Assembly: GCA_024403795.1 (NCBI GenBank)
Contig: JAKSRD010000001.1
Location: 62,001 to 126,000, forward strand
Direction: 5' to 3'
DNA: 64,000 bases
From: Saccharofermentans sp.
GTDB taxonomy: Bacteria > Bacillota > Clostridia > Saccharofermentanales > Saccharofermentanaceae
Made by a program: the position numbers and the translations under genes. Below are positions 1-64,000 of the stretch, in pieces (position 1 is the first letter of the stretch; each line of letters starts with the position of its first letter). The notes below the pieces were generated by a model, which had not been told where the DNA came from, made no database searches, and worked only from the letters and a program-made list of their open reading frames with translations.

Positions 1-1
1 G

Positions 2-325
2 GACTTCGTCAACATGATCAATTCACCCAGACGTTTTCTTAAGTCTGAAGAATTCATCGAGAAGTGCTTCAGCAAACTTGCTCCCTACATCAAGAGCACG
101 CACATCAAGGACAGCAAAATGGACAAACTCGGATACACTACACATATCGATGAATGTCCGCCCGGCAAAGGCGAACTCGACTATGTCGCAGTGCTCAAGA
201 TAATGGACAAATATCTGCCTAAAGACGGTGCCATCCTGCTTGAACACATGCAGACATTCGAAGAATACGACGAAGCATTCAAATACATAAGATCTAAGGC
301 AAAAGAAGCCGGTGTGGAGGTTTGA
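2..325 (+). CDS. Sugar phosphate isomerase/epimerase, C-terminal part (partial)
   Basis: The reading frame is open from the first bases of the window, so only the last 107 residues are present. They look like the C-terminal half of a xylose isomerase-like TIM barrel: a HIKDSK stretch supplies a His/Asp pair of the kind that binds the divalent metal in this superfamily, a GKGELDY loop follows, and a late EHM carries the last metal-binding Glu. The family interconverts or epimerises sugar phosphates, inosose or hydroxypyruvate-type substrates; the exact substrate cannot be told from this fragment. It ends just before the next gene (its stop is at 323-325, the next ATG at 327), so the two are probably one transcript and may share a catabolic pathway. 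Confidence 0.75.
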   Translation, partial: DFVNMINSPRRFLKSEEFIEKCFSKLAPYIKSTHIKDSKMDKLGYTTHIDECPPGKGELDYVAVLKIMDKYLPKDGAILLEHMQTFEEYDEAFKYIRSKAKEAGVEV

Positions 326-326
326 C

Positions 327-1193
327 ATGAGTGACAAAGGTGATTCAATTCAGATAGCAAGAGAATATATGGATTCCCTCCTTGTAGAGTCCAGGATCGT
401 AGGAGCCGTAAGACCGAATTCCGACATCAGATTCCTCGGTTGTGATTTCAAGACCCCCATTATGACTTCCGCATTAAGCCACATCGACCTTGTCGGAATG
501 GCCGAAGGCGCCAAGATGGCCGGTGCTCCCGTCAGCATCGGAATGGGCGGCATCGAAGAACTCGGCAATGTCCTTGCTACCGGCGCCAAAGTAATGAAGA
601 TAATCAAGCCATACAAGGATAAAGAAGAGATCCTGAAGCGCATCAAGTTCGCCCGTGAGAACGGCGCGATCGCAGTCGGCATGGATGTAGAGCATTCCGT
701 TAACGTTGAAGATCCTTTTGACTCCGTCGTGATCGGCGACGAGATGAAGCTCCCCACGCTCGACGAACTCCGCGAATATGTCGACTATGCCGGCATCCCC
801 TTCTTCATCAAAGGCGCCATGAGCATTCACGATGCCCGTGCCGCTGCCAACATCGGTTGTGCCGGAATCATACTCAGCCACCACAACGGTCTGATGAGAT
901 ATTCCGTTCCTCCCGTTATGGTACTCCCGGAGATCCGTGAGGCAATGGGCAACAACCTCATCCTCATCGCCGACGGCGGCATCGAATCAGGCTTTGATGC
1001 CTTCAAGGCGCTTGCCCTTGGTGCAGATCTCGTCACCGTCGGAAAAACTCTGATGGAACCTTTGAAGACCAACGGTGCACAGGGTGTCTGCAACACACTC
1101 ACAAAGATGACGCTTCAGCTTCAGGCAATGATGCTCAGGACATCTTCTCCCGACCTCAAGCACATCGATCCGTCGGTGATAAGACGGAAGTAA
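327..1193 (+). CDS. Alpha-hydroxy-acid oxidizing protein (FMN-dependent dehydrogenase family)
   Basis: A 288-residue FMN-binding TIM barrel of the lactate/glycolate oxidase family. Visible features are PIMTSALSHIDLVG near the N-terminus, SHHNGLMRY around the catalytic-His region (members more often read SNHGGRQ), and the phosphate-binding ADGGIESG followed by ALGADLVTVGK near the C-terminus. It is shorter than the usual ~350 residues, as is common for clostridial members. Start choice: the frame is open from a GTG at 312, but a GGAGG at 316-320 sits correctly for the ATG at 327. The role is probably oxidation of a 2-hydroxy acid in the cytoplasm; the substrate is not known. The gene directly follows a sugar isomerase-like gene, which suggests shared carbohydrate catabolism. 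Confidence 0.8.
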   Translation: MSDKGDSIQIAREYMDSLLVESRIVGAVRPNSDIRFLGCDFKTPIMTSALSHIDLVGMAEGAKMAGAPVSIGMGGIEELGNVLATGAKVMKIIKPYKDKEEILKRIKFARENGAIAVGMDVEHSVNVEDPFDSVVIGDEMKLPTLDELREYVDYAGIPFFIKGAMSIHDARAAANIGCAGIILSHHNGLMRYSVPPVMVLPEIREAMGNNLILIADGGIESGFDAFKALALGADLVTVGKTLMEPLKTNGAQGVCNTLTKMTLQLQAMMLRTSSPDLKHIDPSVIRRK

Positions 1194-1243
1194 TAACTAT
1201 ACGGCCGGCAGTTGGGTAAGTTGACGCAATTGTTACTTAAACC

Positions 1244-1289
1244 TCACGCTAAATCTCACGCTGCTGCATGATGTTCTGCGTGATTCTCG
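1244..1289. repeat. Left flanking boxes of the array (TCACGCT pair and TTCTGCGTGATT)
   Basis: Two TCACGCT boxes at 1244-1250 and 1256-1262 are followed by GTTCTGCGTGATTCTCG at 1273-1289, which contains the same box inverted (GCGTGA). A matching set lies on the other side of the array at 1614-1667, so the array is framed by related sequence. Confidence 0.65.
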
Positions 1290-1301
1290 GTCAAGTCTGA
1301 T

Positions 1302-1595
1302 TTATCCCAAACGGCGTTTTTTGCAGGTTTGGGATAAGAATATTCGGATGATTTATCCCAAACGGCGGTTTTTTGCGAGTTTGGGATAAGAATATGAGGT
1401 TGATTTATCCCAAATTGATAATTTCTCGAAAATGGGATAAGAAATGAGCTCGTTTTTTATCCCAAAAGTTGTATTTTTGCGAGTTTGGGATAAAAATGCT
1501 GTGAAATCTTATCCCAAATTGCGAATTTGAGAAGTTTGGGATAAATAATCCGCTAAAATTTATCCCATTTTGCTGATCTGAGAGATTTGGGATAA
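1302..1595. repeat. Array of 12 alternating inverted 10-bp sites (six 36-37 bp dyads, period ~52 bp)
   Basis: Six units each carry a left site TTATCCCAAA and a right site TTTGGGATAA. Left sites start at 1302, 1353, 1405, 1457, 1509 and 1560; right sites start at 1328, 1380, 1431, 1484, 1535 and 1586. A site therefore recurs every 25-27 bases, in strictly alternating orientation. The 10-mers are nearly invariant (unit 3 right and unit 6 left differ slightly) while the bases between them diverge. Neighbouring sites could pair as hairpins with loops of about 16 bases, or the DNA could be bound by a dimer. The 51-52 base period is not a multiple of three, which argues against coding. Confidence 0.9.
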
Positions 1596-1613
1596 GAATA
1601 TGAAATCGCGTGG

Positions 1614-1667
1614 GTTCTGCGTGATTTTCGAGCACTTTAGGCCAAATCTCACGCTAAGTATCACGCT
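1614..1667. repeat. Right flanking boxes of the array
   Basis: GTTCTGCGTGATTTTCG at 1614-1630 differs at one base from the copy at 1273-1289. It is followed by TCACGCT boxes at 1649-1655 and 1661-1667, mirroring the pair on the left side in content. The order here (TTCTGCGTGA first, TCACGCT pair second) makes the frame roughly an inverted arrangement around the array. Confidence 0.65.
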
Positions 1668-1674
1668 ACCGCCG

Positions 1675-1795
1675 CCCCGCTCCGGTGCATGTTACACGCC
1701 CTCGATCCCGCGCATGTCACACTCCGCTCCCGCCCTTGTTACACTCCCCCGCTCCGGTGCATGTTACACTCCCCCGCTCCCGCGCATGTCCCCCG
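1675..1795. repeat. GC-rich tandem repeat, period ~24 bp, about five copies
   Basis: The core GCATGTTACACTCCC recurs with starts at about 1687 (GCATGTTACAC), 1712 (GCATGTCACAC), 1735 (CTTGTTACAC), 1759 (GCATGTTACAC) and 1784 (GCATGTC), separated by CCGCTCC-type spacers. Spacing is 23-25 bases. Composition is much more C-rich than the rest of the window. The open frames on + here are by-products of the repeat. Confidence 0.75.
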
Positions 1796-1843
1796 TATTC
1801 CAGCCCGCAAGACACCACACATTACAACATCCCGTCACAACAC

Positions 1844-1876
1844 AAAAGCGCCCGCCACCACACGGTGACAGGCGCC
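1844..1876 (-). terminator. Rho-independent terminator of pgi
   Basis: Read on the minus strand, GCGCC-tgt-CACC pairs with GGTG-gcg-GGCGC and is followed by TTTTGTG. It lies about 30 bases past the pgi stop. Confidence 0.7.
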
Positions 1877-1901
1877 TATCATTTCAATTCAAACGACTTG
1901 A

Positions 1902-3251
1902 TTATTTGTTGAGTCTTGCCTCAAGAGCAGCCTTCTGATCTTCATAGCCGGGCTTGCCGAGAAGAGCGAACATGTTCTTCTTGTAAGCCTCAACACCGGG
2001 CTGATTGAAAGGATTTACGGCGAGGAGATAACCTGAGATGCCGCAAGCCTTCTCGAAGAAGTAGATGAGCTCGCCCAATGAGTAAGCTGTCTGATCAGGC
2101 ATATGGATCTGGAGGTTCGGAACCTTACCGTCAACATGTGCGAGGATGGTGCCCTGCATTGCCTTAACGTTAACTTCGTTCATATCCATACCGGAGAGGA
2201 AGTTGAGTCCGTCAAGATTTGCGGGATCGTTAGGGATCTCGAATGATCTTCTGGGCTGATCGATCTGAACAACTGTCTCATACATGATCCTTGCGCCGTC
2301 CTGAATGAACTGACCCATGGAGTGAAGATCTGTTGTGTTATCAACGCCTGCAGGGAAGATTCCTCTTCTGTCCTTACCTTCTGACTCACCGTAGAGCTGC
2401 TTCCACCACTCTGTCATATAGTGGAAAGATGGCTCGTAGTTAACCATAACTTCCGTGGAATAACCGGAACGGAGGAGGCAGTTACGAACTGCAGCATACT
2501 GATAGCAAGGGTTCTCGGAAAGAGGGAGCTTCTTATATGCCTTGGAGGCATCCTTAGCACCCTTCATGAGTTCTCTGATGTCGATGCCTGCAACAGCGAT
2601 GGGAAGGAGTCCTACGGCTGTAAGAACGGAGAATCTTCCGCCTACATCATCAGGTACTACAAAGCTCTCGTAACCTTCTTCATCAGCCAAGCCCTTCAAA
2701 GCTCCTCTTGCCTTGTCGGTTGTGGCATAAATCCTCTTCTTTGCCTCTTCCTTACCATACTTGTTCTCCATGTATGCACGAAGGATTCTGAATGCAATAG
2801 CAGGCTCTGTTGTCGTACCTGACTTGGAGATGATGTTAAGGGAGATGTCCTTGCCTTCGATGATGTCCATCATGTCAGCAAGATATGTAGCGCTGATGGA
2901 GTTGCCGCAGAAAAGGATGAGCGGGCTCTTTCTGACTTTCTTGGATGCTGCATTTGCGAATGAGTGTCCGAGAAGCTCGATAACGGCACGAGCACCGAGA
3001 TAAGAACCGCCGATACCGATTACAACGAGAACATCGGAATCTCTTCTGATCTTCTGTGCAGCAGCGCGGATTCTTGAGAATTCTTCTTTATCGTAATTTG
3101 TGGGAAGGTCGAGCCATCCAAGGAAATCATTTCCGGGGCCGTTCTTCTTGTGAAGCATATCAGAAGCTGCCTTAACCTGGGGCTCCATTCTGGAGACTGC
3201 CTCTTCGCCGCCGATGAATTCGAGGGCGTTCTGGTAATCAAATGTGATCAT
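1902..3251 (-). CDS. pgi: Glucose-6-phosphate isomerase
   Basis: Interconverts glucose 6-phosphate and fructose 6-phosphate in glycolysis and gluconeogenesis in the cytoplasm. The 449-residue length fits the bacterial short form. Diagnostic motifs are [12 protein letters not shown] near residue 80, the phosphate-binding [10 protein letters not shown] near residue 145, [14 protein letters not shown] near residue 205, and the [10 protein letters not shown] catalytic region near residue 310. The ATG is preceded by AAGGAG at a good distance. It is transcribed alone, divergently from the DUF4364 gene, and has its own terminator. The divergent region contains an 8-bp inverted repeat described separately. 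Confidence 0.97.
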
Positions 3252-3263
3252 TTTTTCATTCTC

Positions 3264-3306
3264 CTTACGGGTTTTATTAAAAAATCACACAGAGTATACA
3301 CCCGTA
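3264..3306. promoter_or_regulatory. Inverted repeat in the pgi/DUF4364 divergent region
   Basis: TTACGGGT at 3264-3271 and ACCCGTAA at 3299-3306 form a perfect 8-bp dyad with a 27-base spacer. The pgi-side arm lies next to the pgi ribosome binding site. It could be an operator or, if transcription begins upstream of it, a hairpin. No factor is known. Confidence 0.4.
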
Positions 3307-3363
3307 AATTGCTCATTTCGAGTATAATTGGCGTGAAAGAAATAAATTTTAAAGGAATGCAAG

Positions 3364-3903
3364 ATGTCTGATATTTCCGTGGCAGAATCCAAAATTCAAA
3401 TACTTTATCTCGTTGATCGCGCACCCGGCGTAAGCTACCATCTCCTGATGGAGAAGTGCATGGAATCGCTGTATTCAGACTTTTTCACATTCAGCAGAGC
3501 TTATGAAGAGCTAATATCCGGCAATCTCATGGATAAGAGCAGAACGGGCGACTTCTCGGGAGATACCGTCGGCTCAACCGAGGTCCTTACATTGACCGAA
3601 GGCGGTAAAGCCGTACTTAACGACCTCTACCCTTCATTAAGCGCACCTTTGAGCGCTCATTTGGAAGATGCCGCTTCCGAGATATTAAGCGAGATGTCAA
3701 AGAATTCAGGTTATTCGGCTTCGTTTGAGATGACCGAAGACGGAAGGTTCCGTGTCAGTCTTGCATTTGCAGGCAACGGAAAACCCTTCTGTGCCTCTGT
3801 CACCGCAGACGACGAACAGACTGCCACCAAGCTTTGCAAGCAATGGAAGGAGAAATGTTCTGAAGCATCAGAAGAGTTTATCCGGATGATTCTCGGTGAG
3901 TAA
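3364..3903 (+). CDS. DUF4364 family protein
   Basis: A 179-residue protein of the DUF4364 type: an N-terminal winged-helix-like half (AESKIQILYLVDRAPGVSYHLL, then FSRAYEELISGNLM and LTLTEGGKAVLNDL) and a C-terminal alpha/beta half. The N-terminal layout resembles small PadR/MarR-like DNA-binding folds, so a transcriptional role is plausible but unproven. AAAGGA precedes the ATG. A TATAAT at 3323-3328 is a possible -10 element, though no good -35 was seen. It is a single-gene unit. Confidence 0.8.
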   Translation: MSDISVAESKIQILYLVDRAPGVSYHLLMEKCMESLYSDFFTFSRAYEELISGNLMDKSRTGDFSGDTVGSTEVLTLTEGGKAVLNDLYPSLSAPLSAHLEDAASEILSEMSKNSGYSASFEMTEDGRFRVSLAFAGNGKPFCASVTADDEQTATKLCKQWKEKCSEASEEFIRMILGE

Positions 3904-3959
3904 AACGAAGCAACCGGTTTACCGCTTTTCGAGCACATCAGCTCTTAACCTTATTCACC

Positions 3960-4070
3960 TTATTCGCACACCAGTTCATTGATGTTGATCCTGCGTATCT
4001 TTCTTAATGCGATGAGCGCGAAAACAAACGCGGTTATGACGATCACGACATAAGAAGCAACGTACATCAT
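3960..4070 (-). pseudogene. C-terminal remnant of an FtsX/MacB-type ABC permease
   Basis: A 36-residue frame on the minus strand reads a membrane helix (VASYVVIVITAFVFALIAL) followed by RKIRRININELVCE and a stop. This is the typical last helix and cytoplasmic tail of FtsX-like permeases (compare the ...KINMAESLK tail of the intact permease at 40255). Two TAG stops lie directly upstream of its ATG and no good ribosome binding site was seen. I read it as what remains of a deleted permease gene, not as a working small protein, but a 36-residue membrane peptide cannot be excluded. Confidence 0.45.
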
Positions 4071-4091
4071 CTACTACAAGTATCCGCCCGT

Positions 4092-7000
4092 TCATACGCT
4101 TTCTATCTCAACTATGATAAATTCACCCGGCTGGAGAATGTGACGCAGTCGCTCACGTCTTAAGACACGCTCGTCTATCTGTCTGCCCGTACTGTCGTAA
4201 CGTCTCATGACGCTGTTCGTACGGCCGAGCCTGTTATCATTGATGAGGAAGCTCTGCTGAACTTCGGATGCATTGGCGATAACGAGGTATGTTTTCGAGC
4301 CGTCACTGAAGCAAGCCGTGGAGACATCCGACATGAAGCTGTCAACATTTGCAGCCGCTGTCGTATCAAGCGGTTCCTTGAGGTCAATGAAGAGCTCGTC
4401 ATAACCCGTAAAATCTGTTGTCAGACCGGACACCGCCATCATGTTGATAAATCTCTCACCGCCTATGAACATCTTCTCGTCGAAGTAACATGAGGGCACA
4501 AAATTCACATTGGCATCGAAAAGGAACAGCTCAGCAAAATCAGCCTCGGAAGTGATCAGTGCCGACATGATCTGTCCGCAGTTCTTCCCTTCCGTATCAA
4601 GCGTTCTGATATACTCTCCGCTGCTTGTTCCATTAACGATATGTGGCGTCTCATACTGTGCGATGACATAGCTCGAATCAACATTGTTGATAAAAGTTTG
4701 GTTTGTATCTTTGTTGACCAGATCAATACTCATCGTGTGATTGTCAGCATCGGACATCATCGTTCCACCGGTATACTCCATGCCGTCAAGGAATATGGAC
4801 TTATCCTTGATATCACCGAAATACTCGGACTGTGTAAACATTGAGATCACATAGTTCACATAAGATGCTTTCTGAACGTCACTTTGGAACACTTTTCCGC
4901 TGTCATTGACTTCGATATAGATCCTCGTAAACTGTCTGCTCCAAGGAAGCGCAGTTCCGTTATCGATTCTCTTGCCACCGTATTCGGATGTAAGTGAACC
5001 ACACATATACTCCAGGAACTTATCAATGTCAGACTGACTGACATAAGGTCCTATGACGAACCATGGACATGAATCACATTGCTTTACAAGTCTCAGGCTG
5101 TCCTCAAGAGAACCTGTTACGGAGAGATTCAGATCATCCTCCGTATTATGTACGCCTTCAGATACATAAGCGATGCCGCTCGCTGTTCCCTCAACATTTC
5201 CGGATACCGAATTCTGGCTCATCAGATACAAAGAAGTCTCAGCGAATCCGTCACCGCCGATGTTGAGGTTATTGAGTCTTAACGCGGACGGTCTGCCTGC
5301 TGCCAAAGTGTCTGAATAGAACTGCGGAATAGCACCTGCCTCATAGCTGTCGGGGCCCAGATACAGATCGTCAACAAGAAGATATCCGGCACCTTCAAAA
5401 GCGATCGAGACCGTTATCTTACCTGCTTCCGTCATCTGGTCCGTAACGGCAAATACGCAACTGTAATTCTTATAGTTTCCGTTGAGTTGAGTAAGCTCAA
5501 AACCATAACGTCCGAAGCCCTCGCCTTCGATCCAGCAATAAGCATTCTCCGGAGCATTGTCAGACATCGCATACAGGCTGAGGCGGTAGAATGTACCTTC
5601 AACAAAATTCTCCATTGCAGCACCGTGCAGTTCCTGCGTAACAGCATGAAGCGCACTGCCGCTGCCGGAGATCCTGGCACCGAATTTACCGCTGTAAGCA
5701 CGATCGGTCGTTATCAGATTCGTTCCTCTGCCGTAAACATTCCACTCTGATTCCTCCGAGATGTTCCACGCACTGTCTTCTTCGTTCGTAACGCTAATTG
5801 CACCGCCGGCTGCCTTGTGAGCATGGCCTACAACAAGAATGTCATCAGCAATGATATCAACACCTTCGAGGTTACCGCCGATGGAAAGCTCGGCCAATAT
5901 CTGTGACCTGTAGAGATCATTTCCCGAATCAAAGAACACCCTGTCACCGGAGACGCCGATAATGTTCTCTACTACGACATTTTCCGATGTAAGAGCAGCT
6001 GCATTTCCGGTGGCAAGATTGATCGCATATGCCTTCTTGTCGGAAGTGCCCGTGATTATAAGTCCTGAATTCGTGATGTTGATCGTCTCAATGGTGGAAC
6101 CGGTATCTCTGGATATCTCGACCTTCTCGACCGAATAACCGTCGTATTCCTTTGTTACGACAACTGCACGCGAATTGTCAACAACGATACAGTACAAACC
6201 GTCCGAAGCGCTGACAAGAAGATTTGTACGCTCCTTGAGCCATCCGCATTCTCCCGACTTCTCGAAAACCATACCGTTTGAAGAAACATAGATCTGACCT
6301 TTCAGATCTGTTGCAAGGAATCTTTGTCCGTCTGACAGGAAAGCGGTAACACCGACACACGGAAGCTCGGATACGGCTACGTTGCCGTTCGTTACCGTGA
6401 CGATCGTTCCGTTCCTGTAGCAGATCGCAAATGTAGTTCCGGCATTACCGACCCCGCATACTTCAGAACCTGAATTCTCATAGACCTGGCTGAAGTTCTT
6501 GCCGTCCTGAGAACTGAAAATAAAACCCTTGGACGTTACGGCAATGATGCCAGTATCATTCGTCTCGATAAACGAGAATTTCTCTTTACTGTCAACAACA
6601 CCCGTAAGAGAACTGTTTGTAACATCATAGATGATCCTGCCGCTTTCCGTAAGCGCAAGAGTCATATTCCCGAAGAACGCCATATCGGTGATCCTGTCTT
6701 CACTCCACAGATCCTTGGAATCCTTTAACATCGTAATGGCACCCATTCGGGCAGGCTTATATCCCGTGATGACACCCGTAAACTTCTCGCTCATTGCCCC
6801 GTCACTGTCGATGGATATGATCCTTGCCGTGTCTCCGGAACAATTCTCCGCGTCGTAACCCGTGGCGCTGACGGTAGAAGGTGCAAGGAACACACTGTTC
6901 TCGGAAGCACCGGCGATCAGCATGCTCGAGTAATCCGTTGAACTCTCAAAAGAGGCATCGCGTATTAGATTGATGTTCGGTATGAGGTCGCAGTTTACTC

Positions 7001-7193
7001 CGACGCCTCCGAATGCGTCACCGGCTTTATCCGGCGTAACGGCAACTTCGCACAATTCGGATCTCAGGCCAAAGACACCTACATAACCCAAAATCAGGAA
7101 AGCCGCAACGCAGACAGCCATTATGACAACCAACGTTGCCACAAAACGTCTTCTCTTTGTTATTCCGAACATCATGCGGGATTGCTTCTTCAT
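4092..7193 (-). CDS. Large membrane-anchored extracellular protein with propeller, CBM-like and glycosidase-like parts
   Basis: A 1033-residue protein not recognised at full length. A basic N-terminus and a membrane helix at about residues 18-40 (signal anchor) put the rest outside the cell. Residues ~130-420 contain repeated beta-propeller-like stretches with Asp-box-like pieces (SSQDGKNFSQVY, SSNGMVFEKSG). Residues ~460-620 look like a CBM4/9-type jelly roll ending in LLVDDLYLGP. The remainder has the layout of a clan-A TIM barrel (LRLVKQCDSCPWFVIGP, then IYIEVNDSG, then IFLDGMEYTGG) and a C-terminal beta domain (YLVIANASE to LQPGEFIIVEI), reminiscent of arabinofuranosidase-like proteins. 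A polysaccharide-binding or -cleaving role is inference. It overlaps the CPBP protease gene by 4 bases. Confidence 0.7.
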   Translation of the reverse strand: MKKQSRMMFGITKRRRFVATLVVIMAVCVAAFLILGYVGVFGLRSELCEVAVTPDKAGDAFGGVGVNCDLIPNINLIRDASFESSTDYSSMLIAGASENSVFLAPSTVSATGYDAENCSGDTARIISIDSDGAMSEKFTGVITGYKPARMGAITMLKDSKDLWSEDRITDMAFFGNMTLALTESGRIIYDVTNSSLTGVVDSKEKFSFIETNDTGIIAVTSKGFIFSSQDGKNFSQVYENSGSEVCGVGNAGTTFAICYRNGTIVTVTNGNVAVSELPCVGVTAFLSDGQRFLATDLKGQIYVSSNGMVFEKSGECGWLKERTNLLVSASDGLYCIVVDNSRAVVVTKEYDGYSVEKVEISRDTGSTIETINITNSGLIITGTSDKKAYAINLATGNAAALTSENVVVENIIGVSGDRVFFDSGNDLYRSQILAELSIGGNLEGVDIIADDILVVGHAHKAAGGAISVTNEEDSAWNISEESEWNVYGRGTNLITTDRAYSGKFGARISGSGSALHAVTQELHGAAMENFVEGTFYRLSLYAMSDNAPENAYCWIEGEGFGRYGFELTQLNGNYKNYSCVFAVTDQMTEAGKITVSIAFEGAGYLLVDDLYLGPDSYEAGAIPQFYSDTLAAGRPSALRLNNLNIGGDGFAETSLYLMSQNSVSGNVEGTASGIAYVSEGVHNTEDDLNLSVTGSLEDSLRLVKQCDSCPWFVIGPYVSQSDIDKFLEYMCGSLTSEYGGKRIDNGTALPWSRQFTRIYIEVNDSGKVFQSDVQKASYVNYVISMFTQSEYFGDIKDKSIFLDGMEYTGGTMMSDADNHTMSIDLVNKDTNQTFINNVDSSYVIAQYETPHIVNGTSSGEYIRTLDTEGKNCGQIMSALITSEADFAELFLFDANVNFVPSCYFDEKMFIGGERFINMMAVSGLTTDFTGYDELFIDLKEPLDTTAAANVDSFMSDVSTACFSDGSKTYLVIANASEVQQSFLINDNRLGRTNSVMRRYDSTGRQIDERVLRRERLRHILQPGEFIIVEIESV

Positions 7194-8149
7194 TCAAGTT
7201 CCTCTTGATCTTCCTTATTCTCCGCCTTAACCGTCTCTTCCGTTTCTGCAGTAACCGCCGCAAATGCAGCTGCTTCGGCAAGCGCCGCTTCTTTTTTTAT
7301 CCTGCTCCTTCTGTCGTTTACAAGATAAGCAATTGCAAGTACCGCAAAAGGCATCGCAAATAGTGTCAGTAGATTAATGTTAACCATCACCCTGTTCGTG
7401 ATCTGAGACGGGATCCCGAATCTCTCTATGGTCATAAAGCTTGCTACACCGGACCCGAGCACATTGAACACCATGTGAAGCAATATCGATGCATACAGAC
7501 TGTCTGTCAGATGGTAGCATGCTGCAAGTATCAATCCGCAGGCAATCGCGTAACCGATGTGAACGTTTACTCCGTGCAGGATACCAAAACCAACAGCACT
7601 GAGGATCACTGAGAGAACAGGTCCGAAGCCTTTGCGAAGGACCCCGTAGACAGCTCCCCTGAAACACATCTCTTCCGCAAAAGGAACCACGAAGCAGAGG
7701 TTAATGACATAAAGCACCGAATCCCAAACAGGTACTACAGCCTGCTCCGTCTCAGAGAATCTGTCCACACTTTCCCTGTAGTCTTCCATGGCCTCCTGCA
7801 TCGATCTCAAGTACTCCGCGATCTTATCCGCGGCATAGATATACATGGTAACCATGCCGAGCATTCCGAGTGCAATGATCAGCAAAGCAACGACCTGATT
7901 CGGCTGAAGCTTCTTCATCTTGAAGAATGATTCTTTTCCGGTCGAGTTGGCTTTGTTAACGATAAGCATGGCAATGATCGTTGCCACACAATTCGAGAAA
8001 TTGAATGCTCCTTTGTAGATCTCTCTGTCTATCTTAAAGAACGCGAAAACAAAAAACACCAGATAACTGACGCAGACAAAGACCACCATCATCAAGAGTG
8101 CTTGAAGAACAGCTGATACCTTGCTTGCGATCTTATTCGGGCCACTCAT
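7190..8149 (-). CDS. CPBP family intramembrane metalloprotease (CAAX-like)
   Basis: A 319-residue polytopic membrane protein of the CPBP/Abi (Rce1-like) family. The glutamate motif EEMCFRGAVYGVLRK is at about residue 160, the first His motif (LHGVNVHIG) about 35 residues later and a further LLHMVFNVLG helix after that, all in the expected order. These residues bind the catalytic metal within the membrane. An unusual soluble insert (about residues 110-145, EAMEDYRESVDRFSETEQ) precedes the catalytic core, and the tail after the last helix is acidic and Ala/Glu-rich. It sits in a tight minus-strand run: 2 bases after the upstream gene and overlapping the large secreted protein by 4. Possible roles are bacteriocin self-immunity or membrane protein processing; neither is shown here. 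Confidence 0.85.
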   Translation of the reverse strand: MSGPNKIASKVSAVLQALLMMVVFVCVSYLVFFVFAFFKIDREIYKGAFNFSNCVATIIAMLIVNKANSTGKESFFKMKKLQPNQVVALLIIALGMLGMVTMYIYAADKIAEYLRSMQEAMEDYRESVDRFSETEQAVVPVWDSVLYVINLCFVVPFAEEMCFRGAVYGVLRKGFGPVLSVILSAVGFGILHGVNVHIGYAIACGLILAACYHLTDSLYASILLHMVFNVLGSGVASFMTIERFGIPSQITNRVMVNINLLTLFAMPFAVLAIAYLVNDRRSRIKKEAALAEAAAFAAVTAETEETVKAENKEDQEELE

Positions 8150-8151
8150 CT

Positions 8152-8574
8152 TTACTTCAGGTCTCCGAAAGCAACTCCGTTCTTTGCTCTGGCTTCAGGA
8201 GCCTGCGCACCGTAGAAACGTCTCATGAAGTATACAAAAGCCTTCTCGAGTTCTTCTCCGTCCTTGATCGAATAATAGACTCTGTCACCATTCTCACCGA
8301 TCGCCGTACGCATAATGACCAGTTCAGGCTTAGTGTGACTTCCGTCATCAGGCACATAGTTGTACATGACAACGTATTCGGTCTTCTGAAGCATAAATGA
8401 ATCGATACGCGACATATAGTAATCCTTCTTTGCATAAGGATCACGCATCACGATAAGTTCATCGCTCCGGCTCTCCTTGAGATGTTCACCGGCAAGCTTC
8501 GCTTTGCGGTCTTTCTCAAGGGCGATCTTCTTCTTAAGGCCGGACGGCTTGTTACTCGTCTTCTGATTCTTCAT
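8152..8574 (-). CDS. Small basic protein, DUF1292-like
   Basis: About 140 residues with a Lys-rich head (KKIALEKDRKAKL) and a beta-rich core (ELIVMRDPYAKKDYYMSRIDS and KTEYVVMYNYVPDDG). The order of core strands resembles the DUF1292 protein just upstream, so it may be a diverged relative; I am not certain. Start is unclear: ATG at 8574 is chosen because it opens the Lys-rich segment, but ATG at 8592 and GTG at 8595 are in frame. All of them lie inside the end of the upstream gene (stop at 8552), so translation is probably coupled. Confidence 0.6.
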   Translation of the reverse strand: MKNQKTSNKPSGLKKKIALEKDRKAKLAGEHLKESRSDELIVMRDPYAKKDYYMSRIDSFMLQKTEYVVMYNYVPDDGSHTKPELVIMRTAIGENGDRVYYSIKDGEELEKAFVYFMRRFYGAQAPEARAKNGVAFGDLK

Positions 8575-8923
8575 CGTCGCCGTAGAGCTCATCACAGAGC
8601 TTTATATAGTATTCGTCGATAATGTCATGTTCCTTGTCGGACAAGGTCTCAAGCGCTACCTCGCCGTCTTTCTCGACCAAAGCCATTATCTCGTAATATT
8701 CGACATCTTCATCTTCTTCGTCGTAATCGACAATAAGAACAACATAGTTTTTGCCGTTCATCTCAAATACATCGGCAACGATCGCATTGAACTTCTCTCC
8801 GGTCTCATCGTCAGTAAGTTCGATCACTCTGTCGCCATCATCATCCAACTCGGCTACTGCATCGAGAAGCTCATCCTTGGGATTGATCTCGTTTGAATTG
8901 ATATCCATATTATCGTCAGTCAT
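8552..8923 (-). CDS. DUF1292 family protein
   Basis: A 123-residue, very acidic protein of the DUF1292 (YrzB-like) family: VIELTDDETGEKFNAIV, then KNYVVLIV followed by an acidic loop (DYDEEDEDVEYYEIMAL), then a C-terminal helix. In many Firmicutes this family sits downstream of ireB and ruvX, as it does here; its function is unknown. Start: the frame extends further upstream, but GAGGAG lies just before the ATG at 8921-8923. The gene end overlaps the start of the next gene. Confidence 0.85.
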   Translation of the reverse strand: MTDDNMDINSNEINPKDELLDAVAELDDDGDRVIELTDDETGEKFNAIVADVFEMNGKNYVVLIVDYDEEDEDVEYYEIMALVEKDGEVALETLSDKEHDIIDEYYIKLCDELYGDDEESEDE

Positions 8924-8975
8924 ACTTTTTCTCCTCTGAATCAAGAGTTCCCGTCGGGGATCACATAATATTTTA

Positions 8976-9404
8976 TTATAGCATATTAAGGTAGTCCTGA
9001 AGAATAATCTCGGCAGCTACCTGATCGATCACTTTCTTCTGGTTCTTGGCTTTTACGTTAGTCTCATGAAGATATCTGGATGCAAGGACCGTCGTAAAGC
9101 GCTCATCCTTATATACGGGCTCGATCCCGCATCTGGAGGCAAGTTCGGCGCCGAACGCTTCTGCTTTATCCTGTGTCTCGGATCTCTTACCATCAGTTCT
9201 GGCAGGACTTCCGAGGACAATGGCATTCACTTCCATCTCTTTGATGATCTCGCAGATACGGTTCAAAGCCCATTCGGGATCCTCACCATTCCAGTTTACC
9301 GTCTCGATGCCTTTGGCTATGACCCTGAGTTCATCCGATACCGCGACGCCGATATGTCTTGTTCCGAAGTCTATGCCCATTACTCTTCCGGCTGCTTTAC
9401 CCAT
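8976..9404 (-). CDS. ruvX: Putative pre-16S rRNA nuclease / Holliday junction resolvase-like RuvX (YqgF)
   Basis: A 142-residue RNase H-fold protein. Family landmarks are GIDFGTRHIGVAVSD at the N-terminus with the first catalytic Asp, VLGSPARTDGKRSE in the middle, YKDERFTTVLA with the second acid, and DQVAAEIILQDYL at the end with the last Asp. It acts in maturation of the 16S rRNA 5' end; an older proposal was Holliday junction cleavage. Start: an upstream extension exists in the frame but GGGAGA precedes the ATG at 9402-9404. The gene follows ireB after a hairpin that may attenuate transcription. Confidence 0.93.
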   Translation of the reverse strand: MGKAAGRVMGIDFGTRHIGVAVSDELRVIAKGIETVNWNGEDPEWALNRICEIIKEMEVNAIVLGSPARTDGKRSETQDKAEAFGAELASRCGIEPVYKDERFTTVLASRYLHETNVKAKNQKKVIDQVAAEIILQDYLNML

Positions 9405-9418
9405 ATAAATTCTCCCGT

Positions 9419-9446
9419 AAAAAAAAACAAGGCGGCATAAGCCGCC
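9419..9446 (-). terminator. Terminator-like hairpin between ireB and ruvX
   Basis: On the minus strand a perfect GGCGGC/GCCGCC stem with a 4-base loop (9431-9446) is followed by TTGTTTTTTTT. It lies about 35 bases past the ireB stop and only about 15 bases before the ruvX ribosome binding site, so it probably lets part of the transcription through. Confidence 0.75.
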
Positions 9447-9480
9447 GCTACTGCTTATCATTGCAGTATCTTAACCTCTT

Positions 9481-9729
9481 TTAAAGTCTGGAGCAATAAT
9501 CATTGATGATGACTTCAAGAAGCTCATCTCTGTCGATACGCTTAATGAGTCCTCTTGCTCCCTTGTAGTTGGTGATGTAAGTAGGATCACCGGAGATGAA
9601 ATATCCGACCAGCTGATTAATGGGGTTATAACCCTTCTCCTTCAGCGCACTCAGAACATAAGACATCAACGCATGTACGTCGGCTGTTCTGTCACCGGAT
9701 AGATCAAATTTACAAGTATTACTGTCCAC
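9481..9729 (-). CDS. ireB: IreB family regulatory phosphoprotein (UPF0297)
   Basis: An 82-residue protein matching the IreB/YrzL family along its length: TADVHALMSYVLSALKEKGY, then NQLVGYFISGDPTYIT, then ARGLIKRIDRDELLEVII. In Enterococcus the family member is a substrate of the IreK Ser/Thr kinase and affects cephalosporin resistance; elsewhere its role is little studied. The aspS-mtaB-ireB-ruvX-DUF1292 order here places it with its usual partners ruvX and DUF1292. An intact GTG/ATG-proximal Shine-Dalgarno (GGAGG) precedes the start at 9729. Confidence 0.92.
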   Translation of the reverse strand: MDSNTCKFDLSGDRTADVHALMSYVLSALKEKGYNPINQLVGYFISGDPTYITNYKGARGLIKRIDRDELLEVIINDYCSRL

Positions 9730-9781
9730 AAAAACCTCCAGCGAAGTTATCTTCGACAGTTTTATTCTAACATAGTATTTT

Positions 9782-11137
9782 TCAAATGTTATTAAGATTT
9801 GATAACTTTTCGTTATGGTTTTGTTGTTTTATTAGGCAAATCTCACATTCTGTCCCATAAACGGTACCCTTGATCAAGTCACCGCGCGAGATATCGCTGT
9901 CCTCAACATCAACAAATGCTCTTACATAATTAGTCGTATAACCTTCTGCGATCAACTTGCCGTCCCTGTTTTCGAGCTTCTCGACAAGAACCTCGACCTC
10001 ATTACCGATCAAGGCCGAAGCAAACGCCGCAGAAAGCCTGTCAGAGACTTCTATAAGACGTCTGGCACGTGTTTTCCTGACACTCATGTCGATCTGGTCC
10101 ATTGAAGCCGCTACGGTGCCTTCCCTGACTGAATACGGGAAAACATGGATCTTTGCAAATCGCATCTTCCCGGCAAAAGCGATCGTCTCGGAGAATTCGT
10201 CCTCAGTCTCGCCGGGAAAACCCGTGATTATATCCGTAGTGAGCGACATATCCGGAAATTCTGCTCTCAAAGCATTCACCCTGTCCTCATACTCCGCTAA
10301 TGTATACTTCCTGTTCATACGCTTAAGGACTGTATCAGAACCGCTCTGAAGCGACAGGTGGAAGTGAGGACAAAGATGCTTCAGTTCCTTAAGTCCGCCG
10401 ATGAATTCGGGAGTCATGGATTTTGGTTCCAGAGAACCCAGTCTGAGTCTCTCAATACCGGGGATGGCATCTATCCGCTTGAGTATGTTCATGAGCGCAG
10501 AGATGTCCTTTCCCTTATCCTTACCGTATGAGCAAAGATGAATGCCTGATACTATAAGCTCTTTGTAGCCACTCTTGACCAGGAACTCAGCCTCCTTGAC
10601 ACAGGCTTCCTCGTCCCTGCTGGCAACCCTTCCTCTGGTATAAGGAATGATGCAATAAGTGCAGAAGTTATTGCATCCGTCTTCTATCTTAATAAAGGCT
10701 CTCGTGCCTTCAGGAGAGAGGACCGTACCGAAATCATGATAGACATCCGTCTTGCTGACTTCAGGTCTCTCGTGAGTCGAACTGTGGTCAAGCGTTCTCT
10801 CACCGAGATGAGCAACAAAATCCTCTACGCGCGACACGACTGAATTCTTCTCTCTCGTTCCGATAACGATATCGGCAGGAACATCGCCGTTCGTTATCTC
10901 GGAAGAACAGCCCATGGCAACTACGACCGCATTCGGATTCTTCTTTGCCATCCGCCTGAGCATCTGGAAAGACTTTCTGTCCGCTTCACCCGTAACCGAA
11001 CAGGTGTTAACTACACAGACGTCCGCCTCCTCGGGTTCATCGACGCATATATGCCCATTATCAAGAAACAGGCGCCTTGCGGCGTCTGTCTCGTATTGGT
11101 TGACTCTGCATCCTAATGTAAGGAAATAGACTCTCAT
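9782..11137 (-). CDS. mtaB: tRNA threonylcarbamoyladenosine methylthiotransferase MtaB
   Basis: A 451-residue radical-SAM methylthiotransferase. It has the N-terminal UPF0004 domain (FLTLGCRVNQYETDA with the first cluster Cys, later VVNTCSVT and MGCSSE), the radical-SAM motif CNNFCTYCIIPYTRGR at about residue 155, and a C-terminal TRAM domain. The CRVNQYE form of the first motif is typical of MtaB and not of MiaB or RimO. It converts t6A37 to ms2t6A37 in tRNAs decoding ANN codons, which supports accurate translation. It begins 3 bases after aspS, so both should be expressed from the T-box promoter. Confidence 0.95.
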   Translation of the reverse strand: MRVYFLTLGCRVNQYETDAARRLFLDNGHICVDEPEEADVCVVNTCSVTGEADRKSFQMLRRMAKKNPNAVVVAMGCSSEITNGDVPADIVIGTREKNSVVSRVEDFVAHLGERTLDHSSTHERPEVSKTDVYHDFGTVLSPEGTRAFIKIEDGCNNFCTYCIIPYTRGRVASRDEEACVKEAEFLVKSGYKELIVSGIHLCSYGKDKGKDISALMNILKRIDAIPGIERLRLGSLEPKSMTPEFIGGLKELKHLCPHFHLSLQSGSDTVLKRMNRKYTLAEYEDRVNALRAEFPDMSLTTDIITGFPGETEDEFSETIAFAGKMRFAKIHVFPYSVREGTVAASMDQIDMSVRKTRARRLIEVSDRLSAAFASALIGNEVEVLVEKLENRDGKLIAEGYTTNYVRAFVDVEDSDISRGDLIKGTVYGTECEICLIKQQNHNEKLSNLNNI

Positions 11138-11140
11138 TTA

Positions 11141-12889
11141 TCAGTTTCTGATCTTAATGTGTGTCTCTCTGAGCTGCTGCTCTGTTACTTCGCCCGGAGC
11201 ACCGCAAAGGAGATCCTGTGCATTACCGTTCATAGGGAATGCGATTACCTCTCTGATGTTCTCTTCGCCGCGAAGGATCATGATCATACGATCAACACCC
11301 GGAGCCATGCCGGCATGCGGAGGTGCACCGAACTGGAAAGCGCTGTAGAGGGCACCGAACTTTGTCTTAAGTTCTTCTTCGGAATATCCTGCGATCTCGA
11401 ACGCCTTCTTCATGACATCAAGGTCATGGTTTCTTACGGCACCTGAAGAGAGCTCGATACCGTTGCAGACGATGTCGTACTGGTAAGCAAGGATCTCATC
11501 CGGTTTCTTGTTCAAGAGCGCATCAAGACCGCCCTGAGGCATGGAGAACGGGTTGTGAGTGAAGATATACTTCGAAGTCTCCTTATCCCATTCATACATA
11601 GGGAAATCGTTAACGAAGCAGAATCTGAAAGCATTTTCTTCGATAAGGCCGAGTCTCGCACCAAGCTCGTTACGGATCTTGCCTGCGCACTCATTAGCAC
11701 GGTCTTCGGTATCAGCGATGAAGAAGATCGTATCGCCTGCTTCAAGACCTGCAAGCTCCTTGAGCTCTGTCTTCATGTCATCGGGAATAAACTTGTCGAT
11801 AGGTCCCTTGTAGCTCATGTCTTCGAGCACTTCGAGATAACCGAGTCCGCCCATGCCGAGCTCGTCCTGAGCATACTTGAGCATCTTCTCATGCTGACCC
11901 TTTGAGAGCTTCGCATGAACATTGATCGCACGAACTGTCTTTCCGTAGAAAGCCTTGAATGTACATCTTGAGAAGAACTCCGTAACATCCTTGATCCTCA
12001 AAGGGTTTCTGAGGTCAGGCTTATCGGAGCCGAATTCTTCCATCGCCTGCTTATAAGAGATAACCGGATACGGAGCTGCCGTGACCTTTGCACCCTCGGG
12101 TGCGAACTTCTCGAATGTAGCAGTGAGAACTTCCTCACCTGCTCTGAACACGTCTTCCTGAGTAGCGAAAGCCATCTCGAAGTCCAACTGATAGAACTCT
12201 CCCGGTGATCTGTCTGCTCTTGCATCCTCGTCTCTGAAGCAGGGAGCGATCTGGAAGTACTTATCGAAGCCTGACACCATAAGGAGCTGCTTGAACTGCT
12301 GAGGTGCCTGCGGCAATGCGTAGAACTTACCCTTCCACTTTCTGGAAGGAACGATATAGTCTCTGGCACCCTCAGGTGAAGAACTTGTAAGAATAGGAGT
12401 CTGGATCTCAAGATAACCCATCTCAGTCATCTTCTGTCTCAGGAAAGCGATGACGTTGGATCTGAATACGATGTTATCCTTAACTTTCTGGTTACGGAGG
12501 TCAAGATAACGATACTTAAGTCTGACGTCCTCTCTGATCTCCTTGGATGTCATGATCTCGAACGGAAGCTGAGTATATACCTTACCGAGAACATCTACAC
12601 TGTGAGCCTCAAGTTCGATCGTGCCGGTAGCAATCTTGGGATTGTATGTCTCCTCGTCTCTGTGCTCGATCTTACCTGCGATCGAGATGCACTCTTCCTT
12701 TACAAGTCCGTCGAGAAGGCTGGTATCACGCATTACGACCTGAAGTGTTCCGTACATGTCTCTCAGATCGATGAAAGAAACGCCGCCGTGGTCTCTGATG
12801 TTCTCGATCCAGCCGCAAACTCTGAGCTCTGAACCTACATCACTCTCTGACAAAGAGCTGATGATCCTGTCTCTGTAAATATTGCTCAT
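11141..12889 (-). CDS. aspS: Aspartyl-tRNA synthetase
   Basis: A 582-residue class II synthetase of the bacterial type. An N-terminal OB-fold anticodon-binding domain (LRVCGWIENIRDHGGVSFIDLRD) is followed by motif 2 (FRDEDARADRSPGEFYQLDFEM near residue 220), the bacteria-specific GAD insert, and motif 3 (GVDRMIMILRGEENIREVIAFP) near the end. It charges tRNA-Asp. Start: an upstream in-frame extension runs into the T-box terminator, so the ATG at 12887-12889 with AAGGA before it is the right one. Expression is expected to respond to uncharged tRNA-Asp through the upstream T-box. Whether it is Asp-only or also charges tRNA-Asn cannot be read here. Confidence 0.96.
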   Translation of the reverse strand: MSNIYRDRIISSLSESDVGSELRVCGWIENIRDHGGVSFIDLRDMYGTLQVVMRDTSLLDGLVKEECISIAGKIEHRDEETYNPKIATGTIELEAHSVDVLGKVYTQLPFEIMTSKEIREDVRLKYRYLDLRNQKVKDNIVFRSNVIAFLRQKMTEMGYLEIQTPILTSSSPEGARDYIVPSRKWKGKFYALPQAPQQFKQLLMVSGFDKYFQIAPCFRDEDARADRSPGEFYQLDFEMAFATQEDVFRAGEEVLTATFEKFAPEGAKVTAAPYPVISYKQAMEEFGSDKPDLRNPLRIKDVTEFFSRCTFKAFYGKTVRAINVHAKLSKGQHEKMLKYAQDELGMGGLGYLEVLEDMSYKGPIDKFIPDDMKTELKELAGLEAGDTIFFIADTEDRANECAGKIRNELGARLGLIEENAFRFCFVNDFPMYEWDKETSKYIFTHNPFSMPQGGLDALLNKKPDEILAYQYDIVCNGIELSSGAVRNHDLDVMKKAFEIAGYSEEELKTKFGALYSAFQFGAPPHAGMAPGVDRMIMILRGEENIREVIAFPMNGNAQDLLCGAPGEVTEQQLRETHIKIRN

Positions 12890-12917
12890 AACAAATCCTT
12901 TCTTGTCCGGGTGCATA

Positions 12918-13140
12918 AACAAAAACGCCCCGAACTTAAATTCCTTTAAGTTCAGGACGAACAAAACATGTCCGCGGTGCCACCTGATTTACTTCGCAAG
13001 ATCTGCGAAATCGCTTTACAACGAATTGCTGTTGGAGTTGTTATTCACCGTCGGTCTCTCTCCGCTTCGTCTTTCAGCCCTGGGACAAAGCTCTCTGAAG
13101 GCGACTTACCGTGGCTACTGGGTCTCCGTCATCGCATAAC
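12918..13140 (-). ncRNA. T-box leader of aspS
   Basis: On the minus strand the conserved T-box sequence AGGTGGCACCGCG is at 12985-12973. It is followed by a strong terminator hairpin, whose arms contain GAACTTAAA/TTTAAGTTC, and then GCGTTTTTG (about 12965-12915). The 5' part contains stem I with GATGACGGAGACCC near 13130-13115; a GAC triplet here is the candidate Asp specifier, which fits the gene controlled. Uncharged tRNA-Asp should stabilise the antiterminator and allow aspS transcription. Confidence 0.92.
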
Positions 13141-13146
13141 GAGGCA

Positions 13147-13176
13147 ATAGTACATCATTCGGAAGCCTATTGTCAA
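13147..13176 (-). promoter_or_regulatory. Promoter of the aspS T-box operon
   Basis: On the minus strand TTGACA (13176-13171), an 18-base spacer and TACTAT (13152-13147) form a good sigma-A promoter directly before the T-box leader. Confidence 0.75.
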
Positions 13177-13233
13177 CTTAATATTGCTTGATTTTGCTTG
13201 ATTTTTTCGCGTTCTTCGCGAAAAAGATCACCA

Positions 13234-13464
13234 TCACATGTAGGCGCACGAATTGCGGTCGTTCATACCCTCATCCGACTCATAATTAGCGCGGAATTCC
13301 ATATTGATGTCCTTGATCTCGCGCTTACCGTCGATATAGTCCTGATACATCTCCGCAAGTCCCGCCATGCATCCGTCACACGAGCCTCCGATATTGCCTA
13401 TCGATTCGGCAACGATCTGCTCACGTTCTTCTCTCGTCGTATCCTTGATCAGAATGCTCTTCAT
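13234..13464 (-). CDS. Small Cys-containing protein of unknown function
   Basis: A 76-residue acidic soluble protein: MKSILIKDTTREEREQIVAE, then a GGSCDGC motif near residues 27-33, a helix with LAEMYQDYIDG, and a C-terminal NSCAYM. Three Cys residues, two as CxxC, suggest metal binding or redox chemistry. Its ATG overlaps the rnr stop codon (ATGA), so it is translationally coupled to rnr. I do not recognise a named function. Similar short proteins with such an N-terminus occur in Clostridia, as far as I can recall, but I could not check this. Confidence 0.65.
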   Translation of the reverse strand: MKSILIKDTTREEREQIVAESIGNIGGSCDGCMAGLAEMYQDYIDGKREIKDINMEFRANYESDEGMNDRNSCAYM

Positions 13465-15638
13465 CAGCGTCTTCCTTTACCTTTGCCGGAATTTTTGCCG
13501 TAACTCTTTCCGAAGCTCTTACCCGAACCTCTTCCGAAATCGCCCGCATGGCCTCTTCCCGACCCTTTGCTCTTTCCGACAAATCCCGTTGATCTGTCAG
13601 AACTTCTGCCTCTTGAAGATGGATCTCTCGGTCTGTCGTTACGTTCTTTTCTGTCAGAAGAACGTCTGCCTGAGCGGTCCTCCCTTCTTCCTTTGCCTGT
13701 AGAACGCTCTTTCTTATAGACCTTCGCGCCCTTGTTCTCCCTCAGATCGCGCATGTTCTCAAAACCGAATTCAAAAGAGAAATCGATCTTATTCTCTTCC
13801 GTATCGACTTTCTCGACAACGATCGCAACCGGCATGCCTATTGAGAGGATCTTTCCGCCGTGAGCGCCGATCGCTCTGTAGGAACGCTCATCAAAGAAAT
13901 AGTGATCGCGAAGTGTTCTGAAAGGAACAAAACCTTCAATGGTATTCTCAAGTCTTACAAAACATCCGGCATCGATTATCGAAGAGATGACACCGTCATA
14001 ATGCTGTCCGATCTTATCGGCCATGTATTCGCAGATCTTGATATCGTCTGATGCTCTCTCTGCCTCAACGGAATTGCGTTCCATGTCGGATGAATGCTCG
14101 GAGACATTATCAACAAGACCTGCAAAGTGACCTGTGGCAGCCTCACCGTGCAGATAGCTCTTAATGATCCTGTGAATGTAAAGGTCAGGATATCTTCTGA
14201 TAGGTGAAGTAAAGTGGCAATAATACTTCGATGCAAGGCCGAAATGTCCGAGGCACTCGGAAGAATATCTTGCCTTAGCCATTGATCTTAACAATATCTC
14301 ATTCAAAGCCGGCATTGCGCTCTCATCGCCGATGGTACCCATGAACCTCTGAATATCCAAAGGCTTGATCCTGCCGAACAGTCTTCCGGATGCACCGAAG
14401 AACTTTGCGATGTTAGAGAATCGTGCGATCTTGATCGGATCCGGATCTTCGTGAACACGATAGACAAACGGATACTGAAGTTCTGTGAACTTCCTCGCAA
14501 TGAACTCGTTTGCACAGATCATGAACGATTCGATAATTCCGTTCGTGAAGTTGATCGGATAAGGCATTACGTCATTTACGGTGCCGTCATCGTTAAGTAT
14601 GACTTTAGTCTCAGGCATCTCAAAGGCAATGGCGCCGCGCTTCTCTCTCATCACTCTGAGGATCTCTGCAAGCTCCTCCATACTCTTCAGCATCGGAATG
14701 ATCTCACCGTATTCTTCCTCATCTCCGGGCTGTGGATCAGTCAGTATCCTGTAGCACTCGTTATAGCTCATCCTTCTGTCTGATCTGATGACACTCTCAT
14801 AGACTTCTCCGCCATAGATGCCTCCCTCACGGTCAACAAGCATCTCTGCAGTCATGGCAAGTCTGTCGACATTGGGATTCAAGCTGCAAAGGCCGTTGGA
14901 GAGCTTCGGCGGAAGCATCGGAATTACGCGGTCAACGAGGTATACGGATGTGCCTCTGTTGAATGCTTCGGCATCCAGAGCCGTTCCTTCTCTTACATAA
15001 TTCGATACATCTGCAATATGCACATAAAGCTTAAAATTACCGTTACGCTGTCTCTCGATCGATATGGCATCGTCCAGATCTTTTGCATCCTCGCCGTCGA
15101 TAGTGATCGTGAGAATGTCACGCTTATCACGTCTTCCTCCCTCAAGCTCCTTAACGATCTGTTCAGGATCGGGATTGATCGGAAGCGGCTCAACCTCCTT
15201 AAGGACATTGTCGGGGAATGTCTGGGAGAGACCATACTGTCTCAAGACAGTCAGCATCCTTACATCGTTATTGCCGATATCACCGAGCACTTCCTTGATG
15301 GTGCCGCGGCAATCTCCCTTCTCACAATTCGGATTAAGGACTTCAACAACAACGACCATGTTAAAAGGTGCACCGTTCAGGTGGTTCTTATCGATCCTTA
15401 TCGCACCGAAGTCAGTGCTTCTGAACGACGGATCCGGAATTACGACTCCGCCCGTCTCAGTCTGCCTGAGCATGCCGATGACCTGGTTCTTAACCTGAAG
15501 CGGTCCTCTCGGCGCAAGATCTGCCAGCGTCGGCGGAAGCGGCGAACGCTCCTCGGAAGCCTTGATGACTCTGTTTCTCTTACGCTGTGACTCACTCATC
15601 TTTCCGGCAAACTGCGGCTTGTTATTTGTATTTCCCAT
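13464..15638 (-). CDS. rnr: Ribonuclease R (RNB family 3'-5' exoribonuclease)
   Basis: A 724-residue hydrolytic exoribonuclease that degrades structured RNA and is involved in rRNA and tmRNA quality control. It has cold-shock-like domains at the N-terminus, then the RNB catalytic core: TITIDGEDAKDLDDAISIER near residue 180 with the Mg2+-binding Asp cluster, YVREGTALDAEAFNRGTS, and FTSPIRRYPDLYIHR near residue 490, followed by an S1 domain. The last ~90 residues are a Gly/Arg/Ser/Lys-rich tail that is longer and more repetitive than usual and probably binds RNA. Upstream is a short A+T-rich region; no clear promoter was found. The start at 15638 is followed by an unstructured MGNTNNKP head. 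Confidence 0.95.
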   Translation of the reverse strand: MGNTNNKPQFAGKMSESQRKRNRVIKASEERSPLPPTLADLAPRGPLQVKNQVIGMLRQTETGGVVIPDPSFRSTDFGAIRIDKNHLNGAPFNMVVVVEVLNPNCEKGDCRGTIKEVLGDIGNNDVRMLTVLRQYGLSQTFPDNVLKEVEPLPINPDPEQIVKELEGGRRDKRDILTITIDGEDAKDLDDAISIERQRNGNFKLYVHIADVSNYVREGTALDAEAFNRGTSVYLVDRVIPMLPPKLSNGLCSLNPNVDRLAMTAEMLVDREGGIYGGEVYESVIRSDRRMSYNECYRILTDPQPGDEEEYGEIIPMLKSMEELAEILRVMREKRGAIAFEMPETKVILNDDGTVNDVMPYPINFTNGIIESFMICANEFIARKFTELQYPFVYRVHEDPDPIKIARFSNIAKFFGASGRLFGRIKPLDIQRFMGTIGDESAMPALNEILLRSMAKARYSSECLGHFGLASKYYCHFTSPIRRYPDLYIHRIIKSYLHGEAATGHFAGLVDNVSEHSSDMERNSVEAERASDDIKICEYMADKIGQHYDGVISSIIDAGCFVRLENTIEGFVPFRTLRDHYFFDERSYRAIGAHGGKILSIGMPVAIVVEKVDTEENKIDFSFEFGFENMRDLRENKGAKVYKKERSTGKGRREDRSGRRSSDRKERNDRPRDPSSRGRSSDRSTGFVGKSKGSGRGHAGDFGRGSGKSFGKSYGKNSGKGKGRR

Positions 15639-15842
15639 TTATATATCCTCAAAACATTTTTCTTTATTCTACTACAAGGTTTATTTAAACAAAATATTTG
15701 ATAATAATACAAAGTAATATATATCGCCTGCTTTGACACACTTTTATCTCACAACTGATGTCGAATTGATGCCGAACCTATACCGTTACTATTTTTCGAG
15801 CTGCAATAATGGCAATATCAAAACTAAAGGATTGCTTAATGT

Positions 15843-15908
15843 TCTGTTAAGGAAAGAAGATTTTGCAGTTAAGGTTCGGAATATACACTGTAGTCATAAA
15901 GGTTAAGG
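15843..15908 (+). promoter_or_regulatory. Direct repeats resembling LytTR/AgrA-type binding sites
   Basis: TCTGTTAAG at 15843-15851 and GCAGTTAAG at 15865-15873 repeat with a 22-base period, and a third GTTAAGG copy lies at 15902-15908. Nine-base repeats with a 12-13 base gap and a GTTNAG core are the known pattern for LytTR response regulators such as AgrA and ComE; each site here departs from that consensus at about one base. The second repeat could overlap a -35 with TAGTCA (15891-15896) as -10. Confidence 0.45.
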
Positions 15909-15944
15909 CCTTAGGGTAAACAAGATAAACGGAGGATAAATAAA

Positions 15945-16004
15945 ATGAAAAATGTATGGGATCGTTTCGCAATGTTCTGCGCAAGAATCTGGGTAGCAAT
16001 CTGA
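15945..16004 (+). CDS. 19-residue amphipathic peptide, function unknown
   Basis: The frame reads MKNVWDRFAMFCARIWVAI and a TGA stop. A strong GGAGG (15931-15935) sits 9 bases before the ATG and a hairpin terminator follows at 16062-16092, so this looks like a complete, small transcription unit. The peptide is rich in Trp, Phe, Ile and Val with a net positive charge and one Cys, so it could lie on a membrane. There is no signal peptide and no AgrB-, AgrC- or bacteriocin-type partner nearby. A signalling peptide, a membrane-active peptide or a leader peptide are all possible; none is shown. Confidence 0.55.
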   Translation: MKNVWDRFAMFCARIWVAI

Positions 16005-16061
16005 GATTCAATTCAGCAAAAAAGGGTCACACCTTTTTAATATATACAGCCCCCCTCAATA

Positions 16062-16092
16062 AAACCTCACTCAATAAGCAGTGAGGTTTTTA
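16062..16092 (+). terminator. Terminator after the 19-residue peptide gene
   Basis: AAACCTCAC (16062-16070), a 10-base loop and GTGAGGTTT (16081-16089) followed by further T residues. The A-rich left side means it may also work on the minus strand. Confidence 0.75.
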
Positions 16093-16275
16093 AATGCCCG
16101 GCGTTATGGGATGTGATCCTAATCTTCAGTTTTCCCTGATTTCGGATGACACGCCTGCCGGAGAAGAGGTCTTTACCGCAGAGATGTTTTCGAGGCCATT
16201 TGATCAAGCACTCGAAAAAAAACATTACTGAGCCCCCTTCTTTCCTCATGCACTCAACTAAGTCACGACTCCTAA

Positions 16276-16306
16276 CAAAAAAGGACCGCCCAAGTGAGCG
16301 GTCCTT
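16276..16306 (-). terminator. Terminator of secG
   Basis: On the minus strand GGACCGC and GCGGTCC pair around an 8-base loop and are followed by TTTTTTG. It lies about 20 bases past the secG stop. Confidence 0.8.
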
Positions 16307-16327
16307 CGATTTAACTTTATTACGCTA

Positions 16328-16579
16328 TTACCAAGCCTTTGCAATTGAGAGATAGAGAACAAGGGATACTATTACGAACAAAACGCAACAAACTACTGTC
16401 CAAGTCTTAAGCTGCTCTTCAAGAGTTCTGCCCTTTGCCTTGCTGTAGTAGGAGTCGGATGAACCGCCTGCTACAACGCCGATACCCTGATCATTACCTT
16501 CCTGAACGAGGAAGAGGATAATGATTGCGATAGCCAAAATAATATCTACAACACTAAGAACGATATTCAATGCGGTCAT
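16328..16579 (-). CDS. secG: Preprotein translocase subunit SecG
   Basis: An 83-residue membrane protein with the SecG layout: a first helix (VLSVVDIILAIAIIILFLVQ), a Gly/Ser-rich cytoplasmic loop (GVVAGGSSDSYYSKAKGRT), and a second helix (VVCCVLFVIVSLVLYLSI). It belongs to the SecYEG channel and helps protein export across the membrane. GGAGG precedes the start. SecG and rnr are commonly neighbours in Firmicutes; here the 19-residue peptide gene lies between them on the other strand. Confidence 0.9.
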   Translation of the reverse strand: MTALNIVLSVVDIILAIAIIILFLVQEGNDQGIGVVAGGSSDSYYSKAKGRTLEEQLKTWTVVCCVLFVIVSLVLYLSIAKAW

Positions 16580-16661
16580 CTGTTCTGTGCCTCCATTTAC
16601 AAAATAAGCCTATGAATAATAACACATGGTTTTCACTTATGCAAACCGTGCTGTGCTGTTT

Positions 16662-19451
16662 TTAATTTTTCTTGTTCTTGAGCGCTTTGCTTATCTCACT
16701 CAAAGCGAACGGCAGGATCGCAAGCGGCAGGATAACGGCCCAAGCAAGAGGGCTTACTGCGACGTTGTCAAAGATTCCGTTAACGCCCGGGATGTAGATA
16801 ACTGCAACGAGCAACAGGAGCGAGACTGCAACTGAGATGTTCATCATCTTGTTGGAGAAGAGTCCGAGCTTGAAGACAGAATATCTCTCGGATCTTGCAG
16901 CAAAGGCTCTGAAGAGCTCTGCGCAGATCAATGTTGCAAACGCTACCGTACGAGCAACATCGATGGGATGTACGCCCTTTGCAGCTGCATCAGCAAGAAC
17001 GCCGGAGTAGAAGAATGTACTGCCGTTGTTCATGCATATCAGTGAGAAGATGAATGCCGTAGCAACAGAGATGAAGAGTCCGACGGACTGAAGTCCGATG
17101 TGACCGAGCATGCTCTTGTTGATGATGGGCTCGTTCTTTGCTCTCGGCGGCAGCTTCATTATACCGGGTTCACCCTTCTCACGTCCCAAGGCGAGCGCCG
17201 GGAACGAGTCAGTGATAAGGTTGAGCCAGAGAAGCTGGATGGCTGTCAAAGGAGCAGCTATACCGGGAATGAGTGTCTTAGGAACAAGTGAGAGCAGGAA
17301 GATAACGAGGATCTCACCTACATTACATGAGAGAAGGAATCCGACGAACTTTCTGATGTTCGAATAGATTATCCTTCCCTGCTCAACTGCCTTAACGATC
17401 GTTGCGAAGTTATCGTCCATGAGGATCATGTCAGCAGAGTTCTTGGAAACGTCCGTACCTGTGATACCCATGGCAACACCGATATCAGCTGACTTAAGAG
17501 CCATGGCATCGTTAACGCCGTCGCCTGTCATGGAAGCGATGTGATCGTTCTTCTTAAGAGCAGTTACGATCCTTACCTTGTGTTCAGGAGATACACGGGC
17601 GTAAACGCTTGTTGTCTCAACAACCTTCTGAAGTTCTTCGTCAGAGATCTTATCGAGTTCTTCGCCGGAATAAGCATCCATGTGCTTCTCGTCACGCATC
17701 TCGAGGTTATCTGAGATCGCAACTGCGGAATCCTTGAAGTCACCCGTGATCATTACGGCACGGATTCCGGCTTCCTTACAGATCGCGATGGCATCCTTCG
17801 CTTCTTTACGTGCAGGGTCGATCATACCGATGAGACCGATGAATGTCATGTTCTCCTCATCAGCAAATGTAGGCTCCGAACCATCACCATGTTCCTTCAT
17901 TGCAAAAGCAAGTACACGGATGGCCTGGATGGCGTAATTGTGGTTAACCTCACGGATCTCTTCGAGCTTCTCGGGAGACATCTTTACTATGCCTTCAGAA
18001 GTAAGGAGCGAAGTACAACGTGAGAGAACGATGTCCGGAGCACCCTTTGTATAGCTGATCCACTTGCCGGGTTCGATCTCGGAGTGGTAAGTAGTCATCA
18101 TCTTACGGTCGGAGTCAAACGGAAGTTCACACTCTCTGGGGAACTTATGCATCATCTCCTCACGAAGCATCTTTGCCTTCATACCGAGTGTAGTAAGGGC
18201 GCCCTCCGTAGGGTCACCGATACAGGAATATTCTTTCTCGCCCTGCTTTACGATGCTTGCGTCATTACAAAGAACGCTGGACTGAATGAGAGTCTTGAGA
18301 ACGCCTTCGATCTTGACGGGCTTGTTGCCTTCATCAACGATGTTGCCTTCAGGTGCGTATCCGCCGCCTTCGACATTGTATTTCTTGTCACCGTCATAGA
18401 TTACCTTGACGGTCATCTGGTTCTGAGTAAGAGTACCTGTCTTATCGGAGCAGATAACATCAACGCAGCCGAGAGTCTCAACTGCAAGGAGTCTCTTTAC
18501 GATCGCATTGTTCTCTGCCATCTTGGTCATTCCGATCGACAGAACGATGGTAACTACGGCAGCAAGGCCTTCAGGGATAGCTGCAACAGCCAAAGATACG
18601 GCTGTCATGAGAGCATCCTGCCAAGGCTGCTTCTGAACGAAGATATCTACGAGCAATACGACGACACACACTGCGATGCAGACTAAAGCAAGGATCTTAC
18701 CAAGCTTTGAAAGACCTGCCTGCAAAGGTGTCTCTTCGTCCTCGATGTTAGTTAGCTTATCTGCGATCTTACCGAGCTCAGTATCTCTTGAAGTCGCAAC
18801 AACAATACCTCTTGCTCTTCCGTATGTAACGGCAGTACCCATATAGAGCATGTTCTTACGATCACCGAGAACACAATCTTCGGGAAGTACCGCATCAGCG
18901 CTCTTCTCGACCGCTACGGACTCACCGGTAAGTGATGCCTCCTCAGCCTTAAGTGAATTTGATTCAACGATCCTCATATCAGCCGAGATCGAGTCACCTG
19001 CATCAATGGCGATGACATCACCTACAACGATATTCTCGGAATCGACCATGATGATCTTACCGTCACGGATTACCTTTGTCTTAGGCGAGCTCATCTTCTT
19101 GAGAGCTGCAAGTGCCTGATCGGCCTTACCTTCCTGGTATACACCGAGTACGGCATTGAGGATGACGATGGCGAGGATGACGATTACGTCGATCCAATCC
19201 TCGAATCCGCCGCCGCTCTGAACAGCCATATATGCGGAAAGCCCTGCCGCAGCAATGAGTATGATGACCATTGCGTCAGCGAACTGTCCGAGGAATCTCT
19301 TCCAAAGCGGAACCTTTTTCTCTTCACCTAATGAATTCGGACCGTTCTTTGCATAACGAAGGGCTGCTTCTTCAGAAGTCAGACCCTTGATCAGATCCGA
19401 GTCAAGTTCTTTAGCTACCTGTTCGGCCGTTGCCGAATATGGTTTTGTCAT
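16662..19451 (-). CDS. Cation-translocating P-type ATPase (calcium type, P2A-like)
   Basis: A 929-residue P-type ATPase. The N-terminal cation ATPase domain is followed by TGES in the actuator domain (residue ~175), the M4 motif VAAIPEGLAAVVTIVLS typical of Ca2+ pumps, the phosphorylation site SDKTGTLTQ near residue 335, MTGDGVNDAMALKSADIGVAMG in the hinge, and the M6 motif LLWLNLITDSFPALALG. The IPEGL and NLITD pieces place it with SERCA-like calcium pumps. It probably exports Ca2+ using ATP, but relatives can move Mn2+ or Na+. GGGGGAG precedes the ATG and the gene stands alone. Confidence 0.92.
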   Translation of the reverse strand: MTKPYSATAEQVAKELDSDLIKGLTSEEAALRYAKNGPNSLGEEKKVPLWKRFLGQFADAMVIILIAAAGLSAYMAVQSGGGFEDWIDVIVILAIVILNAVLGVYQEGKADQALAALKKMSSPKTKVIRDGKIIMVDSENIVVGDVIAIDAGDSISADMRIVESNSLKAEEASLTGESVAVEKSADAVLPEDCVLGDRKNMLYMGTAVTYGRARGIVVATSRDTELGKIADKLTNIEDEETPLQAGLSKLGKILALVCIAVCVVVLLVDIFVQKQPWQDALMTAVSLAVAAIPEGLAAVVTIVLSIGMTKMAENNAIVKRLLAVETLGCVDVICSDKTGTLTQNQMTVKVIYDGDKKYNVEGGGYAPEGNIVDEGNKPVKIEGVLKTLIQSSVLCNDASIVKQGEKEYSCIGDPTEGALTTLGMKAKMLREEMMHKFPRECELPFDSDRKMMTTYHSEIEPGKWISYTKGAPDIVLSRCTSLLTSEGIVKMSPEKLEEIREVNHNYAIQAIRVLAFAMKEHGDGSEPTFADEENMTFIGLIGMIDPARKEAKDAIAICKEAGIRAVMITGDFKDSAVAISDNLEMRDEKHMDAYSGEELDKISDEELQKVVETTSVYARVSPEHKVRIVTALKKNDHIASMTGDGVNDAMALKSADIGVAMGITGTDVSKNSADMILMDDNFATIVKAVEQGRIIYSNIRKFVGFLLSCNVGEILVIFLLSLVPKTLIPGIAAPLTAIQLLWLNLITDSFPALALGREKGEPGIMKLPPRAKNEPIINKSMLGHIGLQSVGLFISVATAFIFSLICMNNGSTFFYSGVLADAAAKGVHPIDVARTVAFATLICAELFRAFAARSERYSVFKLGLFSNKMMNISVAVSLLLLVAVIYIPGVNGIFDNVAVSPLAWAVILPLAILPFALSEISKALKNKKN

Positions 19452-19547
19452 AACAATCTACTCCCCCTTTTGAGTTAACAAGAATAAATTATACAAGATA
19501 AACAGATTTTGAGTGATATATGCGCATATACATTTGTACAAATACTA

Positions 19548-19604
19548 AAGCCCCGCATAATCGCTGGTTGATATTTTATATAAAACCGCGAAAATGCAGG
19601 GCTT
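19548..19604 (-). terminator. Probable terminator of the ABC exporter gene
   Basis: On the minus strand AAGCCC-TGCAT pairs with ATGCG-GGGCTT across a long inner segment, followed by a weak T-run (TTTAGTATTTG). Confidence 0.45.
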
Positions 19605-19630
19605 ATTCAATTGCTCAAATTAACTTCGGA

Positions 19631-21535
19631 TCAATCCTCTTCCATCGGCTCGTCACCGGGTGCAACGCCCCAGAGATACTGTTCAAGTTCGGAAACACCG
19701 TCTTCCTCGATCATCGCCTTGCTGAACTGTGTCTCATAAAGTTCTCTGTAGACGCCTTCCTGTGCCAGAAGTTCCTTATGCGTGCCGCGCTCGGCTATCA
19801 TGCCGTCGCTTACCACAAGGATCTCATCGGCTGCAAGGATCGTTGAAAGTCGGTGTGCGATAAGGATGCTGGTCTTGCTCTTTATGATCGGATCAATGGC
19901 GTCCTGAATCTTCTTCTCAGAGATGGAGTCGAGTGCTGATGTAGCCTCATCGAAGATAAATATCGTAGGATCCTTCAGGATGATCCTCGCGATGGAGATC
20001 CTCTGCTTCTCACCGCCCGAGAGCTTCAGACCGCGGTTGCCGACTTCGGTATCGATCCCCTTTTCCTGCTTCTCGACGAAGTCATAGATATTAGCCTTCT
20101 TAAGAGCTTCTATCATCTCCTCCTCTGTCGCATCCGGCTTGGCATACAGGAGGTTATCCCTGATAGTTCCGTTGAACAGATATGTCTCCTGTGAGACTAC
20201 GCCGACCTGGTTGCGCAGGAACGTGAGGTCGAGCTTTCTGACATCGATCCCGTCGAAGGTGACCGTACCGCTGTCTACATCGTACAGTCTCGGAATGAGA
20301 TTGACGATCGTACTCTTACCCGAACCGGAAGGTCCTACAATGGCAATGCTCTTACCTGCAGTGAGGTCGAAGTTGATATCCTTAAGGATCTTCTTGGATT
20401 CGTCATATGAGAATTCAACGTGCTCGAAAACAACGTCTCCGACAACCTTGTCGGGAGTAATGGCATCCGGAGCATTCTCGATCTCAACAGGGATGTCGAA
20501 GTAATCAAAGATACGCTTGAAGAGTGCCATCGATCTGATCCATTCAACCTGAATGTTCAGGAGACTGTTGACCGGCATATACATCTTTCCGAGGAGTGCT
20601 ACGAGGACAGTAATGTCACCGATGGTAAGATCCGAATCGTACTTCATCATGAGAATGCCGCCGACAAGATAGATGAGCATAGGGCCGACGCTCGTAAATG
20701 TTGAGAGCACAACTCTGAACCATCTGCCGGCCATGCTCTCCTTGATGTTCAGATTTACCATCTTGCGGTTTGCGGCTTCATATCTGTCATACTCGTATTT
20801 TTCTTTGCCGAAGAGCTTAACGAGAAGCTGACCGCTGACGGACAATGTCTCATTCAGGATACCGTTGACTTCATCGTTGACCTTCTGGGACTCATTTGTA
20901 AGAGACCATCTTTTCTTACCTGCTTTTCGAGTCGGGATGGTAAAGATCGGCACGATAATGATACCCACAAGGGCAAGGATCCAGTTCTTCTGGAACATGG
21001 CGATCATCGCGATGACAAGTGTGATCGAATTGGAAAGGATGCTACTGAAGGTGCTCGTGATGACCGACTTTACTCCGTCGATATCGCTCGTCATTCTCGT
21101 GATAATGTCACCCTGATTATTGCTGGTAAAAAATCGCTGGGACATCTTCTGAAGGTGTCCGTACATCTGGCCTCGCATATCGAAGGTAATGTGCTGAGCT
21201 ATCCATGTATTGATGTATGTCTCCGCCACGCCGATAAGGCTTGCCAAAAACGTTACGATGAGCGACAGGACGATGTAAAAAAGGAGTGCTTTGAAGTCCT
21301 TCTTCATGAGACCTTCATCCATGATCTTACCCGAGATTATTGACGGCATGAGCGTAAAACAAGATGATACGATTATGCAGATGAGAACAAGTATCAACTG
21401 CTTAATGTAAGGCTTGAGATATGAGAAAACTCTCTTCAATAATTCCGGTGTAACTTTAGGCTGATTGGCCTTCTCTTCCTCCGTCAGATACTGACCGCCC
21501 ATGCGGCCTCCCATACCATTTCCTCCGGGTGGCAT
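19631..21535 (-). CDS. ABC exporter, fused permease and ATP-binding protein
   Basis: A 634-residue half-transporter of the MsbA/BmrA (MDR) type. A Gly/Met-rich head (MPPGGNGMGGRMGGQ) precedes six membrane helices with the usual coupling regions (about residues 40-330), then the nucleotide-binding domain: Walker A GPSGSGKST near residue 385, signature LSGGEKQRISIARI, Walker B TIFIFDEATSALDS and the switch His (IAHRLSTI). It would work as a homodimer because no second half is adjacent. The substrate (drug, lipid or peptide) cannot be told. GAGG precedes the ATG. Confidence 0.93.
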   Translation of the reverse strand: MPPGGNGMGGRMGGQYLTEEEKANQPKVTPELLKRVFSYLKPYIKQLILVLICIIVSSCFTLMPSIISGKIMDEGLMKKDFKALLFYIVLSLIVTFLASLIGVAETYINTWIAQHITFDMRGQMYGHLQKMSQRFFTSNNQGDIITRMTSDIDGVKSVITSTFSSILSNSITLVIAMIAMFQKNWILALVGIIIVPIFTIPTRKAGKKRWSLTNESQKVNDEVNGILNETLSVSGQLLVKLFGKEKYEYDRYEAANRKMVNLNIKESMAGRWFRVVLSTFTSVGPMLIYLVGGILMMKYDSDLTIGDITVLVALLGKMYMPVNSLLNIQVEWIRSMALFKRIFDYFDIPVEIENAPDAITPDKVVGDVVFEHVEFSYDESKKILKDINFDLTAGKSIAIVGPSGSGKSTIVNLIPRLYDVDSGTVTFDGIDVRKLDLTFLRNQVGVVSQETYLFNGTIRDNLLYAKPDATEEEMIEALKKANIYDFVEKQEKGIDTEVGNRGLKLSGGEKQRISIARIILKDPTIFIFDEATSALDSISEKKIQDAIDPIIKSKTSILIAHRLSTILAADEILVVSDGMIAERGTHKELLAQEGVYRELYETQFSKAMIEEDGVSELEQYLWGVAPGDEPMEED

Positions 21536-21861
21536 ATTTACCTCTTTCCGTACTGAAAAAATACTGTGTTGTTTTAAGTAATTTTTACCACAATCAATCT
21601 TGATATTAAAGTATCACGGGAAGTACATTTTGATGTCATATCAAACAAAAACGGCTCCCTATCGGAAGCCGTCTTTGCGAGAAACAAAAAACATTTAAGT
21701 CGCTATATTAAATGTCAGGGTCCTATTAAGTTCCCATGCTTGCATTATATCGGATATATTGCCGCCTGAACTGTATCAAAATGACCTTTTCTTTGGGGCA
21801 AACATTGGGCGAAAATATGCAAATACTACAATTCGATTCTCAAAGTTTTGATAATGTCAGA
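21536..21861. other. Intergenic region, 326 bases, one terminator and no gene
   Basis: Apart from the terminator listed separately at 21649-21674 I see no open frame with a ribosome binding site. The 5' leader of the ABC exporter occupies the low-coordinate end. Confidence 0.6.
21649..21674 (-). terminator. Terminator of the OB-fold lipoprotein gene
   Basis: On the minus strand ACGGCT and AGCCGT pair with an inner GG/CC and are followed by TTTTTGTTTG. It lies about 190 bases past the lipoprotein stop. Confidence 0.65.
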
Positions 21862-22689
21862 TTACTTAACCGTAACCTTTGTGATGTGCGGGTTAACACC
21901 CTCATACCAGTAAAGGAATCCTTCCATGTCAACCTTATCGCCGACCTTGAGTCCTTCAACTGCTTTGTATACTTCAGTATCAGCACCTGTAAGGTAAGAC
22001 TCAACCGTGAATGTGTATGTCTGACCGTTAACGGATACCTTGAAGTAAAGGTCATCACCCTGACTGCCTGAACCGTCATAGCTGTAGAGGAAAGCTGCGC
22101 CTGCATCATTTGATGCTTCAACTGTCATGTCAGTAAAAGAAACGAACAGGTTCTGATAGCTTATGAGCTCGTCTGAAGCGAGCTTATCGGTAACATCGGT
22201 TGCTGTTGCTACATAGTTGCCTTCTTCAATGACGAATTTTGCATCAGTGATCTCAACTTCGCCTGACCACTCAGACTTGAAGCCGTTAACCTTGATCTTT
22301 GTTCCGACAGTAAGCTTTGCATACTCATCTTCTGTGCACGGCATGTTATAGAGGAAGTAAGCGCCGTTCTCATCCTGAGTGTAGAAAGAAGCGTTGCCTA
22401 CGCCTTCGTTCTCCCACCAACCCTGCTTAGCCTGAATGTAAGTCTCAACAGTAACTTCAGAATCAACAGGTGCAGCAGCATACTCTGCATATGTCATGAC
22501 TGTCTTGCCTTCGAGCAGATCAGCAGCAGTCTCTGAAGCTTCAGTTGTCTCAGCTGCAGCTTCTGTCGTCTCTGCAACATCTGCAGTTGTCTCTGTTGCA
22601 GTCGTCTCGGCAGTTGAGCATCCGAAAGCACTGAAAGCCATCGAAGCCATCAATGTTGTGGACATAATGATCTTTGCTGTTTTGTTCAT
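21862..22689 (-). CDS. Putative lipoprotein with two OB-fold-like domains
   Basis: A 275-residue secreted lipoprotein. The N-terminus MNKTAKIIMSTTLMASM ends in a lipobox-like AFGC, and is followed by a Thr/Glu/Ala-rich linker (TETTADVAETTEAA). Two beta-barrel-like segments follow: VTVETYIQAKQGWW to GTKIKVNGFKSEWSGEVEI, and the second with DLYFKVSVNGQTYTFTVES to LKVGDKVDMEGFLYWYEG. The GTKIKVNG and GDKVDMEG turns are typical of OB-fold tandem lipoproteins. Function is unknown. The ATG at 22689 with AAGGAG is preferred to an upstream in-frame ATG at 22755. Control probably acts at the promoter with a dyad at 22764-22792. Confidence 0.75.
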   Translation of the reverse strand: MNKTAKIIMSTTLMASMAFSAFGCSTAETTATETTADVAETTEAAAETTEASETAADLLEGKTVMTYAEYAAAPVDSEVTVETYIQAKQGWWENEGVGNASFYTQDENGAYFLYNMPCTEDEYAKLTVGTKIKVNGFKSEWSGEVEITDAKFVIEEGNYVATATDVTDKLASDELISYQNLFVSFTDMTVEASNDAGAAFLYSYDGSGSQGDDLYFKVSVNGQTYTFTVESYLTGADTEVYKAVEGLKVGDKVDMEGFLYWYEGVNPHITKVTVK

Positions 22690-22763
22690 AGTAATCTCCT
22701 TAGTAATTGCTGTTCTCATGCGATAAAGCACGTAACCAAAACGTCCTTTCCGCATTACGAATC

Positions 22764-22792
22764 AAATCACGGTATCTGCCTGATACCGTCAA
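22764..22792 (-). promoter_or_regulatory. Promoter with embedded operator-like dyad, upstream of the OB-fold lipoprotein
   Basis: On the minus strand TTGACG (22792-22787), a 17-base spacer and TGATTT (22769-22764) form a promoter. Inside it lies a perfect 8-bp inverted repeat, ACGGTATC (22769-22776) and GATACCGT (22782-22789) around 5 bases. A repressor binding there would block RNA polymerase directly. The factor is unknown. Confidence 0.6.
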
Positions 22793-22828
22793 GGAGATTA
22801 TATTCAATACGATGGAAAAATGGCGGTG

Positions 22829-24433
22829 TCAATCTGCCCTTTTCTTTGTCGCAAACCTTACCGCGAAATATGCAATTATTACAATCCACGCTCCGCCGAT
22901 CGCGCTGAGCAAAACAACCGAGCCGGTCGGCAAAGGCCCCAGCGTTTTCCTGGAATCCTTGTCTGCGGCAGCAATCTGGTCGAGCCTGTAGAGCGACTTC
23001 GTATCTTCGTATAACTGTTCGAAAAAAGCATCGTCAACAACCTGCTTTCTCCTCGTAGATTTTGCGGTGCTCTCAATAAGCTGCATCGCTGCATTACGAA
23101 GTGATGTGGAACCGTTGAACACGGGCGTTACAAAGGTGTTCGACGTGTTATCAAGAAGGAGCTTTGCGGCATCGATCTTAACCGAATAATACTGCGAATT
23201 ATCTTCACCCGAACGCGACAGATATTCCTGATACTCTATTGAATCCTGTGCTTTTGAAGTGACCGGGACATAACCTTCCGTGCATGAATACGCTATCTGG
23301 ACGTCGTTCGTGATCAGGTACTGTGCGAAGAGCCACGACGCAAGAACTTCACCGCTGTCGGGTTTGTTGAAGACGCAGATCGAAGGTCCCTGCGAGATCA
23401 TCTTCGGCTCATCGACATTGAACTGCGGTACGGGTCTGACTTCGGTCGTAAAATCAACTATCTGATTCTCGTGTATATCCGAAAGAGGAGCATTCGTTCC
23501 CATCCATGTTGCTCCCGCCGTTGAATCAACCGCAAAGATGCATTCTCCTGCGTTGAAGAAGTTGCCGGGATAACCTGATATCTTAAATGTCGAGAATGCT
23601 CCCGTGCCGGTATGCTCTGCTATCACCTTAAGATCTTCTTTTGTCGTGTCGTTGAAGATCAGAATGTTGCCGTCATCATCGGAGTAACCGGCATCCTGCT
23701 GTTTCAACATGGTTATGCACATGTTGTCGGTCGACTTGTAGATGAACGGTATCATGACATCCTTGCCGTTAAGGACATAGGTACCGTCAGGATTTTTGGC
23801 AAGTGCTTTCTCGGATACTTCCCAGACAAAATCCCATGTCAAGATGTCCGGCACTTCATATCCCAGTGCTTCGACATATTCTTTGTTGACGTAACAGGCT
23901 TCCGTTGAACGCATATACGGCAAGCAATAGATCTGACCGTCAAGGATGCATTCATTGAGGAACTCCGGAATAACCTCAGACTTGGAAGGAGAATCGAACT
24001 TAACTTCTTTTCCTCCAAGACCGTAATCTTTGTCATTGATGAGATTATCAAGCGGAACTACGACATTGTCTCCCGTCTTATATGTTGCAATGTGATCGGG
24101 ATAGGTTATGCAGACGTTCGGTGTCGTTCCCGTAGAGATATTCGTAATTACATCGTTGTAGATCTTGTTGTAGTCCGTATAAAGTCTGATGTTGACTTTT
24201 ATGTTCGGATAAAGTGCCTCAAAGTCAGCTATGGCCTGATTGTAGATCTGTGTCTGGGTAATGTTCGTGTCATTCTTTGCCCAGAAGACTATCTCATATT
24301 TCTCAGAAGCATCCAGGCCGTCCGGCATGACAAATTCATTGGTGTCCTTTGTACCGTGACAGCCGGTAAACAAAGATGTCAGACACGCTGCCGCTAAAGA
24401 CAAAGAGAGAAATCTTGAGAGAAGCTTTTTCAT
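22829..24433 (-). CDS. Sugar ABC transporter solute-binding lipoprotein with a C-terminal membrane helix
   Basis: A 534-residue family 1-type solute-binding protein. A signal sequence ends in LTSLFTGC (lipobox), then the typical YEIVFWAKNDTNITQ start, NVCITYPDHIATY, ILTWDFVWEVSEKALA and GPSICVFNKPDSGEV pieces of carbohydrate-binding members. After the SBP fold (to about residue 490) there is a linker and a second hydrophobic segment, SVVLLSAIGGAWIVIIAYFA, ending in RFATKKRAD. That makes it anchored twice, which is not usual for this family. It is the last gene of a sugar ABC operon and overlaps the permease upstream by 4 bases. Substrate unknown; malto-, xylo- or other oligosaccharides are all possible. 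Confidence 0.88.
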   Translation of the reverse strand: MKKLLSRFLSLSLAAACLTSLFTGCHGTKDTNEFVMPDGLDASEKYEIVFWAKNDTNITQTQIYNQAIADFEALYPNIKVNIRLYTDYNKIYNDVITNISTGTTPNVCITYPDHIATYKTGDNVVVPLDNLINDKDYGLGGKEVKFDSPSKSEVIPEFLNECILDGQIYCLPYMRSTEACYVNKEYVEALGYEVPDILTWDFVWEVSEKALAKNPDGTYVLNGKDVMIPFIYKSTDNMCITMLKQQDAGYSDDDGNILIFNDTTKEDLKVIAEHTGTGAFSTFKISGYPGNFFNAGECIFAVDSTAGATWMGTNAPLSDIHENQIVDFTTEVRPVPQFNVDEPKMISQGPSICVFNKPDSGEVLASWLFAQYLITNDVQIAYSCTEGYVPVTSKAQDSIEYQEYLSRSGEDNSQYYSVKIDAAKLLLDNTSNTFVTPVFNGSTSLRNAAMQLIESTAKSTRRKQVVDDAFFEQLYEDTKSLYRLDQIAAADKDSRKTLGPLPTGSVVLLSAIGGAWIVIIAYFAVRFATKKRAD

Positions 24434-25305
24434 CCTTTGATCCCCTCCCTGGATACGCCTTCCATGATCTTGTTACGGAAAATGATGAAGAGCACGATGA
24501 GCGGAAGCGATACTGCCACGACTGCAGCCATCATGGCAGGAATGTTCTCTCTGCCGAACCCGTTTTCGCGAATCTCCTGAATACCGTTGCTTACGAGGAA
24601 ATAGTTTGCATCGTCAGTGATGAGTCTCGGCCACACATAAGAATTCCAGCACTCGATCACCTTAAGGATTATTACCGTGATTATCGTCGGCCGGCAGATG
24701 GGGATCATGACCTTGAACAGATATTTGAGGTCGGATGTTCCGTCCACTTTTGCGGCGTAGTAGAGCTCGTCGGGCACCTGTTCAAAATTCTCTTTGAGCA
24801 GATAGATATAGAATACCGACGTTACCGAAGGCAGGATCAATCCGAGGAAAGTATTACGCAGATTCATATTCGTGATGGTTACGAAGTTCGTGATGATGAC
24901 AAGTTCGTTCGGGATCATCATGAGCGCCAGGAATCCGACGAATACAAGCGACTTTCCCCTGAAGTCGAGTCTCGCAAAAGCATAAGCCGCAAAGACTATC
25001 ACGAGCATCATGACAAGCGTCGTGATGACAGTGAAGATCAATGTGTTAAGGAAGTATTTTGCAAGAGGAACCTGCGTAAATGCATTGATGTAGTTATCAA
25101 ATGTCGGATCGGTCGCAATGAACTTCGGGATCCTCTCTCCCATGTAGCTTGCATAGCTCTTTATGGAGGAAAGGATCATCCAGTAGAACGGGAAAAGGAC
25201 CACCACTCCCCAGAATGCCAGGAATATGTACATGAGCACCTTGAAGACGATGTTCTTCGTCTTCGCATTACGTTCAAGCTTTATCATCTCACTACTCTTC
25301 GTCAT
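24430..25305 (-). CDS. Carbohydrate ABC transporter permease (MalG-like)
   Basis: A 291-residue inner membrane permease with six predicted helices. The EAA-type loop (YYAAKVDGTSDLKYLFKVMIPICRPTI, around residue 195) contacts the ATPase. The ending KIMEGVSREGIKG is the usual MalG tail. It pairs with the permease encoded directly upstream (9-base gap) and shares an operon with the MsmX-like ATPase and the solute-binding protein. Confidence 0.92.
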   Translation of the reverse strand: MTKSSEMIKLERNAKTKNIVFKVLMYIFLAFWGVVVLFPFYWMILSSIKSYASYMGERIPKFIATDPTFDNYINAFTQVPLAKYFLNTLIFTVITTLVMMLVIVFAAYAFARLDFRGKSLVFVGFLALMMIPNELVIITNFVTITNMNLRNTFLGLILPSVTSVFYIYLLKENFEQVPDELYYAAKVDGTSDLKYLFKVMIPICRPTIITVIILKVIECWNSYVWPRLITDDANYFLVSNGIQEIRENGFGRENIPAMMAAVVAVSLPLIVLFIIFRNKIMEGVSREGIKG

Positions 25306-25314
25306 GGCTCTTCC

Positions 25315-26235
25315 TCATTCCTCTATGGCAGTCCTGTTACGAACGATCAGGTTGATCACCGTGATCGTCAGAACGATTGCAAAAAGAATAATGGCTGCTG
25401 CGGAAGCATAAGAAGGATATCCTCCGCCGTCACCGTAAAGCATGTCATAGACATAACCTACGATCGTATTCATACCTGAAGCATTGAGGTCCGTCCCGAA
25501 GATGGCAACCGCATCGCTGTAGGCCTTGAATGCACCGATGAATCCCGTGATGACCAGATAGAAGATGATCGGCGATATCATCGGCAAAGTGATCTTGAAA
25601 AAAATACGAGGCTTGGATGTTCCGTCTATCCTTGCAGCCTTGTAGTAGATCGGGTTGACCGATGCAAGAGCTGACGTAAGAATGAGGATCTTGAACGGCA
25701 TGACGATCCAAATGACGTAGACGCAGAGGACGAGCATTTTTGCCCAATACGGACCTTCGATAAAATCAACGGGAGTCATGCCGAATGCCTTTATTACTAT
25801 GTTAACGAGTCCGTCAGTATAAGGCGTCTTCTGAAAGAGGATCATGAAGACCAGACCGACTGCAAGCGTATTCGTAACATAAGGCAGAAAGTATATTGTT
25901 TGGAATAACTTCTTGAGCTTCTCTATGGAATTCAGCGCAAGCGATATCAGAAGCGAGAGGATCGTTGAGACGGGAACTGTAATGATGACCAGAATGAACG
26001 TGTTCTTGACCGCCTGCAAAAAATACGGATCTCTGAGCACATATCTGTAATTGTATGTACCTATTCCGAAGTATGTCTGGGAAGCTGAATTGAACCCCTC
26101 TTCGAACGAGTAGATAAATACATCTATCAAAGGATAGATCATGAAGAAGCCGAGGAAAGCCAGAGCCGGCAGAAGGTATAACCAACCCGTCAGTGTCCCC
26201 TTAATACCTTCCTTGCGCACTCCGCTCTTAGTCAT
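25315..26235 (-). CDS. Carbohydrate ABC transporter permease (MalF-like)
   Basis: A 306-residue permease with the MalF-type layout: first helix LTGWLYLLPALAFLGFFMIYPL, cytoplasmic EAA loop (YYKAARIDGTSKPRIFFKITLPMISP), and a last helix ending IVRNRTAIEE. Start: the ATG at 26233-26235 is chosen, with an AGG ribosome binding site; it overlaps the end of the ATPase gene by 8 bases. A longer in-frame extension lies inside that gene and is unlikely. Confidence 0.9.
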   Translation of the reverse strand: MTKSGVRKEGIKGTLTGWLYLLPALAFLGFFMIYPLIDVFIYSFEEGFNSASQTYFGIGTYNYRYVLRDPYFLQAVKNTFILVIITVPVSTILSLLISLALNSIEKLKKLFQTIYFLPYVTNTLAVGLVFMILFQKTPYTDGLVNIVIKAFGMTPVDFIEGPYWAKMLVLCVYVIWIVMPFKILILTSALASVNPIYYKAARIDGTSKPRIFFKITLPMISPIIFYLVITGFIGAFKAYSDAVAIFGTDLNASGMNTIVGYVYDMLYGDGGGYPSYASAAAIILFAIVLTITVINLIVRNRTAIEE

Positions 26236-27322
26236 AGTAAATCCTGACCTCAGAATCCTTATCGAACAGAAGTGTCTTGCTTCTCTTAATATCAAATCTG
26301 ACCGAATCCTTGGAATTAAGTTTCAAGTCTTCGGCACTTATTATTGAACGTATGTTAATGCCGGTCATGTTCGGGTTAGTCGATACGATACTCGTATCAC
26401 GGCCCATAACATTTACGCCTGTCAGCGAACATTTAAGCGCGCCGTCATCTTTCAGGATGAATCCCTCCGGTCTTATTCCGCACCATACGGGACCGTCTTT
26501 TATATTTACGTTCCCGAGGACCTGATCCTCACCGATATAAAGCTTCTTATCTTTTACCGATGCCTCGAAAACATTGATCGCGGGCGTACCAAGGAACTTT
26601 GCGACGAACAGATTTACCGGATCATCGTATACCTTCTGCGGCTCATCCATCTGCTGGAAAATGCCGTCCTTCATAACGACGATATAATCAGAGATGCTCA
26701 TGGCTTCTTCCTGATCGTGAGTAACAAAGATAGTAGTTATTCCTGTTGCCTGCTGGATCCTCTTTATCTCTTCTCTCGTCTGAAGTCTGAGTCTGGCATC
26801 AAGATTCGATAAAGGCTCATCCATGAGAAGCACCTTGGGCATCTTAACAAGAGCTCTCGCTATTGCTACTCTCTGCTGCTGTCCGCCGCTCATCTCACCC
26901 GGCTTACGATCCATGAGTCCGTCTATCTGAACAAGCTTTGCGGCTTCTTCAGCCTTCTGATTGCGCTGCTCCTTGGTCAGCTTCTCAGCACCCTTCAGAT
27001 TCTCCAACGGGAATGTAATATTCTGTCTTACGGTAAGATGCGGATAGAGTGCATAATTCTGGAATACGAGTCCTGCGCCTCTTTTCTCGGAAGGAATGTC
27101 TGTAACGTCATCTTCACCGAAATATATCTTTCCGGAAGTCGGTTTCTCAAGACCGCATATCATGTAAAGGACAGTACTCTTTCCGCAGCCGGAAGGCCCG
27201 AGAAGACCGATGAGCTTGCCTTCGGGAATCGTAAAATCAAAATCATTTACGGCAATGACTTCACTGCTCTTCTTATCCCTTGCGGGAAATATCTTAGTAA
27301 GGTGCTCAAGTCTGACTTCCAT
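26228..27322 (-). CDS. Sugar ABC transporter ATP-binding protein (MsmX/UgpC-like)
   Basis: A 364-residue ATPase of the CUT1 type: Walker A GPSGCGKST near residue 42, Q-loop NYALYPHLTV, signature MSGGQQQRVAIARAL, Walker B VLLMDEPLSNLDA, switch His (VTHDQEEAMS), and a C-terminal TOBE region (VWCGIRPEGF). It energises sugar import by the two permeases downstream. Such ATPases can serve several importers in one cell. A 37-base gap with no terminator separates it from the PTS EIIC-like gene upstream, so both may share a transcript. Confidence 0.93.
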   Translation of the reverse strand: MEVRLEHLTKIFPARDKKSSEVIAVNDFDFTIPEGKLIGLLGPSGCGKSTVLYMICGLEKPTSGKIYFGEDDVTDIPSEKRGAGLVFQNYALYPHLTVRQNITFPLENLKGAEKLTKEQRNQKAEEAAKLVQIDGLMDRKPGEMSGGQQQRVAIARALVKMPKVLLMDEPLSNLDARLRLQTREEIKRIQQATGITTIFVTHDQEEAMSISDYIVVMKDGIFQQMDEPQKVYDDPVNLFVAKFLGTPAINVFEASVKDKKLYIGEDQVLGNVNIKDGPVWCGIRPEGFILKDDGALKCSLTGVNVMGRDTSIVSTNPNMTGINIRSIISAEDLKLNSKDSVRFDIKRSKTLLFDKDSEVRIYYD

Positions 27323-27359
27323 AGATTACCTCGAATGCAAAAATGATTGCGGGACTGCC

Positions 27360-28511
27360 TCAGCTCTGGAGCTTCATGTATCCTTCTTTGATCCAGCCGA
27401 TCTTGCGCATGATCTCACTGAAGATAAGCGAGAGAACTGCCGGAGCGATAATACAGATAACAGCCATACCGATCCACGCCATCGGTGAGAGCGTTCCTGA
27501 TTCGGACATGGCCGAGAAGCATCCGATAGGACCTACCATACCGCAGGTTCCCATACCGGCTGATACACCGTTGCACTCAAGCTTGAATACCATTGTGGCA
27601 ACCGGACCGGTTATCGCGGAAGCAAGTGTCGCAGGGATCCAGATCTGCGGATGCGTTACGATGTTGGGCATCTGGAGCATTGATGTTCCGAGGCCCTGGG
27701 ATACGATTCCGCCCCATTTATTCTCTCTGTAGGATGCAACCGCAAAACCGACCATCTGTGCGCAGCAGCCTGCGAGAGCCGCACCTCCTGCGATTCCGGA
27801 AATGCCGATCGAAGCGCAGATGGCAGCAGATGAGATGGGGAGCGTAAGTATGATGCCTACGACTACCGAGATGATGATTCCCATAAGGAACGGGTGAAGA
27901 GTTGTTGCTTTATTGATAAACTCGCCGAGCCAGTTCATTGCGATTGCGATCGGCGGACATGTGACATATGCAACTCCCAAACCGACACCCAGAGTAACAA
28001 GAGGAGTTACAAGAATATCCACCTTTGTCTCCTTGGATACCATCTTGCCGAATTCAACGGCAAAGATAACGGCAATAAAGACTCCGAGAGGGCCTGCCGT
28101 GTATGCGTTATCAAGATAGAAGAGTCCGCATTTACCGACAGAGCCGGGATAAGCATTTGCAAAGTAACCGACTGCGGCAGCACAAGCCATAACGAGCATC
28201 GGTGCCTTAAGAGCAACGGCTATTCCGACTCCTATCGCAGCACCGGTAACAGCTGAAGCAAGCGTGCCGGCTTTGCTTATATAATGTGCAAGTGTAACGA
28301 AAAACGGAACATTGATCATGCCCAGATATTTAGCTATCGTCGAGAGGATCGTTCCGATAAGAAGTGAAGCGAACAGACCCTGAGCCATTCCGCCCATCGC
28401 GTCAACGAAGTAGGTCTTAGCAGATACGTTGATATCCTTCTGCTTCAAAAATTGCTTAAATGTTTTTTGCTTCTTTGCCCTAGCCTTTGCCTTTGCCTTT
28501 GCTTTTGCCAT
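27360..28511 (-). CDS. PTS EIIC-like membrane protein (PTS_EIIC_2 family)
   Basis: A 383-residue polytopic protein. Family marks are IWIPATLASAITGPVATMVFK, NGVSAGMGTCGMVGPIG and the Gly/Ala-rich helices GISGIAGGAALAGCCAQ. The start at ATG 28511 follows a strong AGGGGGG. The N-terminus is a low-complexity AKAKAKARAKKQK block before the first helix. No EIIA, EIIB, HPr or EI gene is nearby, so it may not work as a classical sugar PTS; some members of this group stand alone. It is followed directly by the sugar ABC ATPase gene. Confidence 0.8.
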   Translation of the reverse strand: MAKAKAKAKARAKKQKTFKQFLKQKDINVSAKTYFVDAMGGMAQGLFASLLIGTILSTIAKYLGMINVPFFVTLAHYISKAGTLASAVTGAAIGVGIAVALKAPMLVMACAAAVGYFANAYPGSVGKCGLFYLDNAYTAGPLGVFIAVIFAVEFGKMVSKETKVDILVTPLVTLGVGLGVAYVTCPPIAIAMNWLGEFINKATTLHPFLMGIIISVVVGIILTLPISSAAICASIGISGIAGGAALAGCCAQMVGFAVASYRENKWGGIVSQGLGTSMLQMPNIVTHPQIWIPATLASAITGPVATMVFKLECNGVSAGMGTCGMVGPIGCFSAMSESGTLSPMAWIGMAVICIIAPAVLSLIFSEIMRKIGWIKEGYMKLQS

Positions 28512-28717
28512 TGAACAGCCCCCCTCATTCAAAGCATCTTAAACACGGCGTATTAACTTCCTAAGAACACTTCGGACCTGATGATCCTTCGTATCTGTCT
28601 TATTATAAGCGCCTATCTTCTCAAAACCGCATTGGCAAATAATACAAACATTAGAGCACTCCCCCGCGTCTGCATAATGGAAATCGTGTAGTTATATTAA
28701 TACCGCGGGCGCGTGGG

Positions 28718-28745
28718 TTGTTACTTCAAAATAAAAAGGTATAAT
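28718..28745 (+). promoter_or_regulatory. Promoter of the metF-metH operon
   Basis: TTGTTA (28718-28723), a 16-base spacer and TATAAT (28740-28745), giving a short leader of about 35 bases before the metF start. There is no room for a SAM or B12 riboswitch. Confidence 0.7.
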
Positions 28746-28783
28746 TCTTGCATTAAGTAAAATACCGGATGAGGATGGTCATC

Positions 28784-29647
28784 ATGAAAATCAGTAATAT
28801 TCTTATGGACAAAAAGCCCTCTGTCTCTTTCGAAGTCTTCCCGCCCAAGCAGGAGACGGGTCTTGACGATGTTAAGGCTGCCGCAGGTGCAATAGCTGCC
28901 CTCAAGCCTTCCTTCATGTCAGTTACCTACGGTGCTGCAGGATCTACTTCAAAACTTACGATCGAGGTCGCTTCCGATATTAAGAATCTCCACGGCGTAA
29001 CGGTCTTACCCCACCTTACCTGTGTTGCTTCCTCAAAAGAGCATGTCACGAACATGTTGAACCAGATCCGTGAGAATAACATCGACAACATCATGGCATT
29101 AAGAGGCGACCTGCCCAAGGACGGCATCATCTGCCACGACTATGCCCACGCTTCAGATCTTATAAGAGACATCAAGGCTCAGGCTCCCGATCTCTGCATC
29201 GGCGGTGCCTGCTATCCTGAAGGACATGTGGAATCAGCACACAAAGCTGATGACATTCACTTCCTTAAGGAGAAGGTCGATGCCGGCTGCGATTTCCTTA
29301 CGACACAGATGTTCTTCGATAACAACATCTTCTACAACTTCCTCTACAGAGTCAAAGATGAGGGCATCAATGTTCCTGTCGTACCGGGAATCATGCCGAT
29401 AACGACCGCAAAGCAGCTCTCACGCTCTGTCCAGCTCTCAGGAACCAGTGTTCCCGAGCGTTTCAAAGCCATCGTTGACCGCTTCGGTGACGATCCTGTA
29501 TCGATGCGTCAAGCAGGAATCATCTACGCATCCGAGCAGATAATCGACCTTATCGCAAACGGCATCACGCATATCCATGTTTACTCCATGAATAAGCCCG
29601 ATGTGGCTGCCGACATCCTGAAGAACTTAAAGGGAATCGTCAGCTGA
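28784..29647 (+). CDS. metF: Methylenetetrahydrofolate reductase
   Basis: A 287-residue FAD-type TIM barrel that reduces 5,10-methylene-THF to 5-methyl-THF, the methyl donor for MetH. Landmarks are SVSFEVFPPKQE, FMSVTYGAAGSTS, VLPHLTCVASSKEHV, NIDNIMALRGDLPKDG, GGACYPEGHVES and FLTTQMFFDNNIFYNFL in order. Start: an ATG at 28769 is in frame, but GAGG at 28771-28774 fits the ATG at 28784. It is the first gene of a three-gene operon with the MetH reactivation protein and metH. No electron-transfer partner (such as MetV) is adjacent. Confidence 0.94.
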   Translation: MKISNILMDKKPSVSFEVFPPKQETGLDDVKAAAGAIAALKPSFMSVTYGAAGSTSKLTIEVASDIKNLHGVTVLPHLTCVASSKEHVTNMLNQIRENNIDNIMALRGDLPKDGIICHDYAHASDLIRDIKAQAPDLCIGGACYPEGHVESAHKADDIHFLKEKVDAGCDFLTTQMFFDNNIFYNFLYRVKDEGINVPVVPGIMPITTAKQLSRSVQLSGTSVPERFKAIVDRFGDDPVSMRQAGIIYASEQIIDLIANGITHIHVYSMNKPDVAADILKNLKGIVS

Positions 29648-29648
29648 T

Positions 29649-30332
29649 ATGCCGCTTGATGCAGACATACCGGTAAAAGAGATCGAACGGTACATGGGGT
29701 ACCGCGGCGATGCGGGCGCTGAGCAAGATGTTTTCGAGACGATCGTAAAAGCCGTCGAACAGGTAAAGACTCAGTCTCACCCGAGGATTATCTCGCGCGA
29801 ATATCCGATAACAGTCAGCGGAAATGACATCATTATCCACGCAGATACTGAAGATACGACCCTCTCGTCCGAATCGCTCAGGAGAAATCTTGAGGGCTGC
29901 TGCGGAGCGATCCTCCTTGCGGCGACGATCGGTCCCGCATGCGACATGTTAGTAAGGAGAGCCGAGGTAAGATCAATGGCCGAAGCATCCGTCTATCAGG
30001 CAACCGGTGCCGCTGCCATAGAAAGTTTTCTCGATAACGAGAATAACAAATTAAGAAAACAATACGAAGCTGAAGGTTACTGTCTCAGGCCGAGATTCTC
30101 ACCCGGATACGGTGACCTCAGTCTCGACTGTCAGAAGGACTGGTTCAGGCTTCTGGACATTACAAAGAACATCGGGATCGAGCTTACCGATTCGCTGCTC
30201 ATGGTTCCGACAAAATCCGTTACCGCGATAATCGGTATAGGATACGACAAAGACAAGATCACGGAGACAGGATGCGCCGCTTGTAATAACCGCGCCTCCT
30301 GCCTGTTCTCAAAAGAAAGGACTCGAAAATGA
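29649..30332 (+). CDS. Methionine synthase reactivation domain protein (stand-alone)
   Basis: A 227-residue protein like the C-terminal AdoMet-binding activation domain of MetH, here a separate polypeptide. It has ASVYQATGAAAIESF in the first half, CLRPRFSPGYGDLSLDCQ (the RxxxGY-type AdoMet-binding motif) in the middle, VPTKSVTAIIGIGY, and a Cys cluster CAACNNRASC near the end. It would reductively methylate oxidised cob(II)alamin on the MetH below, from AdoMet. It starts 1 base after metF and overlaps metH by 4 bases. Confidence 0.85.
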   Translation: MPLDADIPVKEIERYMGYRGDAGAEQDVFETIVKAVEQVKTQSHPRIISREYPITVSGNDIIIHADTEDTTLSSESLRRNLEGCCGAILLAATIGPACDMLVRRAEVRSMAEASVYQATGAAAIESFLDNENNKLRKQYEAEGYCLRPRFSPGYGDLSLDCQKDWFRLLDITKNIGIELTDSLLMVPTKSVTAIIGIGYDKDKITETGCAACNNRASCLFSKERTRK

Positions 30333-32725
30333 ATCTCAGAGAAAGACTTGGCAAAGAATGGTTATTCTGTGACGGCGGAACAGGTTCCATACTTCAGAAG
30401 ATGGGACTTAAAGGCGGTGAATTACCGGAGACATGGAATCTTACAAGACCTGATGACATCAAAGCTCTTAACAGGTCCTACTTCGAAGCCGGCTCTCACA
30501 TCGTTAATGCCAACACCTTCGGGGCAAACAGATTCAAGTTCGATAACGTATCAGAGATAATCAAGGCCGGCGTTACGCTCTGCCGCGAGGCACGAAAAGA
30601 AGCCGGACGTGACGGAGATGCTTACGTTGCACTCGACATCGGTTCACTCGGAAAACTCCTTGAACCGATGGGTGATCTTCCCTTCAATGAAGCGGTCGAG
30701 ATCTTTACAGAACAGATAAAGGCAGGCACTGAAGCAGGTGCCGATCTCATCCTGATCGAGACAATGAGCGATTCATATGAAGCAAAAGCGGCCGTGATCG
30801 CTGCACATGAGACGTGCGACCTTCCCGTGATCGTAACCATGGTCTACGATGAATCCGGCAAGCTCCTCACCGGCGGCAGTGTCGAAGGAACCGTTGCCAT
30901 GCTCGAAGCACTTAAGGTTGATGCGATCGGCATCAACTGCGGCTTCGGTCCCGAGAAGATGCTCCCTCTGGCAAAAAGGCTCACGGAATGCAGTTCTCTT
31001 CCAATCGTCGTTAATCCAAATGCAGGACTTCCTAGAACAGAGAACGGAACCACAGTTTATGATGTAGACCCCGTTAAGTTCTCAGAGATCATGGAGCAGA
31101 TCGCAAAGCTAGGCGTGCATGTTCTCGGCGGTTGCTGCGGAACAACACCCGATCACATAAAGTCACTGATTGCCAAGGTTCGACCTCTTCCCTTCAAAAC
31201 TCCCGAAGCTAAGAACGCTACATGCATAACCAGTTTTGCAGAATGCGTAACGATCGGCAGAAAGCCTGTCATCGTTGGCGAGCGTATCAACCCCACAGGC
31301 AAGAAGAAGCTTCAGCAGGCATTAAGAGACAACGATATCGATTATATCCTTACGGAAGCTCTGAAGCAGGAAGAAGCGGGGGCCGATATTCTTGACGTTA
31401 ACGTCGGTCTTCCTGATATCGATGAACCTTCAATGATGGAGAATGTCGTTCTGAAGCTTCAGTCCGTAACCAGCCTCCCGCTTCAGCTTGATACCACAAA
31501 CATCAAAGCTCTCGAACGCGGAATGAGGATCTATAACGGCAAGCCCATGATCAATTCCGTCAACGGAAAACTTGAGAACATTAAAGCAGTCATGCCTCTC
31601 GTCGCAAAATACGGCGGTGTACTCGTAGGACTTCCTTTGGATGAAGAAGGGATTCCCTCCACATCCGACGGAAGGATCGCAATCGCAAAGAAGATCTATG
31701 AGGCTGCTGACAGCTACGGAATCCCGCGCAAGGACATCGTGATCGACGGTCTTGCAATGACGATCTCATCAGACCCGAATTCAGCCGTTACGACTCTTGA
31801 TACCGTAAGACGCATCAGAGACGAATTCTCAGGTCATTCCATATTGGGAGTATCCAACATCTCATTCGGACTTCCGGCAAGAGAACTCGTTAACTCCCAC
31901 TTCCTCACCATGGCTATGCAGAACGGTCTTTCCGCAGCGATCATCAATCCGTGCAACGGACCCATGATGGCTTCATTCAGATCCTTTAACGCACTCATGA
32001 ATCTTGATCCGAATCTTGAGGAATTCATCGGTGCCTTCAAGGATTACACCGCTGGTTCAGTTCCTTCAGTCTCGGGAATCTCAAAGAGCACCGCTCCGGT
32101 TGCTGTCCTTTCCCTCTCAGAAGCGATCGAGAGAGGTGTTGTCGGACGAGCTTCCGAAGCAATGAAAGAAGCTCTCGCATCAGGAAGAGGATCACTTGAG
32201 ATAATCGACACGGATCTTATCCCCGCACTCGATCGCGTCGGTAAAGGCTTCGAAGCCGGAACGATATTCCTCCCGCAGCTTCTCATGAGTGCGGATGCCG
32301 CCAAAGCTGCTTTTGAAGTCGTAAAGGAATCCATGTCCGATAAACCCAGACAGGCGAAGGGCAAAGTCATACTTGCAACGGTCAAGGGAGACATCCATGA
32401 CATCGGCAAGAATATCGTCAAAGTAATGCTTGAGAACTACGGTTATGACGTTATCGATCTCGGTAAGGATGTAGCACCCGAGACGATCCTCAAAACAGCT
32501 TCCGAGAACAACATCCGTGTGGTAGGACTTTCTGCTCTCATGACGACAACAGTCGCTTCGATGGAAGAGACGATCAAGCTCTTGCATGAGAATATCAATG
32601 ATATCAAGATCGTAGTCGGCGGAGCCGTCATGACACCGGAATATTCTGAGAAGATCGGTGCTGATGCTTACGCAAAAGATGCAATGGCAACTGTCAGGTT
32701 CTGCGATACGGTTTTCGAGAACTGA
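30329..32725 (+). CDS. metH: Cobalamin-dependent methionine synthase (no activation domain)
   Basis: A 798-residue protein transferring a methyl group from methyl-THF to homocysteine through a cobalamin cofactor. Domains in order: homocysteine-binding barrel (residues ~1-290, with the zinc ligands in GINCGFGPE and GGCCGTTPDHI), pterin-binding domain (VGERINPTGKKKLQQALRDN, residues ~315-570), B12 cap helices, and the B12-binding fold with the cobalt-ligand motif DIHDIGKNI near residue 690. The activation domain is missing at the C-terminus; the gene directly upstream supplies it. Confidence 0.95.
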   Translation: MNLRERLGKEWLFCDGGTGSILQKMGLKGGELPETWNLTRPDDIKALNRSYFEAGSHIVNANTFGANRFKFDNVSEIIKAGVTLCREARKEAGRDGDAYVALDIGSLGKLLEPMGDLPFNEAVEIFTEQIKAGTEAGADLILIETMSDSYEAKAAVIAAHETCDLPVIVTMVYDESGKLLTGGSVEGTVAMLEALKVDAIGINCGFGPEKMLPLAKRLTECSSLPIVVNPNAGLPRTENGTTVYDVDPVKFSEIMEQIAKLGVHVLGGCCGTTPDHIKSLIAKVRPLPFKTPEAKNATCITSFAECVTIGRKPVIVGERINPTGKKKLQQALRDNDIDYILTEALKQEEAGADILDVNVGLPDIDEPSMMENVVLKLQSVTSLPLQLDTTNIKALERGMRIYNGKPMINSVNGKLENIKAVMPLVAKYGGVLVGLPLDEEGIPSTSDGRIAIAKKIYEAADSYGIPRKDIVIDGLAMTISSDPNSAVTTLDTVRRIRDEFSGHSILGVSNISFGLPARELVNSHFLTMAMQNGLSAAIINPCNGPMMASFRSFNALMNLDPNLEEFIGAFKDYTAGSVPSVSGISKSTAPVAVLSLSEAIERGVVGRASEAMKEALASGRGSLEIIDTDLIPALDRVGKGFEAGTIFLPQLLMSADAAKAAFEVVKESMSDKPRQAKGKVILATVKGDIHDIGKNIVKVMLENYGYDVIDLGKDVAPETILKTASENNIRVVGLSALMTTTVASMEETIKLLHENINDIKIVVGGAVMTPEYSEKIGADAYAKDAMATVRFCDTVFEN

Positions 32726-32789
32726 TCCGAATACGGCATTAAGATTCAGTCATCAAGATCAGTGTCATTAGTAATACGGTGAACTCCAA

Positions 32790-33212
32790 TCACTTCATGA
32801 TCAACGACTTACCGCAGAAAGCACACACCTGCTGACCGTCAGATCTTGCCGAACCGCAGTTCGGGCAGTTCCTGTAGTACTCATGCTTCAGATATTCCAC
32901 TTCTGCATCAAGCTTACTCTGGATAGCAGCATTTTTTACTATGAGTTCTTCCGTAACTCTGTCTTCTTCCTTGTAATGGTGATTCTTCTTATATATCAGA
33001 CCGGCTATCAGATAAGCCGCAAACAAAGCCATGAAAATACACGGTGTGTAAAACACGAGTTCATCTATGGCAGTGAATAACGGTCCGTCATCTATCGTCT
33101 TCTCGAAAACCGGTATTACCAAAGTGTAATAACCGTTTGAAATAAACAGCACCAAGTTGAGCACTATTCCGATGATCCCTACAGGAAGTGAAGGCTTAAA
33201 AAACTTACTCAT
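32790..33212 (-). CDS. Small membrane protein with C-terminal zinc ribbon (short paralog)
   Basis: A 140-residue protein with two membrane helices (about residues 12-32 and 52-72) separated by a loop VIPVFEKTIDDGPLFTAIDELVFY, then a helical stretch and a zinc ribbon, NCPNCGSARSDGQQVCAFCG. The helix pair, loop and ribbon match the C-terminal halves of the two larger proteins upstream, so this is a paralog lacking the Gly/His-rich head and the N-terminal helices. Function is not known. It is the last of three tandem genes and follows the second after 11 bases. Confidence 0.75.
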   Translation of the reverse strand: MSKFFKPSLPVGIIGIVLNLVLFISNGYYTLVIPVFEKTIDDGPLFTAIDELVFYTPCIFMALFAAYLIAGLIYKKNHHYKEEDRVTEELIVKNAAIQSKLDAEVEYLKHEYYRNCPNCGSARSDGQQVCAFCGKSLIMK

Positions 33213-33223
33213 ATTCGTTTCCT

Positions 33224-34207
33224 TTAATCTCGATCATGCATGTTGGAGATATCAGAGTAATCTCCCATGCGGTAAACAGAAGAGTTTAAGACGTCTCCTT
33301 CTTTGACCTCAAGCGAAGAACCGCAACTGCCGCAAGACTTAAGCACACCTGCCGCAGCTCCGCAATTTGGACATACTTTGTAATACCATTTCTTCATCAA
33401 TTCCGTTTTGATGGTCTTCTCAGAAGCAGCTTTCTCCTTCATGCTGCTGATTTCCTGCACTATTCTGCAAGCACATTTATGAAGGATGCTGTCTCTAACT
33501 TTTGCGAGCACAAAACAAATGATACCGCTGAGCAGACAGACCAATGACGGAAAATAGTAGACAAGATCATCAATGAAAGCAAAGGCTTCATCGCTCATCC
33601 ACATGTTCTCAAATGTCGGGATCACACTCTCATAGAAGAAAAGGTTAATGAAGAATCCGATACCGATACCTATTACCCATACCCACAGATTCGTCCATAC
33701 TATCCTTGGAGTCCTTGAGATAGTGTCTTTTACGACCTCTCTGCAAATAGCACCATATTCCTCGTGATGGAAATTGATCCTATATTTCTTTGACTTCTTT
33801 CCTGCCCAGATCGATCCGTCGCCATAGCGTTCGATCGGTCTGTCGCCATTAAACGCAATATCTCCGAGTAAAACCGGCAGATTGCCTTTGATCTTGCTGA
33901 TCACGGCAGTACGTGATTGAGTTCTGAGACCGATTGCGGCAAAAACAATACCGGCAGCGAATATGTTAATGTTGATCGGATTCAGAAACGTAATATCGCC
34001 ACTGACAGAAAGTGCTATCAAGCAAATATAGATCATAAACAGACGAATCCACAATACTGCTTTAGCTTCACCGGGATCATCAGAATAACCAGATCCGCCA
34101 TAATAGCCGCCGTAATGACCGCCGCCGCCATGGAATCCTCCTCCATGGAATCCGCCGTGATGGCCGCCTCCATGGAATCCTCCTCCATGATGTCCTCCGT
34201 GTCCCAC
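33224..34207 (-). CDS. Gly/His-rich membrane protein with C-terminal zinc ribbon (paralog 2)
   Basis: A 327-residue protein with a head made of Gly/His repeats (GHGGHHGGGFHGGGHHGG, then Gly/Tyr), two membrane helices near residues 50-95, a cytoplasmic or outside segment with GDIAFNGDRP and YRINFHHEEYG, two more helices (WVWVIGIGIGFFINLFF and FPSLVCLLSGIICFVLA) split by VIPTFENMWMSDEAFAFIDDLVY, and a zinc ribbon (CPNCGAAAG and CGSCGSS). I do not recognise a named family. The His-rich head looks suited to binding transition metals. Confidence 0.75.
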   Translation of the reverse strand: MGHGGHHGGGFHGGGHHGGFHGGGFHGGGGHYGGYYGGSGYSDDPGEAKAVLWIRLFMIYICLIALSVSGDITFLNPININIFAAGIVFAAIGLRTQSRTAVISKIKGNLPVLLGDIAFNGDRPIERYGDGSIWAGKKSKKYRINFHHEEYGAICREVVKDTISRTPRIVWTNLWVWVIGIGIGFFINLFFYESVIPTFENMWMSDEAFAFIDDLVYYFPSLVCLLSGIICFVLAKVRDSILHKCACRIVQEISSMKEKAASEKTIKTELMKKWYYKVCPNCGAAAGVLKSCGSCGSSLEVKEGDVLNSSVYRMGDYSDISNMHDRD

Positions 34208-34271
34208 TACGTTCCCCTCCGTTTTTTCTTAATAACTTAACGCTGCTTATCAACAAAGTCCATTTCTTATC

Positions 34272-35252
34272 TCAGGTAAGACGAATAGGACCGTTAACAA
34301 CATTTGGGTTCGTAACCTCCATGGATGAACCGCAGTAGATGCAATTATAGTAAACCTGCGGATAACTTGCTCCGCAATTGGGGCAGATCAGGTAATACCA
34401 CTTCATCTGCATCTTTGAAGAGATCTGAGCTTCTGTCAGACGTTTCTTTTCCTCATCCTCTATGATCTTAACCAATCTGACCGCACACTTATAAAGGATC
34501 TTATCTCTTATCTTACCGGTTACAAAGCAAATAACAGAAGCTGCCAGGCATATCCATGAAGGCAGATAGAAAATAAGATCATCAACAAACTTGAACAAGA
34601 TATCATCCATATACATGTTCTCAAATATCGGGATTATCAGCTCATAGAACATCATAGTCGCAAAGAATGTGACTATACCCACTACCATCAAAAGATACTG
34701 ATTCATCCATACGATCCCCGCACCTCTTGAGACAGACTCTTTTATCTCTTCGCGAATGCGTTTACCGTAGTAGTTATCAGACAGATAGATCCTGTAACTT
34801 GAATCGGCAGTTCCGACCCAACAGATCTCATAGCCCTTGACCATAGAAGTCTTTCTTCCTCTCCTGACTTCGTCAGTAAGTGCTACTTTCACTCCGTTTC
34901 TGATCTTTCTGACACTTGAAGTGCGTCTGTAATTCACAATACCCAAAACGAAAAACACCGCAGCCACATGATATATAAGGAGATTTAAAAAGTTCATGCC
35001 GGGAACTTCGCCCATCAGAGTCAAAATACAAAGGCTGTTGTACATACATCCTCCGTATATGAGTGTTATTATCAACCTTGCTTTATTGGCTCCGGAATTA
35101 GAACCGCCGCCATAATAACCACCGCCATAATAACCGCTGCTGTAGTGTACACCGCTGTAATGGCCGCCGCCGCGGCTTCCGCTGAAATGTCCGCCGCCGC
35201 TGTGATGACTTCCTCCGTGATGGCCGCCGCCGTGATGTCCTCCGTGGCCCAT
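34272..35252 (-). CDS. Gly/His-rich membrane protein with C-terminal zinc ribbon (paralog 1)
   Basis: A 326-residue paralog of the downstream gene, with the same plan throughout: a Gly/His/Ser head (GHGGHHGGGHHGGSHHSG), then GGYYGGG turns, four helices in two pairs, the conserved loop IIPIFENMYMDDILFKFVDDLIFY, a cytoplasmic helix (KMQMKWYYLICPNCG) and a ribbon CPNCGAS/CIYCGSS. Identity to paralog 2 is visible in the loop and the FVTGKIRDKILYKCAVRLV region. It is the first of the three; the Gly/His head codons give a GC-rich stretch near the start. Function unknown. Confidence 0.75.
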   Translation of the reverse strand: MGHGGHHGGGHHGGSHHSGGGHFSGSRGGGHYSGVHYSSGYYGGGYYGGGSNSGANKARLIITLIYGGCMYNSLCILTLMGEVPGMNFLNLLIYHVAAVFFVLGIVNYRRTSSVRKIRNGVKVALTDEVRRGRKTSMVKGYEICWVGTADSSYRIYLSDNYYGKRIREEIKESVSRGAGIVWMNQYLLMVVGIVTFFATMMFYELIIPIFENMYMDDILFKFVDDLIFYLPSWICLAASVICFVTGKIRDKILYKCAVRLVKIIEDEEKKRLTEAQISSKMQMKWYYLICPNCGASYPQVYYNCIYCGSSMEVTNPNVVNGPIRLT

Positions 35253-35342
35253 AACTCCCCTCCCTATTCCTTATTCCAATTAGCAATAGATTACTATTTC
35301 TCGAGGTTATTTTCTATAGGAATCGAGAAGAGAAACGTAAGG

Positions 35343-35960
35343 TCAAGCCTCCGTTTTCGACGCTTTACGCGAAGGAATGGCAAAATAGAAAATGATAAGA
35401 ACGGCTATAAGGATTCCAAGCTCTGCAAGAAGGAAAGAACCGTTATAAACTATCGAATAGATAAGCGCACTGTTAAAGCCCGCTTCTGCAGCATAATCGC
35501 CCCAAAAGATAACGCCGGATACGACAGAGCCGAGCCATCTTACGACATAAGCAGCTATAGTAAAAACAAGGATCTTAACCAATGATGCTCTCCTGTATCT
35601 GAACAGCGCATTCGTGATCCTGGATCCTGCCTTTGCACCGGGCGCGGCAAAGCCCGCAAAGCCCAAAGCAGTAAAGCCTATCGTATAATCAAGCAGCACC
35701 TGAAAAGGCGACACAAGAACTCCGCCGATGAGCTGTAAGAGCGAGAAGATGAAAGCTACGACAAATCCCCAGACCGGTCCGAATGCAACACTGCATACAA
35801 CGATCGGAAGCGATGAAGCAGGAGTAACCGAGCCGCCCATCGGCATGCTGAAGAGCTTTATCTGCGACAGAACAAATGCCAATGCAATGCATATGCCGCC
35901 TGTCGCGATCTTCAAAATCTTTTCGCGGTTAGTTCCGGTTCCGGTTGAATTCTTTGACAT
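35343..35960 (-). CDS. thiT: ECF transporter S component, thiamine type (ThiT)
   Basis: A 205-residue membrane protein with the ThiT landmarks FVLSQIKLFSMPMGGSVTPASSLPIV near residues 30-55 and GFTALGFAGFA. ThiT binds thiamine and gives it to the shared EcfAA'T module, which is not in this window. Start: ATG at 35960 with GGAGG is chosen over upstream frame extensions that overlap the leader. The TPP riboswitch in the leader supports the substrate. Confidence 0.9.
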   Translation of the reverse strand: MSKNSTGTGTNREKILKIATGGICIALAFVLSQIKLFSMPMGGSVTPASSLPIVVCSVAFGPVWGFVVAFIFSLLQLIGGVLVSPFQVLLDYTIGFTALGFAGFAAPGAKAGSRITNALFRYRRASLVKILVFTIAAYVVRWLGSVVSGVIFWGDYAAEAGFNSALIYSIVYNGSFLLAELGILIAVLIIFYFAIPSRKASKTEA

Positions 35961-36045
35961 AAAAAAGCCTCCGTCTGACAGTACGGGTAGCCGCCTAACC
36001 CAAAGGCCGTACCAAAGACAAGAGGACACAAATACGTTATATGAA

Positions 36046-36122
36046 GTTCCCTACGCCGGCATTATCCGTTCAGGTTCGACGGGTCGGATCGTTGATCCCT
36101 CTCAGCCGTAACAGGCTCCCCG
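36046..36122 (-). ncRNA. TPP riboswitch (THI box) upstream of thiT
   Basis: On the minus strand the two conserved blocks are present in order: CTGAGAGGGATC near 36103-36092, and ACCTGAACGGATAATGCC running into GGCGTAGGG at 36074-36049. The closing stem is GGGGAGCC paired with the distal region. Between the aptamer and the ATG (36045-35961) lies a GTACGG...CCGTAC structure near the GGAGG, probably the expression platform. Thiamine diphosphate binding should switch off thiT. Confidence 0.93.
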
Positions 36123-36194
36123 ATTACTATTGTCGTAGAGACTATACAACAAGATATCGCAATGTGCAAGCAAGGTTTCCGGAAATCTTAATGA

Positions 36195-37208
36195 TCAAAG
36201 ACGACCGAGCTTCGCGAGTCTCGAAAGACATGACTCGATAAACTTCTGGACCTCACGCTCATACATCGCCTGAGATCTCTCATAACAATCAAGATGCTTG
36301 GCATTATTAACAATAACCATCCTCTTGCTGCAGCGAAGATTATCGTAGATATCGCGAGTTGCCGACGGAGGCGTAACCTCGTCCTCACCGCCTTGAAAGA
36401 TCAGGACCGGGATCTTAATGCTGCTTGCATGACTTGATGCATCACAACGGTTAATATCAAAACCAAAGTCACGTGATGCAAGTTTTCTTACTCTTCCGAT
36501 GATCCAGTCAGGTGACATCTTCGTACTCAGCGGCAATGTGACCTTGAGATATGACGTAAGTGAAGTCATCGGCGAGTCAGCAATGATCCCGCAGACATTC
36601 CTGTCAAAGTCTTTCTGCTGCGCTGCAAGAAGACATGCTGTCGCACCGACGTCACGACCGACAAGATAGATCCTGCAATTATTACCCAAACGTCTTCTTG
36701 TAAATTCAAACCAGGGATTAAGATCGACACTCTCCATAAGGCCCCAGGTAAAATTCTTACCGGTGCTCATTCCGTGTCCTCTCATATGAGTGATGAGGCA
36801 ATGACACTGAACCTTACGCATCATGAGTCTGGCATAAGCCGCCATCTCTGCCGGTGATTCATCATAACCATGGACCAGGATGACCATGTTGCGGCATGTT
36901 GAATCCGATGAAGGCCTGTAATAACCGGAGAGCTTGCATCCGTCAAAGGATGTCGTTCTTACGCCAAGCCATTCGTTATGGAATGTATAGAACCAGTTCT
37001 TTCCGCGCCCGATGATCGTGCTTCTGTCGATCTTCTTCGGAGATCTGTCAACCTGAGGAAGCGGCTTGGGTCTCTTGAACAGTTTTCTGTAGATCTTCTC
37101 AGTGTAAGAAAAGAACATCAGAATAAGCAGCCCTGCCAGAATGGCTGCTAATACAACGATCAAGACCGTAATGATGATCACGGCAATATGAGAATTGTTA
37201 TCCGACAA
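36195..37208 (-). CDS. Membrane-anchored alpha/beta hydrolase with Asp at the nucleophile position
   Basis: A 337-residue protein: an N-terminal membrane helix (about residues 8-34), then an alpha/beta hydrolase domain. Landmarks: oxyanion-hole VILVHGYDESPAEM, the nucleophile-elbow position YLVGRDVGATACLLA, the acid in LIFQGGEDEVTPP, and the His in VNNAKHLDCYERS. The elbow reads GRDVGA, not the GxSxG of esterases and peptidases of this class. Asp is known as a nucleophile in haloalkane dehalogenases and epoxide hydrolases, but the overall pattern here is closer to the prolyl-oligopeptidase-like or BAAT-like group. It overlaps the aminopeptidase gene by 11 bases. Confidence 0.8.
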   Translation of the reverse strand: MSDNNSHIAVIIITVLIVVLAAILAGLLILMFFSYTEKIYRKLFKRPKPLPQVDRSPKKIDRSTIIGRGKNWFYTFHNEWLGVRTTSFDGCKLSGYYRPSSDSTCRNMVILVHGYDESPAEMAAYARLMMRKVQCHCLITHMRGHGMSTGKNFTWGLMESVDLNPWFEFTRRRLGNNCRIYLVGRDVGATACLLAAQQKDFDRNVCGIIADSPMTSLTSYLKVTLPLSTKMSPDWIIGRVRKLASRDFGFDINRCDASSHASSIKIPVLIFQGGEDEVTPPSATRDIYDNLRCSKRMVIVNNAKHLDCYERSQAMYEREVQKFIESCLSRLAKLGRL

Positions 37209-38439
37209 TTATACCCTCCGGGCTGTCCTTCCCGGAGCTCAGGAGCTGACAGCCGCTTTCAGTTACCAGGCAGTCATCCTCGATCCTGAATCCGATGTCC
37301 CATTCGGGAATATAAACACCGGGTTCAACGGCAAGGCAATTACCCGCTTCAAATCTCTTATCTCTCGGGCCGACGTCATGAACATCAAGTCCCAAGTAGT
37401 GTGAGGTGTTGTGCCAATAGTAGCGGCGAACATCCTCCACCGTAAAATTATCGGGTATTAATCCTTGTCCTGCAAGCCATTTGCCTGCAATGTCATACAT
37501 TTGTGAATTAAGCTCTCCAAAGGTCTTACCGGGAGCAATAAATGCAAAAGCAGCTTCTCTCAATGCACGGATGAGCTCAAGTAATCTCATGCGCTTATCG
37601 TTCCCGTCCGCAGGTGCACCGACAAAGAAAACTCTGGAAATGTCAGCACAATATCCGTTCACTCTCGCGCCGAAATCAACCTGTATGATGGAACCTTCTT
37701 CAGCAATCCCGTCTCCGTTCCTCTCCGGATCGGAATGGTGCAGATAGAATGCATTCTTACCGCAGGAGACGATCGTCTCAAAAGCAAAATTCATCGAGCT
37801 TCTTCTGGCCATCTCGTACTCAAGCTTAAGGTATAGTTCGTACTCGGAGACGCCCGGACGGATCATCTTCTTCATCTCTTCCAAAGCTTCTTCACTTATC
37901 TCGGCAGCCTTTCTGATAGACTCGATCTCATAATCCTGTTTTACCAGTCGCAAAGGAGTCGTGATCTCAGACAGATCGGCAACTTTCCGTCCGTCCTTCT
38001 CGATAGCATTCTTCAGTTTAAAAGGCTTCTTCATGACCGATGTCATGTCAAGCCAGACATCGACATCACGGTCCTTTATCAGCTCAAATTCTTTCTCTTC
38101 GTACTTCTCGAGATCAAGGATGTCATCAACCGGCATACCGGCGATCTCAGCAATCTCCGACGGATTCATTCTTTTTCCGTGCCAACGCTCTTTCATCGAA
38201 TCTCTGGAGGGCGCGAAAATCTTCTCCGACACCTGTCCGTGATTCTTCTCGATCAAAAGGACAAATCCGGGACGTTCCAGACCGGTCATGTAATAGAAAT
38301 TACGGTCAGACATAAAACGGTAGTCCGTATCGGAAGACATATGCTTCTCTTCGCCGGAGAAAAATAACGCCGCGGTGCGATCCTGCAACGCGGCGGCAAA
38401 ATGCGCTCTGTTATTTTTGTAGATTAAAGGATCTGTCAC
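37198..38439 (-). CDS. Xaa-Pro aminopeptidase (M24 family)
   Basis: A 413-residue peptidase with the N-terminal AMP_N domain (AALFFSGEEKHMSSDTDYRF, FYYMTGLERPG) and the M24 catalytic domain. The metal ligands appear in order: IIQVDFGARVNGYCADISR (two Asp), SHYLGLDVHD (His), VEPGVYIPE (Glu), and FRIEDDCLV (Glu). It removes an N-terminal residue before proline in the cytoplasm. GTG at 38439 is the start; AAGG lies before it. It overlaps the alpha/beta hydrolase by 11 bases and follows the acyltransferase after 11 bases, so the three form one operon. Confidence 0.92.
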   Translation of the reverse strand: MTDPLIYKNNRAHFAAALQDRTAALFFSGEEKHMSSDTDYRFMSDRNFYYMTGLERPGFVLLIEKNHGQVSEKIFAPSRDSMKERWHGKRMNPSEIAEIAGMPVDDILDLEKYEEKEFELIKDRDVDVWLDMTSVMKKPFKLKNAIEKDGRKVADLSEITTPLRLVKQDYEIESIRKAAEISEEALEEMKKMIRPGVSEYELYLKLEYEMARRSSMNFAFETIVSCGKNAFYLHHSDPERNGDGIAEEGSIIQVDFGARVNGYCADISRVFFVGAPADGNDKRMRLLELIRALREAAFAFIAPGKTFGELNSQMYDIAGKWLAGQGLIPDNFTVEDVRRYYWHNTSHYLGLDVHDVGPRDKRFEAGNCLAVEPGVYIPEWDIGFRIEDDCLVTESGCQLLSSGKDSPEGIIVG

Positions 38440-38450
38440 AATCTGTTACC

Positions 38451-39107
38451 TTACCACTGCTTTACATTTTCCGAACGAACATTATATTCGTCGAAGAGAA
38501 TCGTATTGTTGATGTAATTCAAGGTAGCTGCAGGCGATCTTCTGATGAGACCGGGGTTACCGATTACGATAGAACCATCCGGAACATCGAAGTTAACATA
38601 TGCACCCGGAGCAATAAGAACATTATTACCGATCCTGATATTACCGACGATTACGGCATTCGCACCGATCCAAACGTAGTTACCGATATGAGGCGAACCC
38701 TTTCTTTTACCTCTGAATTGGGTTCCGATAACAACGCCCGTAGAGACATTTACGTTATGTCCGATAACACTCTTCGGGTGAATGATTACACGTCCGAAGT
38801 GAGCAAGATAAAAACCCTTGCCGATATTTGTGTCATAAGGGATCTGGAAATGATACTTACGGCTCAGCTGGTCCAGTCTGTAATTGCTGACAGAGAACTT
38901 GATCTGATTGATCTTCTTCCTGATGCCATCGTATCTGCTCATCTGGTCATAGTAGTAACGAGTGCGTCTCATTGTGCTGATATAACAGAACTCGGGACTT
39001 GAACGTCTCTCCTCCAGATAGCATGCATAGATATTCTTGAAGCGACGGGCATTGCCGGTGTATCTGAACAAATCAGCATATACGATGTCTTTGAGTTCAT
39101 CGTTCAT
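38451..39107 (-). CDS. Left-handed beta-helix acyltransferase (serine acetyltransferase-like)
   Basis: A 218-residue protein: a helical N-terminal part with basic residues, then hexapeptide repeats from about residue 95 (IGKGFYLAHFGRVIIHPK, IGHNVNVSTGVVIG, IGNYVWIGANAVIVGNI, IGNNVLIAPGAYV) and a PDGSIVIGNPG turn. The catalytic-type His is in the ...LAHFGR... position. Such proteins acetylate Ser, sugars or capsule/exopolysaccharide precursors; the N-terminal helical part is like those of serine acetyltransferase-related enzymes in surface polysaccharide clusters. No polysaccharide cluster is adjacent. Confidence 0.8.
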   Translation of the reverse strand: MNDELKDIVYADLFRYTGNARRFKNIYACYLEERRSSPEFCYISTMRRTRYYYDQMSRYDGIRKKINQIKFSVSNYRLDQLSRKYHFQIPYDTNIGKGFYLAHFGRVIIHPKSVIGHNVNVSTGVVIGTQFRGKRKGSPHIGNYVWIGANAVIVGNIRIGNNVLIAPGAYVNFDVPDGSIVIGNPGLIRRSPAATLNYINNTILFDEYNVRSENVKQW

Positions 39108-39225
39108 GTATGCCCACTCCTCCTATCATTTCTACCTAAAAATTTTATTACTTTTTTATAAATAACTCAATAAGCTTTTAAGTTGAAAAAGCACATATCA
39201 TTTCTATGTTGTTTATATTATATGC

Positions 39226-39254
39226 TTTACATAACACAAAAATAAATATACAAT
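39226..39254 (+). promoter_or_regulatory. Promoter of the AraC-type regulator gene
   Basis: TTTACA (39226-39231), a 17-base spacer and TACAAT (39249-39254). The 5' leader would be about 45 bases. Confidence 0.6.
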
Positions 39255-39305
39255 TTTTTTGAGGTGTTATTTGCACTTACAAAGACAGATAAGAGGGATT
39301 GTCTT

Positions 39306-40067
39306 ATGAACATTGAGAAAGAGCTGGCCAGAAGACTGATGGATGAGGGCGAATCCGGCAATCGTCAGGTCGCATACAATAATGAAATCAATTTTTACGA
39401 GCTAGTTGCCAGCGGTAACATTAACAAGCTTGAAGATTACTTGAGAGAATTGCGTATTAATCCCGATACCACTCACGGTACTTTAAGTCAGGATAAGTTA
39501 CGTAATGCAAAGTATCACGCTGCTATACTTGCAGCTCTCGTAAGCAGATTCTGCATTGAAGGCGGTCTTGAGATCTCAGTAGCATATAACATGAGCGACA
39601 TTTATATCGAACTCGTAGATGCCGCTACTTCAGAAGAAGAGATCCTTGATATCCAAGATGATCTTCTTCGCAACTATTGCCGCAAGATGAGTGATCTCAC
39701 TAAGAATCGTGTTGTATCACGCCACATCGTTGTTGCGATCGATTACATCAGATCTCACATTCAGGAGAATCTTACCGTTGAATCAATTGCAGATTCCCTT
39801 TCTCTTAACTCCAGCTACCTTTCCAAGCTCTTCAAGCAGGAGATGGGCATTGCGTTGAGCCGCTATATCAGAGACCAGAAGATCAATGTTGCCTGCAACA
39901 TGCTCAGACACCTCGATGAGTCTTCACTCACCATAGCTAACTACCTGGGATTCTCTTCCCAGTCACACTTCATTCAGGTCTTCAAGAAGACAACGGGTAT
40001 GACACCTGAAGAGTATCGCCGTAAGAACTATCACCAGAGCTGGATGAACGGCGAACCCGAAGAGTAA
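39306..40067 (+). CDS. AraC family transcriptional regulator
   Basis: A 253-residue regulator with a C-terminal AraC-type double helix-turn-helix: VVAIDYIRSHIQENLTVESIADSL, SSYLSKLFKQEMGIALSRYI, and SQSHFIQVFKKTTGMTPEEYR at the end. The N-terminal ~150 residues (MNIEKELARRLMDEGESG..., AILAALVSRFCIEGGLEISVAYNMSDIYIE) form a helical domain of the kind found in clostridial AraC regulators with an alpha-helical sensor. Start: ATG at 39306 is preferred over a GTG at 39264 because an AGAGGG precedes it. A terminator follows at 40097-40133. Target genes are unknown; the acyltransferase operon is divergent. Confidence 0.88.
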   Translation: MNIEKELARRLMDEGESGNRQVAYNNEINFYELVASGNINKLEDYLRELRINPDTTHGTLSQDKLRNAKYHAAILAALVSRFCIEGGLEISVAYNMSDIYIELVDAATSEEEILDIQDDLLRNYCRKMSDLTKNRVVSRHIVVAIDYIRSHIQENLTVESIADSLSLNSSYLSKLFKQEMGIALSRYIRDQKINVACNMLRHLDESSLTIANYLGFSSQSHFIQVFKKTTGMTPEEYRRKNYHQSWMNGEPEE

Positions 40068-40096
40068 TCAACAATTCTGATCAGCATTACAAAACA

Positions 40097-40133
40097 AAGC
40101 GGTTAACCACCTTACGAACGGTTAACCGCTTTT
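40097..40133 (+). terminator. Terminator of the AraC-type regulator gene
   Basis: AAGCGGTTAACC (40097-40108), an 11-base loop and GGTTAACCGCTTTT (40120-40133). The stem is 12 bp and symmetric, so it also faces the FtsX gene end on the minus strand. Confidence 0.8.
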
Positions 40134-40254
40134 ATTATGTTCTAACATTTCTTAGGTACAATCAGAGAATCAAATATATGAAAGTTGTGGAGAACCCGGA
40201 ACATATGGGGCTGTGACACCGCTTCTTTCTCATCATGGAACGCAACGAATATTC

Positions 40255-43200
40255 TTACTCTGCACTCTTAAGTGATTCCGCCATGTTGATCTTCTCAATA
40301 CGCGCTCGCATTATGATATTTACGACGGCAGAAAATACCAGCACAAATCCTAACGCATATACATAACTCAACGGGCGTATCTGCATCTGATATGTAACCA
40401 TATCCATCGCGATCTGATTCATTACGTATCGGTGTAAAAGGAAACCGAGAGGGATACCAGCGACAAATCCCATCAGTACAAGAATGACATTCTCACGTGT
40501 AACATACGCACCTGTCTCTCCCCTGTTAAATCCCATAACCTTAAGTGTTGCAATCTCTCTGATCCTCTCAGTGATGTTGATGTTATTAAGATTGAACAAT
40601 ACGATGAAAGCAAGTGCTGCCGCACATACAATGACCAGGATGATCACATAGTTCATTCGTGCCATTGTCTCAGTGAAGCTGTCTCTTGAATCCGATGTAG
40701 CAGACCACGTCTTGATGGTGTAATTATCCGAGAGATTCGAAGCAATGGAAAATGCATCTTCCGTATTCTCCGTGCCTATCAGTAATGTCTCGGGAGTATA
40801 CGGCTCGCCGATAACATCTCTGTATGTATTCGGTGTCATCAAGGCATAATGGAAAGTATAGTTGGCAAAAATCTCGCTGACCTTAAGCGATACCTCATGT
40901 TCATCATCACCGTACAAGAATGTAATACTGTCACCGACTTTAATGTCATTCTTCTCGGCTAGTTTTCCGGAGATCGCGATCTCGCCGTCAGAAGGCCATA
41001 CGAGTTCTTCTCCGGTCTTATAATCGGTAAGACCGAACAATGTGTTTATATTCGGATCATCCGATACGATCATCTCAAGATCACGCACATAGCCGGAACC
41101 GTTATTCTTAGCCGTATCAACCTTTACGACAGCAGATTCGATGTCAACTCCCAATTGTTCTTTGACAGCCTTAGCGGCATTCTCGATCTCATACTGTCTG
41201 TACTTGGAATCAAAAGAGACCGAGAGATCGTATTTCATTATGGTGTCGTACTGAAGGTTAACTACATCACAGACAGAATCATTAAGACCAAAGGCTGTAA
41301 TGAGAAGTGCCGTACAACCGGATATTCCGACGATCATCATGAACATTCTCTTTTTGAATCGGAAAACGTTACGTGTTGATACTTTGTAAAGAAACTTCAT
41401 TCTCTTCCAAATAAAACCGATGTATTCCAGCAGGATGCGTTTTCCCGGAAGTGGCGCCTTGGGACGGATAAGCTCTGCCGGCATGCCCGTAAAAGAAGAC
41501 ATGCACGATACGATCGTGACGCCGACCGTACAGATAAGAGAAACACACAATGCGATAATAAACAACAGGATGCTTGTTGTGAATCTGAGATCTGCAAAAC
41601 CGTACATCATCTTGTATGCTTCCCAGATTACCCACGGGAACAACTTCGTTCCTCCCAGGAACCCCAGTACGCATCCGAGAACGGAAGCCGAACCTGAATA
41701 GATCACATACTTCATGACAATAGATGTATCTGAATATCCGAGAGCTCTCATCGTTCCGATTATGCCTCTTTCATCAGCGATCATTCTGCTCATGGTCGTG
41801 GAGCATACCAGAGCAGCTATCGCAAAGAAGAAAACAGGGAATACTTTTGCAACTCCGTCAACGATCTTGGAATCGTTATCGAAGCAGACATAGCCTGTAT
41901 TCTTGTCTCTTCCGAGAACATAGATATCGGGATCCTCAACACCGTCCAGGATCGAGAATCCATATATGAGTTCAGTATTGTAAAGTGTATCTGCGGTGTC
42001 GGAATATTCGGAATAACCCTTCCACAATTCATATATTCCGTCGTTATACTCATCCCAGCCGTCATCAACTTCCTGCTGAGCTTCATCAAGCTTTGCAGCT
42101 CCGTCATTGTACTGAGCAAGACCTTTACTGTACTGCGCATATTGACTGTCATAAGAAGCCTTGGAAGATTCATAAGAACTGAGACCGAGATCATACTGCA
42201 GTTTATCCGACAGATAAGACTGATACTTCACATTATACGAAGCAATCTTATCCTCATATGTCTTTTGCTTCTCATCGATTGCCTTAGCACGTTCCTCATA
42301 TTCAGATGACTTTGCATTAAGCTCCTCCATCTCAGCCTTTGCAGAGTCAAGCGAGCTTTGATAGTTATCACGAAGCTTTGTCTGAGTATCGATCTGCGAC
42401 TGGATCGAAGCTTTCTCTTCCTCAGTCTGCGCCTGACTCAGATCATCATTAAGTTCAGCCACTCTCGAATCGATCGAAGCAAGCAAAGATTCATAAGTAC
42501 CGATCGAAAACTTAAGTGCAGAGATCCTCGACTGTGTCGCAGATTTATCCGAGCTAAGTTCGGCCCTGTCATCCGAGATCTCATCGTAAAGAGAATCGAT
42601 CCCTTCCTTCATACTCTCCAATTCGGAATTTGCACGTTCAACCCGCTGCTTGGCAGCGTCCAGATCAACCTTGGTGGAAGTAAGTTGCTTATAGGCAGAA
42701 TCAAGTTGTTTCTTCGTATCATCCAGCGTCTTCTTTCCTTTATCAAGTTCGGTTCTGTTCTTGTCTATCTCGGCCTGGGCATCTTCCAGCTTCTTCTTTG
42801 CTTCATCAAGTTCTTCCTGTCCGTCGGATATCTCACTCCATGCATCATCGATTCCGTCATTGAATTCCTCAACGCCGTCATAAAGCTTGTCGTATTCATC
42901 GCGTATCATGGATTCAAATCTGTCGTTGATAACACTGTCCAAAGTAACCTTATACTGTCTCTCCGCGGCATCAGCCCATTCCTTATACTCGTCGGAATAG
43001 ATATATAATCCCGTATCGGCAAACAGATATGCTTCGGTATAATACTCGGAATCAAATGCTTCAGGCAGCGCACAAACATAATATGAGATACTTCCTGAGC
43101 CCTCATTCGATGTTCCGCGCTGGAAGTTCATAAAGAGCGGCGATCTGGCTGTGCCGACAACTGTATACTCACGATACTTGAACATCTTCAGGGAACTGTC

Positions 43201-43659
43201 CGAAGTCTCTTCGGTAACAACCAGCTTAGTTCCGGGTTCAACATTCGGCAACTGATATGCATCCACTACGATCTCATCAGCCTTACTCGGGAGACGGCCG
43301 GACTCCAGTCTCAGCTTATTTACATCCTTTGTGATCGATATAAAGTGAACGGTATCGCTGCTTGCTTTATCTCCAAGCACTGCAGAGCAATCAGCAAAGT
43401 ACGCTCCTTCAACGATACAACCGGTTTGCTTTCCGAGTTCATCTATATCTTCTTCGGTAAATCCGATAGTTGAGATAAAGCGGAAATCGAACAACGCATA
43501 CTCGTTCACATAAACATCAGACGTATAGACAAAAGACGGTGTCGTTACCTTAAGACCGGCAAAAAAACCGACGCCAAGTGCGATTATCGCAAAGATCGCG
43601 ATAAACCTCGGAAACGTCATCTTGATAGATCTTAGTATTGTCTTTACGTACGGGCTCAT
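40255..43659 (-). CDS. Giant FtsX-type ABC permease with a central coiled coil
   Basis: A 1134-residue FtsX/MacB-like permease. The first helix is at about residues 17-36 (FIAIFAIIALGVGFFAGLK). A long segment, roughly residues 230-560, is coiled-coil rich (ELDEAKKKLEDAQAEIDKN, LDKGKKTLDDTKKQLD), likely extending outside the membrane. FtsX-type helices recur at about residues 600-720 (VFPVFFFAIAALVCSTTM, GSASVLGCVLGFLGG) and near the C-terminus (VIILVIVCAAALAFIVLFN, ending in KINMAESLK). There is no ABC ATPase gene next to it. Long-stalk FtsX permeases are found in Firmicutes where they act as mechanotransmitters or lipid/peptide pumps; which applies is unknown. Confidence 0.88.
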   Translation of the reverse strand: MSPYVKTILRSIKMTFPRFIAIFAIIALGVGFFAGLKVTTPSFVYTSDVYVNEYALFDFRFISTIGFTEEDIDELGKQTGCIVEGAYFADCSAVLGDKASSDTVHFISITKDVNKLRLESGRLPSKADEIVVDAYQLPNVEPGTKLVVTEETSDSSLKMFKYREYTVVGTARSPLFMNFQRGTSNEGSGSISYYVCALPEAFDSEYYTEAYLFADTGLYIYSDEYKEWADAAERQYKVTLDSVINDRFESMIRDEYDKLYDGVEEFNDGIDDAWSEISDGQEELDEAKKKLEDAQAEIDKNRTELDKGKKTLDDTKKQLDSAYKQLTSTKVDLDAAKQRVERANSELESMKEGIDSLYDEISDDRAELSSDKSATQSRISALKFSIGTYESLLASIDSRVAELNDDLSQAQTEEEKASIQSQIDTQTKLRDNYQSSLDSAKAEMEELNAKSSEYEERAKAIDEKQKTYEDKIASYNVKYQSYLSDKLQYDLGLSSYESSKASYDSQYAQYSKGLAQYNDGAAKLDEAQQEVDDGWDEYNDGIYELWKGYSEYSDTADTLYNTELIYGFSILDGVEDPDIYVLGRDKNTGYVCFDNDSKIVDGVAKVFPVFFFAIAALVCSTTMSRMIADERGIIGTMRALGYSDTSIVMKYVIYSGSASVLGCVLGFLGGTKLFPWVIWEAYKMMYGFADLRFTTSILLFIIALCVSLICTVGVTIVSCMSSFTGMPAELIRPKAPLPGKRILLEYIGFIWKRMKFLYKVSTRNVFRFKKRMFMMIVGISGCTALLITAFGLNDSVCDVVNLQYDTIMKYDLSVSFDSKYRQYEIENAAKAVKEQLGVDIESAVVKVDTAKNNGSGYVRDLEMIVSDDPNINTLFGLTDYKTGEELVWPSDGEIAISGKLAEKNDIKVGDSITFLYGDDEHEVSLKVSEIFANYTFHYALMTPNTYRDVIGEPYTPETLLIGTENTEDAFSIASNLSDNYTIKTWSATSDSRDSFTETMARMNYVIILVIVCAAALAFIVLFNLNNINITERIREIATLKVMGFNRGETGAYVTRENVILVLMGFVAGIPLGFLLHRYVMNQIAMDMVTYQMQIRPLSYVYALGFVLVFSAVVNIIMRARIEKINMAESLKSAE

Positions 43660-43702
43660 TATCCCTCTGTATCCATTCGCTTTTTATTATTTTATTACCG
43701 TC

Positions 43703-43736
43703 GTGCAAATACTACCACCAAATACTCACGGTGCAA
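43703..43736. promoter_or_regulatory. Nested direct repeats upstream of the giant permease gene
   Basis: CAAATACT is repeated at 43706-43713 and 43719-43726, inside a pair of GTGCAA at 43703-43708 and 43731-43736. The repeats lie about 45 bases from the permease start, where a promoter or operator is expected. No factor is assigned; the ArsR-type regulator gene lies just upstream. Confidence 0.4.
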
Positions 43737-43754
43737 GATAACATTTGGGCTATA

Positions 43755-43793
43755 ACAAAAGAAACTGTCCCAAAAACTCATTCTGAGACAGTT
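43755..43793 (-). terminator. Terminator of the ArsR-type regulator gene
   Basis: On the minus strand AACTGTC and GACAGTT pair around a 17-base loop and are followed by TCTTTTGTT. Confidence 0.6.
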
Positions 43794-43806
43794 GCATTGA
43801 TACGAT

Positions 43807-44190
43807 TCAGTCTTTCTTCTTTTTCTTGGTCTTGTCTTTCTTCTTCTTTTTCTTGCCCTTCTTGGCTCCTTTTACGATCTCAGATCTCTCATCCGCATCT
43901 TTAATGCTGGTTACGGGATCTCCCTTGAGCAAAGATATTCCTTCAATGACATCTTTGATCGTATCCTTGTTAACAGAATAGTAGATGTATCTTCCCTTAC
44001 GTTCTGTTATAACAAGACCCGCTTCCTTAAGACAAGTCATATGATGCGATAATGTCGGCTGGGTAAAATCAAATTCTGAAAGGATCTCTTTGGCAGAGAT
44101 CTCACCCCGTGAAGCAATCAGTGAGAGTATCTTATATCTCACGCTCTCTGAAAGGATACCTAAGACCTTAAGAAAAAGCTCGTCGTTCAT
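43807..44190 (-). CDS. ArsR-type winged-helix regulator with a Lys-rich tail
   Basis: A 127-residue regulator. The winged-helix domain runs from ILSESVRYKILSLIASRGEIS through LSEFDFTQPTLSHHMTCLKEAGLVITERKGRYIYYSV, the typical ArsR recognition helix and wing. The second half ends in a poly-Lys tail (GAKKGKKKKKKDKTKKK and a final Asp). No Cys metal site of the ELCVC kind was seen. The Lys tail could add DNA affinity or mark disorder. It lies 12 bases downstream of the DUF4004 gene in one operon. Confidence 0.85.
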   Translation of the reverse strand: MNDELFLKVLGILSESVRYKILSLIASRGEISAKEILSEFDFTQPTLSHHMTCLKEAGLVITERKGRYIYYSVNKDTIKDVIEGISLLKGDPVTSIKDADERSEIVKGAKKGKKKKKKDKTKKKKKD

Positions 44191-44202
44191 CGTAGTTATT
44201 GA

Positions 44203-44829
44203 TTACGCGATCAACTGGTCCTTGAGTGCCTCTTCGAACTCACCAAGGTTAGCGCATGCGATGACCTCAGTATTGTCTTCGAGAAGAATATCGTCCTCGC
44301 CTCTTACGAGTACTGTCATCGGTACGCCCATCTTACGGAGAAGGATAAGCTGATACTCCTTTGAAGTCTCTGCGGAAAGATACTTGCAGAGAAGTCTCAA
44401 TACCTGCTTAGCATCCTCAAGATAGATGCCGGAGAGCTTCATGAGATGATCTACAACATACATCGCGAAAACATCATTGAAGTCGAGGAGATCCTTCATG
44501 GGAAATACGGAAGTAAAAGCAGTGATGGACATTCTGCCGACGATCTCAAGTTCCTTAAAATCCTGAAGCGGAATCTTAAAACTCTCAACATTAGCTGAGA
44601 ACAACTCCTGCATCTGATCGACAGACAATTCAGACTTAAGATCCTTGATACGTGCAATTCTTGCAGTGATCTTCTCTTCGGGGAAGAATGTAGCCTGACC
44701 GATCTCTGTTGCCTTATGGATGAACCAGCTCTCAGGAATCAGTCCCTGACGTTTCCAACGGTAAAGTGTACCGTACGAGATTCCTTCCTTTGTGAGCAGA
44801 TCCTTCTTAGAAATAAGTCCGTCTTCCAT
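44203..44829 (-). CDS. DUF4004 (YhbD-like) family protein with MerR-type head
   Basis: A 208-residue protein of the YhbD family. The N-terminal ~70 residues form a MerR-like helix-turn-helix (ISKKDLLTKEGISYGTLYRWKRQGLIP and FFPEEKITARIARI), followed by a helical region (VDQMQELFSANVESFKI, LLDFNDVFAMYVVDHLMKLSG). It is likely a regulator; targets are unknown. AAGGGG precedes the ATG. An 11-bp palindrome TAACAATGTTA at 44874-44884 lies about 45 bases upstream and may be its operator. ArsR follows directly, so both are probably co-expressed. Confidence 0.85.
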   Translation of the reverse strand: MEDGLISKKDLLTKEGISYGTLYRWKRQGLIPESWFIHKATEIGQATFFPEEKITARIARIKDLKSELSVDQMQELFSANVESFKIPLQDFKELEIVGRMSITAFTSVFPMKDLLDFNDVFAMYVVDHLMKLSGIYLEDAKQVLRLLCKYLSAETSKEYQLILLRKMGVPMTVLVRGEDDILLEDNTEVIACANLGEFEEALKDQLIA

Positions 44830-44873
44830 ATAGCTGTTTCCCCTTTTCTTAACTTAATGACTCGATTGTAAAA

Positions 44874-44884
44874 TAACAATGTTA
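44874..44884. promoter_or_regulatory. Palindrome TAACAATGTTA upstream of the DUF4004 gene
   Basis: Perfect 5-bp arms around one central base, lying next to a TACAAT that may be the -10 of this operon on the minus strand. An autoregulatory operator is possible. Confidence 0.35.
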
Positions 44885-44970
44885 CAGTCATAAGACATAA
44901 GGATAAAAAGAAGGCAACAAATGAGAAATGCAGTCAGATCCTCCGAAGAAGGCTCATCTTGAAGCATATA

Positions 44971-44997
44971 AAAAAGGAGTTGCCCCGAGGCAACTCC
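44971..44997 (-). terminator. Terminator of the Ala-rich membrane protein gene
   Basis: On the minus strand GGAGTTGCC, a 4-base loop and GGCAACTCC, followed by TTTTTTAT. The 9-bp stem is perfect. Confidence 0.85.
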
Positions 44998-45027
44998 CAT
45001 ATAATCAATTCACTGTTTCAAATAGCT

Positions 45028-45687
45028 TTAGCCTATCTTGATCGAACTGAACATTTTCGAGAAGGCCATCAGAACATTGCTTCTTGTATCCGGAGGAAGA
45101 ACCAGTCCGATGATGATCAAAAGGATAAGGCAAATAATCAAAGCAATGATGTAATAAGCAAGTATTGCTCTCTCGAAGTTCTTTACGTTCTTATTGCGGC
45201 CGCAAATGGAAAGGATTACCGTAACGATAAGTCCGATTCCGGGTAAGAAGCTAAGGAATCCGAGCCAAAAATACATTGAAGTAGATACAGGTCTGTACTG
45301 AGGCGGACAAGCATCGATCAAAGCCTGCTGAGCAAGTCTCTTCTTGTTCTTCTTCTCAATCTTGGCATTAGCCTTCTCACTTGCGATTCTTGCCTTCTCT
45401 GCTTCTTTATCAATAGCAGCCTGCTTCTTAGCGGCTTCCTTGGCAGCCTGTTCCTCAGCCTTCTTTGCAGCTTTCTCAGCGGTCTTTTCAGCATCGATCG
45501 CGGCGTTCTCAGCTGCCTTTTCAGCCTCTGCTGCAGCCTTCTCAGCGGCTTTAGCTTCTGCAATAGCAGCTTCCTCAGCCTTTGCTTCAACAGCTTCAAC
45601 AACGGATGCTGTCTTCTCTGCCTCAGCAGCTACTTCAGCAGCATCGGTGATCTCAGGCTCCATTTTCTTATCTAAATCGTCTGCCAT
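45028..45687 (-). CDS. Ala/Glu/Lys-rich helical protein with C-terminal membrane helices
   Basis: A 219-residue protein. Residues ~15-125 are a low-complexity A/E/K segment (EAAIAEAKAAEKAAAEAEKA, KEAAKKQAAIDKEAEKA) that predicts a long helix or coiled coil, ending with a Lys-rich stretch (KKNKKRLAQQALIDAC). Then two membrane segments follow (GFLSFLPGIGLIVTVILSI and ILAYYIIALIICLILLIIIGLVL) and a short tail. Function is unknown; a structural or scaffolding role at the membrane is possible. Three Ala-type codons dominate, so the composition differs from the neighbours. GGGGGA precedes the ATG. Confidence 0.75.
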   Translation of the reverse strand: MADDLDKKMEPEITDAAEVAAEAEKTASVVEAVEAKAEEAAIAEAKAAEKAAAEAEKAAENAAIDAEKTAEKAAKKAEEQAAKEAAKKQAAIDKEAEKARIASEKANAKIEKKNKKRLAQQALIDACPPQYRPVSTSMYFWLGFLSFLPGIGLIVTVILSICGRNKNVKNFERAILAYYIIALIICLILLIIIGLVLPPDTRSNVLMAFSKMFSSIKIG

Positions 45688-45719
45688 ATGGAAATCCCCC
45701 GTTTCTTTAAATTTATTTG

Positions 45720-45728
45720 ATTATAGCA
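45720..45728 (-). promoter_or_regulatory. Extended -10 promoter of the Ala-rich protein gene
   Basis: On the minus strand TGCTATAAT (45728-45720), an extended -10 with a perfect hexamer. No matching -35 was seen. Confidence 0.5.
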
Positions 45729-45791
45729 TACGCAGATTGTATTCTCTCTGCAATAACCATTGATCAGAAAACAGCGGTACTGAGCAAAAAA

Positions 45792-47096
45792 TTAAGTGGA
45801 TGCACTCTTAATCGAGAAATACACTGTTCCGTTCTCAGGCAGCTTACCCGTTCTTAACAATGCAAGCTCATCAATGGTAACAAGCTGGAATCCTGCATCA
45901 ACAAGTGCCGGAACGATTCTTTTGGTAGCTTCTCCGGTTGACTTATATATGTCGTGCATCAGCACAATATCACCGTCTTTGACCTGACCGATTACCTTAC
46001 CGCATACCTTATCGGCATTCTTGCTCTCCCAGTCCAATGTATCAATACTCCAGTTTACAACCGGTTTTCCGCCTTCTTCTGAACCCTTTCCGAGATAGTC
46101 CATAAGATCTTTATACTGATCATCACTGTTGGGGAAATAACCGCCCGGATATCTGAACAATGAAGCAGGCTTACCAGTGACTCTGATGAGCTCGTCATCC
46201 ATTTGCTTAATAGCTTCCACCTGACCTTCAAAATCAAGCTTGGACAAGAATTTATGCGCATATGTATGATTGCCCTGCTGAAATCCGTTCTCGGCTTCGC
46301 GGACAATACATGATTCATAATCGGATATTCTGTCACCGACAATAAAGAATGTGCATCTCTGGTTGTACTCAAGGAAAACATCCAGGATCTCATTCGTGAC
46401 TGCATCATAGGGACCGTCATCGTATGTGATTGCGACGAGCGGCTTACTGCCGTCAATCTCTCTGTAGATGACACCTTTCTCGTCAAAGTAATAGAGATGA
46501 TTATTGGCCATTGCTCGCTCATTGCGTATGACGCAGCCGCCGATAAATCCGTATCTGTTTCCGTCAATCTCCCGGATTCCGCTTATACCTTCGCCGGTAG
46601 TCTCATCGAAGTAATACGTATCTTCACCAAGCGTAACCCAGCCGGTCTGCATGGTGTTAGTATCCTTGTCAAAACAATACGTCTTATTGTCTATCGTCTG
46701 AACACCTGAACTTATAACTCCGGTCGAAGGATCTGCAAAATATGTTCCTTCATCAAGCGGGATCAAGCCTGAAGCTCTCTTTCCGTCTTCGGCAAAGTAA
46801 TATTTACTGCCGTCGATAGTCTGAAAACCCTTAGCCATAAGACCTGATACAGGATCGAAATAATATGAAGCAGAATCTATCTGTTGCCAGCCTGTCTGCA
46901 TTACACCGGTATCAGTATTGAAATACTTAGTGCCACCTTCAACATTCTGAAAGCCTGTCAGCATATTTCCTGAATCGTAGTAGTACTTACTTCCGTCAAT
47001 CTCTACTTCACCGTTCTTAATCATGCAACCGCTGAAATTCATTCCCATAGCGGTCGTACAGAGAATCAATGATATAACTGCAAAAATCTTCTTCAT
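45792..47096 (-). CDS. Polysaccharide deacetylase with glucan/choline-binding repeats (lipoprotein)
   Basis: A 434-residue exported lipoprotein (MKKIFAVISLILCTTAMG ending in FSGC). Residues ~35-215 contain cell-wall-binding repeats of the YYFDxxTGxMxTGWQ type (KYFNTDTGVMQTGWQQID, YFDPVSGLMAKGFQTID). The C-terminal part is a NodB-type deacetylase: VAITYDDGPYDAV (the acid pair), NHTYAHKFLS (metal His), FRYPGGYFPN, and a late VLMHDIY with the catalytic His. It probably deacetylates cell wall polysaccharide or peptidoglycan and is held at the wall by its repeats. No strong promoter was found. Confidence 0.9.
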   Translation of the reverse strand: MKKIFAVISLILCTTAMGMNFSGCMIKNGEVEIDGSKYYYDSGNMLTGFQNVEGGTKYFNTDTGVMQTGWQQIDSASYYFDPVSGLMAKGFQTIDGSKYYFAEDGKRASGLIPLDEGTYFADPSTGVISSGVQTIDNKTYCFDKDTNTMQTGWVTLGEDTYYFDETTGEGISGIREIDGNRYGFIGGCVIRNERAMANNHLYYFDEKGVIYREIDGSKPLVAITYDDGPYDAVTNEILDVFLEYNQRCTFFIVGDRISDYESCIVREAENGFQQGNHTYAHKFLSKLDFEGQVEAIKQMDDELIRVTGKPASLFRYPGGYFPNSDDQYKDLMDYLGKGSEEGGKPVVNWSIDTLDWESKNADKVCGKVIGQVKDGDIVLMHDIYKSTGEATKRIVPALVDAGFQLVTIDELALLRTGKLPENGTVYFSIKSAST

Positions 47097-47196
47097 GATA
47101 TAAATATCCCCTTTATCTTGCCGATAGATTTATAAGTCTAGCACGGTCAAAAGTTCATTTGTGGAACAATTGTGTTACAGAATTACTTTTCTGACC

Positions 47197-47631
47197 TCAT
47201 CCGCGAACTGCTTTAAGGAGTTCTTTTAAAAGAAGATATCGTTCATGTTTTTCCTGCTTGGCAAAATGGATCTCACGGATCTGCGGATTGGTCTTATCGT
47301 AGATCAGCGTCGTTGCTTCAGCACCGAACTGCTCAATAGTAAGATCATAGATATTACCGTCTATCACGTTATAACAATGATAGTTATTACCCGGTCTCAG
47401 TATTCCGTATACTTCCCCGCCGAAGATATCCTGTACCAGAAACGCAGTGATCGAGCACTGACCCCAAGTCTTGTTTTCTTCGCTCCATTCATCTCTCATT
47501 CTCGGAGCACAGGTCTCAGCTCTCCAAATACCATCGTTCAATACATCGTACAGATCCGCAAGCGAATCGATCCTGAATTCATCACTTATCTTGGCTCTCA
47601 CTTCAGAAGCCGTCTCACAGCCTTTGAACAT
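47197..47631 (-). CDS. YunG family protein
   Basis: A 144-residue protein: LNDGIWRAETCAPRM, then WGQCSITAFLVQDIFGGEVYGI, and HCYNVIDGNIYDLTIEQFGAE. The WGQC-AxLVQDxFGGE and DLTxEQF pattern is that of the YunG family (from Bacillus; uncharacterised). The conserved Cys, with His and Asp/Asn later in the chain, resembles a cysteine-transglutaminase-like fold, but no activity is known to me. It lies about 100 bases upstream of the deacetylase start and is on the same strand; the connection is unclear. Confidence 0.8.
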   Translation of the reverse strand: MFKGCETASEVRAKISDEFRIDSLADLYDVLNDGIWRAETCAPRMRDEWSEENKTWGQCSITAFLVQDIFGGEVYGILRPGNNYHCYNVIDGNIYDLTIEQFGAEATTLIYDKTNPQIREIHFAKQEKHERYLLLKELLKAVRG

Positions 47632-47795
47632 ATTCTCTTCTTTACTCCCATATGTATGTCGGCATTATCTTACTCAAGTTACATGACACTTGCAAAGAAA
47701 AATGGAATTTCTTACAAAAGTAACTAACTCAGGATACTCTTTTCGAGCACTTAACACTTTAATGCACATGAAATGACTGACATCCGATATCAACT

Positions 47796-47821
47796 AAAAA
47801 AGGCTGCTCCGAAGAGCAGCC
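47796..47821 (-). terminator. Terminator of hpf
   Basis: On the minus strand GGCTGCTC-TTCG-GAGCAGCC is a perfect stem with a tetraloop, followed by TTTTTTAG. Confidence 0.88.
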
Positions 47822-47846
47822 CCGTAATCTTTCAATTGCCAGATAA

Positions 47847-48389
47847 TCAATACTGAGGTTCGAGCAGACCATAGCCGCCGTCATATCTCTTATAGATTAC
47901 GCAAACAGAATTTGTATCGCTGTCGAGATATACGAAGAAATCGTGTCCAAGCATCTCAAGCTGCAGGATAGCATCTTCGGATGTCATCGGCCTTAACGCA
48001 AACTGCTTACGCTTTGTGATATTAGCTTCATCCTCTACCTCAAAATCATAATCAGCACCACCGTCATCCTCAAGATAACTTACGATTCCCGGATACTCCT
48101 TCTTCTTCTTGAGGAACTTGGTCTTCTGTCTTCTGATCTGAGACTCGAGCTTATCAACAGTTCTGTCGACTGCTGTCAGGATATCCTCGTCAACTGCTTC
48201 AGCTCTGATGATCTTGCCTGCGAAATTCATTGTGATCTCGACTACCATGTCTGATCCTTCAGGTCTGATGCGAACATTGAGTGAACCTTCTTCACCGAAA
48301 TACTTGTCGAACTTCGACATCTTGTCGGCGATCTTCTCCTCAAGCCTTGTGCCAATGCGGATTCCATTGCCCTGTGTAGTGATCTTCAT
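47847..48389 (-). CDS. hpf: Ribosome hibernation promoting factor, long form
   Basis: A 180-residue long-type HPF: an N-terminal S30AE domain (MKITTQGNGIRIGTRLEEKI, FAGKIIRAEAVDEDILTAVD) that sits in the decoding centre, a linker, and a C-terminal dimerisation domain (KQFALRPMTSEDAILQLEML, FVYLDSDTNSVCVIYKR). Long HPFs pair ribosomes into inactive 100S dimers in stationary phase. ATG at 48389 with GGGAG is preferred to an upstream ATG. It has its own promoter and terminator. Confidence 0.94.
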   Translation of the reverse strand: MKITTQGNGIRIGTRLEEKIADKMSKFDKYFGEEGSLNVRIRPEGSDMVVEITMNFAGKIIRAEAVDEDILTAVDRTVDKLESQIRRQKTKFLKKKKEYPGIVSYLEDDGGADYDFEVEDEANITKRKQFALRPMTSEDAILQLEMLGHDFFVYLDSDTNSVCVIYKRYDGGYGLLEPQY

Positions 48390-48440
48390 AAAATCACTCC
48401 CTTCCGTTTTGAAGTTCAAAAAGGATCTGACCTTTTCTCC

Positions 48441-48469
48441 ATTATAAAGTATTCGGGATTAAAATGTAA
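48441..48469 (-). promoter_or_regulatory. Promoter of hpf
   Basis: On the minus strand TTACAT (48469-48464), a 17-base spacer and TATAAT (48446-48441). A weak hairpin AAAAGG-tcagat-CCTTTT follows in the leader. Confidence 0.6.
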
Positions 48470-48496
48470 TAAATTTTGTATAAATTCAAAATATTG

Positions 48497-49012
48497 TTAA
48501 TCTTCGCGTTCAGACCAGATATTTGCACTGCCGCGGTCAAGAGCCACGATGCCTGTCCTGCACATCTCGATGATCTCAAACTTCTTCATGTTCTCAATGA
48601 ATGCATCGAGTTTCTGGCTGTCGCCCGTCGCTTCTATGCTTATTGCTTCATCGGTAAAATCAATGATCTTGGTACGGAAAATATTTGTCGTCTCAATTAT
48701 CTCGGGACGTGTCTTATCAGTGTTCTTAACCTTGATGAGAAGGAGTTCCCTCCTGATACAATCTTCACTTCCGAGTACGATTACTTTCTTAACGTTATAT
48801 AACTTGCGAAGCTGTGAGACAACCTGCTCCTTATCTGTCTTTGCAGCAGACAACGTTATCGTAATTCTTGAATACTCAGGTGACTCTGTCTCACCTACCG
48901 TAAGAGAATCAATGTTGAAGCCGCGTCTGGTAAACATGGCGGTAACACGTGAGAGGACACCGTACTGGTTATCTACATAGATAGCGATGATTATCTTATC
49001 TTTCTCCATCAC
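48497..49012 (-). CDS. ilvN: Acetolactate synthase small (regulatory) subunit
   Basis: A 171-residue ACT-domain regulatory subunit: IAIYVDNQYGVLSRVTAMFTRRGFNIDSL, then ITITLSAAKTDKEQVVSQLRKL, and a second ACT-like half (SIEATGDSQKLDAFIENM). It makes the large subunit sensitive to valine. It overlaps the end of ilvB by 17 bases, so translation is coupled. Confidence 0.93.
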   Translation of the reverse strand: MMEKDKIIIAIYVDNQYGVLSRVTAMFTRRGFNIDSLTVGETESPEYSRITITLSAAKTDKEQVVSQLRKLYNVKKVIVLGSEDCIRRELLLIKVKNTDKTRPEIIETTNIFRTKIIDFTDEAISIEATGDSQKLDAFIENMKKFEIIEMCRTGIVALDRGSANIWSERED

Positions 49013-50678
49013 TGATATCCTCCCTTCTCAAGATGAGGTTATCGAAAGTACCGTTCGGCTTAAGCATCGGAAGGACCAGACTGTCGGACTTGATGGCAAG
49101 ATCGATAACAACAGGACCCTTGGCTTTGGATGCTTTCTTGAATACTTCCTCGAAGGACTCCTTGTCGGAAGCTCTATAACCTTTCGCACCGAATGCCTGT
49201 GCAAGCTTAATAAAATCAGTCTTTCGATCGAGCGTGGTGTTCGAATATCTTCCGTCAAAGAAGACCTTTTGCCACTGCCTGACCATACCGAGCGCATTGT
49301 TGTTAAAGATTACTATCGTAACCGGAACATTATAAGTTACAGCCGTAGCCAGTTCATTAAGGCTCATGCCAAAACTGCCGTCACCGGTAATAAGTACGCT
49401 TCTTGAACCGGAACCTATGGCACTTCCGATCGCGGCACCCAAGCCGAATCCCATTGTTCCGAGTCCGCCTGAAGTGATCCATGTGCGCTTATTCTTGAAG
49501 TTCATGAACTGTGCCGCCCAACACTGATGCTGGCCGACATCGGTTATGATCCTTGTATCCGGCTTTACCACATCAGAAATTACGCTTATCGCATCTCTCG
49601 GAAGGAACGGCAAACCTTCGTATGCATCAGTTTCCTTCTTCTTTAGATCTTCGACTCTCTTGATCCACTCGGTATTCTTACGCTGACCGGAAGCCTCGGT
49701 AAGGCGCTTCGTAAAGTCTTTTATATCACAGCAGATTCCAAGATCTACAGCGACGTTCTTACCTATCTCTGCACGATCACAATCAACGTGTATCTTAGCA
49801 GCAGAACGGGCGAATTTCTCCGTTCTTCCCGTTGCTCTGTCAGAGAATCTGGCGCCGATGGCTATGATAAGATCGGCTTTGGCAAGTGCAACTGACGAAG
49901 CATAACGTCCGTGCATTCCCTGCATTCCAAGAAAGCGGGGAGAATCCGTCGGTATCTCTGACAGACCCATCATGGAACATCCGATAACCGCATCAAGCTT
50001 ATCCGCAAGCTTCAGTATCTCTTCGCCCAAAGATGTCCTTACTGCGCCGCCGCCGAAATAGATATAAGGTCTCTTGGACTCTTTTATCAGCTGTACAGCT
50101 TTCTGTATATCACTCTCATCGCAAAGCGGCAGTTCTTTCGGCTCAGTCTTTTCTGTCTTTTTGAACTCGAAAACAGCCTCCTGAACATCCTTCGGAATAT
50201 CGATAAGAACAGGTCCCGGCCTTCCGCTCTGTGCTAATTCAAAAGCCTTGCGGACCACGTCCGCAAGGTTCTGAACTTTGTGTACAAAAAAATTATGTTT
50301 AGTTATCGGGAGCGTAATTCCGGTGATATCGATCTCCTGGAATGAATCTCTTCCGATAAGCGCATTTGATACGTTACCTGTTATGGCAACAAGAGGGATC
50401 GAATCAAGATATGCCGTCGCAATACCGGTTACAAGATTTGTAGCACCGGGGCCGGATGTTGCAATAACGACACCGGTTCTTCCCGTTGCTCTGGCATAAC
50501 CGTCGGCACTGTGAACGGCACCTTCTTCATGCGCAGTTAAGATGTGCTTTATCTTATCTTGTTTGTCGTAGAGTTTGTCATAAATATCTACGACCATTCC
50601 GCCCGGAAAACCGAATACAGTATCTACACCTTGTTCAATCAAGGTCTCGACAAGTATCTGGGCTCCGTTCATCTTCAT
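48996..50678 (-). CDS. ilvB: Acetolactate synthase large (catalytic) subunit
   Basis: A 560-residue thiamine diphosphate enzyme that condenses two pyruvates (or pyruvate with 2-ketobutyrate) in valine, leucine and isoleucine synthesis. Landmarks are QGVDTVFGFPGGMVVDIYD with the catalytic Glu region (LTAHEEGAVHSADGYAR), GRTGVVIATSGPGATNLVTG, and the C-terminal diphosphate-binding site ITGDGSFGMSLNELATAV followed by NNALGMVRQWQ. AGAGG precedes the ATG. It lies 33 bases after the protease gene and may share its transcript; no leader peptide or attenuator was seen. Confidence 0.95.
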   Translation of the reverse strand: MKMNGAQILVETLIEQGVDTVFGFPGGMVVDIYDKLYDKQDKIKHILTAHEEGAVHSADGYARATGRTGVVIATSGPGATNLVTGIATAYLDSIPLVAITGNVSNALIGRDSFQEIDITGITLPITKHNFFVHKVQNLADVVRKAFELAQSGRPGPVLIDIPKDVQEAVFEFKKTEKTEPKELPLCDESDIQKAVQLIKESKRPYIYFGGGAVRTSLGEEILKLADKLDAVIGCSMMGLSEIPTDSPRFLGMQGMHGRYASSVALAKADLIIAIGARFSDRATGRTEKFARSAAKIHVDCDRAEIGKNVAVDLGICCDIKDFTKRLTEASGQRKNTEWIKRVEDLKKKETDAYEGLPFLPRDAISVISDVVKPDTRIITDVGQHQCWAAQFMNFKNKRTWITSGGLGTMGFGLGAAIGSAIGSGSRSVLITGDGSFGMSLNELATAVTYNVPVTIVIFNNNALGMVRQWQKVFFDGRYSNTTLDRKTDFIKLAQAFGAKGYRASDKESFEEVFKKASKAKGPVVIDLAIKSDSLVLPMLKPNGTFDNLILRREDISDGER

Positions 50679-50711
50679 TTCTTTTAAACCTCTATTCGTG
50701 CTTTCGTTGCA

Positions 50712-53700
50712 TTATCCTTCAATCTTGAAGAAACCTGCAGCACCCTTGGCACCCGTAGCACCATCGTCAATACGGACATAATAATAGCCGGGCTTCATGT
50801 CTTCAGGTGCCAGGTTAATATTATATACAACTCCTTCATCGGTTACTTCAGGAGTAAGCGTCTCGTTATAGACCTTGCCGGAGAGTTCCTTTACAGAGAA
50901 CATGCTGTCTTCACTGTAGTAGATCTCAACCTTAATGGAGTCTGTGATCGAGGAATCACCGGTCAAAATGATTCCAACGTTATCAGAATCGGCAGGGAAT
51001 GTACCATTACAGTCCGCAACAGTCCAATCATACTCAAGACTACAGATCCAGCTTGTTGAGTCAGATGCTATGAAAGTTCCGACAAGGTTTGTTGCATCGA
51101 TCGTGCCCTTATCATAATCACCGTCAATATCAGCCTGGATCTCATAAGCAGGTGTTCCCGGTCTCAACGTAAGACGATAATCATTATTATAAACGTCGTA
51201 GATATCGAAGCCGATATATGCGGTAGCACCATCGTAATCAACTCTTGAATACTTGTATGCGATTTCTGCATCAAGATAAGAGACAGCTTTGTCACCTAAC
51301 TCCTCATACTGCATATTATCGCTTGAGGAATCGACATACTCTTTGAGGAATACGATCATATCATCATCTAAAAACTGATTGGTAATGTTGAGATCATACT
51401 CATCATTGATAACGTCAGCGTAGCAATAACCGATAATGGCACCTTCACTGTTATTCGTTCCGAATTCAATAAGGACATATGCTTCCTGACCATTGATCTT
51501 AGCTTCGGCACCAAGGAGTTTTGTCCATGATCCGTCGTCTCTGACATCGTAACGAAGACACTCACATGTTACAAAGCCAAAGCCTTCGAAATATACCCAG
51601 TTAGTCGGATTGGCAAGAATGATGCATCCGTCTGTATCCAATAAGTACTGATCATCACTTCCGAAGTAATAGATCTTTGAATCATCATCATCTATTTTAC
51701 AAGCAAGGCTTACCTTAACTTCGCGGATGATATCCCAATCAGCCTGAGACAATTTAATGGCTTCATAACCGCCCTTATCCACAACGAGATTAGAGATGTC
51801 ATAGACTTCGCCGGACTTCTGGTTCTGTGTATTGGAAGGAGCAATGTACCAATCTCCAGCATATTCAAGAGCATCAAGATAGTAAAGTGTATAACTTACA
51901 AACTTATCATAGAAAAGAAGTGTTGAATCTCTGTATCCGAGCTTAATGAAAGACTCTCTTCCGTCAGTGTAATAATTCGGATACTTATAAGGCGAATAAG
52001 CAGTTATGCCGTGTGCATAAGTATAGGAGTTGTTGCTCTCCGTATATACACAACTGCTGATCTCAGTAATAAGCTTTTCAGCGGCAGCTTCAATTGCAGC
52101 ATCACCGCAGTTAGCATACTTACCCGCAAGAGTAATGATGTCAACTGAGTCAGAACCCTCAAAGTAACCGCACTCTTCTCTGATCTTTACATACTCAACA
52201 TAACCATCAGTCGTAAATACTCTGCTGCTGAGAGCTTCGATAAAATCATCGTATGCCTCACAGATAACCTCGGTATTGTCTGTATCTATGGCAGACATAC
52301 AAGTATCAATTCCGTAATAACCGGTCTTGTTCTGATGCTCATTAATACCTTCCATGTAGTTCCTGACTACAAATTCGCAATATTCTTTTGCATCACCGGA
52401 ATAATCGTTGCCGATGTAATTAAGGAAATCGGTATAGTTGATACCTACATCATAACGTGCGCTACCCCACGTAGGGCTCTCGGCAGCTACGATGTAATCT
52501 GTATAGGGATCAAGACCCTTAACAACTTCCAATGAGCCCATGAGGCAGGCATTAAAGATGATCGACTCAAATTCAACACCGGAATTACCGATTGCTTCAG
52601 CAAGCTCTACATCAGTAAGAGTCTCATCGGGATAGTTCTCATCGACACCGTATCCGAGAGGGATTCCGCCGCCGTGATCCCAAAGAACAAGAATATACTT
52701 CTCTGCAGGATAATTCTCCTGTGCAAAACAGATAAAATCAGTCAGCGAAGTTGTCTCAACCATGCTGATGTGGCCGAGATTATCAAGTTCTGTCAAAGTA
52801 CCGTTCTGAACAACAAAACGCTGAACCATTCCGTCTTCACAATATGTATTCTGGAAATCAGAACATCCGCCTGTCTGAAGAACAACGTTAATCTCAGAAC
52901 CGGGCTGAGCAGCAAGCATCTCCTTGATATCTGCTGACAGATTCGAAGCAGTAGATTCAAGGTTTGAACCGATTCCGTAGAAGATAATCGTTCTGTCGGC
53001 AACACCGTCATCAGGTTCCGTAACCACAGTCGTCGGATCAGAGGCTTTAGTTGTATGGTGGCCATGTGTCGTAGGCTTTGTTGTTGCCTGTGACACGAAG
53101 AAAACACAAGCTGCAATGATTCCGCCGATAAGCAGAACACCGCCGACCGAGAGTCCGATGATCAGGCCTGCAATCTTCTTTTTCTTGGGAGGTTCAGTTA
53201 CGGGAGCGGACTGAGTTGCAGGTGCAGCATTTGCTTCGCCGAACGCAGACTGAACAGGCATGGGGTTGGGCATCGGTGCAGGTGCACCCATTGCAGCGGG
53301 TGCAGGAGCTGAATACATTGCAGGAGCAGGTGCAATAGGAGCCGGAGCTGCCGCATTCATAACCGGAGCCGGAGCAACAGGAGCCGGAGCTGCCACATTC
53401 ATAACCGGAGCAGGTGCTACAGGAGCTGCAGGAGCAACCGCTGTATCCATTACGGGAGCAGGTACAACAGGAGCCGCAGGAGCCGCCGCTGTATCCATTA
53501 CGGGAGCAGGAGCAACAGGTGCCGCATTCTCCGGATAGATTACTGTGGTGGGTGTAGGCTCAACTACAGGTGCATCGATCGGAACTGATGCGTTCTCAGG
53601 ATAGATAACCGTAGTGGGTGTAGGCTCAACTACAGGTGCATCGATCGGAACTGATGCATTCTCAGGATAGATAACCGTAGTAGGTGTAGGCTCAACCACA

Positions 53701-54014
53701 GGCGCATCAATGGGAGCAGATGCGTTCTCGGGATAAATGACCGTAGTTGCTATAGATTCTGCAGCTACCGTCTGATCATTCTCGATGCCCGGATTAGGAA
53801 CAAGACCTGCTGCCATAAATGAAGCAGGTACAGCCTCAACTGCAGGAGCAGCTTCAGGTGTTGCTTCAACTGCCGGAGCAACCGCAGTTTCAACTTCTGC
53901 AGGCGTCACCGGTACTGACGGTTGCTCTGCCCACAGAGAAGAGACATCCGTTCCGCATACGCCACAGAACTTCTGATTGTCAAATAATTCATTTCCGCAA
54001 TTTGGACAATGCAT
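50712..54014 (-). CDS. Clostripain-like (C11) protease with zinc-ribbon head and Pro/Ala repeats
   Basis: A 1100-residue protein. An N-terminal zinc ribbon (MHCPNCGNELFDNQKFCGVCG) is followed by a Pro/Ala/Val-rich region with ~22-residue tandem repeats beginning TTVIYPENASVPIDAPVV (residues ~90-170), then APVAPAPVMNAAAP-type repeats (to ~250), a membrane helix (AGLIIGLSVGGVLLIGGIIAACVFF), and a C11 protease domain: LVLWDHGGGIPLGYG carries the His and FNACLMGSLEVVKG the Cys. The C-terminal ~400 residues are beta-rich and bear no recognised domain. Topology puts the ribbon inside and the protease outside. GAGG precedes the ATG. Confidence 0.88.
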   Translation of the reverse strand: MHCPNCGNELFDNQKFCGVCGTDVSSLWAEQPSVPVTPAEVETAVAPAVEATPEAAPAVEAVPASFMAAGLVPNPGIENDQTVAAESIATTVIYPENASAPIDAPVVEPTPTTVIYPENASVPIDAPVVEPTPTTVIYPENASVPIDAPVVEPTPTTVIYPENAAPVAPAPVMDTAAAPAAPVVPAPVMDTAVAPAAPVAPAPVMNVAAPAPVAPAPVMNAAAPAPIAPAPAMYSAPAPAAMGAPAPMPNPMPVQSAFGEANAAPATQSAPVTEPPKKKKIAGLIIGLSVGGVLLIGGIIAACVFFVSQATTKPTTHGHHTTKASDPTTVVTEPDDGVADRTIIFYGIGSNLESTASNLSADIKEMLAAQPGSEINVVLQTGGCSDFQNTYCEDGMVQRFVVQNGTLTELDNLGHISMVETTSLTDFICFAQENYPAEKYILVLWDHGGGIPLGYGVDENYPDETLTDVELAEAIGNSGVEFESIIFNACLMGSLEVVKGLDPYTDYIVAAESPTWGSARYDVGINYTDFLNYIGNDYSGDAKEYCEFVVRNYMEGINEHQNKTGYYGIDTCMSAIDTDNTEVICEAYDDFIEALSSRVFTTDGYVEYVKIREECGYFEGSDSVDIITLAGKYANCGDAAIEAAAEKLITEISSCVYTESNNSYTYAHGITAYSPYKYPNYYTDGRESFIKLGYRDSTLLFYDKFVSYTLYYLDALEYAGDWYIAPSNTQNQKSGEVYDISNLVVDKGGYEAIKLSQADWDIIREVKVSLACKIDDDDSKIYYFGSDDQYLLDTDGCIILANPTNWVYFEGFGFVTCECLRYDVRDDGSWTKLLGAEAKINGQEAYVLIEFGTNNSEGAIIGYCYADVINDEYDLNITNQFLDDDMIVFLKEYVDSSSDNMQYEELGDKAVSYLDAEIAYKYSRVDYDGATAYIGFDIYDVYNNDYRLTLRPGTPAYEIQADIDGDYDKGTIDATNLVGTFIASDSTSWICSLEYDWTVADCNGTFPADSDNVGIILTGDSSITDSIKVEIYYSEDSMFSVKELSGKVYNETLTPEVTDEGVVYNINLAPEDMKPGYYYVRIDDGATGAKGAAGFFKIEG
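53525..53760 (-). repeat. Tandem in-gene repeats in the clostripain-like gene
   Basis: The DNA for the TTVIYPENAS/PIDAPVVEPTP units repeats with a ~66-base period, three to four copies, at very high identity. Such a run is prone to copy-number change. Confidence 0.8.
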
Positions 54015-54113
54015 GTTTTCACCTCGTTTGTTGATTGTTGTTTTACAACTGCTCTATTTACAGATAACTAATGCAAAATGTTGCACATTTCCGAAAATTT
54101 TTTCATAAATCGG

Positions 54114-54139
54114 TTGTTTGCACTTCCGTGTACAAACAA
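54114..54139. promoter_or_regulatory. Dyad upstream of the clostripain-like gene
   Basis: TTGTTTG at 54114-54120 and CAAACAA at 54133-54139 are perfect 7-base arms around 12 bases, in a 166-base gap before the protease gene start. It could be an operator or the end of the nucleoside permease transcript. Confidence 0.35.
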
Positions 54140-54180
54140 TTGATTTTACATTATTTCACTGACAATTTGCAAATATGAGC

Positions 54181-55182
54181 TTATCTGTCTTCTCGGTAAT
54201 AGCTTCGTCCGATTGCCTGAGGCTCGCCGCTTCTTCCCTTTGAAGTCATGGAACTGAGAATAAGTACAATGAGAGTAATTATGAAAGGCAATGCCGAGAA
54301 GAAATGCGAAGGAATCTTTGTAAGCCAACCTAACACATTCGGGAAAGCATATGCAAGTGCGGCATTTTGAACTCGGAGCGTATTAAAGAATCCGAACAGC
54401 AATGTGCCGAGAAGTGCTTTTGCAGGACTCCAGTTCGCGAAAATAACCAACGCGATGGCTATCCAACCATAACCGTTGATCCAGCAGTTAGAGCCTTCAA
54501 AAGTTCCACCCATGTTAAGTGCCATGTAAAGTCCGCCGAGTCCCATGATGCCGGAACCGACGATAATGTGAATGTATTTGTAAGCCGTGACATTGATTCC
54601 GAGGGAATCCGCAGCCGCAGGATTCTCACCGATTGATCTCATCTTCAATCCCGGAACGGTCTTGTTGAAATAGAGCCACATAAGTATTGCAATGAGGACT
54701 CCCACATAAACAAGGATTCCGTGTGAGAATAGTGCTTTCCCCACAAAAGGTATGGATGACAGACCCGGAATGTTCAAAGCCTGTGACTGAGCATCAAGCT
54801 GTGTTCCGCTGAACTTCGGCCAGCCCTTCTCACCGTTGGATACGGCATTACCGATAAAATAGTAGAATGCGACACCGAACGTCGTGATCGTAAGTCCGGT
54901 AACATTCTGATTAGCCTGTAATGTAACCGTCAGGAACGAGAACACTAATCCTACAATTCCTGCAGCAATAAAACTTACGATACAAGCAACTAAGAGACTG
55001 TCGAATCTGGCACCGAACAGGAAACCCGCGACGGCACCTATGGCCATCGTTCCTTCCACGCCGAGATTCAACGAGCCTGATTTCTCGATCATGATCTCTC
55101 CCGTTGTGCCATATAGCAACGGGATGTTATACACGATGATATTGAAGAGGAATAACTCGAATACTTCAACTACATTATTCAT
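54181..55182 (-). CDS. Nucleoside-type ABC transporter permease (NupQ-like)
   Basis: A 333-residue permease of the BPD_transp_2 type: ATGEIMIEKSGSLNLGVEGTM-like start (IPLLYGTTGEIMIEKSGSLN), TVTLQANQNVTGLTITTFGV, MRSIGENPAAADSLGINV and GWIAIALVIFANWSP. These match the second permease of BMP-type nucleoside importers (Bacillus NupQ/YufQ). It overlaps the other permease by 8 bases. Confidence 0.9.
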   Translation of the reverse strand: MNNVVEVFELFLFNIIVYNIPLLYGTTGEIMIEKSGSLNLGVEGTMAIGAVAGFLFGARFDSLLVACIVSFIAAGIVGLVFSFLTVTLQANQNVTGLTITTFGVAFYYFIGNAVSNGEKGWPKFSGTQLDAQSQALNIPGLSSIPFVGKALFSHGILVYVGVLIAILMWLYFNKTVPGLKMRSIGENPAAADSLGINVTAYKYIHIIVGSGIMGLGGLYMALNMGGTFEGSNCWINGYGWIAIALVIFANWSPAKALLGTLLFGFFNTLRVQNAALAYAFPNVLGWLTKIPSHFFSALPFIITLIVLILSSMTSKGRSGEPQAIGRSYYREDR

Positions 55183-56377
55183 TCGTTGTTCCCTCCTTCG
55201 TTGCTTCTGCCGTCTTCTCCGCTTTTCCTGTAACCGTCTGCTTCCGCTCTATTCTCTTCTGCTTCCGTTCTTTTCTTCGCTGGATCGCCTCTGCGGTCTC
55301 GACCAGTTTGAAGTTAGCTTCGAAATCAGCTATCAAAGCGAATACCAATATTATTCCCTGCATGAGATCCGCAAAATTGCTGTCAATTGCAGGATATGAA
55401 GTTGCCGCAGCCTGACATCCGTATTGAAGGATCGAGATGAGGATCGAGATAATGAATACCGCGGGTATGCTGAGTTTTCCCAACCATGCCACGATGATTC
55501 CCGTCCAGCCGACATCATTGGTGATCGTATCTGAGATGGTGCCTGCCGAAGATACGGTCAGAGCAGCAGCAAGTCCGATCAAAGCAGAAGATAAGAACAT
55601 AGTGCGGAGAACGATCCTGCCGACATTCATTCCGGCATACTTCGCGGTGGCACTACTGTCTCCGACAACATTGATCTCATATCCGCGCTTCGTGTATTTA
55701 AGGTAGACATAAACAATAGCCGTCAGTACGATCGCGATGATCACTGCCCAGAGAAGCTTAAACTTACCTATCTGGATACCTCCCATTATCGCCGAATCAG
55801 GGAAAGTTCCGAATTTGGGTCTCTCTGAATCAGCCCTGAGGAAGAAGTTCCAATCAGCCTTCGTCTCACCGATGTATCTGATCACATAAAGCATTATGTA
55901 ATTGAGCATGAGCGTCATCAAAGTCTCATTTGTGTTGAACTTAACCTTCAATGCTGCGATCGCGACACCGATAATGCCGCTGGACAGCATTGCTGCCAGA
56001 CACATCAAGACTATTGTTACCACATTGGGCATACCGGTACTGTTAAATGCGATTATGGAAGCACAGATAGCACCAACCAGGAATTCGCCCTCACCGCCGA
56101 TATTCCAGAAGCGCATCTTGAAAGAAATACTCAAGGCAACCGATGTAATAAGGAGCGGTACAAAAACCTTCAACAGACCTTCTATCGTCTTGAATCCGTA
56201 CTTATTGCCGATAAGTCCCATAGTGAACATTTTTCCGTAATATTCAAAAGGATCGATGTCCAGAGCATAAAGGAGAATTGCACCCACCAGTAACGAAAGG
56301 AGCAAACCATTGATATAAAGCAATATCGTGGTTGTCATACGCGGGTTAGAACGCCTTACGAGATGATACTTTCTCAT
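55175..56377 (-). CDS. Nucleoside-type ABC transporter permease (NupP-like)
   Basis: A 400-residue permease with eight or more helices: VGAILLYALDIDPFEYYGKMF, FWNIGGEGEFLVGAICAS, VKFNTNETLMTLMLNYIMLY, INVVGDSSATAKYAGMNVG, and GWTGIIVAWLGKLSIPAV. This is the first permease of BMP-type importers. The tail after the last helix is Lys/Arg/Glu-rich (EAIQRRKERKQKRIERK), longer than usual. It overlaps the ATPase by 4 bases. Confidence 0.9.
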   Translation of the reverse strand: MRKYHLVRRSNPRMTTTILLYINGLLLSLLVGAILLYALDIDPFEYYGKMFTMGLIGNKYGFKTIEGLLKVFVPLLITSVALSISFKMRFWNIGGEGEFLVGAICASIIAFNSTGMPNVVTIVLMCLAAMLSSGIIGVAIAALKVKFNTNETLMTLMLNYIMLYVIRYIGETKADWNFFLRADSERPKFGTFPDSAIMGGIQIGKFKLLWAVIIAIVLTAIVYVYLKYTKRGYEINVVGDSSATAKYAGMNVGRIVLRTMFLSSALIGLAAALTVSSAGTISDTITNDVGWTGIIVAWLGKLSIPAVFIISILISILQYGCQAAATSYPAIDSNFADLMQGIILVFALIADFEANFKLVETAEAIQRRKERKQKRIERKQTVTGKAEKTAEATKEGTTNE

Positions 56378-57951
56378 TCTGCCTTACCCTCCTCATCAGT
56401 AATTACAGAATCTTTGGCAATTCCGGCCGTCTTTCCGTATCTGTCTACAATATTAAGTGAACCGGTCATCATGAGACCGATCTCTTCCTTAGTCGTATTA
56501 TCGCTGTTAACAACGCCCTGCAAAGCTCCGTGACACATAACAAGGATCTTGTCGCAAAGAGCGAGCATGACATCTAAGTCTTCACCGACAAAAAGAATTC
56601 CGACACCCTTTTTCTTCTGCTCATTCAAAATGTCATAGATCCTATATGATGAGTTAATGTCCAATCCTCTGACAGGATACGCAGTGATAAGGACATTAGG
56701 ACCGGACTTGATCTCGCGTCCGAGCAGAACTTTCTGAACATTACCTCCGGAAAGTCTTCTGACCGGAGTCTCCGTTGAAGGCGTAACGATCTCAAAACGC
56801 TCGATTACTTTCTGTGCTTCCGCTCTTCCGTTCTTACGGTTAACAAAGATACCCTTGGAATCATTGTAATTCTTCAGAATGATGTTATCCGTGATCGAGA
56901 GCGAAGGAGATAATCCCATTCCCAGACGGTCTTCCGGAATGAAACTCATTGCAACACCGTGCGCCAATACATCTTTCGGCGACAATCCGACAATACTTTT
57001 ACCCTCATGGATCATCAGACCGTCTTCTATTTTTCTGAGACCGGCGATCGCTTCACAAAGTTCTTTCTGACCGGAGCCTGCGATTCCTGCAACACCGAGC
57101 ATCTCTCCGCCTCTGATGTAAAAATTCATGTGATCTACGGCGATCATGCCCTCGTCATTCTTAACGGTCAGATTTCTGATCTCAAGAAGCGGGTGCGTCT
57201 TTTCCATTATCGGTCTTTCAATGTTAAGCTCGATCTTATGACCTACCATCAGTTCTGTCAGAGCCTTCTCGTTTGTCTCCTTGGTTACAACGGTATCAAT
57301 GTATTCGCCGTGTCTCAGGATGGCAACTCTGTCAGAGATCGACATGACCTCATTGAGCTTATGAGTAATGATTATTATCGAATGTCCTTCCTCTTTCATT
57401 TTTCTGAGGACTGCAAACAGGCGTTCGATCTCCTGAACCGTAAGCACTGCCGTAGGTTCGTCGAGGATGATTATTTTCGCGCCGTAACAAAGGACCTTGA
57501 GTATCTCCAAAGTCTGCTTTTCTGAGACAGACATATTAGATACTTGCTTATCCAAATCTATATTGAAGCCGAACTTTGCGGCTGTTTCTTCTATATTCTT
57601 ACGTACATTGTTCCTGATAAGAACACTTTTGACGTTCCTCATTCCGATACGGATATTCTCGAGCGCCGTAAACCGCTCTACCAGCTTAAAATGCTGGTGA
57701 ACCATTCCTATTCCGAGTTTGCCGGAATCCTCCGGCGAATTGATCGATACTTTTTTACCGTTGATAAAAATAGAACCGCTGTCGGGCATATAAATACCCG
57801 ACAGCATGTTCATGAGTGTTGTTTTACCTGATCCGTTCTCGCCAAGGAGAGCCAATATCTCTCCTTTGACGAGTGATAGATTGATGTTCTTATTGGCCGC
57901 CACAGGGCCGAAGCTTTTAGATATTCCTTTTAGCTCTATGGCATATTCCAT
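56374..57951 (-). CDS. Nucleoside-type ABC transporter ATP-binding protein (NupO-like)
   Basis: A 525-residue tandem ATPase with two nucleotide-binding domains. The first has Walker A GENGSGKTTLM, signature MSVSEKQTLEILKVL and Walker B IIILDEPTAVL; the second has a Walker A-like GIAGSGQKELCEA, signature LSGGNVQKVLLGREI and a VLITAYPVRGLD end. The degenerate second site is normal for this family. It drives nucleoside import with the two permeases and lipoprotein. Confidence 0.92.
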   Translation of the reverse strand: MEYAIELKGISKSFGPVAANKNINLSLVKGEILALLGENGSGKTTLMNMLSGIYMPDSGSIFINGKKVSINSPEDSGKLGIGMVHQHFKLVERFTALENIRIGMRNVKSVLIRNNVRKNIEETAAKFGFNIDLDKQVSNMSVSEKQTLEILKVLCYGAKIIILDEPTAVLTVQEIERLFAVLRKMKEEGHSIIIITHKLNEVMSISDRVAILRHGEYIDTVVTKETNEKALTELMVGHKIELNIERPIMEKTHPLLEIRNLTVKNDEGMIAVDHMNFYIRGGEMLGVAGIAGSGQKELCEAIAGLRKIEDGLMIHEGKSIVGLSPKDVLAHGVAMSFIPEDRLGMGLSPSLSITDNIILKNYNDSKGIFVNRKNGRAEAQKVIERFEIVTPSTETPVRRLSGGNVQKVLLGREIKSGPNVLITAYPVRGLDINSSYRIYDILNEQKKKGVGILFVGEDLDVMLALCDKILVMCHGALQGVVNSDNTTKEEIGLMMTGSLNIVDRYGKTAGIAKDSVITDEEGKAE

Positions 57952-57974
57952 AAAACACCTCTTAATTCAAATTA

Positions 57975-59234
57975 TCAGTTAACCTGTGTAACGCCTTCTA
58001 CGTAGTAGTTCATAGAACCTGTGATAACAGAATCCTCAACGGAAGGACCGCCTGCAGCTACGATCTCAGCGCCCTCGTTTGTCTTGAGAGCTGCATCTGT
58101 TTTAGCTACTGTAACAGAACCTGCATCACCGCTGAATGAGAGCTTAACGCCTGAGAATACATCCCACTCACCCTTAGTCATAAGATCCTTGGCAAGAGCG
58201 ATGGCTTCTGCTGTCTGAGGTTCACAGTTCTTTGAAAGAGGAGCGATGTCAACCAATCCTGCGTTGAGACCTTCATAGTAGATACCTACTTCTGTCATGA
58301 ATGTGGCAGGGTTTGTCATTGCAGCCTTCATAGCTGTTGCATAGTAAGCATCCCAGTTCCAGATAGGTGCTGTAAGGTGAGCATCAGGTGCTTCAGTTGT
58401 CATGTCAGAATTGTATCCGCATCCGAAAACACCCTTCTCGTTAGCAACGATCTGAGGCTGAGCAGAGTCGCAGTGCTGGCCGATAACGCCGCATCCGTAT
58501 GTGTCGATGAGTGTCTCAGCAGCCTGTCTCTCGAGTTCCTGATCACCCCATGTGGAGATCTCATAAACATAAACCTTTGCATTAGGGTTAACGGAAAGAG
58601 CACCGAGTGTGAATCCGTTGATACCTGAACATGTCTCGGCATACTCGGTACCCCAAGCAGATACGAATCCGATGTTGTTGTTGCCTGTGGCAAGTGACTT
58701 ATATCCTGCAGCGATTCCTGCGAGGTAACGAGCCTGATAGATTCTTCCGAAGTAATTATTGAAGTTTGTATCGTTTGAAAGATATCCGGTAGCGTGTGAG
58801 AAGATGATGTCCGGATATTCCTTAGCCTTCTCGTCCATTGCGTTGATGTAACCGAAGCTGATACCGAAGATGATATTGCATCCGTTACCTGCGAGCTGAT
58901 CGATTGCCTGCTTAACCTTCTCATCATCCTCAGGAACATTATCAACAATGTAAAGATCCTTCGCAGGGTCAAGACCAACCTGCTCCATTGCAGCGGTGAT
59001 TCCCTTGTGATGCGCAAATGTGTAACCGGAAGTATCGTTCTGGCTGTTGATGTAGATCGCACCAACCTTGAAATCAGCTGCCGGAGCTGCTGTCTCATCT
59101 GTCTCGTCTCCGCCTGTAACTGCAGGTGTTGTTCCCTGGTCACCGCTTCCCTGAGTTCCGTTACAGCCCGCAAGAGCAAAAACAGAACTTACTGCCAATG
59201 CGGCCGTGACCAACATTGAAATGAACTTCTTCAT
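57975..59234 (-). CDS. BMP family nucleoside-binding lipoprotein (NupN-like)
   Basis: A 419-residue lipoprotein with signal sequence MKKFISMLVTAALAVSS and lipobox LAGC, followed by a Gly/Thr linker. The BMP fold has KVGAIYINSQNDTSGYTFAH, CNIIFGISFGYINAM, NNIGFVSAWGTEYAETCSG and GVIGQHCDSAQPQIV. The family binds purine nucleosides such as guanosine or inosine. GGAGG precedes the ATG at 59234. It lies between xpt and the ATPase in one operon. Confidence 0.92.
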   Translation of the reverse strand: MKKFISMLVTAALAVSSVFALAGCNGTQGSGDQGTTPAVTGGDETDETAAPAADFKVGAIYINSQNDTSGYTFAHHKGITAAMEQVGLDPAKDLYIVDNVPEDDEKVKQAIDQLAGNGCNIIFGISFGYINAMDEKAKEYPDIIFSHATGYLSNDTNFNNYFGRIYQARYLAGIAAGYKSLATGNNNIGFVSAWGTEYAETCSGINGFTLGALSVNPNAKVYVYEISTWGDQELERQAAETLIDTYGCGVIGQHCDSAQPQIVANEKGVFGCGYNSDMTTEAPDAHLTAPIWNWDAYYATAMKAAMTNPATFMTEVGIYYEGLNAGLVDIAPLSKNCEPQTAEAIALAKDLMTKGEWDVFSGVKLSFSGDAGSVTVAKTDAALKTNEGAEIVAAGGPSVEDSVITGSMNYYVEGVTQVN

Positions 59235-59297
59235 AAATGCCTCCAATAAAGAAATGTATATGCTCAATTTTGCATATCGAAAATAATGATCGCCGTA

Positions 59298-59882
59298 TTA
59301 CTGCGGCCTGAACTTCAACGAGTCATCAGTCATGCTGTCGATAATGGCAAGCGACTCGACTCTTATGCCCTTTGCACGCAAAGCGTCACCGCCGCCCTGG
59401 AATCCCTTCTCAATGGCAATGGCACAACCGGCAAGCTCAGCACCTGCCTGATTGACTATCTCGATCAAACCGGCAAGAGCATTACCTTTTGCAAGGAAAT
59501 CATCAACGATAAGAACCGTGTCTTCGTTGCTGATAAAATCACCGGAAACCATGATGTCGTATGACTGCTTATGTGTGTATGAGAACACCTTGGAAGTAAG
59601 GAGATTACCGGAAAGATTGCTCGATGAATGCTTCTTGGCAAAGACCAAAGGAAGTCTCATCGACAGTGCTGCCGCATATGCGATGGCAATACCGGAAGCC
59701 TCTATGGTTAACACCTTTGTAACATTGTTACCCTCATAAAGTCTTGCGATCTCGTCGCCCATTTGCTTTAGGAGCATGGTGTCTATCTGTTGATTGAGAA
59801 AACTTCCTACCTGTAATACTTCACCGGGAAGAATCTTACCCTGCGCAAGTATCTTTTGTTCTAATTCGCGGATAAGGACCAC
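59298..59882 (-). CDS. xpt: Xanthine phosphoribosyltransferase
   Basis: A 194-residue enzyme that makes XMP from xanthine and PRPP. Landmarks are GEVLQVGSFLNQQIDTMLL near the N-terminus, VLTIEASGIAIAYAAALSM in the middle, the PRPP loop TVLIVDDFLAKGNALAGLIEI, and ALRAKGIRVESLAIIDSM at the end. Start: GTG at 59882 is used, with an AAGAGGGGG-like site overlapping or just before it; the exact start is uncertain. It heads an operon with a BMP-type nucleoside importer, so xanthine salvage and nucleoside uptake are linked. Confidence 0.92.
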   Translation of the reverse strand: MVLIRELEQKILAQGKILPGEVLQVGSFLNQQIDTMLLKQMGDEIARLYEGNNVTKVLTIEASGIAIAYAAALSMRLPLVFAKKHSSSNLSGNLLTSKVFSYTHKQSYDIMVSGDFISNEDTVLIVDDFLAKGNALAGLIEIVNQAGAELAGCAIAIEKGFQGGGDALRAKGIRVESLAIIDSMTDDSLKFRPQ

Positions 59883-59912
59883 CCCCTCTTAAAGGATAAC
59901 TGAATATCCTTA

Positions 59913-59941
59913 AGTCTACTTTTATTACAGTTGTGTGTCAA
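59913..59941 (-). promoter_or_regulatory. Promoter of the xpt-BMP transporter operon
   Basis: On the minus strand TTGACA (59941-59936), a 17-base spacer and TAGACT (59918-59913). The leader is only about 25-30 bases, too short for a purine riboswitch. Confidence 0.75.
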
Positions 59942-59980
59942 ACCAAAATATCCTTGTTTTCGCTCAATCTTTATTGATAT

Positions 59981-60637
59981 TTAATACATCGGAACATAGT
60001 CTGTCATTGCCTTTGTGATGACTTCAGTAAGCTCGTCAGCAAGCTTGAGTCCGCCCGTTTCAACAGCTTCCTCAGATAAAGGATTCTCTTCAAAACCGGC
60101 TCCGAGACAATAATACAGAGAACTGTTTGGTCCGGTATGCATTCTGCGGTGGTACATAAGTCCGCACACAAGTTCCGAGGCTTCATCACCGATCGCTATG
60201 ACCGGAACGCCGTTCTTCGTTACGGAATCGAGCAATGCATCTTTTCCGCTCTCCGTAAGTTCGGGAGAACCGGTGATGATGATGACCATCTTGTCAGAAT
60301 AATCAGTAGGCATATCTTCTGATATAAGCTCGCCCTCCGGACTGTAGACCATCCTATGGAATGACGATCCCCTAATCGGCATATTCTCCCTGCTGACCAT
60401 TGCCGGACTGATGTAACTGATCTTGGAAGCGATACCGTCAAATTCAGTCATCGTTTCACCGATCCAATAGATGGTTATGTCATTCGAAGCAAGTGCCTGC
60501 ACATCAGCTTCGACAGACTCTTTGACTGCGATAGAAGCATTTCTCTTAACTGTTGAGCCAAATATAGAAGCCGCAAACAGGAAGAACATTGCGGCAAGAA
60601 AAGCAATTACGACAAGACCGGTCTTATTCCCCCTCAT
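59981..60637 (-). CDS. Membrane-anchored protein of unknown function
   Basis: A 218-residue protein with one N-terminal membrane helix (TGLVVIAFLAAMFFLFAASIF) and an outside alpha/beta domain (DKMVIIITGSPELTESGKDALL, GVPVIAIGDEASELV, NSSLYYCLGAGFEENPLSEEAVE). The strand-helix order resembles a small Rossmann-type fold. No family is recognised. It overlaps the SseB-like gene by 4 bases and is the last gene of the glpK operon. Confidence 0.65.
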   Translation of the reverse strand: MRGNKTGLVVIAFLAAMFFLFAASIFGSTVKRNASIAVKESVEADVQALASNDITIYWIGETMTEFDGIASKISYISPAMVSRENMPIRGSSFHRMVYSPEGELISEDMPTDYSDKMVIIITGSPELTESGKDALLDSVTKNGVPVIAIGDEASELVCGLMYHRRMHTGPNSSLYYCLGAGFEENPLSEEAVETGGLKLADELTEVITKAMTDYVPMY

Positions 60638-61377
60638 TCAATGCCTCTTGAGACATAAGGCTTAACGCCTTCTATTACTTGTTTTGCAAAATCCTCTTCG
60701 CTAGATACTACCATTGCATCCATGTTATCAAGATATGAGAGACTGTACTTTCTCAAATTCTCCAACGTGTATTTCAAAGGTTCACCTTCACCCTCCGCCT
60801 TGGCAACAATGAGCCAGATAAGACGGTCGGTACCGTTCTCTCGCATAAGTCTTACCCAGATATCGGACACGGTTGGCTCGATCTGAAGATAACTCTCAAG
60901 AGCAGACTTAAGCTCCGGGGGATACTTGTCCGGCTCCCCGACCTTTGCAGTACCGTCACCTCCAATGCCCATCTGTGCGGCGATCATCTTAAGCATATCC
61001 TTACCGAACAGAACCTCTTCAGAACCGGGATTGATCACAAAACCGGAAAGTCCCATCTGTGGAGCCATTACGACATCAATGAGATCAGCAAATCCCGCAA
61101 GCACTCCCGGCTGCGGTTCTTTCTTACTCTCATGTGCGACCTCAAAGCTGTCAGTATCACTGAATACGACCATGTATTTCTGACCCTTCGAATCACTTAC
61201 AGCATGGAATCTATAGTTACTCTCCGTTCCGTCTACCGGCACCAAGAATTGTGATACTGCTGCTTCCTTAAGAACAGCGATCATATTCTCTTCGGAGCTG
61301 TCCACACGGATCTTCCCGAGAAGCTCTACTAATCTCTCATTTTCTATTCTGTCTATCTTACTGGAATTCTCACTCAT
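60634..61377 (-). CDS. SseB-like domain protein
   Basis: A 247-residue protein. The N-terminal half matches the SseB type (ENERLVELLGKIRVDSSEENMI, VSQFLVPVDGTES, YMVVFSDTDSF, LAGFADLIDVVMAPQMGLSG FVINPGSE), and the C-terminal half has the family's second domain (YPPELKSALESYLQIEPTVSD, YLDNMDAMVVSS). SseB-type domains occur in proteins linked to serine sensitivity and secretion systems; the role here is unknown. ATG at 61377 with GCGAGG is used as start; the longer frame begins with a GTG at 61386. Confidence 0.75.
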   Translation of the reverse strand: MSENSSKIDRIENERLVELLGKIRVDSSEENMIAVLKEAAVSQFLVPVDGTESNYRFHAVSDSKGQKYMVVFSDTDSFEVAHESKKEPQPGVLAGFADLIDVVMAPQMGLSGFVINPGSEEVLFGKDMLKMIAAQMGIGGDGTAKVGEPDKYPPELKSALESYLQIEPTVSDIWVRLMRENGTDRLIWLIVAKAEGEGEPLKYTLENLRKYSLSYLDNMDAMVVSSEEDFAKQVIEGVKPYVSRGIE

Positions 61378-61394
61378 CTCTAACACCTCGCATT

Positions 61395-62324
61395 TCAGAA
61401 TACCATTTTAACCGCCCAAGCCCAAAATAAAAGGGTTACGAGCATAAATATCATCGACATAGACACGGCACGAGCTGAAAACTGCGGCGCCACATCAAAA
61501 TTCTCGGAATACATTACATTCATGGAACCACAAGGCATAGCACACATGAGCACGGTAACACACGCCGTCTCAGGCTGTATGTTGACAAAGTGCGATATGA
61601 GAACAACTGCTCCCATCACGATAGCGGGGCATACCATAAGTCTCAACAAAGAAACGACATATGCTTTTCTGTCCGTGATCAGTTCCTTGATCTTTACATT
61701 GGCAAGCATTGATCCCATAACGATCATGGACAACGGAACGGTCATATCGCCTATGAGCTTAAAAGTCTCTGCAAGGAAAGCCGGGAATCTCCATGGTATC
61801 ATGAACAACACTATTGCAAGTATCGAAGCTACAGATACCGTACTCTTGAATATCTCGCTGATCTTGAACTTTGTTCTTCTTGAGAAAAGATATACGGCAT
61901 ATGTATAGAAAAACAGGTTGTAGCAAAGATTGATAACTGCCGCGATAAGAAGTCCGTAACTTCCGTAAAGCGCTTCCATGAGAGGAAATCCTACGAAACC
62001 GGTATTCGCAAAAACCGTACATGTGATCATGATCCTTCGTTCGTCTTCCAATATATTCACATGCTTGAGGATCACTCTCATGACAACAAGCGAACCGCCG
62101 TAATAACAGAGTCCGACAAAAGCAGCGACCAACATTCCGTGAACCGCATCAAGCGAATATGTATACTGACTTGAATTGAGTATCATGAACGGAAGGACCG
62201 CCGTAAGAAGGAACTTGGAAAGCGCCTTCTCTGCCACGGGATCAATTACCTTGGTCTTATTCAGGATAAAACCGAGAGCCAGAAATATGAATATCTTGGC
62301 AAAAACTATATATACCTGAATCAT
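61395..62324 (-). CDS. AEC family transporter (auxin efflux carrier type)
   Basis: A 309-residue membrane protein with ten predicted helices. Family marks are IFIFLALGFILNKTKVIDPVAEKALSKFLL at the start, VFANTGFVGFPLMEALYG in the middle, and CAMPCGSMNVMYSENFDV near the end. Members export or import malonate, malate or related anions; the substrate is unknown. It lies 4 bases after glpK. Confidence 0.85.
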   Translation of the reverse strand: MIQVYIVFAKIFIFLALGFILNKTKVIDPVAEKALSKFLLTAVLPFMILNSSQYTYSLDAVHGMLVAAFVGLCYYGGSLVVMRVILKHVNILEDERRIMITCTVFANTGFVGFPLMEALYGSYGLLIAAVINLCYNLFFYTYAVYLFSRRTKFKISEIFKSTVSVASILAIVLFMIPWRFPAFLAETFKLIGDMTVPLSMIVMGSMLANVKIKELITDRKAYVVSLLRLMVCPAIVMGAVVLISHFVNIQPETACVTVLMCAMPCGSMNVMYSENFDVAPQFSARAVSMSMIFMLVTLLFWAWAVKMVF

Positions 62325-62328
62325 CCGA

Positions 62329-63867
62329 TCATTCGTTAACGGGAAGCAGAGTAGCTCTTACTGCCGAACGATATCCTTCCATCTTTTTCGATGCCTCATA
62401 TGCAGACATTTGCGGTGAGTAAGACATTCCCGACTTGTAAAAATCCGTAGTCTGCTCAACAGATTCATATATACCAGCCTTGATTCCCGCTGCAAGACCG
62501 GCGCCCATTGCGGTCATCTCGTCACTTGTTGCTCTGGTGATCTTTACACCGAGAAGATCAGATTGAAGCTGCATTAGGAAAGCACTTGCACACACTCCGC
62601 CGTCGACCTTCATCTGTCCTGCAATGATTCCCGTATCATCAGTCATCAGATTGACCAGCTCAGCTGTCTGATAAGCAATCGACTCAACACCGGCTCTGAC
62701 TATCTCAGCCCTTCCCGTTCCTCTAGTAAGTCCTGTCAGAACGCCCCTTGCCTCAGGATTCCAATATGGTGCGCCGAGTCCGGTAAATGCAGGAACAAGA
62801 TAAACCCCTCCGCAATCAACTATTGAATTACATATCTCATCGCACTCGGACGGTCTGCTGATCAATCCCAGTTCATCTTTAAGCCAGCTGATTACAGAAC
62901 CGGCCTGGAAGATGCTGCCTTCCAAAGCATAATTCGTTACGCCGTCAACAGACCAGGAACATGACGTAAGAAGTCCGTTTTTGGAGAATACCGGTTCAGT
63001 ACCGAGATTCATCAATGTAAAACTCCCCGTTCCGTACGTAGTTTTTGAATCACCTTTACCGATCGCATTCTGACCCAGCAGAGCCGCCGGCTGGTCGCCC
63101 AGAACACCGGTTATGTGAACACCGTTAACGGAGAGGAGCAATGCCGTCTCTTCCTCGTCAAAACCATTACTCTTAAGATAATCATCACTAAGCTCTATCA
63201 CGCCGTAATCCGCACAAGATTCCATAGGCTTTGCGAGAGCCTTCTCAGGTATTCCGAACAATTCCAAAAGCTTTCCGTCATAAGCTTTAGCCGTGATGTC
63301 AAAAAGCATCGTTCTGGAGCAATTGGAATAATCTGATGCAAACGATCTGCCGCCCGTAAGTCTGTATACGAGAAAACCGTCCACGGTCGCAAAATACACT
63401 TCGCCGGCATTGCAGCGTTCTCTCAGTCCTTCCACATTCTCAAGAAACCAAAGCATCTTAGTAGCCGAAAAATACGGATCGATCTTAAGACCTGTTACCT
63501 CGTTGATGCGTTTGCTCTGAGCTATGATCTCTGGTCTCTTGCAGATATCGGAAGTCCTTCTGCACTGCCATACGATTGCCTGTTCATAAGGCTTTCCTGA
63601 CGGATCAAAAGCTATGGTCGTCTCACGCTGATTCGTAATGCCCATGCAGGAGATATTTCCCTTAGCTTCGGGATGTTCTCTCATAAGCATCGCTACAGCT
63701 TTCAACACTGACAGATAGATCTCCTCTGCATCGTGACTTACCCATCCAGGTCGGGGATAGTACTGCTTAAACGTAACATGAGTACCCTCCGAGAGATTTC
63801 CCCTCTCATCAAGAAGAAAAGCCTTTGTGGAAGTAGTTCCCTGATCGATGCAAAGAATGTATCTCAT
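62329..63867 (-). CDS. glpK: Glycerol kinase
   Basis: A 512-residue FGGY kinase that makes glycerol 3-phosphate. Landmarks are CIDQGTTSTKAFLLDERGN at the N-terminus, GITNQRETTIAFDPSGKPYEQAIVWQCRRT, GDQPAALLGQNAIGKGDSKTTYGTGSFTL and GAPYWNPEARGVLTGLTRGTGRAEIVRAGVESIAYQ in the C-terminal half. The AAGGAG is well placed before the ATG at 63867. It begins 9 bases after a malQ-like gene end; no glycerol facilitator or dehydrogenase is in the window. Confidence 0.95.
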   Translation of the reverse strand: MRYILCIDQGTTSTKAFLLDERGNLSEGTHVTFKQYYPRPGWVSHDAEEIYLSVLKAVAMLMREHPEAKGNISCMGITNQRETTIAFDPSGKPYEQAIVWQCRRTSDICKRPEIIAQSKRINEVTGLKIDPYFSATKMLWFLENVEGLRERCNAGEVYFATVDGFLVYRLTGGRSFASDYSNCSRTMLFDITAKAYDGKLLELFGIPEKALAKPMESCADYGVIELSDDYLKSNGFDEEETALLLSVNGVHITGVLGDQPAALLGQNAIGKGDSKTTYGTGSFTLMNLGTEPVFSKNGLLTSCSWSVDGVTNYALEGSIFQAGSVISWLKDELGLISRPSECDEICNSIVDCGGVYLVPAFTGLGAPYWNPEARGVLTGLTRGTGRAEIVRAGVESIAYQTAELVNLMTDDTGIIAGQMKVDGGVCASAFLMQLQSDLLGVKITRATSDEMTAMGAGLAAGIKAGIYESVEQTTDFYKSGMSYSPQMSAYEASKKMEGYRSAVRATLLPVNE

Positions 63868-63876
63868 ATGAACTCC

Positions 63877-64000
63877 TTATCTGAAATAGATCCTGTTGAG
63901 ATTCCAGTACCAGTCGTTATCAATAGAATCCAGATCTTCCTTGGTGAACCTTACGACCCAGTTACCTGTAGGCGTTCCCGGAATGTTCATTCTGGTATCT
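63877..64000 (-). CDS. malQ: 4-alpha-glucanotransferase, C-terminal end (partial)
   Basis: Only the last ~40 residues are in the window, running off the edge. They read MNIPGTPTGNWVVRFTKEDL and a Tyr/Trp-rich tail ending RIYFR, which matches the typical end of MalQ (MNxPGTxxGNWxWR). MalQ disproportionates maltodextrins. It is the upstream gene of glpK in the same direction. Confidence 0.75.
   Translation of the reverse strand, partial: DTRMNIPGTPTGNWVVRFTKEDLDSIDNDWYWNLNRIYFR

Follow-up and report, generated by a model that had tools for sequence, protein, structure and literature searches.

A 19-codon peptide unit beside secG as a probable member of a predicted DUF975-linked two-component regulon in Saccharofermentans

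Organization of the unit between rnr and secG

An isolated 19-codon open reading frame in Saccharofermentans sp. raises the question of what controls so small a unit and what it produces. The frame lies in the window, the whole 64-kb stretch of DNA analysed here, which belongs to a 1.72-Mb draft genome (G000, 64% complete). The unit is read from the + strand, divergently from rnr (13464-15638, - strand; RNB-domain exoribonuclease, Pfam RNB 1e-107) and convergently with secG (16328-16579, - strand; Pfam SecG), both of which lie outside it; secG has its own terminator and served as the synteny anchor. An earlier note on this DNA had described a self-contained small-peptide gene with repeats at 22-base spacing, a GGAGG, a 19-codon frame and a terminator, and with no transporter, processing protease or histidine kinase adjacent. 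All of these parts were found in place, the surrounding genes being rnr, secG and one for a P-type ATPase, and the unit does appear self-contained, with a predicted regulated promoter and a terminator of its own.

The two 9-mers, CTGTTAAGG (15845-15853) and CAGTTAAGG (15867-15875), are equal at 8 of 9 bases and lie 22 bp apart, with 13 bp between them. They overlap two putative regulator boxes on the + strand, GTTAAGG (15846-15852; sequence and shuffle test) and the proximal GTTAAGGTT (15868-15876), which occupy positions 11 and 33 of an 11-bp register. Two further parts had been overlooked in the earlier note: a third TTAA box, CTTAAT (15835-15840, + strand), at position 0 of the same register, and a -10 box, TACACT (15884-15889, + strand), 10 nt past the last GTTAAG. 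Transcription would start near 15896. Downstream on the + strand follow a Shine-Dalgarno sequence, GGAGG (15931-15935), and the 19-aa peptide gene MKNVWDRFAMFCARIWVAI, running from ATG to TGA (15945-16004). A 3' tail common to two other loci of G000 (16028-16060; alignment, shuffle tests and tail model R1) contains the C-rich stretch CCCCCCTC (16050-16057). The unit closes with an intrinsic terminator, AAAACCTCACT ... AGTGAGGTTTT (16061-16090), recognized by fold, a perfect 11-bp inverted repeat and a T-run.

Directly past the terminator, a 45-aa ORF (16094-16231, + strand) showed intermediate codon usage and no Pfam match. An Rfam search of the window returned no family at the peptide locus, and its sole match was a TPP riboswitch (RF00059) at 36031-36132 on the - strand.

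A genus-specific promoter element

We searched with the pattern GTTAAGG-N15-GTTAAGGTT, which includes neither the TTAA at -11 nor the -10 box. The pattern occurs as a single copy in the window and in 0 of 100 shuffles. Within G000, five element sites were found at no more than one mismatch, compared with none for a reversed control, and at three mismatches the counts fell to background. Across the genus, the element was detected in 51 of 85 genomes at the same tolerance of one mismatch. A TTAA lies 11 bp 5' of the first GTTAAGG in 67 of 69 sites, and a TANNNT stands exactly 10 nt past the last GTTAAG in 68 of 69, and both features hold at the window site. The full element therefore reads NTTAAN at 0, GTTAAGG at 11 and, at 33 bp, GTTAAGGTT, followed after exactly 10 nt by a -10 box of the form TANNNT; position 22 of the register is degenerate.

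The exact element was present in 36 of 188 genomes of the order, all of them in one of its 30 genera, and in none of the 103 genomes of the other genera. A looser pattern run over all GTDB species gave 16 matches, one of them within the genus (G006) and the rest judged by their taxa to be at chance level. On this sequence evidence, the repeats of the window are part of a stricter, genus-specific predicted promoter element. Its tandem direct repeats in a register of about 11 bp, placed near the -10 box, have the layout of an OmpR/PhoB-type operator.

Genes behind the element and the linked regulator

The five strong G000 sites precede a DUF975-regulator-kinase operon, an M13 peptidase gene and three short units. 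We classified 71 sites of the genus by reading the downstream DNA, with gene classes assigned by profile for the G000 operon on contig C7 and by sequence motifs in the other genomes. At 40 of the 71 sites, a DUF975-like membrane gene lies downstream, usually followed by a response regulator gene and, where the contig stretch was long enough, by a histidine kinase gene after these two. An M13-peptidase lipoprotein gene, then one for an FtsX/MacB-like protein whose MacB_PCD match falls only below the cut-off, follows the element at 21 sites. ABC ATPase operons follow it at 3 sites, and the other 7 sites include the three short units of G000. An element profile (R2) added more ABC operons, others of this kind whose first gene looks to encode a secreted product, and membrane proteins of about 200 aa that look like CPBP-type proteases; a 70-aa fragment of such a membrane protein matched no family.

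In the C7 operon, the membrane protein is a member of the DUF975 family (PF06161, E 5.9e-24), the response regulator carries Response_reg and Trans_reg_C domains (Pfam), and the histidine kinase carries HisKA and HATPase_c. The closest Protein Data Bank entries to the regulator were RegX3, MtrA and BaeR, and the best NCBIfam models were VanR, MtrA and PhoB, all far below cut-off. The earlier note had proposed looking in the genome for LytTR regulators; G000 does encode five LytTR-domain proteins, elsewhere than in the element-linked operon, and no LytTR gene was seen beside the element in the loci read. Judged by this genomic association of regulator and sites, the element is probably the autoregulatory box of an OmpR/PhoB-type two-component system of the envelope type. 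The nature of the target genes suggests that envelope stress would be its signal. No description of a DUF975 regulon was found in the literature searched.

Coding evidence and conservation of the 19-mer

The synonymous-codon index of the 19-mer was 0.83, compared with 0.77 ± 0.09 for 18-codon pieces of real window genes and 0.54 ± 0.13 for off-frame pieces, 1% of which reach 0.83. The window holds four ATG-initiated ORFs of 15-45 codons that are preceded by a Shine-Dalgarno sequence and have an intergenic midpoint, and the 19-mer ranked top among them by both scores. The peptide has a net charge of +2 and a hydrophobic moment of 0.48, a value matched by 5% of shuffles; an amphipathic helix at the membrane surface would fit these properties.

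No homologue of the 19-mer was found in the 84 other genus genomes (E <= 0.1), nor in relatives, phages or viral contigs; weak matches at E 0.17-0.7 were not credited. Around secG, both the peptide and the GTTAAG pair were missing from the 29 relatives examined; rnr was in reach beside secG in most of them, so that the true intergenic region was read. Conservation in relatives, by which the earlier note had proposed to judge the unit, was thus divided: the promoter element is shared, and the peptide frame is absent. The unit appears species-specific at present sampling.

Three sister units with a shared 3' tail

The three short units of G000, at the window locus, C3:33602 and C23:64607, have the promoter in common (in its GTTAAGGAA variant), and the boxes and the -10 are intact at all three sites. 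They also share a tail, consisting of ACC-TTTTAATA-N-ATA, CCC(C)CTC and then CCTCAC-loop-GTGAGG-T. When the hairpin was left out, the tail alignment scores were attained by 1, 9 and 0 of 2000 shuffles, and the alignment of the middles was at or near background. Tail model R1 matched only the three G000 units in 85 genomes; the three tails fit their own model by construction, and the shuffle test is the independent evidence. Weaker R1 matches elsewhere had no repeat pair upstream and mostly looked like ordinary terminators, with some coding DNA, and a tail match in the genus genome G087 was rejected as a terminator region. The tail conservation is that of three paralogues in one genome.

The middle of the C23 unit (L035:4040-4660 of G000, - strand) is a three-peptide operon behind the same promoter; its peptides, of 29, 30 and 36 aa, each have one hydrophobic segment and lysine-rich ends, including a lysine-rich C-terminus. 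We rejected an assignment of this unit to kdpFA, since it holds three small membrane-peptide ORFs instead, and a Pfam LPXTG-anchor match on one of the peptides as mere resemblance through a hydrophobic segment and lysines. The C3 unit has no short ORF preceded by a Shine-Dalgarno sequence before its terminator; it contains one 80-codon frame, whose ATG is near the predicted RNA start and which runs through the terminator.

In part, the C-rich stretch is predicted to be unpaired (0.58-0.88). Tail segments paired with 29 translation starts of the window at -8.4 to -9.8 kcal/mol and more weakly with CDS (-6.0 to -7.5 kcal/mol) and shuffled sequences (-5.5 to -6.9 kcal/mol), an excess that an anti-Shine-Dalgarno RNA should show but that counts for little, as some pairing with Shine-Dalgarno sequences is to be expected from any C-rich segment.

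Weighing the alternatives

The earlier note had likened the repeats to LytTR targets of the AgrA/ComE type and had suggested a quorum-sensing or membrane-active peptide, or a leader peptide, as the product; a bacteriocin-like peptide under LytTR control was weighed as well. The 9-mers CTGTTAAGG and CAGTTAAGG do resemble AgrA/ComE-type operators, whose direct repeats measure about 9 bp and are separated by 11-13 bp, and LytTR-domain proteins do exist in the genome. LytTR operator repeats, however, are found some 10 bp before the -35 (PMC6193735), whereas here the proximal repeat precedes the -10 by 10 nt, an extra box completes an 11-bp register, and the element is tied genus-wide to an operon with an OmpR-type regulator, which in the C7 operon has the Response_reg and Trans_reg_C domains. 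For a quorum-sensing peptide, moreover, transporter, protease and receptor genes would be expected as partners and none is adjacent, and the peptide is not conserved. We regard LytTR control as very improbable, and the 19-mer gene is most likely a stress-response part rather than a quorum-sensing signal. An attenuator role is just as doubtful: a short ORF followed by a terminator has the look of a leader, but what comes next is secG, which is convergent and ends in a terminator of its own, the + strand downstream holds only the 45-aa ORF, and the 19-mer contains no run of a single regulatory codon. With no gene further along for it to regulate, a leader peptide is unlikely.

Two other readings carry more weight. 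The unit might be mainly a non-coding regulatory RNA whose C-rich 3' module blocks translation starts, with the 19-codon ORF secondary or incidental. The C3 sister, with promoter and tail and no Shine-Dalgarno-preceded short ORF, the partly unpaired C-rich stretch and the anti-Shine-Dalgarno energy excess all speak for it, and it has precedents. In streptococci, CiaR sites read NTTAAG-N5-TTTAAG and are separated by 10 nt from the -10, and the CiaR csRNAs are several short, terminator-ended transcripts with anti-Shine-Dalgarno segments in unpaired regions (PMC3091779). CiaRH is a two-component system built on the same general plan, with TTAAG boxes and the same distance to the -10, and its csRNAs resemble the present units in number, in terminators and in what may be anti-Shine-Dalgarno segments here. 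In the present case, however, the boxes stand at 0, 11 and 33 bp, the N5 pair is the distal one (0 and 11), only one box lies 10 nt from the -10, which is not the CiaR arrangement, and the regulator is encoded together with DUF975; of the three short transcripts, two or more contain peptide ORFs. In Listeria, LhrC1-5 are multicopy short RNAs that depend on LisRK and are induced by envelope stress; their UCCC motifs bind targets at the Shine-Dalgarno region, and LhrC is described as non-coding (PMC4132741). The units would share with LhrC the multicopy short transcripts under one two-component system (here a predicted one) and the C-rich motifs, but the window unit carries a peptide ORF, and no Rfam family matches the window locus. 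The good Shine-Dalgarno sequence and gene-like codons of the 19-mer, the three clear small-peptide ORFs of the C23 sister and a tail not conserved beyond G000 stand against an RNA that is mainly non-coding, which we consider a minority possibility. Still less probable is a promoter/terminator cassette that was duplicated recently and has no product under selection, species-specific and either decaying or neutral. Confinement to G000 and a C3 copy without a clear ORF would suit it. Against it stand the like ends around unrelated middles, which do not resemble a simple decaying duplication, the gene-like codon usage of the ORF, and the boxes and -10 intact at all three sites.

Proposed function of the unit

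We conclude that the unit is likely a member of the regulon and encodes a peptide, a reading based on comparative sequence evidence. The OmpR/PhoB-type regulator would come from the two-component system encoded with DUF975 on contig C7; once phosphorylated, it would bind the TTAAG boxes of the 11-bp register and bring in RNA polymerase at a promoter that lacks a good -35. The window unit would then be switched on together with the DUF975 and peptidase operons, giving an RNA of about 195 nt that ends near 16090 and is translated into the amphipathic 19-aa peptide of net charge +2, which probably lies on the membrane.

On top of this role, it is conceivable, though doubtful, that the tail also serves as a trans-acting module, its C-rich stretch pairing with Shine-Dalgarno regions in the way that CiaR csRNAs and the LhrC RNAs of Listeria do. 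Equally tentative is the wider proposal of a dual-function stress RNA family under a DUF975-linked envelope system. Its members would have a constant two-component promoter at one end, a constant C-rich anti-Shine-Dalgarno 3' module at the other and an exchangeable middle: the 19-aa peptide, an operon of three one-helix peptides, or no ORF. The envelope system would be undescribed.

Under the peptide-encoding regulon reading, a lone mini-ORF becomes a predicted regulon member that can be tested, and the binding site of a DUF975-linked two-component system, seen in dozens of species of one genus of rumen bacteria, is modelled precisely. This reading also offers the poorly described DUF975 family a possible role in envelope or antimicrobial-peptide stress. 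If the shared 3' module does base-pair, the units would be short stress RNAs whose coding parts can be exchanged.

Weaker and irregular copies of the element

In two other genus genomes (loci L286 and L268), membrane proteins of 59-62 aa are encoded behind weaker copies of the element. ABC-transporter operons stand behind copies at L142, L137 and L169 in other genomes of the genus, the L142 copy being irregular (GTTATGG ... GTTAAGG). G000 itself has a weak sixth site (L279:569-860, from G000:C10:40568 onwards, + strand; E 1e-3), which is followed by a Shine-Dalgarno sequence, AGGAG, and a 4-codon ORF, ATGTGGCTGTATTAA; the unit of about 120 bp is tandemly repeated twice and then followed by a terminator-like hairpin.
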